This document shows positions 1 through 40,579 of a DNA stretch of 40,579 bases, piece by piece. The stretch comes from an uncultured Chlorobiaceae bacterium (GTDB lineage: Bacteria; Bacteroidota; Chlorobiia; Chlorobiales; Chlorobiaceae). The notes beneath the pieces were generated by a model. The model ran no database searches. It was not told where the DNA came from and was given only the letters and a program-made list of their open reading frames with translations. A program made the position numbers and the translations under genes. How positions within the stretch are numbered: the first letter of the stretch is position 1; every line of letters begins with the position of its first letter. The stretch covers positions 1 to 40,579 of the forward strand of contig CAISRC010000002.1 in assembly GCA_903887845.1 (NCBI GenBank), written 5' to 3'.

Positions 1-1
1 A

Positions 2-139
2 GAAGAACTTGCTGGAAAGTTGAACACAAAAAAATCAGCAATTTCGCGTATTGAAAATCATTCAGAGGATATAAGGCTCTCTACCCTTTTTCATTATGCC
101 GAAGCTCTTGGAAAGAAACTTCAGGTATCCATTCAATAA
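2..139 (+). CDS. XRE-family HTH protein, C-terminal part only
   Basis: The first 139 bases stay open in frame 2 and give the last 45 residues of a protein; the start lies outside the window. The segment [18 protein letters not shown] followed by [13 protein letters not shown] is the recognition helix and following helices of a Cro/C1 (XRE) helix-turn-helix domain, in the form typical of HigA/HipB-like antitoxins and small regulators. It ends directly after the domain, as those short proteins do. It may be the antitoxin of a toxin-antitoxin pair whose toxin lies upstream, but that cannot be seen here. The family call is fairly firm and the role is inference. Confidence 0.75.
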
Positions 140-698
140 ACTTGTGCGTCTGAAACTATTTCACAATGTGAGAATTGCTTCATAACGCTATCGACTCAAA
201 TTGATTATTTCTCGGTGACTGGGTTCAGGATTTCAAGGGTTGTGCTTTGTATTTTCTCTTCGTTTGAGGCTTTGCCGGGGGTGAGCGCTTGCGGAATGGA
301 GTGGCTCTTGGCAGATCACCCTTCAGGCAGATAAAGTTTATCATTAAAAAGAGTGAACATAGTGAACATTGGTTGAGAGTTTCGACCCCAGCGGGCAATA
401 TAAGTTCAGGATGTAAGGCAGGAATATTGATTATATTTTTATTGATTTCTTGTTCGTGACATGGAAAGGGGGGGCCTTCAGACAAACCCGTCAGATACAG
501 AATGGTGGTGAGTTTGTTTCTTTTGGTATATTCTTTGGTAGACTTTTAAAGCCTATAGCGTTTACTGAATTTAAAATGAACGTTTATCGACTCCCGCCAT
601 CTCCACAAGAGGCCCGTTCGAAAGGACGGGCTTTTTTCGTTATTTCATTTCATAGATTGAGTGCATGCACTGTATTCTAAAAATGCTCATATTGTTTC
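140..698. other. Non-coding stretch with no convincing gene
   Basis: Two overlapping opposite-strand reading frames (225-485 minus and 450-680 plus) have no recognisable domain and no good ribosome binding site, and they use amino acids like random sequence, so they are not called. A 9-base direct repeat, agtgaacat, occurs twice near 351-370, and a terminator-like hairpin sits at 612-637. The promoter of the 699 gene is presumably in the last 60 bases, but no clear -35/-10 pair is seen. Confidence 0.5.
612..637 (+). terminator. Rho-independent terminator
   Basis: A GCCCGT/ACGGGC stem (612-617 with 626-631) is followed at once by six T residues. It reads on the plus strand and so would end transcription coming from the left edge, shielding the ligase gene at 699. 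Confidence 0.7.
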
Positions 699-2522
699 AT
701 GATCCATATTAAACATGAAGCCACCTTTTTTGGAGCCAACCCTTTTGCGGTAATGCCGGTTCTGGTTGCAAGTCTTGATCTGGCCAACAATACGTCTGAG
801 GAGACAAAGATACTGGAGGAAGGCTCTCTCCGATTGCATACCATTTTTCCGGAATGGGTTAGTGGAGCGCCAGACCTCCAACGGCAGTCGGTTGCAGAAA
901 TTGTGGCTCAAAAAGCCGTACAATGGGCATTAGGAGCGCTCAACGAAGTCAGAGGTTTATTGTATGATGCAGGTGCCACAGCAACGCCAGAGGGTGCTCG
1001 TCTCTGGCTTGGTTTTCACCATCCTGAGGTTAGCCGCTCTGCCCTGAACCTTGCTCTGAAGATTTTGATACAAGCAGGACAATACAATACATTTGATCAA
1101 CATGGTGTAGACTCAGATTTGGCTTCCCTCTGGCAGCTTTGCCGCAGGCATCACCCGGACTATCAAGCACGTATCCTGATGCAGGCTGCACGTGTTAAAA
1201 ACATTCCGGTTTTGCCGTTTATACCAGATACCAGATATTGGCAGTTTGGTTGGGGTAGTCGCTCCCGTATCTTTTTTGAATCAATGTCTAACGCTGATGG
1301 CCAATTAGGGTATCAGTTTCAGTCTTCAAAAGTATCAGGAAAAGCAGTCTTTGCGGCTCTCGGTTTTTCAACCCCTGAACATCTTCTTGTAAACCATGTC
1401 AGTGAACTTGCCGAAGCAGCCGAAAAGGTTGGCTGGCCATGTGTTGTCAAACCTCTCTTTTGTGGTGGAGGCAAAGGGGTAACCGCCGGTATAAGAAGTA
1501 TATCGGAGCTGGAAGCAGCTTTTGCTCATGCCAGGTGTTACACGAATAACGCAGTAATGGTCGAAAAGTTTATTCCGGGTGACGACCATCGATTGATGGT
1601 TATTGACGGAAAACTGTTCGCAGCCATTCGTCGTGCTCCCTCAACGGTAACAGGGAATGGCACGAGTACCATTCTTCAGCTTCTCGCTGCTCTCAATTGT
1701 TCCCGTTCATTGAACATGATGAAAAGTGGGTATTTACGTCCAGTCGAATCAGATCAAATCCTTGAACAACAGTTGGAGCGACAAGGTGTTGACCTTGATA
1801 CAGTACTTCATCTTGGCAGGACAATCACACTGAGATCCAATGCAAACTTGTCAACGGGCGGCACTTGTACTGATGTTACTGAGCGAGTGCATCCTCATGT
1901 CAAACACATGGCAGAAACCGTTGCCAAAACCATGGGCTTGACTACTGTCGGGATCGACTACATTACCACAGACATTGAAAAGTCATGGCAGGAAGGTGGT
2001 AACTTGATTGAGGCCAATACAACACCGGGTCTGGATGCAATAATTGCAGCCGGTCAAGATCCGGTGATTGTTGGTACTGCTGTTCTTGGAACAATACCAG
2101 CTCGCATTCCTGTCCAGCTTTTAGTTGTGCAGCAATCAGATGTGGATCAAGCGAAAACTTATCTGAAGAGCATGACATCTTCGAAAGGTGTTGGATGGAC
2201 GTGCAACGGTGAAGCAGGTATTGACGACATGCCTTTATGCATTACGCCGACCGGGCCATGGAAGGCTGTTCACGTACTGCTGCGTCATAAAGTTGTTCAT
2301 CAAGCCCGTGTGGTTTGTGTCGCAGAGGATATCGTTTGTCATGGCATGCCGCTTGATAAGGTCAATCATGTTGTTTTATGTGGAGATGAGTTGGAGCTCC
2401 CGTCTGAATGGTTACAGGTACTGATTGACCATAGTGAGGCTGTAGAAAGGTTTTCAAGCTGGCAGGATTTTATAAGCAAAAGTGTAAATCCACTACTGAC
2501 ACAAGGTGGTTGGAAACATTGA
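699..2522 (+). CDS. Cyanophycin-synthetase-like ATP-grasp ligase (CphA2-like)
   Basis: The 607-residue protein follows the domain order of cyanophycin synthetase. Residues 1-165 match the CphA N-terminal domain (GANPFAVMPVLVASLDL near the start). Residues 180-470 are an ATP-grasp domain, with VVKPLFCGGGKGVTAGI (249-265), VEKFIPGDDHRLMVIDGK (288-305), the GNGTSTI loop, TVGIDYITTDI and the metal-binding end NLIEANTTPGL (435-445). Residues 470-590 still resemble the start of the CphA Mur-ligase domain (GVGWTCNG, TPTGPWKAVHVLL), but the TGTNGKTT P-loop is replaced by VVQQSDVDQA and the domain stops early. Normal CphA has about 870 residues. Loss of one ATP site and a short C-terminus are the published hallmarks of cyanobacterial CphA2, which polymerises beta-aspartyl-arginine dipeptide. 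The substrate here is inferred. No cyanophycinase or dipeptidase lies nearby, and the start lacks a clear Shine-Dalgarno. Confidence 0.8.
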   Translation: MIHIKHEATFFGANPFAVMPVLVASLDLANNTSEETKILEEGSLRLHTIFPEWVSGAPDLQRQSVAEIVAQKAVQWALGALNEVRGLLYDAGATATPEGARLWLGFHHPEVSRSALNLALKILIQAGQYNTFDQHGVDSDLASLWQLCRRHHPDYQARILMQAARVKNIPVLPFIPDTRYWQFGWGSRSRIFFESMSNADGQLGYQFQSSKVSGKAVFAALGFSTPEHLLVNHVSELAEAAEKVGWPCVVKPLFCGGGKGVTAGIRSISELEAAFAHARCYTNNAVMVEKFIPGDDHRLMVIDGKLFAAIRRAPSTVTGNGTSTILQLLAALNCSRSLNMMKSGYLRPVESDQILEQQLERQGVDLDTVLHLGRTITLRSNANLSTGGTCTDVTERVHPHVKHMAETVAKTMGLTTVGIDYITTDIEKSWQEGGNLIEANTTPGLDAIIAAGQDPVIVGTAVLGTIPARIPVQLLVVQQSDVDQAKTYLKSMTSSKGVGWTCNGEAGIDDMPLCITPTGPWKAVHVLLRHKVVHQARVVCVAEDIVCHGMPLDKVNHVVLCGDELELPSEWLQVLIDHSEAVERFSSWQDFISKSVNPLLTQGGWKH

Positions 2523-2780
2523 AAATATAGCTCAGTATTTTCGCTGTTATGCCTGAGAACGCAGAAAACTCAGGGTCATGGTACGATGGTAATAATGTTG
2601 CCGATGGTTTTCAAATTGGCAGAGTGGGATCATTTACGATAGTGTAAAATTTATTAATGATATCAAGGAAACGGCTGTTGCTTAGAACAGCCTCAACCAC
2701 TACTTTTTGCAAATTTTGTCGTGCTGTGCGTCGGTTATGTTGTATTTTATTAAAATACTTTGAAGTAACGCAACTGACGC

Positions 2781-3444
2781 ATGAACAAAAAGCAGCTCAC
2801 CGAACGCGACATCTGTACCAAATACATTCCCCCAGCACTTGATCGGGCTGGATGGGATATTGCGACCCAGGTGCGTGAAGAGTTTCCGCTGACAAAGGGG
2901 CGCATTATTGTTCGTGGCAAGCTGCACACCCGCGCTCAGCACAAGCGGGTTGATTATGTGCTTTTCTACAAGCCCAATATTCCCCTTGCGCTCATCGAGG
3001 CCAAAGACAACAACCACTCTCTTGGCGATGGCATGCAGCAGGCGCTTGGTTATGCCGGTGCCCTTTGTCTTCAGCTCCAACGGTGATGGATTCCTTTTTC
3101 ACAACAAGATTGCCACTGACGGCATGATTGAGCGCGAACTCTCTCTGGAAGAGTTTCCCCCAGCCGAGGAGCTCTGGCAACGCTGGTTACTGCATCGGGG
3201 AATAACCGGACAGCAGGAGAAGCTGATTACGCAGGACTACTACAGCGACGGGAGCAACAAGAGCCCCCGTTACTATCAGTTTCTGGCCATCAACAAAACC
3301 ATTGAGGCCATTGCGCAGGGCCAGAACCGCATTTTACTGGTGATGGCTACCGGAACCGGCAAAACTTTTACCGCTTTTCAGATTATCTGGCGTCTCTGGA
3401 AGTCAAAGGCAAAAAAGCGAATCCTCTTTCTTATGATAAAATAG
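2781..3444 (+). pseudogene. hsdR: Type I restriction enzyme R subunit, frameshifted and truncated
   Basis: The first 100 codons encode an HsdR N-terminal nuclease domain, with the PD-(D/E)xK pattern visible as [10 protein letters not shown] then ALIEAKDNN. The frame breaks near 3055-3070: GYAGAL runs into a stop, while [16 protein letters not shown] continues in another frame, as expected of an intact HsdR, pointing to a small deletion. The second part reaches the helicase P-loop [15 protein letters not shown] and then stops at RILFLMIK, where a full protein would continue RILFLADRN. More than two thirds of the usual 900-1000 residues are missing, and no hsdM or hsdS is present. The gene is almost certainly dead, and the break abuts the palindromic region that follows. 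Confidence 0.88.
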
Positions 3445-3456
3445 CACCATCAATAG

Positions 3457-3473
3457 ATTCGGAATTTCCGAAT
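3457..3473. repeat. Small palindrome sharing its core with the large one downstream
   Basis: The 8-base arms attcggaa and ttccgaat flank a single T. The central 11 bases, cggaatttccg, recur at the centre of the large palindrome at 3511-3569. A third hairpin (GCCCAT/ATGGGC) sits at 3495-3508 between them. Confidence 0.75.
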
Positions 3474-3510
3474 TTCAGCAAAAAGACCATCCAAGCCCAT
3501 TTATGGGCAC

Positions 3511-3569
3511 CACCCGACATGCCAACTGGTTGTCCGGAATTTCCGGACAACCAGTTGGCATGTCGGGTG
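3511..3569. repeat. 59-bp near-perfect palindrome
   Basis: The 29-base arms (3511-3539 and 3541-3569) are exact reverse complements around a single central T at 3540. I checked each pair, and pairing ends at 3510/3570. No T-run follows that would suit a simple terminator, and the element lies in the gap between the broken hsdR and the antitoxin gene. It could be a mobile palindromic repeat, a deletion or inversion scar, or a hairpin substrate. Its nature is unknown. Confidence 0.92.
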
Positions 3570-3696
3570 CAGAGTTTTTGCTTGCTGATTATTGCGTAGC
3601 AGTTAAAGAGGCTGTATAACTTGGAGGATTGAGACAAGTCCTTTATACTTTACCCTGAAGTCAGGTCGTATTTCAAGACCTTATAGTGCTACTTTT

Positions 3697-3930
3697 ATGC
3701 AACAGGCAAAAGTCACTCTCTCGCCGCTTTGGGTCGAGTTTTTAAACGACTATAAACGCTTTGGATTCAAAGGTAAAAGTTCAATGGTTCAGGTTGCATT
3801 GCAACGCATGGAAGAGCAGTTGACACTCCAACAGCTTCAACAATCGGCGAATCTGTATGCCGAGCTGTATGAAGAAGAGGCTGAATTACGGGAGTTAACT
3901 GAAACAGCTATAACTGGATGGCCTGATTGA
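3697..3930 (+). CDS. MazE/RHH-type antitoxin, apparently without its toxin
   Basis: This 77-residue protein begins with a short strand and helix pattern (VTLSPLWVEFLNDYKRFGF, KGKSSMVQVALQRMEE) like ribbon-helix-helix antitoxins. It ends with an acidic tail (LYAELYEEEAELRELTE, ITGWPD) of the kind found in MazE-like partners of PemK/MazF toxins. In such pairs the toxin gene usually starts within a few bases of the antitoxin stop, but only 73 bases follow before the nucleotidyltransferase gene, and no MazF frame is present. The family call rests on overall pattern, not on a diagnostic motif. Confidence 0.6.
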   Translation: MQQAKVTLSPLWVEFLNDYKRFGFKGKSSMVQVALQRMEEQLTLQQLQQSANLYAELYEEEAELRELTETAITGWPD

Positions 3931-4003
3931 CAAACAGCCCTGTTTTGCCTATACCATTAGATTGTCTATGTTGGTACTGGTAAAAGGACGAGGAAACAAC
4001 TCA

Positions 4004-4291
4004 ATGAGACTTAGCGAAACGGAGCAGCAATGCATACTTGAGGCAACCCGGCAGAACTTCGGTGATGACGCGAAGGCTTGGCTGTTTGGCTCGCGTGCTG
4101 ACGATACACGTCGAGGCGGTGAGGTGGATTTATATATCGACACGAGACAGCGCAATAACCTGATGGCAGAATTGCGGTGCCAAATGGCTATCGAAGAGAG
4201 TCTGGATTTGCATGTTGATTTGGTCGTCAATGACCATGTCAAGGATATGCCAATTTATAAAATCGCAAAAAAGCAGGGGGTTCAATTATGA
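4004..4291 (+). CDS. MntA-like minimal nucleotidyltransferase
   Basis: The 95-residue protein carries the Pol-beta-type nucleotidyltransferase signature LFGSRADD followed by GGEVDLYID, with the two metal-binding acidic residues in EVDLYID. Proteins of this size act as the MntA antitoxin in HEPN-MNT pairs, where they AMPylate and silence a HEPN ribonuclease. I chose the ATG at 4004 over a TTG at 3962 because GGACGAGG lies at suitable spacing before it. Its stop overlaps the ATG of the next frame (ATGA at 4288-4291), the coupling usual for this pair, but that partner is only a stub. It is thus probably an orphan antitoxin. Confidence 0.8.
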   Translation: MRLSETEQQCILEATRQNFGDDAKAWLFGSRADDTRRGGEVDLYIDTRQRNNLMAELRCQMAIEESLDLHVDLVVNDHVKDMPIYKIAKKQGVQL

Positions 4292-4341
4292 CGGAGCCAT
4301 TTGTATTATTCTTCCCGAAGCCCTATATTAACAATCGTTAA
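4288..4341 (+). pseudogene. 17-codon stub where the HEPN toxin gene should be
   Basis: An ATG that overlaps the nucleotidyltransferase stop by four bases opens the short frame MTEPFVLFFPKPYINNR and then meets TAA. The position and ATGA coupling are those of a HEPN-domain toxin gene, but the remaining 100 or more codons are absent and the metB riboswitch starts about 20 bases later. I read it as a toxin gene removed by deletion. The alternative is that the frame is accidental. Confidence 0.45.
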
Positions 4342-4360
4342 AACGTTCTTTATCCATTAC

Positions 4361-4505
4361 TGGTCATCAAGAAAGGCTGAGGGATTAGACCCTGCGAAGC
4401 CTTGACAACCGATTCCTGTCAAAAGGGAACACGGTGCCAAATTCTACTTTTGCGATCTATGCATCTGGTTGTTGAACGCTAGGTGAAGCAGAAGAACGAT
4501 GAGTG
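4361..4505 (+). promoter_or_regulatory. SAM-I (S-box) riboswitch of metB
   Basis: The core reads GAGGGATTAGACCCTGCGAAG, then CAACC, then ACGGTGCCAAATTC, and closes with GCAGAAGAACGATGAG, matching the S-box consensus in order. The outer helix can form from TCATC (4364-4368) and GATGA (4498-4502). S-box riboswitches bind S-adenosylmethionine and switch off methionine genes. A strong terminator lies 85 bases downstream and metB follows it, so control by transcription termination is expected. Confidence 0.92.
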
Positions 4506-4585
4506 AAAAAGAGCTTTTAATAGTTTCTCTTTTCAAAACAGGCGAGTTGCTCTCAAAACGCGCCATACAAGAACAGAATTCCATT

Positions 4586-4624
4586 AAAAACCTCTTCCAT
4601 GCTCATCAGGGAAGAGGTTTTTTT
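4586..4624 (+). terminator. Terminator of the metB riboswitch
   Basis: CCTCTTCC (4591-4598) pairs with GGAAGAGG, extended by A-T pairs, and is followed by a T-run into 4624. Its loop contains CTCATC, which is complementary to GATGAG at the 3' strand of the riboswitch outer helix. It sits 38 bases before metB and is most likely the expression platform. Confidence 0.88.
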
Positions 4625-4662
4625 GTTGTATTATCTTTTTCAATATTCTAACGGAAAGAGTT

Positions 4663-5799
4663 ATGAGTTTCCAGACCGATACCATTCATGCCGGTGTAGG
4701 CCCCGACAAGGCTTACGGCGCTATTATGACCCCGATTTACCAGTCTTCAACCTTTGTGTTTGAGGATATCGGCAAGCACCGGGGGTTTGACTACACCAGA
4801 AGCGGCAATCCCACCCGCAAGGCGCTCGAAGACAATCTCTGTGCTCTTGAAGGGTGTTCATCAGCAGTTGCTGTTACTACAGGCATGGCGGCGATTACCT
4901 CCACCCTGAGCATTTTTCATGCGGGTGACGAGATTATCTGTACTGATGACTGCTATGGCGGTACCTCCAGATTGATGAAGACGGTTGAAGAGCATTTCGG
5001 TATCAAGGTGCATTTTGTCAACATGCAAGTGGCGGAAAACATTCTCCCTTCTGTGAATGAGCGGACGAAAGCTGTCTGGGTTGAAACACCCTCAAACCCT
5101 CTGCTGAACCTTATTGATGTTGCTGCCGTGTCGGCGCTTGCCAGGGAACGAGGCCTTTTAACTATCGTTGACAACACCTTTCTCTCTCCTTATGGGCAGA
5201 AGCCTTTCGAACTTGGAGCGGACATTGTGGTGCATTCGACGACCAAATACCTGAACGGTCATTCCGACGTGGTTGGCGGAGCGGTGCTCTCGAACAGTGA
5301 GGATCTTGATGCGAAGCTGAAGTTTACGGTCAATGCCCTTGGCACCTGCGCCCAGCCTTTCGACTGCTGGCTGGTGCTGCGCGGCATCAAGACGCTGGTG
5401 GTTCGCATGAGAGAGCATGAACGCAATGCCTTGGCGGTGGCGCAGTTCCTGGAGCAGCACCCGAAGGTGAAACGGGTTTTTTATCCCGGTCTGGTGAATC
5501 ATCCCCAGTATGAGCTTGCCAGAAAACAGCAGAAAAGTTTTGGCGGCATGGTCTCTTTTGAGCTTGATGGCACTATCGAAGATGTCAACCGGGTTCTGAC
5601 GGGCACAAAGCTCTTTGCCCTGGCCGAAAGCCTTGGCGGTGTGGAGTCGCTGATTGAGCATCCGGCATCGATGAGCCATGCGTCGATGGATAAAGAGCAT
5701 CGCGAGGCAGCCGGGATTACCGATACCATTATCAGGCTTTCAGTAGGTATTGAGGATGGTGACGATCTTGTGGCAGATTTACAAAACGCGCTTGGTTGA
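4663..5799 (+). CDS. metB: Cystathionine gamma-synthase-type PLP enzyme
   Basis: The 378-residue protein belongs to the Cys/Met-metabolism PLP family of fold type I. It has the cofactor lysine K195 in HSTTKYLNGHSDVVGG, the DYTRSGNPTR motif near residue 44, GMAAI, ETPSNPLL, and SLGGVESLIEHP near the end. It is expected to join an activated homoserine with cysteine to form cystathionine, the entry to methionine. Gamma-lyase and sulfhydrylase members look alike, but the SAM riboswitch in front supports a biosynthetic role. The start has GGAAAGAG just upstream. It appears translationally coupled to the next gene (TGATG). Confidence 0.9.
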   Translation: MSFQTDTIHAGVGPDKAYGAIMTPIYQSSTFVFEDIGKHRGFDYTRSGNPTRKALEDNLCALEGCSSAVAVTTGMAAITSTLSIFHAGDEIICTDDCYGGTSRLMKTVEEHFGIKVHFVNMQVAENILPSVNERTKAVWVETPSNPLLNLIDVAAVSALARERGLLTIVDNTFLSPYGQKPFELGADIVVHSTTKYLNGHSDVVGGAVLSNSEDLDAKLKFTVNALGTCAQPFDCWLVLRGIKTLVVRMREHERNALAVAQFLEQHPKVKRVFYPGLVNHPQYELARKQQKSFGGMVSFELDGTIEDVNRVLTGTKLFALAESLGGVESLIEHPASMSHASMDKEHREAAGITDTIIRLSVGIEDGDDLVADLQNALG

Positions 5800-6530
5800 T
5801 GAGTAAGGATAGCTTTCCTCCCCCCTATACGGTGCAGGTCAGTGCAAGGGCAAAACATGCCCGGTTGAAGATGACTCCTCATGCTGGTCTGATTGTTGTG
5901 TTGCCCGAAGGGTTCAACAGGAAGCATGTTCCTGACTTGTTGCTGCGTCATGAGTTGTGGATACGCAAGACAGCGGCGCAGCTTGATGCGCAGCGAGAGG
6001 AGCCTCTTCCTGCAACAGATAATGGCTTGCCCTGCACGGTTACCTTTCCCCATTTTGATGAAGCGTGGGAGGTGGAGTATGTTCAAACTGCCATTGGAGA
6101 AGCGGATATTGAGGAGCGTTCAAAAAACAGTCTGCTTATTTCCGGAGATGTAGCCAATGATGCCCTTTGTCGCAAACTTCTCTTCTCATGGTTGAAACAT
6201 CGTGCGGGGCAGCTTCTGCTGCCTTCATTTGAACAACTTGCAGCATCACTTGATTTCGACTATGCAGAAGCAAAGGTTCGCCTGCAACACTCCCGCTGGG
6301 GGAGTTGCTCGTCCAACCGGGTCATAACACTGAACAACAAACTGCTTTTTTTGCCGGAATATCTCATCCGCCATATTATGGTTCATGAACTGTGTCATAC
6401 GGTTCATCTCAACCATTCCCGCTCCTTCTGGGCTTTGGTTCACCAGCACGATCCGTTATGGCGGATTCACAACCGTGAAATGAAGAGTGCCTGGAAATAT
6501 GTACCAGCCTGGGTTTCCGCTAAAGCGTGA
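5799..6530 (+). CDS. YgjP-type (DUF45) zinc metalloprotease
   Basis: A 243-residue protein whose C-terminal third holds MVHELCHTVHLNHSRSFW, the HExxH zinc site with a downstream histidine, preceded by LQHSRWGSCSSNRVITLNN, a block typical of the YgjP/DUF45 (M48-like) family. The substrate is unknown; relatives often sit next to unrelated genes or in restriction operons. The ATG at 5799 overlaps the metB stop by one base, so the two genes are probably one operon under the SAM riboswitch. A TTG at 5796 is the less likely start. Confidence 0.85.
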   Translation: MSKDSFPPPYTVQVSARAKHARLKMTPHAGLIVVLPEGFNRKHVPDLLLRHELWIRKTAAQLDAQREEPLPATDNGLPCTVTFPHFDEAWEVEYVQTAIGEADIEERSKNSLLISGDVANDALCRKLLFSWLKHRAGQLLLPSFEQLAASLDFDYAEAKVRLQHSRWGSCSSNRVITLNNKLLFLPEYLIRHIMVHELCHTVHLNHSRSFWALVHQHDPLWRIHNREMKSAWKYVPAWVSAKA

Positions 6531-6749
6531 ATCTTTTATGGAGAGTCCGTGTTCTAAAGGATATGCTGCATTATGAGGATGTAATTGTTATATTGGCATA
6601 ATCTGATTTCCCTCGTTCAAGAGCGCAGTCTACGGCTGGCAAAGAAAACATCCCCCTTTGTAATAGTTCCCCTGTTTCTCTGCTTGACTTCAGGGACATT
6701 TCACGCTTACTCTCAGTAACCGTTCAATTCAATAAATTAAGAAGACACT

Positions 6750-8006
6750 ATGCAATTTGAGTCACTGAATATCATCGATCCAATTTTAAAGTCACTGCAG
6801 GAAGAGGGTTATACGACTCCAACCCCCATCCAGGCCGAAGCCATACCGATTATTTTACAGGGTACCGACTTGCTCGGCTGCGCACAGACAGGAACAGGGA
6901 AAACAGCCGCTTTTGCTATTCCAATTCTCCAGTTGCTCAGCGCCAATAAAGTTTATGACAGGAAACGGAAAATACGGAGCTTGATTGTTACCCCGACACG
7001 AGAACTGGCTATTCAGATAGGAGAGAGTTTTAACGCCTACGGGCGCCATACCGGCTTGACCAATACCGTGATTTTCGGCGGTGTCAATCAGAACCCGCAG
7101 ACTGCCGCCTTGATTCGCGGAGTTGACATTGTTGTTGCAACACCCGGCCGGTTGCTCGATCTTCTCAACCAGGGATTTCTGCACTTGCGCGACGTCGAAA
7201 TACTCGTTCTGGATGAAGCGGACCGGATGCTTGATATGGGCTTTATTCACGATGTGAAAAAAATATTGACCGTGCTTCCGAAAAAAAGGCAGTCACTCTT
7301 TTTTTCGGCCACCATGCCGCCTGAAATTGTCACGCTTGCGGCAACCATCTTGCATCACCCGTCCAAGGTATCGGTAACGCCGGTTTCCTCTACGGTAGAA
7401 ATCATTAATCAATCCATCTATTTCGTTGATAAAGGCAATAAAAATGCCTTGCTGGTAGACCTCCTGAACGATGATAAGATAAAGACCGCGCTGGTTTTTA
7501 CCCGGACCAAGCATGGTGCCGACAAAGTAGTGAAAGTCCTGCAGAAGCACAATATTACGGCTGAGGCGATCCATGGCAACAAGGCACAAAATGCCCGTCA
7601 GCGAGCCTTGAAGAATTTCAAGGCACAAACAACGCGTGTTCTTGTGGCGACCGATATTGCCGCACGAGGAATTGATGTTGATGATCTGGAGTATGTGATC
7701 AATTTTGAAATGCCCAATATTGCCGAGACCTATGTTCATCGTATCGGGCGTACGGGAAGAGCCGGGGCAAAAGGAACCGCACTGTCGTTTTGTGATGCCG
7801 AAGAGAAAGAGTACCTGCGCGACATTGAAAAACTGATCTCGAAAAAAATTCCTGTTATTGATAAACACCCGTTTCCACTCATGGATCATCATCCGGTAAA
7901 AGCGCCAAAGCAGCAGGGGAGAGGAAATTCAGGTCATCCCGTACCGAAAACGTACGTAAACACAACGCCGAAAAGGTGGTCGGAGAGACCGAGAGCTACC
8001 CGGTAA
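6750..8006 (+). CDS. rhlE: DEAD-box RNA helicase, RhlE type
   Basis: All nine DEAD-box motifs are present in 418 residues: the Q motif [11 protein letters not shown], Walker A AQTGTGKT (45-52), PTRELA, GGVNQN, TPGRLLD, DEAD (155-158), SAT, the C-terminal RecA blocks with [11 protein letters not shown], and [11 protein letters not shown] basic tail with [12 protein letters not shown] and [11 protein letters not shown] follows the core, as usual in RhlE. Such enzymes unwind short duplexes in ribosome assembly and RNA decay and are often cold-induced. The 219-base upstream gap could hold a long leader, though I recognise no specific element. It converges on the PPC gene with 6 bases between stops. 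Confidence 0.93.
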
Positions 8007-8012
8007 ACTGTT

Positions 8013-8456
8013 TCAGGGTATCAGCAGTTTGAAACCGGTCCTGGGGTCATACTGGCGGGTTGCCGTGTTCTCCAGCAGCTCAATCAGGATGACTTCCAGC
8101 ACCTGCCATACCTTTACCCCATTGCGAATGCAACCGGTGACGGTGCTCTCCTCCCTGCCGCAGGCGAAGTGTGCGTGGAGTATCGGATTTCCTTTGTCAT
8201 CAGGAAAAATAGTTCCGGTGCCGGTTATTTCATGAACGTCATAAAGTTCATGAGTCATGGGAATCACAGGATTTGATCGGCCCTCTTCAGGGCCGACAAC
8301 CAGCAGACTGCCTTTGTCAGCCCCACCGACAGCAATAAACGAGGCGCGATCAACGGCATGATCCTTGACGAACTGTTCCAGTTTTTCGTGGACAATTTCA
8401 CCGTCTTCAAGCCGTATCACAAAGACTCTGCCCTGCTTTGCTTCAGAATATTTCAT
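8013..8456 (-). CDS. PPC/DUF296 domain protein
   Basis: The 147-residue protein is a single PPC (plants and prokaryotes conserved, DUF296) domain, recognised by VIRLEDGEIVHEKLEQFV, FIAVGGADKGSL, the glutamate- and histidine-rich ITGTGTIFPDDKGNPILHAH and TVTGCIRNGVKVWQVLEV. The histidines in LHAHFACG probably bind metal, as seen in structures of bacterial homologs. In plants the domain accompanies AT-hooks; in bacteria it stands alone with unknown role. It is the last gene of a three-gene minus-strand group with the NifO-like protein. Confidence 0.87.
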   Translation of the reverse strand: MKYSEAKQGRVFVIRLEDGEIVHEKLEQFVKDHAVDRASFIAVGGADKGSLLVVGPEEGRSNPVIPMTHELYDVHEITGTGTIFPDDKGNPILHAHFACGREESTVTGCIRNGVKVWQVLEVILIELLENTATRQYDPRTGFKLLIP

Positions 8457-8538
8457 TGCTTTTCATCGTTTTCATTGCCAGTTTCCCTCCCGGAATCAAG
8501 GGATGCCGATCCTTGAAAAGCAATGTAGTAAAACCGCT

Positions 8539-8847
8539 TCAGTTGTCGAAAAACTCTATTCGCAGATTTTCATCTGATTGTCCGGTTATGCTGTACCGCC
8601 CTTTTTTGGTAATCGAAAGTCCCTTCTTGTCGCCGGCAGGAATGATACTTTGCTCAATATTATCGGCCTCTTGTTTCGTGCAGCTCTGGTTGAAAAAGAG
8701 GTTCAGTGCCAGGCCTGTGTTATCGAACTGAAGCAAGAAATTATTGTCATTGACAAAAACAAGATCATCATAAGCATACGTGACTTCGTGTCCGAGATCT
8801 TCGAGAAGCTGCAAGACACTACCCAGTGGACGAAATAATGTTTCCAT
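8539..8847 (-). CDS. Conserved-looking hypothetical protein in the NifO-like operon
   Basis: A 102-residue soluble protein that I cannot place in a family. It is acidic, with one cysteine in FFNQSCTKQEADNI and a likely alpha/beta fold (GHEVTYAYDDLVFVNDNNFL). Its start is 3 bases from the stop of the NifO-like gene, and the PPC gene follows after about 80 bases, so it is almost certainly co-transcribed with both and its function may be linked to them. Confidence 0.7.
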   Translation of the reverse strand: METLFRPLGSVLQLLEDLGHEVTYAYDDLVFVNDNNFLLQFDNTGLALNLFFNQSCTKQEADNIEQSIIPAGDKKGLSITKKGRYSITGQSDENLRIEFFDN

Positions 8848-8850
8848 GGT

Positions 8851-9309
8851 TTATTGCTCCGGATTTTTGCACGAAAAGTTGCTGTTGTTGTTATGAGGGC
8901 ATGAGTCCATGTCACTCATTTTGAAAGATTTTATTACATCTTCTGCCCCTTGAACCGCATCGAGGCTTATCAGGTTTCTCAGCTCAGTGGTATCGAATCC
9001 CTGAATGTAACGGCTGCCGATTTTCATGAGGGGGCGTTTTATAAGCAGCGGCTCCCGGATCATTATGGCGATAGCCTCTTCTTTCGTAAATATTAAAGGG
9101 TTGATTTCGCCTGATTTTATTGCGGGCGCTGCCGGATTAAAGCATTCGGAAACCGGTTTTTCTCCGAGAAATTCATCAAGTTCCTCTTTGGACCAGGAGT
9201 ATTGAAGCAGATCAACTGTTTCAACAAGATGCCCTGAAAGCTCAAGCATCGCCTTCTGTCGGATATTGTTCCTGCATCCCGGTTTTTCGTAAAAGAGTAC
9301 GTTTGCCAT
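8851..9309 (-). CDS. ArsC-fold thioredoxin-like protein, NifO (nitrogenase-associated) type
   Basis: The 152-residue protein has the ArsC/Spx fold: VLFYEKPGCRNN at the N-terminus with the redox-type cysteine C12, VETVDLLQYSWSKEEL, then PLLIKRPLMKIGSRYIQGFD, which carries the family arginine. The N-terminal PGCxNNxRQKA block and the pattern GEKPVSECFNPAAPAIKSGEI match the nitrogenase-associated NifO subgroup and not arsenate reductases. Family members occur in nitrogen fixers and their precise role is unclear. No nif genes are visible here. The last 25 residues are a Cys/Asn/Ser-rich tail beyond the domain. It heads the operon with the 102-residue protein and the PPC protein. Confidence 0.75.
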   Translation of the reverse strand: MANVLFYEKPGCRNNIRQKAMLELSGHLVETVDLLQYSWSKEELDEFLGEKPVSECFNPAAPAIKSGEINPLIFTKEEAIAIMIREPLLIKRPLMKIGSRYIQGFDTTELRNLISLDAVQGAEDVIKSFKMSDMDSCPHNNNSNFSCKNPEQ

Positions 9310-9462
9310 GATCTTATATTCAAATTCTTGAATTCTTTGTCCCTGGTATATAATAAGGAAAAGCTGCTAATAACATAAAATTATTAATATAAATTTTGTA
9401 TTATATTTTCTTTAATAAGGGTTATTTGCGGTTTTTCATTAATTATTAACAAAATCTTAACA

Positions 9463-9720
9463 ATGGCAGAAAGCAATTTGCAGGCATGGGAAAAGGTGCT
9501 GGAGTATGCTTCAGTTCCGTTGCATGGAACAATGTCCAGAAAAATCAGGAAAGGAGTCAAGCTGCAGATTAACGAAGGGAGCATCTATGAAGATGCGGTT
9601 CTTTTTATCAGCGACCTATTTCTGAGGGTTACGGTGGATGCTGATGGTGTCAGTGTGAATACTTACTATGATATGAAAGCTGTTTCAAGCATTCGTACCT
9701 ATAGTACCAAAGAGCAATAG
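9463..9720 (+). CDS. Small hypothetical protein
   Basis: An 85-residue protein with no recognised domain. The pattern LQINEGSIYEDAVLFISDLFLRVTVD and VNTYYDMKAVSSIRTY suggests a compact beta-rich fold. It is transcribed away from the NifO-like gene across a 153-base A+T-rich gap that should hold both promoters. No strong Shine-Dalgarno is seen. Confidence 0.6.
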   Translation: MAESNLQAWEKVLEYASVPLHGTMSRKIRKGVKLQINEGSIYEDAVLFISDLFLRVTVDADGVSVNTYYDMKAVSSIRTYSTKEQ

Positions 9721-9751
9721 TAAAACGTTATGAAGGCTTGATGTTTCGTAG

Positions 9752-9786
9752 AGGGAAGGCATGTATCATGTCCGATGACCTTCCCT
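9752..9786. terminator. Hairpin between convergent genes
   Basis: AGGGAAGG (9752-9759) pairs with CCTTCCCT (9779-9786) across a 19-base loop. There is no T-run on either side, so terminator function is only suggested by its position between the convergent 9463 gene and sulP. Confidence 0.4.
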
Positions 9787-9833
9787 TTACGGCGTTCAGT
9801 GGTTGCTGCGTCAATTCTTGTTATCGGTCGGTG

Positions 9834-11540
9834 TTATTTCATCTCCCGCTGTACGGTAGGAATGAAGTTCTTTTGACGTCCTGTTTTTGCAAGGCCGAGT
9901 ATCTCCCGTGCATGGTCGAGCGCATCATCAATATTGCCGAAAATATTCTCTTCACCGATCTCATCGTAAAGTCCATACTGCTGCAAGGCAAATAATGGCT
10001 GCGCATGAACCCCTGAAAGAATAAGTTTGGTATCGGTTTTTATGCAGTCTTTAAGCAGCTCCCTCATCATATTCAGCCCTGTTGCATCAATTGAAAGCAC
10101 GCTTCGCATCCTTATAATCCGGATTTTTGGGGCTTTTTCAACAATATGCATGGCCTCCCTGAACTTGCTTGCTGCACCAAAGAAAAAAGGGCCGTTTATT
10201 TCAAAGACCTCCACACCAGCAGGTACTTTGCGCGTCACAATCGTGTTCGGATCGTCCTCTTCGTCTCTGTCAGTCAGCTCATTGGTGATGACGCCGACAT
10301 TGGAGAGCTGCGCCATTCGCTGCATAAAGAGGATAACCGCGAGCAGCATCCCTATCTCTATGGCAAGCGTCAAATCAAATACTACCGTCAGACCAAACGT
10401 TGTCAGTAAAACAATAACATCACTCCTCGGGCTTTTCAGAAGTTGGCGGAACACTTTGACCTCACTCATGTTCCAGGCAACAACAATAAGAATTGCCGCT
10501 AGAGCAGGCATTGGTATGAGCTTTGCCCACTTGCCGAAAAGCAGCATGATCAGGAGCAGCGTAATAGCGTGAACAATTCCAGCCACAGGAGTTCTTCCGC
10601 CGTTCTTGACATTGGTAGCAGTTCGAGCAATCGCCCCGGTCACGGGGATGCCGCCGAAAAGCGGAGTAATAATATTTGCCGCACCCTGGGCAATCAGCTC
10701 CATATTCGACTTATGCCGGCTGCCGATCATACCATCGGCCACAACAGCCGACAGCAGCGCTTCAATGGCGCCAAGCAGGGCAATGGTTGTGGCTGGCATG
10801 ATAAGGTGCTGAATCGTTGCAAAATCAAACGAGGGGAGTGAGGGCGCGGGAATCGAGGAGGGGATTTCTCCGAAACGTGATGCAATAGTTGCAACATCAA
10901 GCGGCAAGTAACGCACCATCAGGGTTGTTACAATAATGGCAACAAGAGAACCGGGAATTTTTCGTGACACCTTTGGCCAGAAAACAATAATCAGAAGAGC
11001 AATAGTGCCGATCATGAGACTTGAAAGATCAAGGGTCGGAATGTTGCGTGCGTAAGCTGTCCATTTACCGATAAAATCTGCTGGAACAACAGCAATATCA
11101 AGGCCGAGAAAATCCTTGACCTGGCTGGAGAAAATAATGACAGCTATCCCGCTGGTAAAACCGACAATAACCGGATAGGGAATGAACTTGATCAGTGATC
11201 CGAACTGGGCAAAACCCATGATCATAAGGATAATGCCTGACATCACCGTTGCCAGCATCAGGCCGTTAACGCCGTATTGCTGGACAATTCCATACAGGAT
11301 AACAATAAAAGCTCCCGTCGGGCCTCCAATCTGTACCCTGCTTCCACCGAGAAAAGAGACCAGAAAGCCTCCGACCACTGCGGTAATAAGCCCTTTTTCA
11401 GGAGAAACCCCCGATGCAATGGCAAACGCAATGGCAAGCGGGAGGGCTACAATGCCGACCATGACACCGGCAATGACATCCTTCATTATCCGGTCCGGTG
11501 TGAGTTCCGGTAAAATAGAGAAAAGCTTTGGTTTGAACAT
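9834..11540 (-). CDS. SulP-family anion permease with STAS domain
   Basis: The 568-residue protein has the SulP layout: about twelve membrane segments from residue 20 to 420, with [20 protein letters not shown] in the first helices and [18 protein letters not shown] in the conserved core. A cytoplasmic STAS domain occupies roughly residues 440-550 ([27 protein letters not shown]). SulP proteins carry sulfate, bicarbonate or other anions by symport or exchange. The substrate cannot be read from sequence; in a green sulfur bacterium bicarbonate is as plausible as sulfate. It stands alone, divergent from the UPF0149 gene. Confidence 0.92.
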
Positions 11541-11796
11541 GGTGAGCGTCTGAAAAGGAAAATGAACAAGCGGCCCTTGGCGGGCCCGGGTTTCTTATAT
11601 AAGGCTTTTTACATTATTTTTTCAATTCATCGCTCTGTTCTGTTAAAAAAAGTTTGATTCCAATGGTAAAACCGCTTTTTCTGATGGTATTTGTTATGTC
11701 GAGGTACTTATCTTGAGTAAAAAATAGTTGGGATCACGTCATCAAGTTGACGAAAGTCCCTATGCGCAGTCTCTTATTCACTGTTAATTGTCAACT

Positions 11797-12399
11797 ATGA
11801 TGAACTCATCCGATTCGCAGCAGCAACAGCAAAGACTCTCCGATGAAGAGCTTGAAAAACTTGACGATTTTCTCGGATCTGACTCGACTCCGGAAGAATG
11901 CCTGTTTCCGGTTGAAATGCTTGATGGTTATATGACCGCCTTGATTGTCGGACCCGATGTGATTGAGCCTGACATCTGGATTCCCTATATCTGGGATCAG
12001 GAAAACAGTGAGGAACCATATTTTTCTTCCGAAGCCGAAGAAAAGACGATACGCGATCTTCTTGTTCGCCACATGAACACCATCGCTCTGCAATTCAATG
12101 AAGACCCTGAAGATTTTGTGCCGCTCTATGAGCAATTCGGTTACAGTGATGAGGAAGAGAGGAGAATCGCCATTGAAAACTGGGCACTTGGATTTTCTGT
12201 AGGTATAGAGCTCACACATGGTTCCTGGAACTCTTTTTTGGAGGATGAAGAAACGGCACAGTTGGTTCTGCCAATGTTCATTCTCGCTAAAATAACTGAT
12301 GATTTCGACGACTTGTCTGAGGATGATATTATTGGTTTGGAGCAATTGATGCCTGACCTTGTCGTCAAAATATACTATTACTGGAATCAGGAGGCATAA
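11797..12399 (+). CDS. UPF0149 (YgfB/YecA) family protein
   Basis: About 200 residues, strongly acidic and all-helical, matching UPF0149: LSDEELEKLDDFLGS at the N-terminus, MLDGYMTALIVGPD, and the repeated acidic helices with ENWALGFSVGIELTH. Members are uncharacterised, and some carry a C-terminal SEC-C zinc motif, absent here. I prefer an ATG at 11797 or 11800 over the TTG at 11788. Rubrerythrin follows after 92 bases on the same strand, so co-transcription is possible but that gene has its own good ribosome site. Confidence 0.8.
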   Translation: MMNSSDSQQQQQRLSDEELEKLDDFLGSDSTPEECLFPVEMLDGYMTALIVGPDVIEPDIWIPYIWDQENSEEPYFSSEAEEKTIRDLLVRHMNTIALQFNEDPEDFVPLYEQFGYSDEEERRIAIENWALGFSVGIELTHGSWNSFLEDEETAQLVLPMFILAKITDDFDDLSEDDIIGLEQLMPDLVVKIYYYWNQEA

Positions 12400-12491
12400 C
12401 GCCTGCTCAATGAGAGGCATTGGAGATAAACAATCTGCTCTGGTGTATGAAATTTGAAGATCATCATAAAATAAAAGGAGATAAAACAGAT

Positions 12492-12989
12492 ATGACGACA
12501 ACGAAAGAGAACCTGAAAGAGGCGTTTGCCGGAGAGAGTCAGGCTAACCAGAAATATCTGGCTTTTGCAAACGAAGCAGAAAAAGCTGGTTTTGGTAATG
12601 TGGCAAAGTTATTTCGTACAACTGCGCAAGCTGAGCGTATTCATGCAGCCGGGCATTTTGCCGCTCTCGGAGGAATAGGGTCAACTGTCGAAAATCTGGA
12701 GGCAGCAATCAGTGGGGAAACTTTTGAGCATACAGAGATGTATCCCCCAATGCTGGAACAGGCTGAAACCGATGATCATCCGGCAAAAAGGATGTTTTCC
12801 TATGCACTCAAAGCGGAACGGGTTCATGCTGAACTCTATAAAAAAGCACTTGAATCAGTACGTAACGGAAAGGATCTCACAGCAACCGAGGTCTGGCTGT
12901 GTCCTGTCTGCGGCCATATCGAGTTGGGCAACCCACCGGAAACATGCCCGATTTGCGGGGCTAAAGCCTCAGTGTTTGTTCAGGTGTAA
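12492..12989 (+). CDS. Rubrerythrin
   Basis: 165 residues with a ferritin-like four-helix di-iron domain (ESQANQKYLAFANEAEKAG, TAQAERIHAAGHFAAL, ALKAERVHAELYKKAL, giving the paired ExxH ligands) and a C-terminal rubredoxin-like iron site CPVCGH...CPICGA. Rubrerythrins reduce hydrogen peroxide in anaerobes and fit a strict anaerobe such as Chlorobium. The frame is open further upstream, but the ATG at 12492 is preceded by AAAGGAG at proper spacing and matches the family start. Confidence 0.94.
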   Translation: MTTTKENLKEAFAGESQANQKYLAFANEAEKAGFGNVAKLFRTTAQAERIHAAGHFAALGGIGSTVENLEAAISGETFEHTEMYPPMLEQAETDDHPAKRMFSYALKAERVHAELYKKALESVRNGKDLTATEVWLCPVCGHIELGNPPETCPICGAKASVFVQV

Positions 12990-13015
12990 CAATTCTCATT
13001 CAGAAAATTCAGTAT

Positions 13016-13036
13016 ATACAGCCCCGCAGGGGCTGT
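13016..13036 (+). terminator. Hairpin after rubrerythrin
   Basis: The arms TACAGCCCC and GGGGCTGTA are perfect with the 3-base loop GCA. The following sequence is only T/G-rich (tgtttgt), so it is a plausible but not ideal intrinsic terminator 27 bases after the rubrerythrin stop. Confidence 0.55.
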
Positions 13037-13074
13037 ATGTTTGTAGGGTAGAGGGTATGCGTAGTCACTGAACA

Positions 13075-13410
13075 TTACTGCGCTATATGCTGTTTGGTTG
13101 TAAAGAGCAGTATTGCGCCTGCCAGGTCAGCCACTATCCAGATCTCTTTTGCAAGGTGGATATCAATAACTGGATTAAAAAGTATGGTGAAGAGGGTGTA
13201 TGCCAGGGGCAGCAGCACTTTTTTCTTTCCAAAGTTCCTGTACGCTCCCCAGGCAAAGGTTCCGGCGGCAGTAATTTTCAGAAAAGAATAGAATTCATCA
13301 TTGAACGGGAATATGGCCAGGAGCAGCAGTGCTGCTGTAAGATAAATGACTTGTACAGGCATAACACAGGTGATGGGAATGGAATTAAAAAAGCCAGACG
13401 GAACTTGCAT
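13075..13410 (-). CDS. Small membrane protein, DUF6804-like
   Basis: Up to 111 residues with three or four membrane segments (VIYLTAALLLLAIFPF, a second around ITAAGTFAWGAY, LLPLAYTLFTILFNPVI and IWIVADLAGAILLF). The pattern PFNDEFYSFLKITAA with LFTILFNPVIDIHL resembles the DUF6804 family of small inner-membrane proteins of unknown role. The farthest start falls inside the terminator hairpin of the RRM gene, so the ATG at 13362, just before the first membrane segment, may be the real start (95 residues). Confidence 0.65.
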   Translation of the reverse strand: MQVPSGFFNSIPITCVMPVQVIYLTAALLLLAIFPFNDEFYSFLKITAAGTFAWGAYRNFGKKKVLLPLAYTLFTILFNPVIDIHLAKEIWIVADLAGAILLFTTKQHIAQ

Positions 13411-13420
13411 TCTGTCTGGC
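13385..13420 (-). terminator. Terminator of the RRM-protein gene
   Basis: On the minus strand GCCAGAC (13414-13420) pairs with GTCTGGC (13393-13399), followed by six T residues. It lies about 30 bases past the stop of the RRM gene. Confidence 0.85.
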
Positions 13421-13451
13421 TTAAGAGGAAAATAGTCGAAAAGCTTAAGGC

Positions 13452-13724
13452 TCAGTAGCGATCTCTTCTCGCGGGTCTCTCTTCGCGAGGCTTCGCTTCA
13501 TTGACCTTTATCGTGCGGCCATTCAAATCCTTTTCATTCATTGATTCGATAGCTTCACGAGCTTCACTTTCATTAGGCATGTCAACAAATCCGAACCCTT
13601 TGGAGCGGCCCGAAAATTTGTCATTAATGATGCTTGCGCTATCGACTTGACCGAATTCGGAAAAGGCTTCACGAAGATCATCTTCAGTAACGGTGTAAGC
13701 CAAATTGCCAATGTAAATATTCAT
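13452..13724 (-). CDS. RRM-domain RNA-binding protein
   Basis: 90 residues made almost wholly of one RNA recognition motif. RNP2 is IYIGNLAY (residues 3-10) and RNP1 is KGFGFVDM, where the usual aromatic residues are present. A short Arg/Glu-rich tail (KPREERPARRDRY) replaces the glycine-rich tail of cyanobacterial Rbp proteins. The ATG at 13724 matches the family start; a 20-residue upstream extension is open but would overlap the leader hairpins. The leader resembles the Chlorobi-RRM motif, which suggests the protein or its RNA partner may regulate its own expression. Confidence 0.93.
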   Translation of the reverse strand: MNIYIGNLAYTVTEDDLREAFSEFGQVDSASIINDKFSGRSKGFGFVDMPNESEAREAIESMNEKDLNGRTIKVNEAKPREERPARRDRY

Positions 13725-13800
13725 TATTAGTCTCAGTGTATCTATGCATTGGTAGAAAGAGATACCGTCAAGTAACCAACGCACAAATTACTTGAATAGG
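13725..13800 (-). ncRNA. Candidate Chlorobi-RRM leader RNA
   Basis: Reading on the minus strand towards the RRM gene, CAAGTAA/TTACTTG forms one hairpin (13769-13794) and GTATCT/AGATAC a second (13738-13765), ending 13 bases before the ATG. The published Chlorobi-RRM motif is a conserved structure found in the 5' regions of RRM-protein genes in Chlorobi, so gene, strand and position all agree. I cannot recall its consensus well enough to match bases, and a covariance-model search would settle it. A further perfect 9-bp hairpin lies just upstream (13802-13822). Confidence 0.6.
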
Positions 13801-13947
13801 GATCAGTCAACCATTGACTGATTTCTTTTGAAGTTTAACGTAATTCATGATCATTTTCAAATAGATAATTCCAGGGGTGAATAATTCTCAAAATTGACTT
13901 AATATCTCCTGTCTAAAATCCGCTTTTCCTGACTAATTGGTCTCGTT

Positions 13948-15684
13948 ATGCATGAATTTGATTTTCTCGGCGCACTGGTGCTCATCGGGGCATTAGCCGT
14001 CGCTATTATTCTGATTTTTCAGCAATTAAAAATTCCACCCGTCATCGGGCTGATTTTTACCGGAATTATCCTTGGACCTTCAGGTATTGGTGCGGTCTAT
14101 GATCAGAAAATGGTTTCAACGCTTGCAGAGCTTGGGGTCGTTCTTCTTTTGTTTACCATAGGCCTTGAGTTTTCCGTTAATGACCTCAAAAAACTTAAAA
14201 AAATTGTGCTGGTCGGCGGCGGCGTCCAGATTCTTGTTACCGGTCTGGCCATCAGTTTTCTTTCCTGGTGGTTTATGCTCGCCATAGGTCAGGGCATTAC
14301 TGTTTCCTCTGCCGCATTTCTTGGATTCACCTTTTCGGTCAGCAGTACAGCGATCTGCCTTAAAATTCTTGCGGACCGCGATGAGCTTGCTTTACCGCAT
14401 GGCCGCATTGCTCTTGGAATTTTGATTTTCCAGGATATAGCTATTGTTCCCTTGATGATCGGCATTAATTTTCTGAGTCCCCATGCCGTCCCTTCTTTTG
14501 AGGTTGTCTTTAAAAAGATCGGCATTATTTTGCTGTTCTCAGCGGCTATTGTTATTGGATTCAGACTTCTTATGCCAAAAATGGTGCATCTGATAGCCTC
14601 CTTGCATGCCAAAGAGGTTCTCGTTATAGGAGCCCTTGTGATTTGCTTCGGTGCAGCGTATTTGACTTCCCTTGCCGGACTGTCGCTCGCACTCGGTTCC
14701 TTTGTTGCAGGTATGGTTATCGCCAGTACCGATGAAAGTCATCAGATAAGCGTGACGATTGATCCTTTTCGTGAGGCGTTCAGCAGCATCTTTTTTATAT
14801 CAGTAGGCCTTCTGCTCGACGTCAAGATGATCAATCTGCCTCTTTTTGTCTCAATTGCCCTTCTCGTGCTGTTAGTAAAAGGGCTGCTTGTTGCCGGGAT
14901 TTCTCTTTTTCTGGGCAACTCTATGAGGGTAAGTATGATGGCTGGTATGGCGCTGGCACAGATTGGGGAATTTTCCTTTGTGCTGGCAGAGAGCGGCATG
15001 AAGAACAGCATCATCAATCATGAGGTTTTTCAGGCCATGCTTGCCATCAGTGTTGTAACAATGATCGTCACGCCTGCCATGATAGCTATTGCTCCGAAAT
15101 TTGCCGACCAGGTTGCGCCGGCACTCGGGTTTATACCTCTGGTTTCCAGGGAGTCTCCCTCCGTTGCTGTTCGTCCTCCCGATAGTACCATTATTTGTGC
15201 AGGGGAGATCCATGCCGCCATTATCGGTTTTGGCATCAACGGTCAGAACGTTGCTTCAGTGCTCCATGCAACCAATATCTCCTATTCTGTCCTTGAAATC
15301 GACCGTGAAATGGTTAAAGTCATGAGAAGAAGGGGCGAACCAATCTATTATGGCGATTGCACAGAAAAAAAAGCGCTCCTTCGCGCCGGCATTGACCATG
15401 CCCGTGCCGTGGTGCTCGGGATTTCAGATACCGGTGCAATCCGTAACAGCATCGCGATGATTCGCGACATCAACCGAAAAGCATTTATTATTGTACGAGC
15501 AAGAACTCTTGATAATATCGCAGCACTCTACAAAGCAGGAGCCGATGTTGTGGTTACCGAAAAATTTGAAACCTCTATCCAGATTTTTTCCCAATTGCTT
15601 AATCACTTTACCGTTGACCCTGAACTGATTCTCGAACAGCAGGAAATTATCCGGCGCGAATGTGAAAAGATTTTTCAAAAATAA
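13948..15684 (+). CDS. KefB/CPA2-type cation:proton antiporter with TrkA-N domain
   Basis: 578 residues. Residues 1-390 form about twelve to thirteen membrane segments of the CPA2 monovalent cation:proton antiporter type (PPVIGLIFTGIILGPSGIG, LGVVLLLFTIGLEFS, FQDIAIVPLM, GMALAQIGEFSFVLAE). Residues around 420-540 form a Rossmann-like TrkA-N/RCK domain (AAIIGFGINGQNVASVL, YYGDCTEKKALLRAGI), which binds NAD(H) or another nucleotide and gates transport. It probably exports K+ or Na+ in exchange for protons. It is a single gene with its own upstream region. Confidence 0.92.
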   Translation: MHEFDFLGALVLIGALAVAIILIFQQLKIPPVIGLIFTGIILGPSGIGAVYDQKMVSTLAELGVVLLLFTIGLEFSVNDLKKLKKIVLVGGGVQILVTGLAISFLSWWFMLAIGQGITVSSAAFLGFTFSVSSTAICLKILADRDELALPHGRIALGILIFQDIAIVPLMIGINFLSPHAVPSFEVVFKKIGIILLFSAAIVIGFRLLMPKMVHLIASLHAKEVLVIGALVICFGAAYLTSLAGLSLALGSFVAGMVIASTDESHQISVTIDPFREAFSSIFFISVGLLLDVKMINLPLFVSIALLVLLVKGLLVAGISLFLGNSMRVSMMAGMALAQIGEFSFVLAESGMKNSIINHEVFQAMLAISVVTMIVTPAMIAIAPKFADQVAPALGFIPLVSRESPSVAVRPPDSTIICAGEIHAAIIGFGINGQNVASVLHATNISYSVLEIDREMVKVMRRRGEPIYYGDCTEKKALLRAGIDHARAVVLGISDTGAIRNSIAMIRDINRKAFIIVRARTLDNIAALYKAGADVVVTEKFETSIQIFSQLLNHFTVDPELILEQQEIIRRECEKIFQK

Positions 15685-15798
15685 TCATGCAAATACCTTC
15701 TGACGGATGGTTGTTTTTTCCCGGGTGCGATATAATTTTCTTATATTTAACGCTATAAAGAGACCATATCTCTCCTCACCTTTCACCTGACAAGTGTT

Positions 15799-16749
15799 AT
15801 GGCACAACCGACCCAAAAATTTATCAGTTACCGGCAGGAGCTTCTTGATCTTCAGGCATCAGAGGATAGAGCTGCCGCCAAACGGGCAACCTATGAACTT
15901 TCTTTAATGGAGAAGAGCTGTTTTGTAGAGTTGAACGGTGTTGTTCATCATTATCACGATTCCGGCCCCAAAGATGCCGCCGAGACCGTCGTGCTTATTC
16001 ATGGCTGGGATTGCTGGTGGATGTGGTGGCACCATGTCATCAAATATCTGAACAACAAGGGGGTTCGTACGATCGCTTACGACATGCGCGGACATGGATG
16101 GTCAGAAAACGATCCGAATAACCATTATCACATCGACTTTTTCGCCCATGATCTGAATGATCTGGTTGTCAATCTCGGGCTTAAACGATTTCATATTGCC
16201 GCATTTTCTTTTGGCCCTTTTGTTGCGCTCGATTATGCCTGTTCTCATCCCGGCCTTATTCGATCAATGACTTTTTTCAATTTCGGATTTCTGCCAAACA
16301 GCCAATTCATACAGGCATTTGCAACGAATACAATTACTTTTGTTTTCAATGGCCTTTTACGAAAACTGACCTGGTGGCTGCCTGCCTATATCTTTGCCCG
16401 TCTTGTTCTTGCGAAGAATACCGTCATGCTTCATGATATTCTTATCGGATATAAAAGCCTCGGGCTCTGCGCTCCAGAGGCTATTGAGCAGACGACTCAG
16501 CATATTACCGCGTTCAGTACGACCGACTCCGTGCCTGAGATGGTCAAGAAAGTTGATATGCCAATCCTTTTTGTCGCCGGAGAGGGTGATTCAATCATGA
16601 CTTGTGAGAACACAGAAAAATTAGTCAATCTTACTCACAAGGGTACCTATGTCTGCGTTCCCGAATGCGGGCATCTGATTACGGTTGAATTGCCGGAAGT
16701 GGCCTCGCAACTTATCTGGGGACACGTGCAGGCCAATAGCGGTACTTAA
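15799..16749 (+). CDS. Alpha/beta-hydrolase fold protein
   Basis: 316 residues of the canonical alpha/beta hydrolase fold: oxyanion segment VVLIHGWDCWWMWWHHV, YDMRGHGWSEN, nucleophile elbow AAFSFGPF with Ser137 (the usual GxSxG begins with A-F here), the acid in ILFVAGEGDSI, and catalytic His in PECGHLITVELP. A lid with a hydrophobic stretch (LTWWLPAYIFARLVLA) suggests a lipophilic or membrane-bound substrate. A 35-residue N-terminal extension precedes the fold. The substrate is unknown. It overlaps the convergent trpF by 4 bases. Confidence 0.85.
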   Translation: MAQPTQKFISYRQELLDLQASEDRAAAKRATYELSLMEKSCFVELNGVVHHYHDSGPKDAAETVVLIHGWDCWWMWWHHVIKYLNNKGVRTIAYDMRGHGWSENDPNNHYHIDFFAHDLNDLVVNLGLKRFHIAAFSFGPFVALDYACSHPGLIRSMTFFNFGFLPNSQFIQAFATNTITFVFNGLLRKLTWWLPAYIFARLVLAKNTVMLHDILIGYKSLGLCAPEAIEQTTQHITAFSTTDSVPEMVKKVDMPILFVAGEGDSIMTCENTEKLVNLTHKGTYVCVPECGHLITVELPEVASQLIWGHVQANSGT

Positions 16750-17390
16750 GAAGTGTGGCGTACAGCCCGGATAAAGGCTTCTATTTTTTCAGGATCCTTG
16801 ATGCCGGGCTCGCTTTCAACTCCGCTTGCCGTATCAACTCCGTATGGCTGAAAACGGCGGATTGCCTCACTGACATTTTCAGCATTCATTCCTCCCGCAA
16901 GTATGGCATAGCATGAGCTTCTGATTTGGTTGAAGATACGCGCGGCAAGTGACGCTCCGATGCTCTCTCCAGTTCCTCCAGCCATGTCTGGCCGGTACGC
17001 ATCAAAGAGGAAACTCCTGATGCCGCTTTTTGCGGCGAACTCAAAGACCTCTTCTACCGCAAAATTGTCTTCAGGGCGAAACACTCGAACAACCTTTGCC
17101 GCTGTAATTGATTTCGCCTGTTCCGGACTGTACCGGTCGCTATGCAACTGTGCAATCTGCAAGTTACAGAGACGGCAAATGGCATTGATCTCTTCAGGGG
17201 AGTGTTCCACGAAGATACCGGCCGACTGAACAAACGGCGGCAGTTTATCAATAATTTCCTTTGCCTTTTCGGGTGCAATCAGTCGCGGACTCAGGCTGCT
17301 GAAATTAAAGCCGAGGGCGTCGGCGCCAGCATGAGCGGCATCGAGAGCATCCTGAAGGCGGGTTATACCGCAGATCTTGATTTTTGTCAT
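16746..17390 (-). CDS. trpF: Phosphoribosylanthranilate isomerase
   Basis: 214 residues of the TrpF TIM barrel: KIKICGITRLQDAL with the catalytic cysteine at the N-terminus, DALGFNFSSLSPR, VQSAGIFVEHSPEEI, FLFDAYRP with the catalytic aspartate, AGGMNAENV and GVDTASGVESEPGIKDP for phosphate binding. It isomerises phosphoribosylanthranilate in tryptophan synthesis. It stands alone, with no other trp gene beside it, which is common in this phylum. The ATG at 17390 is preferred to the TTG one codon earlier. Confidence 0.95.
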   Translation of the reverse strand: MTKIKICGITRLQDALDAAHAGADALGFNFSSLSPRLIAPEKAKEIIDKLPPFVQSAGIFVEHSPEEINAICRLCNLQIAQLHSDRYSPEQAKSITAAKVVRVFRPEDNFAVEEVFEFAAKSGIRSFLFDAYRPDMAGGTGESIGASLAARIFNQIRSSCYAILAGGMNAENVSEAIRRFQPYGVDTASGVESEPGIKDPEKIEAFIRAVRHTS

Positions 17391-17468
17391 CAATTATATT
17401 CAAATTATGTTGTCAACAGGCGGTAAAGCTGGTTCACTGAACGAAAGATACGCTAAAACGCGGTAACC

Positions 17469-17535
17469 TGGGAGCGCCGAACTCCAGCTCGGCAACAAAA
17501 TGCAGAAGAAGCCGAGCTCCAGCTCGGCGCTCCCA
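17469..17535. repeat. Imperfect inverted repeat with CCAGCTCGGC arms
   Basis: Two 25-base arms (17469-17493 and 17511-17535) are inverted copies apart from a few mismatches in the middle, and each also contains a GAGCTC-centred palindrome. They lie in the gap between trpF and tRNA-Gln. The sequence style (GGAGCGCCGA, CCAGCTCGGC) is that of dispersed intergenic palindromic repeats seen in many bacterial genomes. Confidence 0.75.
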
Positions 17536-17653
17536 GAGAAGAGGGGGTTCGAGGTACCAGCGCTCCTGGGTAAGCTCGTTATACTCAAGCTGTTTTTATT
17601 TTCTCATATTGTGCGTATATTAAAAGCCGATCATGATTTAAAGATTGCAGCAA

Positions 17654-17725
17654 TGGGGCGTCGCCAAGTGGTAAGGCATCGGCCTTTGGAGCCGACATCC
17701 GCAGGTTCGAATCCTGCCGCCCCAG
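17654..17725 (+). tRNA. tRNA-Gln (TTG)
   Basis: A full cloverleaf can be drawn: acceptor TGGGGCG/CGCCCCA, the glutamine-specific U1-A72 start, anticodon stem TCGGC/GCCGA with loop CTTTGGA and anticodon TTG at 17686-17688, and T arm GCAGG-TTCGAAT-CCTGC. The CCA end is not encoded. It stands alone with its own terminator. Confidence 0.97.
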
Positions 17726-17736
17726 CACCGCAAAAC

Positions 17737-17767
17737 AAAAAAGCAACCTCCAGAGGTTGCTTTTTTG
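17737..17767. terminator. Bidirectional terminator between tRNA-Gln and ahcY
   Basis: GCAACCT/AGGTTGC is flanked by A-run on one side and T-run on the other, so it can end both tRNA-Gln (plus) and the metK-ahcY operon (minus, 25 bases past the ahcY stop). Confidence 0.9.
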
Positions 17768-17791
17768 TTTATAAGCGTTTGCCATGAGCCC

Positions 17792-19207
17792 TCAATAGCG
17801 ATAATGGTCGGGTTTGTACGGTCCATCAAGAGGTACGCCGATATACTCAGCCTGTTCATCGGTAAGCCGGGTAAGTTTTACTCCGAGCTGTTCAAGGTGC
17901 AGTCTTGCAACCTCTTCATCAAGCTCTTTCGGCAGCCGATAGACATCAATGGCATACTCTTTGGTCCAGAGCTCGATTTGAGCAAGCGTCTGGTTGGTAA
18001 ACGAGTTACTCATCACAAACGAAGGGTGACCGGTTGCACATCCAAGATTGACAAGGCGTCCCTCTGCAAGCAGATAGATGCAGTTGCCATTCTCAAAGGT
18101 GTACTTGTCCACCTGAGGCTTGATATTGAGCCTTTTCGCACCGGCATAAGCATAAAGCTGCTCAACCTGGATTTCGTTGTCGAAGTGGCCGATGTTGCAC
18201 ACAATAGCTTCATCCTTCATCTGTTTCATGTGTTCAAGGGTAATGACATCCTTGTTGCCAGTAGTGGTGACAAAAATGTTTCCTTCCTTGACCGCTTCAT
18301 CCATTGTGGAGACTTCGTAGCCCTCCATGGCTGCCTGCAAGGCGCAGATCGGATCAATTTCCGTAACGATTACCCTTGCACCATAAGCACGCATTGAGCG
18401 GGCTGAGCCCTTGCCCACATCGCCATAGCCAAGCACAACAACAACCTTCCCGGCAACCATGACGTCAGTTGCCCGTTTGATACCGTCTGCCAGTGACTCA
18501 CGGCATCCGTAGAGATTGTCAAATTTCGACTTGGTGACCGAGTCGTTGACGTTGATAGCAGGGAAGAGCAGTTCACCTTTTTCCATCATCTGGTAGAGGC
18601 GGTGGACGCCGGTAGTGGTCTCTTCCGAAACGCCCTTCATCTCAGCAGCAACCTTGTGCCAGCGCTGGTTGTCCTCTTCGAAGACCTCCCTGAGCTGCTG
18701 GTAGAGTGCTTTTTCCTCAGCATTTCCCGGAACTTTTTCAAGCATTTCCGGATTGTTCTCGATTTTGTAACCGAGAATGATCATCAATGTTGCATCACCG
18801 CCGTCATCGACAATCAGGTTTGGCCCCTTTCCGCCTTCAAATTCAAGGATCTGGCGGGTACACCACCAGTACTCTTCAAGCGTTTCGCCTTTCCAGGCAA
18901 AGACTGGTACACCGCTTTCCGCGATGGCGGCTGCTGCATGATCCTGGGTAGAGAAAATGTTGCAGCTTGCCCAGCGCACTTCTGCGCCGAGCTCCACAAG
19001 GGTTTCGATCAGCACGGCGGTCTGGATGGTCATGTGCAGGGAACCGGAAATACGGGCGCCTTTCAGCGGATATTTGCCTGCGTACTTCCGCCTGGTAGCC
19101 ATAAGGCCCGGCATCTCTTTTTCAGCGACATCAATTTCCTTCCGTCCCCATTCAGCAAGAGAGATATCAGCTACTTTATAATCAAGTGCCTTCGCGACTG
19201 TTGTCAT
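17792..19207 (-). CDS. ahcY: Adenosylhomocysteinase
   Basis: 471 residues, the length of the bacterial enzyme with its usual insert. Seen motifs are [15 protein letters not shown] (54-68), [15 protein letters not shown] (81-95), the NAD-binding [14 protein letters not shown], and the C-terminal KPDHYRY that closes the active site of the neighbouring subunit. It splits S-adenosylhomocysteine to adenosine and homocysteine, relieving product inhibition of methyltransferases. It follows metK after 34 bases and should share its leader RNA. Confidence 0.98.
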
Positions 19208-19241
19208 AGGAGTGTTTCTTGTTTTAAGACGTTGATATTGC

Positions 19242-20456
19242 TCAGGCCAGATTGAAAGCTTTTTTCAGCTCTGCAACCTTTTCGGTTTTTTCCCAAGGGA
19301 AGATATCGCGGCCGAAATGACCGTAGGCAGCAGTCTGCTGATAGCTCCATCCCTGAGGTTTGTCGAGGCTGAACCGTTTGATGATGGCCGCAGGACGAAG
19401 ATCGAAAATCACTTCAGCCTTTTCCTGGATCTGGGCATCATCAAAGCCTTGTTTTGCAGTATCATGCGTATTGATATAGATAGAGACCGGGCGTGCAACA
19501 CCGATGGCATAAGAGACCTGAACGGTGCATTTGTCAGCCAGTCCGGCGGCAACAATGTTTTTGGCAACGTGGCGTGCTGCATAAGCGGCACTGCGGTCAA
19601 CCTTTGAAGGATCCTTGCCGCTGAAGGCACCGCCGCCGTGAGGCGCCGCACCGCCGTATGTATCAACAATGATCTTCCGGCCGGTCAGGCCGGTATCACC
19701 GTGTGGTCCGCCGATAACAAAGCGTCCAGTCGGGTTGATATGAAACTTGGTGTTTTCGTCGATCAGGGATGCCGGAATGACAACCTTGACAACATTATTG
19801 ATGATGTCATTTTTAATGACTTCCTGCCATGCAGCTTCGCTGACGCCTTCCGGTTCCGGATCGTGCTGGGTTGAAACAACAACAGCATCAACACGCTTGA
19901 CGGTTTCGTTTTCATATTCAAGGGTAACCTGGCTCTTCGCATCAGGACGGAGGTAAGTCATGATTTTGCCCTCCTTGCGGATTTCTGCAAGTTTCTTGAC
20001 AAGCTGCTGGGCAAACTGGATTGCAGCAGGCATCAGCTCAGGGGTTTCTGTGCAGGCATAACCGAACATCATACCCTGATCACCTGCGCCGACACGGTCA
20101 AACTCGTCAGCAATCTCTTCTTTCCTGTCAACACCGCGATTGATATCGGGAGACTGACTGTGGAGCGCTGAAAGAACGCCGCATGAGTTGGCTTCAAACA
20201 TATACTCACCCTTGGTGTAGCCGATTTCGGTCACCACCTTGCGGGCAATGGTCTGGATATCAACAATTCCTTTAGTTGTAACTTCACCACCCACAATCAC
20301 CTGGCCAGTCGTTACAAAAGTTTCGCAGGCAACACGTGAATTGGAGTCCTGGCGAAGAAAATCATCGAGAACAGCATCGGAAATCTGATCGGCAACCTTG
20401 TCCGGGTGACCTTCTGATACAGATTCTGATGTAAAGAAATACCTTTTCTGTGACAT
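19242..20456 (-). CDS. metK: S-adenosylmethionine synthetase
   Basis: 404 residues with all MetK signatures: [19 protein letters not shown] at the N-terminus, [12 protein letters not shown] (123-134), [18 protein letters not shown] and the phosphate-loop [16 protein letters not shown] (274-289). It makes SAM from methionine and ATP. It is the first gene of an operon with ahcY, behind a structured leader of about 180 bases. Heavy SAM use for bacteriochlorophyll methylation would fit a green sulfur bacterium, by inference. Confidence 0.98.
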
Positions 20457-20509
20457 ATTTTCAATAAGGTTTTGGTTAAACGAATAACAATAACAACAAG
20501 AACAGGAAA

Positions 20510-20640
20510 AATTGACCCTGAGGAGAGATTTTCAGTGAGAGGATTTCACAGGGAAATGACTGGACACGGAAAAAACTTCTCCGGCAAGCCCGGAAAAATA
20601 ACGCTTTCCGGGAGCTTGCGGCACCGTGTCCATAGGTAAT
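20510..20640 (-). promoter_or_regulatory. Candidate SAM-Chlorobi leader RNA of metK-ahcY
   Basis: On the minus strand a 9-bp outer helix, TGGACACGG/CCGTGTCCA (20624-20632 with 20561-20569), encloses a strong inner arm (GCAAG/CTTGC, a 2-base bulge, then CCCGGA/TCCGGG, between 20584 and 20619). A second possible stem, CCCTG/CAGGG, lies nearer the gene (20549-20553 with 20516-20520). The SAM-Chlorobi motif is described only from Chlorobi and always upstream of operons with metK and ahcY, exactly this context. The ligand of the motif (SAM or SAH) has been proposed, not shown to my knowledge. Extents are approximate. Confidence 0.75.
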
Positions 20641-20704
20641 GGGGATGCCGATGAAAAATAAAGTCAAAATGTAAACATTCGCTTTCTTCTATGCAAAAAT
20701 TCTC

Positions 20705-21682
20705 TTATCCCACTTGAATTTCAGAATAATCGCCGACACTGATTTCATGAGGATTTCCGGTAATGCTGGCATTGCTCCCTATGATGGAGTGATTAAGCAT
20801 GATATGGATAACCCTGGATTCGCTGCCGATAATGGAATCCCGGACAATAGCATCCGTAATTTTAGAATTTTCGCCTATCGTGGCATTTGGACCAATAATG
20901 GCGTTTTTAATGATGGCATTATCGGCGATAAAAACTGGATCAACAATAATGCAGCCCGGGTACTCTTTTGTCGTGGTATTGTCCTGAAGAAGAATTTTAT
21001 TGGTTGAGAGGAGAGTATCAGGTTTGCCGCAGTCATACCAGCCGCTGACCGGAAAAGTGGTAAATGTCTCCCCCCCTTCGATCAAGAGCTGGAGTGCATC
21101 GGTGAGCTGGTACTCTCCCTTTGTTTTTATATTGTTGTCGATCAGATGGTCAATGGTGGTAAAGAGCGATCTTGACTGACGGAGAAAATAGAGGCCGACA
21201 ATAGCAAGGTTACTGACAGGAGTATCTGGCTTTTCCACCAGTTTCAGGATTTTATTGCCATCAGTTACAGCTACTCCGAATCGTCTCGGGTCATCGACCT
21301 CTTTTACTCCCAATGTTGAAAATGGACTTTTCAGTACCGTCTCAAGATCTACGTCAAAAATGGTGTCGCCGAGAATGATGAAAAGCGGCTCATTGTCAAT
21401 AATGTTGGGTTTGCACATCCAGATAGCATGGGCAAGTCCGAGAAGATCCGTTTGCTGAACAAAGGTGAATTTGATCGTGTAATGTTTTCGCAGCCATTCT
21501 TCAACCATGTTGCCAAGATAGCCCACAATGACGATGGCTTCATCGATACCTGCTGCGATAAGCTTGTCCATAATGTGGCCGATAATCGGTTTCCCTGCCA
21601 CATTAAGCAATACTTTCGGCTGTGAAAAAGTATGTGGGCGTAAACGGGTACCGACACCCGCAACAGGAATAATTGCTTTCAT
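20705..21682 (-). CDS. Sugar-phosphate nucleotidyltransferase with hexapeptide C-terminus
   Basis: 325 residues. The N-terminal nucleotidyltransferase fold starts with the signature AIIPVAGVGTRLRPHT (3-18), with KPIIGHIMDKLI, the LGDTIF metal aspartate and VEKPDTPVSNLAIVG. From about residue 245 there are left-handed beta-helix repeats (DNAIIKNAIIGPNATIGENS, ITDAIVRDSIIGS). It is like glucose-1-phosphate thymidylyl- or uridylyltransferases feeding sugar-nucleotide synthesis; the exact base and sugar cannot be read. It stands alone, divergent from the Nudix gene. Confidence 0.88.
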   Translation of the reverse strand: MKAIIPVAGVGTRLRPHTFSQPKVLLNVAGKPIIGHIMDKLIAAGIDEAIVIVGYLGNMVEEWLRKHYTIKFTFVQQTDLLGLAHAIWMCKPNIIDNEPLFIILGDTIFDVDLETVLKSPFSTLGVKEVDDPRRFGVAVTDGNKILKLVEKPDTPVSNLAIVGLYFLRQSRSLFTTIDHLIDNNIKTKGEYQLTDALQLLIEGGETFTTFPVSGWYDCGKPDTLLSTNKILLQDNTTTKEYPGCIIVDPVFIADNAIIKNAIIGPNATIGENSKITDAIVRDSIIGSESRVIHIMLNHSIIGSNASITGNPHEISVGDYSEIQVG

Positions 21683-21884
21683 GTTTTCTCAATGGTTTTT
21701 GGTTATAACACACACACTATATGCTGTTATTCTTACATTTATCAAAAAGACAGTATAAAAAATATTTGGCTTAACTGGTGGCAGATTGCTGCTAAATAAA
21801 GAAATCAGTTGTATTTTGCGCGCACGGAATTCATATTTCTACACTGTTGAAATCAAAAGAGCTCGATAAAATTGATGTTATGTT

Positions 21885-22289
21885 ATGGCGGAACGGCTAA
21901 AGGGAGTATTCAGGCAGTCGGGGGTTATCCCGGTACTTGACAATAGGCTCGTCCTTATTACTTCCAGAAAATCCGAGCGCTGGATCATTCCCAAGGGATA
22001 TGTCGAAAAAGGATTATCTCCTGCAGATTCTGCAGCTAAAGAGGCTTACGAGGAAGCTGGCTTGATAGGAGTTGTTCATTACAAAAAAGCCGGTCAGTTC
22101 CGATACCGCAAGTTCGGGAAACACTTTTCGGTTCAGGTCTATCCGCTTTTCATTGAAACCATGCTTGATGAGTGGGATGAGATGCACGACCGTCGCCGCA
22201 AGCTTGTTACTCCGGCTGAGGCTGTTGAAATGGTTTATCATGAGGAGCTCAGGCAGCTTATTGCAAATTTTTTCGGGCACAATTTATAG
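21885..22289 (+). CDS. Nudix hydrolase, DIPP-like
   Basis: 134 residues with a Nudix box between G38 and G59 (GYVEKGLSPADSAAKEAYEE then AG), preceded by WIIPKG. Two consensus positions differ: the Glu after the first G-x5 is Leu and the Arg of REXXEE is Lys. Both changes are common in the subgroup resembling diphosphoinositol-polyphosphate or diadenosine-polyphosphate hydrolases, and the metal-binding EEAG end is intact. It therefore probably removes a nucleotide or phosphate from a diphosphate compound. The tRNA cluster follows 69 bases later. Confidence 0.85.
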   Translation: MAERLKGVFRQSGVIPVLDNRLVLITSRKSERWIIPKGYVEKGLSPADSAAKEAYEEAGLIGVVHYKKAGQFRYRKFGKHFSVQVYPLFIETMLDEWDEMHDRRRKLVTPAEAVEMVYHEELRQLIANFFGHNL

Positions 22290-22358
22290 TGTGGTTAAGA
22301 AAAATTTTATTTTTTGTAATCAATGTTCTTATGCTATATTGGGCCTTCCCTTAATGAT

Positions 22359-22431
22359 CGGGGTGTGGCGCAGTTGGTAGCGTGCCTGCTTTGGGAGCAG
22401 GAGGTCCCGAGTTCGAGTCTCGGCACCCCGA
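22359..22431 (+). tRNA. tRNA-Pro (TGG)
   Basis: Acceptor CGGGGTG/CACCCCG, anticodon stem CCTGC/GCAGG with loop TTTGGGA, anticodon TGG at 22392-22394, T arm CCGAG-TTCGAGT-CTCGG. It is the first of four tRNAs within 355 bases on the same strand, likely one transcript. Confidence 0.96.
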
Positions 22432-22458
22432 CAAGTAAAGGTTCTCAAGATTGAAGCG

Positions 22459-22531
<73 letters not shown>

Positions 22532-22559
22532 CGAATAAAAAGTCCGTATGATTGTAGAC

Positions 22560-22634
22560 GGTGATTGTAGCTCAGTTGGTTAGAGCGCCAGGTTGTGGCC
22601 CTGGAGGCCGGGGGTTCGAGTCCCCTCATTCACC
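22560..22634 (+). tRNA. tRNA-His (GTG)
   Basis: The extra G(-1) at 22560 facing C73 is the hallmark of tRNA-His. The acceptor GTGATTG/CATTCAC has a T-T mismatch at pair 5-68. The anticodon stem CCAGG/CCTGG holds GTG at 22595-22597, and the T arm is GGGGG-TTCGAGT-CCCCT. Confidence 0.95.
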
Positions 22635-22641
22635 CATAGAA

Positions 22642-22713
22642 GGCCCCATCGACTAGTGGTTAGGTCATCACCCTTTCAAGGTGGTAGCACGGGTTCGAAT
22701 CCCGTTGGGGTCA
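22642..22713 (+). tRNA. tRNA-Glu (TTC)
   Basis: Acceptor GGCCCCA/TGGGGTC with one G-T pair, anticodon stem TCACC/GGTGG with loop CTTTCAA, anticodon TTC at 22675-22677, T arm ACGGG-TTCGAAT-CCCGT. CCA is not encoded. Confidence 0.96.
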
Positions 22714-22719
22714 CTCAAT

Positions 22720-22754
22720 AAAGCTCTGTTCGTTGCCGGTACAGAGCTTTTTTT
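22720..22754 (+). terminator. Terminator of the tRNA cluster
   Basis: AAGCTCTGT/ACAGAGCTT with an 11-base loop, followed by a run of seven or more T. It ends 23 bases before the pheT start and so separates the tRNAs from pheT. Confidence 0.9.
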
Positions 22755-22777
22755 GTTCATGAAAGCAGATCTCTCCT

Positions 22778-25189
22778 ATGAAAATATCTGTCAGTTGGCT
22801 CAAAGATTTTCTGCCTCATTTTTCTTCCGATACCTCTTCGCTTGTTGAAAAACTGACATTTCTCGGGCTTGAGGTAGAAGAAGTTCAGGAGCACTCTCTC
22901 CCTGACGACCTCGTGGTTGTCGGTAGAATTATTGAAGTTCTGCCGCATCCCAATGCAGAACGATTGACATTGTGCTGTGTGGATGTTGGCCGTGAAGAAC
23001 CCTTGCAGATTGTCTGCGGCGCCCCGAATGTTAAAGCAGGGATGCTTGTACCGGTAGCAACCGAAAAGGCGAAACTTCAGCTTCGTGACGGCCAGACCAT
23101 TACCATCAAACCATCAAAAATACGTGGTGAACGCTCCTTCGGGATGATTTGTGCCGCTGACGAACTTGGTCTTTCAGACGACCATTCCGGAGTTATGGAG
23201 CTTGATTCATCATGTATCATAGGCCAACCCTTCTCCCGTTTCCTTGACGGTGACGTGGTACTTGATATTGCCGTTACGCCAAACAGGCCCGATGTTCTCT
23301 CCCACCTTGGTGTGGCAAGGGAGCTCGCAGGGCGCGATCAGATCCACTATCCTTCCCGGCACCCGGTCTCATTTTCAAAGTCAGGTGATCTGGTTGAGGT
23401 TCTGGACGAAGCAGCATGCCCATATTACACAGGCGTGGTCATTCGCGGGATAACCGTTGCCCAGTCTCCCGAATGGTTACGGAAAAAGCTTGAAAGTATT
23501 GGTCTCAGGCCAAAAAACAATATCGTTGATATTACCAACTATATTCTTCATGCGCTTGGTCAGCCCCTTCATGCCTTCGATCTTGCCAGACTTGCCGGAG
23601 AACGGGTGGTGATACGGAGCGACATGCGGGGAGAATTTGCCGCCATCAATCAGCAGCTCATCCGGGTTGAACCCGGAATGCCGGTCATTTGCGATGCACT
23701 GAAACCGGTTGCTCTGGCAGGCGTCATGGGAGGGATTGATTCAGCCGTCAGTGATACCACAACAGACATTTTACTTGAATCGGCTTACTTTGATCCCTCA
23801 ATGATCCGGAAATCTGCAAAAAAAGCAGCGCTTTCCTCAGACGCCTCCTATCGTTACGAGCGAGGTATCGACCCACAAAACGTCAGGCGGTCGTCAGAGT
23901 GTGCCGTAGCGCTGATACTCGAGCTGGCTGGCGGGAGTATTGAAGAGGCACAGGAGCGGGGTTCCATGCCTGCTGCATTGCGGAAGGTCACCTTGCGTCC
24001 ATCACGGGTCAATGCCTTGCTCGGCAGTTCGATCAGTGCGGTCGATATGGTCGAGATGCTTGAGCGGATAGGCTTTTCAGCAGAAGGAACGACCGGGGAG
24101 TCTCTGAGCATTGAAGTGCCATCCTTCAGGGTTGATGTTTCTGAAGAGATTGATCTTGTCGAAGAGGTTGTCCGCCTCTATGGTTACGACAACATTCAGC
24201 CCTCATCACAGATGGCGACCATCTATCCGCAGTCGCGCAAACATCCGGAATTTTTTCCCGACTTCCTCCGCTCACTGCTTGTTGGTTTGAATTTCAGGGA
24301 AATTCTGACCAATCCACTCATGAAAAGAGAGGATGCAGGATTGTTCAGCGACCGACTTGTTGGAGTGCTTAATCCTATCAGTGAAGGACTTGAGGTTCTC
24401 CGGCCAGGTCTGGTGCCCGGATTTCTAAAGGTTATCAGCCATAATATCCGGCATGGCAATCGGGATCAGAGACTCTTTGAGGTTGCCAGGGGATTTCAGA
24501 GCAATCCAGAGAGTGAACGTTGTGGTGAGTCGCGGCTCAACGGCTACAAGGAGCAGGAGTATCTTGTTATAGCGTTGACGGGTAGCCGTTTTCCAAGAAT
24601 CTGGAATCAGTCGTCCGAAAAGGTTGATTTTTACGATCTCATGGGCTCTGTCGAGATGCTTCTTGAAAAGCTGAATTTGCTTGATAAATCAGCAGTGAAT
24701 CTTTATAATAAAAATGCTGTCGGCATTGACGTGGAGTTGACAGAAAAAGGAAGTACCCGCTCATTCAGAGTGGGGGCGGTTCAGCAGGTTGCTGATGACC
24801 TGTTAAAGAAATTTGATATCGCTCAGGATGTTTATGTAGCGGAAATTGATATGGCAGTTCTGGAATGCTGTTTCAATTCAGATGTCACTTATGACCCGCC
24901 GTCCAGATTTCCAGTTGTTCAGAGGGATATATCGCTTATTTTGCCGCCGGATGTTACCGTTCAGTCACTGGTAGAGCTTGTACGTTCAAGTGACTCGTTG
25001 ATCAGGGGTGTCTCGGTTTTTGACCTTTTCGAGCGCACCCGCGAGGATGGAGGAGAGCGCAGTGTAGCACTTTCTCTTGAAATTGTCGATCATAAGGGAA
25101 CATTACAGGAAGAGAGAATCAGCGATATTCTTTCGAAAGTCGGCAGTGATGCCGAAAGTAAACTTGGTGCGGTGATTCGACAAGTCTGA
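22778..25189 (+). CDS. pheT: Phenylalanyl-tRNA synthetase beta subunit
   Basis: 803 residues, the normal length. The N-terminus MKISVSWLKDFLP is typical. An EMAP-II-like tRNA-binding domain lies at about 40-150 (VGRIIEVLPHPNAERLTLC, IVCGAPNVKAG), then the B3/B4 editing region (VTPNRPDVLSHLGVARELAG), B5 (EEIDLVEEVVRLYGYDNI near 470), the catalytic-core-like domain, and a C-terminal ferredoxin-like anticodon-binding domain from about 710 (PPSRFPVVQRDISLILP). It charges tRNA-Phe as an (alpha-beta)2 complex; pheS is not in the window. Confidence 0.98.
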   Translation: MKISVSWLKDFLPHFSSDTSSLVEKLTFLGLEVEEVQEHSLPDDLVVVGRIIEVLPHPNAERLTLCCVDVGREEPLQIVCGAPNVKAGMLVPVATEKAKLQLRDGQTITIKPSKIRGERSFGMICAADELGLSDDHSGVMELDSSCIIGQPFSRFLDGDVVLDIAVTPNRPDVLSHLGVARELAGRDQIHYPSRHPVSFSKSGDLVEVLDEAACPYYTGVVIRGITVAQSPEWLRKKLESIGLRPKNNIVDITNYILHALGQPLHAFDLARLAGERVVIRSDMRGEFAAINQQLIRVEPGMPVICDALKPVALAGVMGGIDSAVSDTTTDILLESAYFDPSMIRKSAKKAALSSDASYRYERGIDPQNVRRSSECAVALILELAGGSIEEAQERGSMPAALRKVTLRPSRVNALLGSSISAVDMVEMLERIGFSAEGTTGESLSIEVPSFRVDVSEEIDLVEEVVRLYGYDNIQPSSQMATIYPQSRKHPEFFPDFLRSLLVGLNFREILTNPLMKREDAGLFSDRLVGVLNPISEGLEVLRPGLVPGFLKVISHNIRHGNRDQRLFEVARGFQSNPESERCGESRLNGYKEQEYLVIALTGSRFPRIWNQSSEKVDFYDLMGSVEMLLEKLNLLDKSAVNLYNKNAVGIDVELTEKGSTRSFRVGAVQQVADDLLKKFDIAQDVYVAEIDMAVLECCFNSDVTYDPPSRFPVVQRDISLILPPDVTVQSLVELVRSSDSLIRGVSVFDLFERTREDGGERSVALSLEIVDHKGTLQEERISDILSKVGSDAESKLGAVIRQV

Positions 25190-25202
25190 TCCTCTTTGTT
25201 CT

Positions 25203-25508
25203 ATGCAAGATTTTGACGGGCAAAACATTAAGGTTGACGTCAACCTTCTTGAAAAAAATATTGAACTGCTCATTGTCCAGTTGACTGACTGCCGGAAAGA
25301 GAATGATGTATTGCGTTCTGAACTTTCAAGTCTTCAGAATATTCTCAGGTCTTTCAAGTTGCCAGGAACAGTCGGTTCCACCGGTATTGACGCTGGCGGC
25401 GTGCTTGATGGAGTGTTTGCCTATGCAGAAAAAGGGCAGGTGAAACAGAAGTTGGTTCTGATTCTGCAGAAAATAGAAACGGAGCTTAGAAACAATCAGA
25501 CATTGTAA
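25203..25508 (+). CDS. Small coiled-coil protein between pheT and zapA
   Basis: 101 residues. The first half is a predicted coiled coil (VNLLEKNIELLIVQLTDCRK, NDVLRSELSSLQNILRSF), and the second half is short and hydrophilic. It lies 13 bases after pheT and 9 bases before zapA, so all three are probably co-transcribed. The position next to zapA and the coiled-coil form recall ZapB-like partners of ZapA, but no sequence signature proves it. Confidence 0.75.
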   Translation: MQDFDGQNIKVDVNLLEKNIELLIVQLTDCRKENDVLRSELSSLQNILRSFKLPGTVGSTGIDAGGVLDGVFAYAEKGQVKQKLVLILQKIETELRNNQTL

Positions 25509-25517
25509 CGTAATGAG

Positions 25518-25781
25518 ATGGAAAAAATTGATGTAAATGTTTATGGTGACAGTTATCCTCTAAGGTCTGAGAGAAGGGAGTTGACAGAAAAAGCTGCCCG
25601 TGATGTTGACAGGGTGATGAGGCTTTTTGCTGAAAAGGCTCCGACATTTGGAGCAGCAAAGCTGGCTGTTCTTGCGGCAATTCAGTTTGCCGAGAAAAAG
25701 ATCGAACTTGAAGAGGAGATGGCGTCGCTGAAACAGAACATTGCCCGGCTGAATGTTTTTATTGGGCAAAATCTGCAATAA
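25518..25781 (+). CDS. zapA: Cell division protein ZapA
   Basis: 87 residues of the ZapA family: IDVNVYGDSYPLR at the N-terminus, the DVDRVMRLFAEKAP helix that in other ZapA proteins follows the RE..EKAA turn, and a C-terminal coiled coil (LEEEMASLKQNIARLNVF). ZapA cross-links FtsZ filaments at the division ring. The order zapA - structured RNA - rny recalls the zapA-6S RNA linkage known in several phyla. Confidence 0.88.
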   Translation: MEKIDVNVYGDSYPLRSERRELTEKAARDVDRVMRLFAEKAPTFGAAKLAVLAAIQFAEKKIELEEEMASLKQNIARLNVFIGQNLQ

Positions 25782-25807
25782 ACCGTTACATTAAAAGAGA
25801 ACGAGTA

Positions 25808-26042
25808 TCCGCACCGGTTGATTGAGGTGGTTGTAAGGTACAAGAACTAACATCAAAAAACAGGGAGCCCAGCTCTTCTTTTTGATTGCAGGCCTTATTG
25901 AATTTTCCAGACTCCTTGAGGAGGAAAGTTTGAGAACACTGGACACAGTGGTTCCATTGGAAGCAAAAAATCTGAAGGAGGCGCCCACCGTGTATCACGG
26001 GTTCTTGAATCTTACACACCTTGTCATGGTGCGGTTTTTTTT
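25808..26042 (+). ncRNA. ssrS: Structured RNA, probable 6S RNA
   Basis: The 316-base gap between zapA and rny folds into one long rod. CCGCACC (25809-25815) pairs with GGTGCGG (26028-26034), which runs straight into eight T residues. A second helix pairs 25825-25847 with 26001-26021 (AGGTG/CACCT, GTAAG/CTTAC, CAAGAAC/GTTCTTG). Inside are smaller hairpins, including ATCAAAAA/TTTTTGAT and CACTG/CAGTG. A closing rod, an internal open region, about 235 bases and the place after zapA all fit 6S RNA, the RNA polymerase-binding regulator. I could not match the family consensus, so the name is inferred; that it is a structured RNA with a terminator is firm. Confidence 0.6.
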
Positions 26043-26097
26043 GTTTAAAACGGTGCTTCTTATATGAGTATGAGAGCATGAAAATGGAGGTGGTTTA

Positions 26098-27672
26098 ATG
26101 GGTATAGTTATAAACCTGTTTTTAATTGTTTTTGCTTCAGTGTTTTTTTTTGCAGCGGGTTTTTTTATTGGACGATTTTTTCTTGAACGTATAGGTACGA
26201 CAAAGGTTCTTGAAGCCGAAGAACGTGCAGTGCAAATAGTTCAGGAAGCCCAGAAAGAGGCCAACGAGTACAAGGAACTTAAAGTCAGTGAAGTAAATCA
26301 GGAGTGGAAAAAGAAGCGGCGCGAGTTTGATCAGGAAGTTCTCATCAAAAACAACAAGTACACCCAACTGCAAAAGCAGACCCAGCAGAGAGAGGCGCAA
26401 CTGAAAAAACAGGCGCAGGATGTCAAGGATACTGAACGAAAGCTTCAGGATCAGCGCAAGGAAATCGACCAGATCACCGAGTCAGTGATGCTTCGTTCAA
26501 CAGAACTGGAGCGGATTATTTCAGAGCAGAACCAGCGCCTTGAGAGCATCAGCAACCTTCAGGCAGAAGAGGCGAGGCAGATGTTGATTGACAACATGGT
26601 TGCAAAAGCACGTGAAGAAGCAACTGACACCATTCATCAGATTCATGAAGAAGCAGAGCAGAAAGCCGGTCGTCTTGCTGAGAAAACGCTCTTGACGGCA
26701 ATTCAGCGGATCTCTTTTGAGCAGACCACTGAAAATGCGCTTTCCGTCGTTCATATCCAGAGCGATGAGCTGAAGGGTCGCATCATCGGCCGTGAAGGCC
26801 GCAATATCAAAGCCTTTGAAAATGCAACAGGAGTTGATATAATTGTTGACGATACTCCTGAGGTTGTTATTCTCTCCTGCTTTGATCCTCTGCGCCGTGA
26901 ACTTGCCAAGCTGACCCTCCAGAAACTTCTGGTTGATGGAATCATTCATCCAGTGGCTATTGAAAAAGCTTATGGAGATGCCAAAAAGGAGATTGATGAT
27001 GTCATCATCAGTGCCGGAGAGGAAGCGCTCTCTTCGCTGCAGATTTCCGACATGCCCGCCGAAGTTATCGCCCTTGTCGGTAAAATGAAATTTTATACGG
27101 TCTATGGGCAAAACCTGCTGCAGCACAGTCGTGAGGTTGCCATGCTTTCAGGCCTTATGGCTGCCGAACTCAAGCTTGATGCCCGCCTTGCCAAACGTGC
27201 CGGTCTTCTGCACGACATCGGTCTTGTGCTCCCGGAAAGTGATGAACCCCATGCATTGACAGGAATGACTTTTCTGAAAAAGTTCAACGAATCGCCCCTG
27301 GTGCTTAATGCCATTGCCGCTCATCATGGTGACGTCGATAAAGAGTCACCCATCGCCGATCTCGTAGACGCAGCCAATACCATATCGCTCTCCCGTCCCG
27401 GAGCCCGGGGTGCTGTAACAGCCGACGGCAACGTCAAGCGTCTTGAGAGTCTTGAAGAGATTGCAAAAGGATTTCCTGGTGTTCTGAAAACCTACGCCTT
27501 GCAGGCAGGACGGGAGATCAGGGTGATTGTTGAAGGTGATAATGTCAGCGATTCACAGGCAGATGTCCTTGCCCATGATATCGCTCACAAAATTGAATCA
27601 GAGGCCCAGTATCCAGGGCAGATAAAGGTCTCGATTATCCGCGAAAAACGTTCGATTGCCTACGCAAAATAA
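26098..27672 (+). CDS. rny: Ribonuclease Y
   Basis: 524 residues in the standard RNase Y order: N-terminal membrane anchor (2-25), long coiled coil (35-200), KH domain with GRIIGREGRNIKAFE (228-242), and HD domain with LLHDIG (His372-Asp373) and AAHHGD (407-412). It is a membrane-bound endoribonuclease that starts mRNA decay. GGAGG sits just ahead of the ATG. It may read through from the RNA upstream or use its own promoter in the 55-base gap. Confidence 0.97.
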   Translation: MGIVINLFLIVFASVFFFAAGFFIGRFFLERIGTTKVLEAEERAVQIVQEAQKEANEYKELKVSEVNQEWKKKRREFDQEVLIKNNKYTQLQKQTQQREAQLKKQAQDVKDTERKLQDQRKEIDQITESVMLRSTELERIISEQNQRLESISNLQAEEARQMLIDNMVAKAREEATDTIHQIHEEAEQKAGRLAEKTLLTAIQRISFEQTTENALSVVHIQSDELKGRIIGREGRNIKAFENATGVDIIVDDTPEVVILSCFDPLRRELAKLTLQKLLVDGIIHPVAIEKAYGDAKKEIDDVIISAGEEALSSLQISDMPAEVIALVGKMKFYTVYGQNLLQHSREVAMLSGLMAAELKLDARLAKRAGLLHDIGLVLPESDEPHALTGMTFLKKFNESPLVLNAIAAHHGDVDKESPIADLVDAANTISLSRPGARGAVTADGNVKRLESLEEIAKGFPGVLKTYALQAGREIRVIVEGDNVSDSQADVLAHDIAHKIESEAQYPGQIKVSIIREKRSIAYAK

Positions 27673-27706
27673 GAGTCGTCACCCATCATCAGAACCAGGG
27701 GAAAGT

Positions 27707-28309
27707 TCAAAGCTTTCCCTTGGTTGATGGAATTTCAGTACCGTTAATCGCAACAGCAGCCTTCATGGCATAAGCAAAAGACTTGAACAGCGCCTCTATT
27801 TTGTGGTGCGTATTTTCGCCATCAAGAATTGACAGGTGGATATTGGCTTTAAGTGTTCCCGAAAGCGACAGAAAGAAATGTTCAACCATTTCCGTTGAAA
27901 AGCCCTGAATGACCGGCCTCCGGAACTCTGCCTTAAAAACACAATAACTTCTTCCCCCCAGGTCAAGTGCGCATCGCGCCAAAGCCTCATCCATAGGAAT
28001 AAGCGCCCATCCATAACGCTGAATCCCTCTTTTCTCCCCAAGAGCTTCGGCAATGGCACTGCCGAGAACCAGAGCAACATCTTCAACGGTATGATGATCA
28101 TCGACCTCAAGGTCGCCACGGCACTCCAGTGACAGGTCAAAGCCTGAATGTTTACTGAAATTGGTCAGCATGTGGTCAAGAAAAACCACTCCCGAGTTGA
28201 CGGAGCTCATGCCCGTTCCGTCAAGTTTTACGGTTACTGTAATGTCTGTCTCTTTTGTGGTTCTGCTAATCGTTGCGGAACGAGGTGCCCTTGAGATTGA
28301 TTCTGGCAT
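27707..28309 (-). CDS. hisB: Imidazoleglycerol-phosphate dehydratase
   Basis: 200 residues, the monofunctional HisB: RATKETD-like N-terminus, [20 protein letters not shown], the metal-binding [30 protein letters not shown] and the C-terminal [15 protein letters not shown]. It catalyses the sixth step of histidine synthesis. The ATG at 28309 gives the family start and avoids overlap with the upstream gene; an ATG at 28339 would add ten residues. Confidence 0.96.
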
Positions 28310-28316
28310 GGAGAGT

Positions 28317-28559
28317 TTAGCGGATAAATTTGTTGACAAGAAAAAGTATCAGACTGAGAAATATTGAAAGCAGCAGGGAAGTGCCTATTGGAAAATAAAA
28401 CCTGAAGTTAGCCTTCTCAATCCTGATATCGAAGGGAAGATTGCCGAACCAGGTGAACCAGCGCCATAATCCGGTTTTATCAGAAGTCATAAGCAGCAGG
28501 CCAACAAGAACAATAACCAGACCAGCCAGTGTTACTATTTTACCAGCAACTGAAAACAT
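28317..28559 (-). CDS. DUF2905 small membrane protein
   Basis: 80 residues with two membrane segments ([16 protein letters not shown] and [19 protein letters not shown]) around the conserved loop [21 protein letters not shown], the signature of DUF2905. The function is unknown. It lies 7 bases before hisB on the same strand, so the two are probably co-transcribed, and it is divergent from secG. Confidence 0.88.
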
Positions 28560-28650
28560 GGTTTGGATATTTTTTAAAAGTTGCTAAATTAAGGCCTTCT
28601 TTTGATTGAAAGATACAAGAATATTTGCGAATTATTTAGAGCGGCTCGAC

Positions 28651-29001
28651 ATGCATGTTTTCATAGTTATTGTCGGTTTACTTGCATCGATTCTGCTTAT
28701 TGGCGTTATTTTGTTGCAGAGTCCAAAAAGCGGCAGCGGTCTGACTGGCGGTATGGCCAGTCTTGGTACTGTTCAGACTCTTGGTGTCCGGCGGACTGGT
28801 GACTTTTTAAGCAAGATGACAGCCATCCTTGCTGCCGTTGTCATGTTGCTTTGTTTTATAGCCCAGTTTACCCTTCCTGGCAAAGAGTCCTCAAAGGCTT
28901 CGCCGGAAAGCATTCTACAGCAGAGTGTTCCTGCCCGGCCCGCAGCGCCGGCTAAAGCCGTGCCTTCTGCACCATCAACACCATTACTGCCTGCAAAATA
29001 A
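28651..29001 (+). CDS. secG: Preprotein translocase subunit SecG
   Basis: 116 residues: first membrane segment [20 protein letters not shown], the conserved turn [12 protein letters not shown], second segment [18 protein letters not shown], then an Ala/Pro-rich cytoplasmic or periplasmic tail. It is the accessory subunit of the SecYEG channel. An upstream in-frame ATG at 28606 is open, but the membrane segment begins right after the ATG at 28651. tRNA-Lys follows 8 bases later. Confidence 0.92.
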
Positions 29002-29009
29002 AATTAACT

Positions 29010-29085
29010 GCACCCGTGGCTCAATCGGTAGAGCAATTGACTCTTAATCAATGGGTTGGAGGTTCGAGTCCTCCCGGGTGCACCA
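29010..29085 (+). tRNA. tRNA-Lys (CTT) with encoded CCA
   Basis: Acceptor GCACCCG/CGGGTGC, D arm GCTC...GAGC, anticodon stem ATTGA/TCAAT with CTT at 29043-29045, T arm GGAGG-TTCGAGT-CCTCC, discriminator A and encoded CCA at 29083-29085. The other tRNAs in the window do not encode a full CCA. It lies at the border between core genes and the mobile region. Confidence 0.97.
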
Positions 29086-29093
29086 TATAAAAT

Positions 29094-29128
29094 AAAGACT
29101 TACAGGTTCAGGCTTGTAAGTCTTTTTT
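29094..29128 (+). terminator. Terminator of secG-tRNA-Lys
   Basis: AAAGACTTACA/TGTAAGTCTTT with a 10-base loop, followed by T residues. Confidence 0.9.
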
Positions 29129-29544
29129 GTTTTATGCCTTTTTAGGGTGCTTTGGAGGGTGCTTTAGATTTATTGTAGACTTTTGATAAGGTACAGCCGT
29201 TTTTTGTATTGAGCAGTTTTTCCGGAAAAAGGGAGGCGATCACTTATTTCATTCGGTGTTATGCCCATCTCTGCCACTAACTTTTTTCTATTGGGTTAAG
29301 CGATGCAGGAACATAAAGACTTTGAACGATGCAAAGTTGCTTGTGTGAAACTTATTCGTTTTGGCTACAGAGAGTTGGCTAATCCCGAGTTGTGCCAGTT
29401 AGTGCCGAAACTCAGAACTCAAGAAGTTGCTGAACCTGGTTTGTAAATTCCCTTGTACCCATCTTGTTTGACATAAACCTCTTCGGTTCGTTCATAACAA
29501 AGATGGATTTCATGGACCCGCCACATTTCCTCCTGGATCTTTCG
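29129..29544. other. Gene-poor junction between tRNA-Lys and the transposase remnant
   Basis: No protein of recognised family is present. A 10-base direct repeat, AGGGTGCTTT, occurs twice near 29144-29167. A 47-codon frame (29303-29446) begins MQEHKDFERCK and ends AEPGL, but it has no ribosome site or known relatives. The stretch is probably insertion debris. The tRNA 3' end would be a usual phage attachment target, yet I find no second copy of it in the window. Confidence 0.4.
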
Positions 29545-30090
29545 TCATGACCGGTGCATTTTTATTTCGAGGTTTTTGCCCATCATCAATGCCATAAAAC
29601 AGTCGCGCAAATGAGCCCTGATGGCATCCTCTGTGCGATGAAAGAGAGATGTGTGTCTGCGGTCAGATTTGCTCATACGGAACGCTTGAGCCACGTTCCA
29701 GAGATCATGATAGTAGGCGTGTGATAACTGCACTACTCGACAGCTCCTTCTCAGGGATGTTGGTGACATATCCTTTGATGCCCAACAGCTTCTCTGCCTT
29801 TGCCTGAAGATCGGCATCGAAGAAAAAGGGCTTGTCGGTGTCGGTGGTTTTCTTGACAAACTTTGCCCGCCGACCGGACTCGTTTTTTTCAACAGGGCAA
29901 GCGCCCGTTTGACCTGTTTATCGAACTCTTGCTTGTCCTTCTTGTACCGGGACTCCGAGAACTCATGCTCCTCGTGGGCGATACCAATATGCTTGAGAAG
30001 AGAACGCCTGGTTCCTTTATTCTGAGCTACCTGTACGGCCGTTGCTCCGGATGCAATTTGCTCCTTTCTGATTTTCAAGTCCCCACGCAT
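29545..30090 (-). pseudogene. IS1634-type transposase, internally deleted and frameshifted
   Basis: Read on the minus strand, the first 45 residues (IRKEQIASGATAVQVAQNKG, RSLLKHIG) match the N-terminal start of IS1634-family transposases. The reading then jumps straight to the C-terminal part: KPFFFDADLQAKAEKLLGIK and GYVTNIPEKELSS in a shifted frame, then YHDLWNVAQAFRMSKSD, HRTEDAIRAH and CFMALMMGKNLEI back in the first. Several hundred residues, including the first two DDE acids, are missing, and at least two frameshifts lie near 29710 and 29890. It is a dead remnant. Confidence 0.8.
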
Positions 30091-30137
30091 GGGGAGAAGA
30101 TAGCTTTAGTGTCAATAACCAGAAGCAAGGAAATTTT

Positions 30138-32030
30138 AATTAGGGCTTTCTGAACAAACCCTGGTTTTAAAAACACCTCAACGGCAGGGCAAATCTCGTC
30201 TCCATGCTCCAATCCCCTAATCGCAGTAATTTTGGCTTCAAGAGGCTGTGTCGCCCATTTATAGCCATCAAAAGCAGCATAATACCTCTAAACAAGCGTA
30301 AAAAATGAACCCCCAGCAGGTTCTGCAGGTTCATAATCATAACAATGAGCGCGACAACCGTTTCGCTGGTTGACGCGAGCTTGGCCATGATGCGATTCAT
30401 CCCGAATCGTCGCTTGCCTTGGCCAAACTTGCCTTCGACGGCGTTACGGATTCCCTCATCTTTCCGTGTCTGTCGTTTGCGTTCAGCGTTCACTTCAGGA
30501 TCCTTTGGAGGGCGTCCCAAAGGTACTCCACTTATCCGAATCGCATGCCCTTTGCACCACTGGAGGTTAGCCCTGTTTCGATAAATCTTGTCGACATGCA
30601 CTGACTCTGGATAGTACCCTTCACGGACATAGTAGCGTTCTGTCTCGGCAATCAGATCACAGCCTTCATTGTAGGCTGACCATGATATTTTTTCAATACT
30701 ACTCCATCCGTCAACAACGCTTAGAGACAGTTTCATGCCGAATTCAGTTTTGGCACCGGCCTTGCCCCGGACTATTGGACGGACATGTGGTTGACTGATG
30801 CTGACAATTCGATCATCAATGCGGCTTGTCCTGTATTTGTACATCTCAAGTTGCTGACGATATAACTCTTCACAAACAAGGAGTTTGACATACAATTTTT
30901 TATTCAGTACCGTCAACGATACCACTGCGGCGAGTGCGTCGATGCTTCTCAGATTTCTGCCGAGATAACCAAGTTGTTTACGAATAGCATTGCGAATTTT
31001 TTTTGCTGATTTCACGCGAAGCTTGGCGACACTCAAAAATTCCTTCCGAGCAGTTTTACGATACGTGCGTGGCTTTTTCAGCCCTTCAGGAGCATGAACA
31101 TGGAGCTTATCGATGATCTGTTCCGTTTTTTCCCGCGCATCATTGAGCAGGCCAAGATCCGTCGGAAAACGGATATCAGCCGGGGCGCATGTGGCATCAA
31201 GAATCAGTTTCCCTTTGTTTGCTGGATGCGCAATCGGGAGTGAACAAGTTGCTGCTGCTTCATTCACCAGAGGCTCTTCAGGAGTGGGTTCAGCACACCG
31301 TGGCTCAGGCTGTACTGGTTCTTGGGTTTGTTCCTCAGATACTGCTTCAGTGACCACTGGCAGCGGCTCTGGCCCTGCTTCGAGCAGCAGTGTCTCTGGG
31401 GATATCTCTACGCCTTGAGGCTCTTCTGAAGCAGAATTCCCCAAGGCACATGTTTTAGCGCGATCTTCTTTTTTTTGAACCAATTGCTCACGTTTTTCAA
31501 GCAGTTCGCGATACTGTTTGCGAAGATTCTCGCTCACATTTGCAATATCAATCGATGTGATGCGTTTACGAAAATGGGTCATCAACGAAGAATCGAATGG
31601 CGCTTCATTTTGAAACCTTTTAAATCCTATAAAATATTGTAGATAAGGGCTTTCCTGGATCTGAGAAACAGTCTCTTCGTCTGTGATACTTAATGTTTCT
31701 TTGATAATCAACGAGCCTAAAGCAGAACGAACACTCAATGCAGGCGAGCCATTCGATGCAGTAAAATTATTAGCATAAATCTCTTCTGCAGCAAACCATG
31801 GAATGGCATTGGACAACTTTACCCAACGATTATCGGCATTCAGTTTCCCACCAAATGGTAGGTAAAAATCATCAACTAACGTGAGCTGCTTGAACTTGCG
31901 CTTATACATTATTTTTCAGGTGCAAGGGTTTTGGGCTATTTCCTCCATTTTCCTTGCACAAATATACAAAAAATATAGACTTAATCAAATATAAAATATA
32001 GCTTTAGCACTTTTTCAGTAGGCCCTAATT
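30138..32030 (-). mobile_element. IS5-superfamily insertion sequence with AATT target duplication
   Basis: The element spans 30142-32026 (1,885 bp). Its ends are imperfect inverted repeats, AGGGCTTTCTGAACAA at the left and AGGGCCTACTGAAAAA at the right (reverse strand), differing at 3 of 16 positions. The four bases AATT flank both ends (30138-30141 and 32027-32030). It holds one transposase gene in the minus direction with 232 bases of upstream DNA. It has landed next to the IS1634 remnant. Because ends, gene and duplication are intact, the insertion looks recent. Confidence 0.88.
30167..31909 (-). CDS. IS5-superfamily DDE transposase
   Basis: 580 residues. The N-terminal region (DDFYLPFGGKLNADNRWVKL, PALSVRSALGSLIIKETL, QESPYLQYFIGF) is the DUF772-type domain of IS5/IS1182-like transposases. 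The catalytic domain shows LILDATCAPADIRFPTDLGL (first Asp), VHVDKIYRNRANL (second Asp) and GKFGQGKRRFGMNRIMAKL (Glu and Y/R region). Between them, at about 150-230, is an unusual Glu/Pro/Val-rich low-complexity insert. The frame is complete and no stop or shift is seen, so it may be active. Confidence 0.92.
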   Translation of the reverse strand: MYKRKFKQLTLVDDFYLPFGGKLNADNRWVKLSNAIPWFAAEEIYANNFTASNGSPALSVRSALGSLIIKETLSITDEETVSQIQESPYLQYFIGFKRFQNEAPFDSSLMTHFRKRITSIDIANVSENLRKQYRELLEKREQLVQKKEDRAKTCALGNSASEEPQGVEISPETLLLEAGPEPLPVVTEAVSEEQTQEPVQPEPRCAEPTPEEPLVNEAAATCSLPIAHPANKGKLILDATCAPADIRFPTDLGLLNDAREKTEQIIDKLHVHAPEGLKKPRTYRKTARKEFLSVAKLRVKSAKKIRNAIRKQLGYLGRNLRSIDALAAVVSLTVLNKKLYVKLLVCEELYRQQLEMYKYRTSRIDDRIVSISQPHVRPIVRGKAGAKTEFGMKLSLSVVDGWSSIEKISWSAYNEGCDLIAETERYYVREGYYPESVHVDKIYRNRANLQWCKGHAIRISGVPLGRPPKDPEVNAERKRQTRKDEGIRNAVEGKFGQGKRRFGMNRIMAKLASTSETVVALIVMIMNLQNLLGVHFLRLFRGIMLLLMAINGRHSLLKPKLLRLGDWSMETRFALPLRCF

Positions 32031-32152
32031 ACAACAATATCAAGAATCTAATTGTCTTGGTCAGCGCTTCTTTAAATTTTGGTATGAGTCAGGAAGAGAG
32101 CTGGCCAATGTTGCTGGCTTGTATAGATGAATGATAAACTTCCAGGCCAATA

Positions 32153-32503
32153 TTATTTTTCTTTTTTTGCCGCCGTCCTGATAATAGTCGCCATCTCTTT
32201 CAACTCGATTGATGCTTGAGATAACCGGTACTCAAGATCGTTGACCTTTCTTAGCAAGAGATCATAACTGCTATTCTGCCCAAGGGTCTCCTCTCTTCCG
32301 TTGAGAACATAATCAACATCAATACCCATCTTCTCAAGCTTCTTGATCACCAAATGTCCCAACCCTGCGCGCCCCGACAAGTATGACCCAAAATATGAGG
32401 CGTTTTTTGCTCCCACTGCTTTTGAGGCTTCTGTGATCGTTCCGAATTTATCGCGCAATTCCTCATTGAGCCTTTTGCCTACTTCAACATCGTTTTGTAC
32501 CAT
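32153..32503 (-). CDS. Phage-type HTH repressor
   Basis: 116 residues. An N-terminal helix-turn-helix (ITEASKAVGAKNASYFGSYL, SGRAGLGHLVIKKLEKMGID) is followed by VDYVLNG, as in short CI-like regulators, and a C-terminal coiled coil (LLRKVNDLEYRLSQASIELK). It has no peptidase domain, so it would not be cleaved like lambda CI. It is divergent from the early phage genes, with candidate operators between, and is the likely lysogeny regulator. Confidence 0.75.
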   Translation of the reverse strand: MVQNDVEVGKRLNEELRDKFGTITEASKAVGAKNASYFGSYLSGRAGLGHLVIKKLEKMGIDVDYVLNGREETLGQNSSYDLLLRKVNDLEYRLSQASIELKEMATIIRTAAKKEK

Positions 32504-32545
32504 AAGTCGCCCTTTTTTACAGTTTTTTTATCTTTTTCTCTTGTT

Positions 32546-32577
32546 ATTGTGATAGATTTACCATAATTTGTGTAAAT
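32546..32577. promoter_or_regulatory. Three operator-like sites between divergent phage genes
   Basis: ATTGTGATAGATT (32546-32558), the inverted TTTACCATAATTT (32557-32569, reverse AAATTATGGTAAA) and AATTTGTGTAAAT (32565-32577) are variants of one motif, close to AATTGTGGTAAAT. The same motif recurs four times at 36663-36740. The position between repressor and early genes suggests binding by the 32153-32503 repressor. Confidence 0.5.
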
Positions 32578-32621
32578 AAAGAAAGATTAACCCACACTAT
32601 TCTATTAAATATAGAGAAAAA

Positions 32622-33008
32622 ATGGAAAATAAAGAGAAAGATTTTATCCCAACGTTTGACCAACTGCCGGGACTGGTTGCCGGGCTTGCGATGCAGATTG
32701 GTTTGCTGGTGAAGCAGCTTGGTGAGAAGCCTATGGTGCAGAGTGATCCGATGGGGATTGAGTTGTGTGCGGAGTATCTCTCTTTGATTGAGGGTAAGGA
32801 GGTAACGAAGGCGGCGGTCTATAATCGGGTCCACCGTGGTCGGTTGCCGTATCGCAAGAATGGGGCGACGCTTTATTTCTGGCGTGAGGATATTTCCGCA
32901 TACTTAATGAACCCGGAAGTAAGCGTTGAGAGAGAGAAAGGCTGCTCGTTAGGTGCTCGTATGAAGGGTAAAAGTGGTGCTCTGATTATTGAGCACAGAG
33001 TAGGGTAA
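32622..33008 (+). CDS. HTH (MerR/excisionase-like) DNA-binding protein
   Basis: 128 residues. The central part (IELCAEYLSLIEGKEVTKAA, VYNRVHRGRLPYRKNGATLY, FWREDISAYL) is the winged helix-turn-helix of the MerR/excisionase (HTH_17) type: a helix that reads DNA followed by the R-G-x-LP...G..Y wing. It is the first gene of the rightward phage operon. It could be an excisionase or an early regulator; no integrase is in the window. Confidence 0.72.
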   Translation: MENKEKDFIPTFDQLPGLVAGLAMQIGLLVKQLGEKPMVQSDPMGIELCAEYLSLIEGKEVTKAAVYNRVHRGRLPYRKNGATLYFWREDISAYLMNPEVSVEREKGCSLGARMKGKSGALIIEHRVG

Positions 33009-33020
33009 TTTCCAGGTAAC

Positions 33021-33039
33021 AACCAAAACACAAACGACC
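33021..33039 (+). repeat. Phage leader repeat, copy 1
   Basis: AACCAAAACACAAACGACC ends exactly at the ATG of the ERF gene. It is identical to 37203-37221, and its last 15 bases recur on the other strand at 39921-39945 and 40144-40168. No Shine-Dalgarno lies between it and the start codon. Confidence 0.85.
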
Positions 33040-33735
33040 ATGACTCAAGAAGTTGACAAACAAGGTAGCAGCCAACCGCTCATATTTGCGCGAATGGCTT
33101 CAGTTATGGCGGGTTGTCCCGTCGTCAGTAAAGATCAAAAAAACAAAGACCAGGGTTTTATGTTTCGTGGCATTGATGATCTGTATAGCGCATTGCATAA
33201 ACTTCTGTCACTACACGGCATCTTTACCACAAGCCACATCATCTCAAACAATCGCTACGAGGGGAAGACGAAAACCGGCACTGCTTTTATTGATGCAGAG
33301 ATCACCATTGCATGGAGGTTTTACACGGTCGATGGGAGCTATGTTGATACCGAAACTGTAGGTGTCGGGCGTGATTATGCTGATAAATATGCAAGTAAAG
33401 CATTGGCTATAGCACACAAGTATGCCCTTGTGCAGGTCTTTGCTATTCCAACCCATGAGAGTGATAACGACCCTGATGCAAACAGTATAGAGGGTGCTGC
33501 AACAAAGGTAATGCAGCAACAGCCTCAAGCCATAACGCAACAACATGGTGCGCCTGCTCCTGCCATGACGATTCACCAGAGCAATGAAGTTAGTGAACTG
33601 GCAACATATAGAGCAATCCCCGCCAAATACTCGTACACGGTGCAGAAAGTGCATCTGGACAAGTTGACCCAAGCAAGGGCTGATGAGCTTATTGCCTGGC
33701 TTAAATCCCTCCCAATGAAAGAACAAGCAGCATAA
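33040..33735 (+). CDS. ERF-family single-strand annealing protein
   Basis: 231 residues. The first 150 match the ERF superfamily: FARMASVMAGCPVVSKDQ, FMFRGIDDLYSALHKLLSLH, YVDTETVGVGRDYADKYASK and ALAIAHKYALVQVFAIPT, the last being the most conserved block. The tail is Gln/Ala-rich and ends in a short helical part. ERF proteins anneal complementary strands in phage recombination and end repair. A RusA-like resolvase follows two genes later, giving a recombination module. Confidence 0.9.
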   Translation: MTQEVDKQGSSQPLIFARMASVMAGCPVVSKDQKNKDQGFMFRGIDDLYSALHKLLSLHGIFTTSHIISNNRYEGKTKTGTAFIDAEITIAWRFYTVDGSYVDTETVGVGRDYADKYASKALAIAHKYALVQVFAIPTHESDNDPDANSIEGAATKVMQQQPQAITQQHGAPAPAMTIHQSNEVSELATYRAIPAKYSYTVQKVHLDKLTQARADELIAWLKSLPMKEQAA

Positions 33736-33760
33736 AGGCCAACACTTTTAACCAAAAACC

Positions 33761-34183
33761 ATGACGACAATGTCAAAAACGGATGAGTTTATTTCCTTGA
33801 GCCTGAAATGTTTGCTCACTGATGATGAGAAGATGGAGAGAGGCGCGGCGCTTGCTGAACATGTGCAGGCGATTGAGGTGCTGAGTAAGGAGAAGAGTGC
33901 CAGTGCTGCGGGATTCAAAACGAGGATTGACCATCATACGCTTGAGGGGGCGGCTCTCTCGTTTGCGTTGAAAAACGGGTATGAGTACCGTGATGTTGCG
34001 TGTAGTGCTACCAGGAATTTTGAAGTGCGTACGGTTACTATCGTACGCATTGATACTGGTGAATGTGTTGAGACTCGACCAATGGAGATACATGAAATGC
34101 AGTCGCGGCTGTTTGATGAGGATGTCATCGGGTCTGGTTATGCTGACCGGCATCAGGGAAAAATTACGGTGCTTGGAAAATGA
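33761..34183 (+). CDS. Phage hypothetical protein
   Basis: 140 residues with no family that I recognise. The part DYRHTL-like start aside, visible features are an N-terminal helix (DDEKMERGAALAEHVQAIEV), GFKTRIDHHTLEG, and a beta-rich C-terminal half (NFEVRTVTIVRIDTGECVET, RLFDEDVI). It lies 25 bases after the ERF gene and overlaps the RusA-like gene by 4 bases (ATGA), so it belongs to the recombination operon. Confidence 0.72.
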   Translation: MTTMSKTDEFISLSLKCLLTDDEKMERGAALAEHVQAIEVLSKEKSASAAGFKTRIDHHTLEGAALSFALKNGYEYRDVACSATRNFEVRTVTIVRIDTGECVETRPMEIHEMQSRLFDEDVIGSGYADRHQGKITVLGK

Positions 34184-34596
34184 ATGACGAACCGAACATC
34201 TTTATTATTCCGGGTGAGCTTTATTCATCGAAAAATTCCCGGATGCCGCTCATTTACAAAGATGGGCAAGGCAAGACGATAAGAAAGGTTGTCAAGAGCC
34301 ATGCTGCAGATGCCCAGGCAAAGCGCTTGCAGGGGCTTTTCGAGAGCAACCCTGATTTTGTTGCCTCTTTTCGCAATGAAGCGGAGGGGAGGGCGTTGCC
34401 GTTGTTATTGCAGATCAAGATTTTCCGGCGGGCGCGGCGACGTTTCGACTATAACAATATCTGCCAGAATCTTTTTGATTGTATGGTGAAAGCCGGGCTG
34501 CTTGCTGATGATTGTGCTGATCAATTGTTACCCATTTACCTGCCTTATGAGGTTGATGAAAATGCCCCTCGTGTTGAGCTGATAATTCTGCCATGA
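34180..34596 (+). CDS. RusA-like Holliday-junction resolvase
   Basis: 138 residues. The C-terminal half has the RusA pattern: basic RRARRRFDYNNICQNLFD with the catalytic aspartate and Asn, then CMVKAGLLADDCADQLLP with the paired aspartates. The N-terminus has the family GELYSSKNSR block. RusA cuts Holliday junctions as a dimer. It overlaps both neighbours by 4 bases. Confidence 0.78.
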   Translation: MNDEPNIFIIPGELYSSKNSRMPLIYKDGQGKTIRKVVKSHAADAQAKRLQGLFESNPDFVASFRNEAEGRALPLLLQIKIFRRARRRFDYNNICQNLFDCMVKAGLLADDCADQLLPIYLPYEVDENAPRVELIILP

Positions 34597-35393
34597 GTGA
34601 TGCGGGATACATCAAGTTGTTTCGGTGTATTACCTCCTGGGAGTGGTACCACGATTCGCACATGGTTCACCTGCTGATTCATCTCATTATGAGTGCCAAC
34701 CATAAGCCGGGCCGGTGGAAAGGGGTGGAATTATTGAGAGGCCAGTTGATTACTGGCAGGCACTCTTTATCAGAGCAAACGGGGATAACGGAGCGTTCTT
34801 GTCGTACCTGTTTGGAAAGGCTGAAAACGACCAAGGAAATCACGATCAGAACGACCAACAGTTATAGCCTTATAACTGTTTTGAATTATGATTCTTATCA
34901 GGACAGCGATGTGCAGGACGACCAAGAAAATGGACAGGAAAACGACCAGCAACTGACCAACAACCGACCAGCAGGCGACCAGCGGGTGACCACAAACAAG
35001 AATGATAAGAATGCAAAGAATGGAAGAAGAAAAGAGGAGAGAGTAAAAGCACCCAAATGGGTGGCTGATTTTTCCTCCGGTGCGGTTTTCAGGAACCCCG
35101 GTTTCAGCACCGGGTTTTGTGCGACGACATGGGAGCGCTGGAGCCGGAATAAAAAGTCTCCTTATCGCTCACTGCAAGTTGCCGAAGCGGCTCTTCAGCT
35201 CCTCTTTGATTTGAGCGTTGGCGATGAAACGCTTGCGGCTGAGGCTTTGCGGGTTTCGATGGCTGCCGACTGGCAATCATTTCACTGGCATTTTCAACAC
35301 CAAAACAACGCTGGACATGACACTCATAGGGAAGGTGGTAAAGCAAGCTCTCACGGGGCTGACAATCTCCGATGGCTTGAAACCCATAGCTGA
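34593..35393 (+). CDS. Phage replication initiation protein (DnaD/O-like)
   Basis: 266 residues. Residues 1-105 form a winged-helix domain of the phage replication O/DnaD-N type (YIKLFRCITSWEWYHDSHMV, GRHSLSEQTGITERSCRTCL, TNSYSLITVLNYDSYQ). A Gln/Asn/Asp/Lys-rich linker (110-150) leads to a small C-terminal domain (FCATTWERWSRNKKSPY, AWQSFHWHF-like end). It probably recruits the host helicase to the phage origin. Its end overlaps the next gene by 77 bases in another frame. Confidence 0.75.
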   Translation: MSDAGYIKLFRCITSWEWYHDSHMVHLLIHLIMSANHKPGRWKGVELLRGQLITGRHSLSEQTGITERSCRTCLERLKTTKEITIRTTNSYSLITVLNYDSYQDSDVQDDQENGQENDQQLTNNRPAGDQRVTTNKNDKNAKNGRRKEERVKAPKWVADFSSGAVFRNPGFSTGFCATTWERWSRNKKSPYRSLQVAEAALQLLFDLSVGDETLAAEALRVSMAADWQSFHWHFQHQNNAGHDTHREGGKASSHGADNLRWLETHS

Positions 35394-36051
35394 ACTTGCG
35401 GTGCGTCAACTTGGCGGGAACTATGCTGTTGCAAGGGCATTGGCTCACCAGCACACGACTCGGGCGAGCCTTACCGACATTGAGCGTGCGGTTCGTACTC
35501 TGCAGGTCATCAAATGCAGGACCTACGCGAAAGTGGTTGAGAAAGAGACTGGAAGTGTGCCTGCCGGGCTTTCAGATCTTGGAATCACGCACATGCTCTA
35601 TGCTATGGGTATCACCCTGGCGGAGCTTGGGGCCTGGTACAAGCAGGCGGAGCAGACAAAGTTTCAGTTTACCAGCTTTTCACCGTTGCCGGAAAAGGCA
35701 GATGCTCGTCAGCTTCTTGATGATGTGCGGACGCAACAGATTCGCTTAAAAGAGGCGGCTTCTGAGCTTATGCGGATTGAGCTGGAGAGTCAGCGGCTGG
35801 CGGAACCTGTTAACCTGACGGTTGAGGGGGTTCGTGCGGCCATCGGGTTGGGTATGTGGCCGCTTTTTTGTGAGCAACACAAAGAGGAGGCTTTTGCATT
35901 GTTGGAGTGGGATGAGTTGCCTCGATCGGCGCGGCTGGAATTTTACAGCAGCTTGCCGGTTGAAGAGCGGCGGAGGGTGTGTGAGCACCCGACAGAGGTG
36001 GCTCGGGAGGCGGCGACGAGGGCGCTGTTTGAAGCGAACTATGGAGAGTGA
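35317..36051 (+). CDS. Phage hypothetical protein
   Basis: 244 residues, mostly helical, with no recognised family. The middle (ITHMLYAMGITLAELGAWYK) and C-terminal helices (AASELMRIELESQRLAEPVN, ARLEFYSSLPVEERRRVCEH) suggest a DNA- or protein-binding role. The frame is open from 35218, but an ATG at 35317 shortens the overlap with the replication gene. The place right after the initiator could mean a helicase-loader role, which is only positional inference. Confidence 0.65.
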   Translation: MTLIGKVVKQALTGLTISDGLKPIAELAVRQLGGNYAVARALAHQHTTRASLTDIERAVRTLQVIKCRTYAKVVEKETGSVPAGLSDLGITHMLYAMGITLAELGAWYKQAEQTKFQFTSFSPLPEKADARQLLDDVRTQQIRLKEAASELMRIELESQRLAEPVNLTVEGVRAAIGLGMWPLFCEQHKEEAFALLEWDELPRSARLEFYSSLPVEERRRVCEHPTEVAREAATRALFEANYGE

Positions 36052-36661
36052 TGAGGCAAAAGTGAACAAAACGTACACCCTTAAAAAAAAGAGCATGAAC
36101 CTGTCTAAGATACTCTACGTTGATGTTGAGACGACCGGCCTGGAAGCCGGGAAGCATGGAATTATTCAGCTTGCTGCCCTGATGGAGATCGGGGGGGAAG
36201 TGGTTGACACCTTTGCGATGAAATTTCAGCCGCATAACGGTGCTGAAATAGACCTTGAGGCGCTGAAGGTTAATGGCACTGACCCGGCGGAGCTGAAGAG
36301 CAGAACGACGAGTTCTGACGCTTACAGGGAGTTTCTTCGATTTCTGGACAAGCATATCAACAAGTTTGACAGGGCTGACAAGGCGTACCCGGCTGGGTAC
36401 AATGTGCCTTTTGACCTGGAGTTTCTTGAGTTCTGGTTTCGGCATCATGGCAGCAAATACGGCACAGGAAGCTATCATAACTGGAAGGCGTTGGACCCTC
36501 TGCCAGTGTTGCGGATATGGGATTATAAAGGTCTTCTTGCTTTGCCTGATTACAAGCTTGCCACCGTGTGTGAGTATTTCGGGATTCATCATCGAGCCCA
36601 TGATGCGCTATCGGATATCACGGCAACCAGGGTAATGTTGACTGACCTTCTTGGTGATTAG
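36041..36661 (+). CDS. DnaQ-like 3'-5' exonuclease (DEDD)
   Basis: About 206 residues from an ATG at 36041; an ATG at 36095 would give 188 and still keep the domain. Exo I is ILYVDVETTGLE, Exo II lies near YPAGYNVPFDLEFLEFW, and Exo III is HHRAHDALSDITATRVM, which with its His gives the DEDDh form. It resembles DNA polymerase III epsilon and phage exonucleases used in proofreading or end processing. It overlaps the previous gene by 11 bases. Confidence 0.88.
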   Translation: MESDEAKVNKTYTLKKKSMNLSKILYVDVETTGLEAGKHGIIQLAALMEIGGEVVDTFAMKFQPHNGAEIDLEALKVNGTDPAELKSRTTSSDAYREFLRFLDKHINKFDRADKAYPAGYNVPFDLEFLEFWFRHHGSKYGTGSYHNWKALDPLPVLRIWDYKGLLALPDYKLATVCEYFGIHHRAHDALSDITATRVMLTDLLGD

Positions 36662-36662
36662 A

Positions 36663-36740
36663 AATTGTGATAAATTAGAAAGAAAATTGTGGTAAATTCA
36701 GGTAAATTGTGGTAAAATGCTTATATTTCTGTGGTAAGAA
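36663..36740 (+). repeat. Four iteron-like repeats about 21 bp apart
   Basis: AATTGTGATAAATT (36663), AATTGTGGTAAATT (36685), AATTGTGGTAAAAT (36705) and the weaker TCTGTGGTAAGAA (36728) lie 20-23 bases apart, close to two helical turns, all in the same orientation. They fill the gap between the exonuclease and the next gene. They match the sites beside the repressor gene (32546-32577) and could be operators or origin iterons. Confidence 0.75.
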
Positions 36741-36776
36741 AAAGAGGAAAATTCCAATAACGAAGCGACCAAAGCC

Positions 36777-37112
36777 ATGACATACACCGAGAGAATAAAC
36801 GCTGCCTGGAAACGGGGTGAATTGCGCCAGCCACCACAAAACTATGTGAATCTTATAAACAGCCTTGCAGGGCAAGCGCTCAATACAGGGGAGTCGACCA
36901 TGTGCGAAGATCTGTATTTGCTTGGGCTGGTGGAGCGCTTTTCTTTTCCGATCATTATTGGCCTTCAAATACAGTTTTATGAAACCCGATACATGCCCTT
37001 GAGCCATCGAGGGTGCGACTATTGTGATGTCTGCGAAGCATTGCGGGGGCGGGTGGCAGTGCTTGAGGAGATGGTAAGGGCAAAGGCGTTGCGGTATGCG
37101 GAGGTGGGATAA
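36777..37112 (+). CDS. Phage hypothetical protein
   Basis: 111 residues, not recognised. A helical N-terminus (TYTERINAAWKRGELRQPP) is followed by a hydrophobic part (VERFSFPIIIGLQIQFYE) and a Cys pair with short spacing (HRGCDYCDVCEAL) that could bind a metal, then a helix. The start is preceded by gcgaccaaagcc directly at the ATG, related to the leader repeat. Confidence 0.6.
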   Translation: MTYTERINAAWKRGELRQPPQNYVNLINSLAGQALNTGESTMCEDLYLLGLVERFSFPIIIGLQIQFYETRYMPLSHRGCDYCDVCEALRGRVAVLEEMVRAKALRYAEVG

Positions 37113-37120
37113 AAGACAAA

Positions 37121-37140
37121 GCCCCGACAGGAGCCGGGGC
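37121..37140 (+). terminator. G+C-rich hairpin without T-run
   Basis: GCCCCG/CGGGGC with an 8-base loop lies 8 bases after the 36777 gene. No T-run follows, so it may attenuate or protect transcripts and not end them. Confidence 0.45.
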
Positions 37141-37202
37141 AGAGTCTTACCAAAACACGGGCGACCAAGCCCGAAGTGTAAGGATAAGAAATAAGCGACA
37201 AG

Positions 37203-37221
37203 AACCAAAACACAAACGACC
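37203..37221 (+). repeat. Phage leader repeat, copy 2
   Basis: The same 19 bases as at 33021-33039, again ending exactly at an ATG (37222). Confidence 0.85.
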
Positions 37222-38301
37222 ATGAACGATGTTGAATTTGTTGAACTGCCAGAAACAGCTACCATGCTGGAGACTGGCACGCCGCAAGCAATTGCGCTGG
37301 GGAAGGAAAATGTTGTTGAGAGTGAGCTGAAAGCGATTGAGAGGTACCGGGGCCTTACCATTGCCGGGGTTGATGATGTACAGGGTATCAAGCTTGTCAG
37401 TGATGCTCGCAAATATTGCAAGAAGCTGCGCACTACTGCCGAAAGAATATGTAAGGAGGGGCGCGAAGGGGCCATAAAGGAACAAAAACTCTGGCTGACT
37501 GTCGAGAAATATGTGGTTGGCAGGGTGAGCGTTGTTGAAAAAGAGCTTGTTACGGAAGAGGAGCGAATTGAAACTCTCAGGGAGGCGCAAAAGAGAGAGG
37601 CTGTACGGCTTGCAAAGGTTGAAGATGATCGTTTGCAGGGGATATGCAATGAATTTGCCCAGCTTGGGGTGATGAAGGCAAAAGATGAAATCCGCTCCAT
37701 GGAACCGGGTACGCTCGAAGCTCTCCTGAGTGAAGCAAGAAGAGAGAAGGCTGAAAAAGAGGCGGCTGTAAAGAGAGAGGCGGAGGCGCGGGAGGCGGAG
37801 GTGAAAGGATTGCGTGATGAAAAGCGGGTCGTGGAGGAACAAGCGGCAGCGATGCGGCTGCGGATTGCTGAGCTTGAGGCACAACTGAACCCGACTGTAA
37901 CGGTGCCTGCGCCGATGATGGACGCTGAACCCCAAGAGTGTATCGCCAAGATTGAAACGCCTGTAGTGTTGAGTCACCCATTGGCGAATGATAAGCCAAG
38001 GCTCCCTGCTTTACCAAAGTTACCTGCTGTTCCTCTCCATGGTAACAGTTCGGGAAATAATGGAACGATATCACCGCCAGCGCTATTGCACGATAACAGC
38101 ACAGTTTCACGGACTGACCGTGAGGCCATTCTGATTGGGCAGGATAAAGCGGCGCTGAAGAGCTTTGCCTTGCAAGTGGATGTGCTGAAAAAATATTTGC
38201 CGATGTGTGGATCAAAAAAAGCGGCGGGGCTGAATGAGGTGATTGCAGGACAGATCATAAAATTCTCACTGTTCATCACCAAAAAATCAGAGGAGTTATA
38301 A
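37222..38301 (+). CDS. Phage coiled-coil protein of unknown function
   Basis: 359 residues. A helical N-terminal part (IAGVDDVQGIKLVSDARKYC, KKLRTTAERICKEGREGAIK) resembles phage proteins of the DUF1351 kind that precede recombination genes. A long charged coiled coil follows at about 105-235 (ETLREAQKREAVRLAKVEDD, EAEVKGLRDEKRVVEEQAAA), then a Pro-rich linker and a C-terminal helical domain. It is 1 base from the Gp157-like gene. The role is unknown. Confidence 0.7.
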   Translation: MNDVEFVELPETATMLETGTPQAIALGKENVVESELKAIERYRGLTIAGVDDVQGIKLVSDARKYCKKLRTTAERICKEGREGAIKEQKLWLTVEKYVVGRVSVVEKELVTEEERIETLREAQKREAVRLAKVEDDRLQGICNEFAQLGVMKAKDEIRSMEPGTLEALLSEARREKAEKEAAVKREAEAREAEVKGLRDEKRVVEEQAAAMRLRIAELEAQLNPTVTVPAPMMDAEPQECIAKIETPVVLSHPLANDKPRLPALPKLPAVPLHGNSSGNNGTISPPALLHDNSTVSRTDREAILIGQDKAALKSFALQVDVLKKYLPMCGSKKAAGLNEVIAGQIIKFSLFITKKSEEL

Positions 38302-38302
38302 C

Positions 38303-38989
38303 ATGGAGAGCTTGGCTGTTGATGCAATTGAGTTGCAAGAAAACCCCCTGCGGGAGTTGATGCTTGACTCGGTTCAGGAAAAACCTCTCTCGCTTGCGGA
38401 GCTTATCAAGAGATATCAGGAGATTGAAGAGGCGTTGATTGAGAGTGGCGGTTTGGCGGTGTTTGGTGACCAACTGGCAGAGGTTGAGGGAAAGATTGAA
38501 CAGAAGCTTGATGCCTGTAAAGGGTTGATCGACTACTGGATAGGGCAGGTTGCTTACCTCGAAGAAAAAGAGAAATGCTACAAGAGCCGGAAGAGCGGGA
38601 TAAAAGGAGGCATTAAGTGGCTGCGTGGATCCATGAAGAGCGCTATGCTGCTGACGGGCAAAGAGAAGATCAAAACCCCGGAAGGGAGCTATTATTTTAC
38701 CAAACCTCGCACTCCTGTAAAAGTTTTGCCTGAGCTGGTTACTGAAAAATATGCTCATGCCATGCAGGTTACAGGGATGAGCAGGTACAAGGTAACGATT
38801 ACCTTTGATGATGATGGGGTTGGCACTTGGATCAAGTATGCCAGGGAGCTGCAAACTGCCACCGGGTGTGAGGTGCAGGTCAGTGAGCCGGCATATGATT
38901 TGACGGCGCTGGCGGCCCGATATCAGGGCACAAACCGCCACTGGCCCCCTTACCTCATACCTGCTGAAAAAACGTTTACGATGCGTTGA
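38303..38989 (+). CDS. Gp157-family phage protein
   Basis: 228 residues. The order SLAELIKRYQEIEEAL, EGKIEQKLDACKGLIDYWIG, EKEKCYKSRKSGIKGGIKWL and KIKTPEGSYYFTKPRTPVKV is the Siphovirus Gp157 pattern: helical coiled coil followed by a small beta domain, linked in Streptococcus phages to resistance or replication functions. About 50 residues at the C-terminus extend the usual length. Confidence 0.82.
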   Translation: MESLAVDAIELQENPLRELMLDSVQEKPLSLAELIKRYQEIEEALIESGGLAVFGDQLAEVEGKIEQKLDACKGLIDYWIGQVAYLEEKEKCYKSRKSGIKGGIKWLRGSMKSAMLLTGKEKIKTPEGSYYFTKPRTPVKVLPELVTEKYAHAMQVTGMSRYKVTITFDDDGVGTWIKYARELQTATGCEVQVSEPAYDLTALAARYQGTNRHWPPYLIPAEKTFTMR

Positions 38990-39012
38990 TGATGAAGCTC
39001 AACGATCCAGAG

Positions 39013-39036
39013 AGCCCGGCAGAGACCGGGCTTTCT
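39013..39036 (+). terminator. Terminator of the rightward phage operon
   Basis: AGCCCGG/CCGGGCT with a 6-base loop, followed by TTCTTTTC. It is 24 bases after the Gp157-like gene. Confidence 0.8.
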
Positions 39037-39077
39037 TTTCTCCTTTTTACCTGTTAACTTAAGGTAAAATCACCGTA

Positions 39078-39434
39078 ATGAAGCTTACTCGTCTTCGTAT
39101 CGAGAAACTGCTCGAACTTATAAAAAAGGGTTATACTGTCCATGCTGCCTGTGCTACCGTTGGTGTTGGACGGGTGACCTATTATAAGTGGATTAAGCAA
39201 GGGAGGGCTGACGCTGATCGTGGGTCACAGAGCTTGCAGCGCGAACTTTTTGATGGTGCGCTGGATGCTGAGGCGCTGCATGAGCAAACGCATCTTGATC
39301 ATATCATTGTGGCTTCTGCAAAAACCTGGCAGGCATCGGCGTGGTACCTTGAGCGGCGCTATCCTGAGCGTTATGGCAAACGGGTTGTGCTGCCAGAGCA
39401 GGAGGCAAACGATGAGATCATTATTATTGGGTAG
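39078..39434 (+). CDS. HTH protein, small-terminase-like
   Basis: 118 residues. An N-terminal helix-turn-helix (KLLELIKKGYTVHAACATVG, VGRVTYYKWIKQGRADAD) is followed by helices and a conserved ending WYLERRYPERYGKRV, the pattern of phage small terminase subunits and Terminase_5-like proteins. No large terminase follows; the next genes run the other way, so the packaging module is missing or interrupted. Confidence 0.7.
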   Translation: MKLTRLRIEKLLELIKKGYTVHAACATVGVGRVTYYKWIKQGRADADRGSQSLQRELFDGALDAEALHEQTHLDHIIVASAKTWQASAWYLERRYPERYGKRVVLPEQEANDEIIIIG

Positions 39435-39438
39435 GCAC

Positions 39439-39465
39439 AAAAAAGGCGGGGTTTGTAGCCCCGCC
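39439..39465 (-). terminator. Terminator for the leftward genes
   Basis: On the minus strand GGCGGGG/CCCCGCC is followed by TTTTTT. It ends the 39507-40431 minus-strand group just past the stop of the small-terminase-like gene. Confidence 0.88.
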
Positions 39466-39506
39466 ATCGTCTGCAATATGGTATACACACCATTGAGCAG
39501 CAAGCT

Positions 39507-39908
39507 TCAAGCCATAGTCTCGCTCTTGATGACGTCGTTAATTGTTTTCCTCTCCCCTAAGCCGTTATAAAGGTCAAGTTCAGCGCCATGTTCTATAAGA
39601 TCCTTGATGCTGATGTAACCAAATTCCGCATTATCGAAACCGTTGATGTAGGCGTAACCAAACGCCTGTAACTGTTCGTCGCTCGAATCGCGCTCGGTTA
39701 TCCACCAGTCGCCCGATGAAGTAAAATAATGCAGGTAAGCAATCGCGCTGTAACCCTGCCCATCTGTTTCATAAGTCTTCGGCATTGATGCAATTGTTGC
39801 GCTAATCATTGTTAACACTTGCTCAAAATGCTTGCCTTCCTCTCCCTTGCTGAGCTGCAATAATACCTGCAACTGCCCTGCTCCGATAAAATTTTGTAAT
39901 GTTGTCAT
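39507..39908 (-). CDS. DUF2958-like phage/mobile-element protein
   Basis: 133 residues. The C-terminal half (DWWITERDSSDEQLQAFGYA, EFGYISIKDLIEHGAELDLY) resembles DUF2958, a domain frequent in plasmid and mobile-element proteins with no known activity. The leader carries AAGGAG about 9 bases before the ATG and the 25-base phage leader repeat just upstream of that. Confidence 0.65.
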   Translation of the reverse strand: MTTLQNFIGAGQLQVLLQLSKGEEGKHFEQVLTMISATIASMPKTYETDGQGYSAIAYLHYFTSSGDWWITERDSSDEQLQAFGYAYINGFDNAEFGYISIKDLIEHGAELDLYNGLGERKTINDVIKSETMA

Positions 39909-39920
39909 GATTGCTCCTTG

Positions 39921-39945
39921 TTTTGGTTTGGTCGTTTGTGTTTTT
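39921..39945 (-). repeat. Phage leader repeat, copy 3
   Basis: On the minus strand this 25-base block contains AAAACACAAACGACC, shared with copies 1 and 2, and is identical over its full length to 40144-40168. It stands 12 bases before the DUF2958-like start codon. Confidence 0.85.
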
Positions 39946-39961
39946 GGCTGTGCCTGGTCAA

Positions 39962-40132
39962 TTATGATTGTTGCCTATACTCATTATACCTGTCGCGGAA
40001 ATGCTTCTCTGCGTCGGTATTTTCGGCTATAACGCTTAAAAGATACCCTGCAGCAAAAGCCGCTTTTACTGCCTCCTCATCCGTGCAACCCGTCATATCT
40101 TGATACTCTTCAGCAAACTCTTGTATGGTCAT
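39962..40132 (-). CDS. Small hypothetical protein, 56 residues
   Basis: The frame starts MTIQEFAEEYQDMTGCTDEE and ends HFRDRYNEYRQQS, with the central AVKAAFAAGYLLSVIAEN. AGGAG lies 6 bases before the ATG, which is strong for this region, and the leader repeat lies just upstream. It is acidic and helical with no known family. The codon use and the good ribosome site support it as a real gene. Confidence 0.7.
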   Translation of the reverse strand: MTIQEFAEEYQDMTGCTDEEAVKAAFAAGYLLSVIAENTDAEKHFRDRYNEYRQQS

Positions 40133-40143
40133 TTTATCTCCTG

Positions 40144-40168
40144 TTTTGGTTTGGTCGTTTGTGTTTTT
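40144..40168 (-). repeat. Phage leader repeat, copy 4
   Basis: Identical to the 25 bases at 39921-39945 and placed 11 bases before the start of the 56-residue gene. Confidence 0.85.
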
Positions 40169-40212
40169 GCAGGCATTAACGCCGTTAACTTTGATTTGAT
40201 TTTGTAGAGCGA

Positions 40213-40431
40213 CTATGATGGGTACGAGTTGACCAAAAGTAAAAAACGCTTACGCCCCTTTGATATTTTTGTTTTGATATGGTAATTATTGAGTATTCCG
40301 TGCGAGTTCGAGATAACATTACCAACAAAATCAATTGCAATTGAGTTGGAGTAAAAATATTCTTTTGATAATTCAAGAAGCGCTTGTTCACTGCTGGCGC
40401 TTATGATAATCGTAGATTTTTCTTTATTCAT
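40213..40431 (-). CDS. Small hypothetical protein, 72 residues
   Basis: From the ATG at 40431, preceded by AGGAGG at ideal spacing, the frame gives a short protein (MNKEKSTIIISASSEQALLE at the start, ending KRFLLLVNSYPS) with a likely beta-alpha-beta pattern. No family is recognised. It lies beside the tandem repeats at the right edge and is followed by the other two leftward genes. Confidence 0.6.
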   Translation of the reverse strand: MNKEKSTIIISASSEQALLELSKEYFYSNSIAIDFVGNVISNSHGILNNYHIKTKISKGRKRFLLLVNSYPS

Positions 40432-40446
40432 TACAGCCTCCTGAGT

Positions 40447-40538
40447 ATTCCGGTGAAAGTGTACCACTGATTCCGGAGCAAAGTGTACCAGTCATTCCGG
40501 GTGAATATGTACCACCGATTCCGGAGCAAAGTGTACCA
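40447..40538. repeat. 24-bp tandem repeats, IS21-type end
   Basis: GTACCA occurs at 40461, 40485, 40509 and 40533, exactly 24 bases apart, and ATTCCGG at 40447, 40470, 40494 and 40518 in step with it. Repeated units of this kind, ending in GTGTACCA, are the transposase-binding ends of IS21-family elements. The istAB genes would lie beyond the right edge of the window, which I cannot see. Confidence 0.6.
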
Positions 40539-40579
40539 CCATTTTCATGCCAGATTTGGTGTTAGAACTTACAAAATTA

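Follow-up and report, generated by a model that had tools for sequence, protein, structure and literature searches.

A Chlorobium-specific clade of single-ATP-site ligases related to cyanophycin synthetase and apparently distinct from CphA2

Cyanophycin synthetase builds its polymer with two ATP sites that work in alternation. In the CphA1 enzyme TeCphA1, Glu215 touches an Arg side chain of the polymer, and Arg458 binds the α-carboxylate of the incoming Asp (PMC9427784). CphA2 is defined by the lack of both the P-loop and the lid module (M-lid) of the M (Mur-ligase) domain (PMC9427784); the primer-cutting motif of the N domain, Cx19HxxEH, is also missing from CphA2 (PMC9262961). CphA homologs are known in coral-associated Prosthecochloris, where they occur in 2-5 copies and have been read as nutrient storage (PMC10158934). 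A related ATP-grasp domain is found in N-acetylglutaminylglutamine (NAGGN) synthetase (ngg, TIGR03103), likewise a single ATP-grasp ligase, but one with another N-terminal part, no Mur remnant and a fixed operon.

The DNA analysed here, hereafter the window, is 40,579 nucleotides long and is the whole of contig C2 of an uncultured Chlorobiaceae genome (2.65 Mb, 144 contigs, 98.8% complete). The FMO protein is found in full in this genome (743.6 bits) and in none of 14 control genomes. The host is therefore a green sulfur bacterium, which agrees with the Chlorobi-like origin proposed when the window was read from its letters alone (the sequence-only reading). Its genus we take to be Chlorobium, from gene content.

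At 699-2522 (+) lies an intact reading frame with an ATG start and no internal stops. It encodes a CphA-family ligase of 607 aa, P0001, with a single ATP-grasp site. The best curated models for this protein are those of cyanophycin synthetases, NF010623 (residues 3-556, E 2.2e-84, 284.2 bits) and TIGR02068 (245.7 bits); both miss their curated cut-offs (877 and 850, respectively), as is expected for NF010623 since most of the M half is gone. Among solved structures, those closest in sequence are 7ta5 and 8fxh, which we take to be cyanobacterial CphA2 enzymes, followed by CphA1 structures. HHalign comparison of six P0001 orthologs with eight CphA1-type proteins gives a probability of 100 and an E value of 7e-58 over 537 columns, covering the N domain, the G domain and about one third of the M domain. 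An AlphaFold model built from the single sequence of P0001 has a pLDDT of 36.

P0001 shares with CphA1 (PDB 7wac, 7txv, 7lgn) homologous N and G domains, the start of the M domain and the core ATP/Mg residues, but it lacks the M-domain P-loop, the lid and Cx19HxxEH, and the equivalents of His267, Glu215 and Arg458 are replaced. The N domain, delimited by profile alignment, spans aa 1-154 (699-1160, +); Cx19HxxEH (motif from PMC9262961) was found neither there nor in any Chlorobium homolog examined. The G (ATP-grasp) domain follows at aa 155-456 (1161-2066, +). When its residues are mapped by alignment onto those of TeCphA1 (PMC9427784), all eight ATP/Mg residues are retained: K211, K251, R298, R312, N383, D420, E438 and N440 correspond, in order, to Lys220, Lys261, Arg309, Arg323, Asn394, Asp431, Glu450 and Asn452. 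Close orthologs of P0001 keep them all as well. The truncated M domain (2067-2519, +) comprises the first part of the core only. In its P-loop column, P0001 has VVQQ-SDVDQA (VVQQSDVDQA, aa 476-485; 2124-2153, +) where CphA1 has VTGTN-GKTT, and the DHxG motif of the CphA1 M domain is missing. The sequence-only reading had described CphA N and ATP-grasp domains with their ATP and metal motifs, joined to a shortened Mur half with a replaced P-loop; this description stands on realignment, in which no intact P-loop came to light.

We interpret P0001 as an active single-ATP-site peptide or amide ligase, from a Chlorobium clade apart from CphA2, whose product is most likely not recycled cyanophycin; we would give this reading, drawn from sequence comparisons, a probability of roughly 0.6. 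By homology, the G domain would phosphorylate a carboxylate, and the acyl-phosphate would be held by R298 and the Mg-binding residues D420, E438 and N440. Attack by an amine would then yield an amide bond, as in CphA1, CphA2, GshF and NAGGN synthetase. The Mur half, responsible in CphA1 for adding the Arg side chain, is presumably dead in P0001 and might serve at most as a scaffold. The product would most likely be a short peptide, a pseudo-peptide or a non-cyanophycin oligomer. What argues against recycling of β-Asp-Arg (see below) is that cyanophycinase is missing, that pocket residues have changed and that the gene is not associated with a full-length CphA1. An alternative already raised in the sequence-only reading, in which the enzyme makes some other peptide, is the better supported one.

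The competing explanation that survives best, though we consider it unlikely, is that P0001 is functionally a CphA2, which would join β-Asp-Arg, either taken up or released from the polymer of a CphA1-like enzyme, into cyanophycin. The two share the N-G-truncated M architecture with an intact ATP-grasp domain and no M-domain P-loop, and they are of similar length (607 aa for P0001, 629-642 aa for CphA2). Identity between P0001 and the CphA2s compared is 29-36%, and 35-36% to 7ta5 and 8fxh in the G domain. In the best trees built on the ATP-grasp domain, the P0001 clade, monophyletic at 100/100 and with a stem measuring about 1.0-1.2 changes per site, stands next to CphA2. This sister relation is weak: 75/77, 86/91 without long branches and 75/87 with more CphA2s. 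Against it stands a 100/100 clade of five CphA2s (7ta5, 8fxh and three proteins of family f48) that excludes P0001, and this is the strongest evidence that sequence comparison offers against P0001 being a CphA2. Values of p-AU from comparisons of two trees each, indicative only because several groupings were tried, reject one clade of the P0001 group and CphA1 (0.03) as well as a single clade of all truncated forms (0.0115), do not reject joining of the P0001 clade with the other truncated Chlorobium paralogs (about 0.2), and make a tree uniting it with NAGGN synthetases as likely as the placement beside CphA2 (0.41 to 0.52). On these trees, P0001 is assigned to its own Chlorobium-specific clade, separate from CphA2. 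Thus the label "CphA2-like" of the sequence-only reading is apt for the architecture but does not extend to membership of the family, and the CphA1/CphA2 tree that it had called for sets P0001 weakly beside CphA2, outside the CphA2 clade, with CphA1 rejected as its home.

The substrate pocket points the same way, with one exception. A CphA2 signature drawn from five sequences in this analysis consists of Glu/Asp at position 215, Lys at 267 and Phe/Tyr at 458 (TeCphA1 numbering), whereas P0001 has Q206, G257 and D446. Q206 (1314-1316, +) is Gln in most of the P0001 clade, whereas of the enzymes examined every CphA2 and most CphA1s have Glu or Asp there. G257 (1467-1469, +) takes the place of the catalytic His267; this position is Gly, Cys, Lys or Ala in the P0001 clade and Lys in all CphA2s examined. 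The Lys found here in three P0001-clade members, as in CphA2, counts against a non-CphA2 reading. D446 (2034-2036, +), at the position of Arg458, is Asp in seven of the nine clade members and Phe or Tyr in CphA2. At positions 215 and 458, therefore, P0001 differs from 5/5 CphA2s. With D446, an acidic residue stands at the site of carboxylate binding in CphA1, which suggests that the acceptor is a different one, possibly positively charged. His297, beside Arg298 in GDDHR, was considered as the counterpart of the catalytic His267 and rejected, since the alignment puts position 267 at Gly257.

A CphA2 function would also call for a supply of dipeptide. The absence of CphA1 noted in the sequence-only reading is true of the window but not of the genome, where C20 encodes an 880-aa CphA1-like protein (628 bits on TIGR02068, cut-off 850) with intact GTNGKS P-loop and DDHIG motifs. 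This gene favours the CphA2 explanation for the host. However, among six carriers searched with P0001, a full-length CphA1-like gene was seen in G000 and G009 only, and in G032 the search with P0001 revealed no other member of the CphA family. The reported lack of cyanophycinase and dipeptidase extends from the window to the whole host genome, a search of which detected no recognisable cyanophycinase (TIGR02069), IaaA or IadA. Nor was cyanophycinase detected in any of 15 genomes of the host's genus, all eight carriers included, although the phylum-level control G058 was positive. Carriers of P0001 differ in this, and in not being cyanobacterial, from the setting of CphA2. Absence of cyanophycinase is not proof, because 956 of 1614 CphA1-encoding genomes, mostly of β-Proteobacteria, are also without a recognisable one (PMC10206079).

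CphA2-type proteins do occur in the phylum. A scan identified them, at 644-678 aa, in three genomes of family f48, each beside a cyanophycinase (L092:1931-7188, -; L115:3775-6745, +; L116:5796-10823, +). All three adjoining cyanophycinases score above the curated cut-off (167-199 bits), and in the G domain the identity of the L092 protein to 7ta5 and 8fxh reaches 47-49%. This suggests, from sequence, that CphA2-type enzymes also exist outside cyanobacteria. At L092 and L116, the CphA2-type gene is followed by a further CphA-derived protein of 702-707 aa; that of L092 has an N domain with HxxEH and a degenerate G domain. The f48 loci look like a split cyanophycin system.

It is improbable that P0001 is nearer to NAGGN synthetase and produces a small dipeptide as an osmolyte through a single ligation. 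The single ATP-grasp site is common to both, and the tree uniting them is among those not rejected above. However, P0001 scores 153.7 bits on TIGR03103, missing the curated cut-off of 569 and falling well below its scores on the CphA models. Its N domain and Mur remnant align end to end with CphA, and it has no amidotransferase or M42 peptidase neighbours, unlike the ngg loci L071 and L091. The latter (L091:1753-6397), in another genus of the same family, is an apparent NAGGN osmolyte operon with amidotransferase-like, ngg-like and M42-like peptidase genes. A CphA-type ATP-grasp domain also occurs in a 1004-aa Microvirga ossetica plasmid protein annotated as CapA (L070:3506-6520).

The P0001 clade numbers nine members in eight genomes, all within the host's genus. 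Orthologs are present in G009 (68% identity to P0001), G021, G034, G035, G257, G352 and, on a long branch, G032 (32-35% identity); G034 carries a tandem pair, one copy of which is cut by a contig edge. The clade is sharply bounded: among the 394 genomes of the phylum that were scanned, the last member scores 778 bits and the next protein 248 bits. A protein search of genome contigs with P0001 retrieved distant ATP-grasp matches in Thalassobacillus only, and scans of viral contigs gave no usable relatives. PADLOC returned no match and so lends no support to a defence role. Pairwise dN/dS between P0001 and its orthologs is about 0.2, and the family is under purifying selection. Very little credence can be given to the notion that P0001 is a relic of a CphA1, a pseudo-enzyme in decay or without catalytic activity, for which its patchy presence, the decayed neighbour gene in the host and the dead M domain might speak, since the reading frame is intact, all ATP/Mg residues persist in P0001 and its close orthologs, dN/dS between species is low and the tandem duplicate in G034 has been kept open.

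Other CphA-like proteins of Chlorobium have also lost the Mur half, often in the same genome; the host has two, C29 and C46 (658-659 aa). The 16 examined differ from P0001 in grouping with the Chlorobium full-length CphA1-like enzyme (96-100% support), and the Mur half has therefore most likely been lost at least twice, judging from these sequences. Several of them sit in gene clusters, and their loss looks independent of that of P0001. A wider and more tentative reading, to which we would give somewhat less than even odds, is that green sulfur bacteria repeatedly made cyanophycin synthetases into single-site ligases for a non-cyanophycin product, the Mur half having gone independently at least twice, and that the product of the P0001 clade is an undescribed peptide or amide. 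In this reading of repeated conversion, the second loss, held just as tentatively, may have led to the paralogs whose gene clusters also contain methyltransferases, radical SAM enzymes and a GNAT-BKACE fusion.

The host paralog C29 adjoins a methyltransferase near apparent Mg-chelatase (bchI/bchD-like) genes (L039:1244-8560). A cluster conserved in three Chlorobium genomes (L045:6118-15659, L047:1-5315, L090:8506-14004) combines a truncated CphA-like ligase with glycosyltransferase-like, phosphorylase-superfamily and SDR-like proteins and, in at least two of them, a radical SAM/SPASM-type protein; it is possibly an undescribed biosynthetic pathway. At four further loci (L038:10539-15720, L051:3445-8676, L053:4080-11434, L056:792-11516), a GNAT-BKACE fusion protein is encoded near a truncated CphA-like ligase, with nifA-like genes and an apparent homocitrate synthase gene (nifV-like) close by, and some of these loci also include a methyltransferase and a small cupin-like protein.

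As far as our literature search reached, it is new that the P0001 clade is defined, that it is set apart from CphA2 and that its Mur half appears to have been lost independently. That a lineage outside cyanobacteria has given up one of the two sites, and lacks enzymes for feeding or degrading cyanophycin, suggests reuse of the fold as a general peptide ligase. The finding also counsels caution in reading every green sulfur CphA homolog as nitrogen storage, as in the Prosthecochloris proposal (PMC10158934). The host carries four CphA-family members side by side, making the question testable within one organism.

The location of the P0001-family gene differs between species. Upstream of the host gene lies an att-like sequence of 22 bp (587-608, +) that matches the 3' end of the tmRNA gene exactly; a strong intrinsic-terminator-like stem of 13 pairs (607-636, +) follows directly. 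The sole other copy of the 22-bp sequence in the host genome belongs to the ssrA tmRNA gene itself, on contig C80 (L113:3086-3107, -). This arrangement fits an island inserted at ssrA, which would have parted ssrA from its downstream flank. On C80, the tmRNA is followed by genes resembling a mobile element. In G021, G035, G257 and G352, trpB and tRNA-Gly(GCC) lie upstream of the ortholog; the G009 ortholog directly follows tRNA-Gly(GCC). On the other side of the gene, G009, G021 and G035 have tRNA-Ser(CGA). The corresponding tRNA-Gly site of the host (contig C3) is without the gene. Duplicated tRNA-Gly ends flanking the gene were sought in the relatives and not found.

No partner gene conserved across the P0001 carriers was found. 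An LCM-type methyltransferase is encoded near the ortholog in G035, G257 and G352; it is not essential, because the other five carriers, the host included, are without it. In G352 this methyltransferase is interrupted by two stops, and in G011, where the P0001-family ligase is absent, it is split (L097, L099-L101). Just downstream of P0001 (2781-3444 of the window) are the remains of a decayed type I restriction HsdR, with N-terminal and helicase pieces in different frames. Farther along, a DDE transposase (30167-31909) and an ERF-family recombination protein (33040-33735) suggest that the right part of the window is a mobile or prophage-like stretch.
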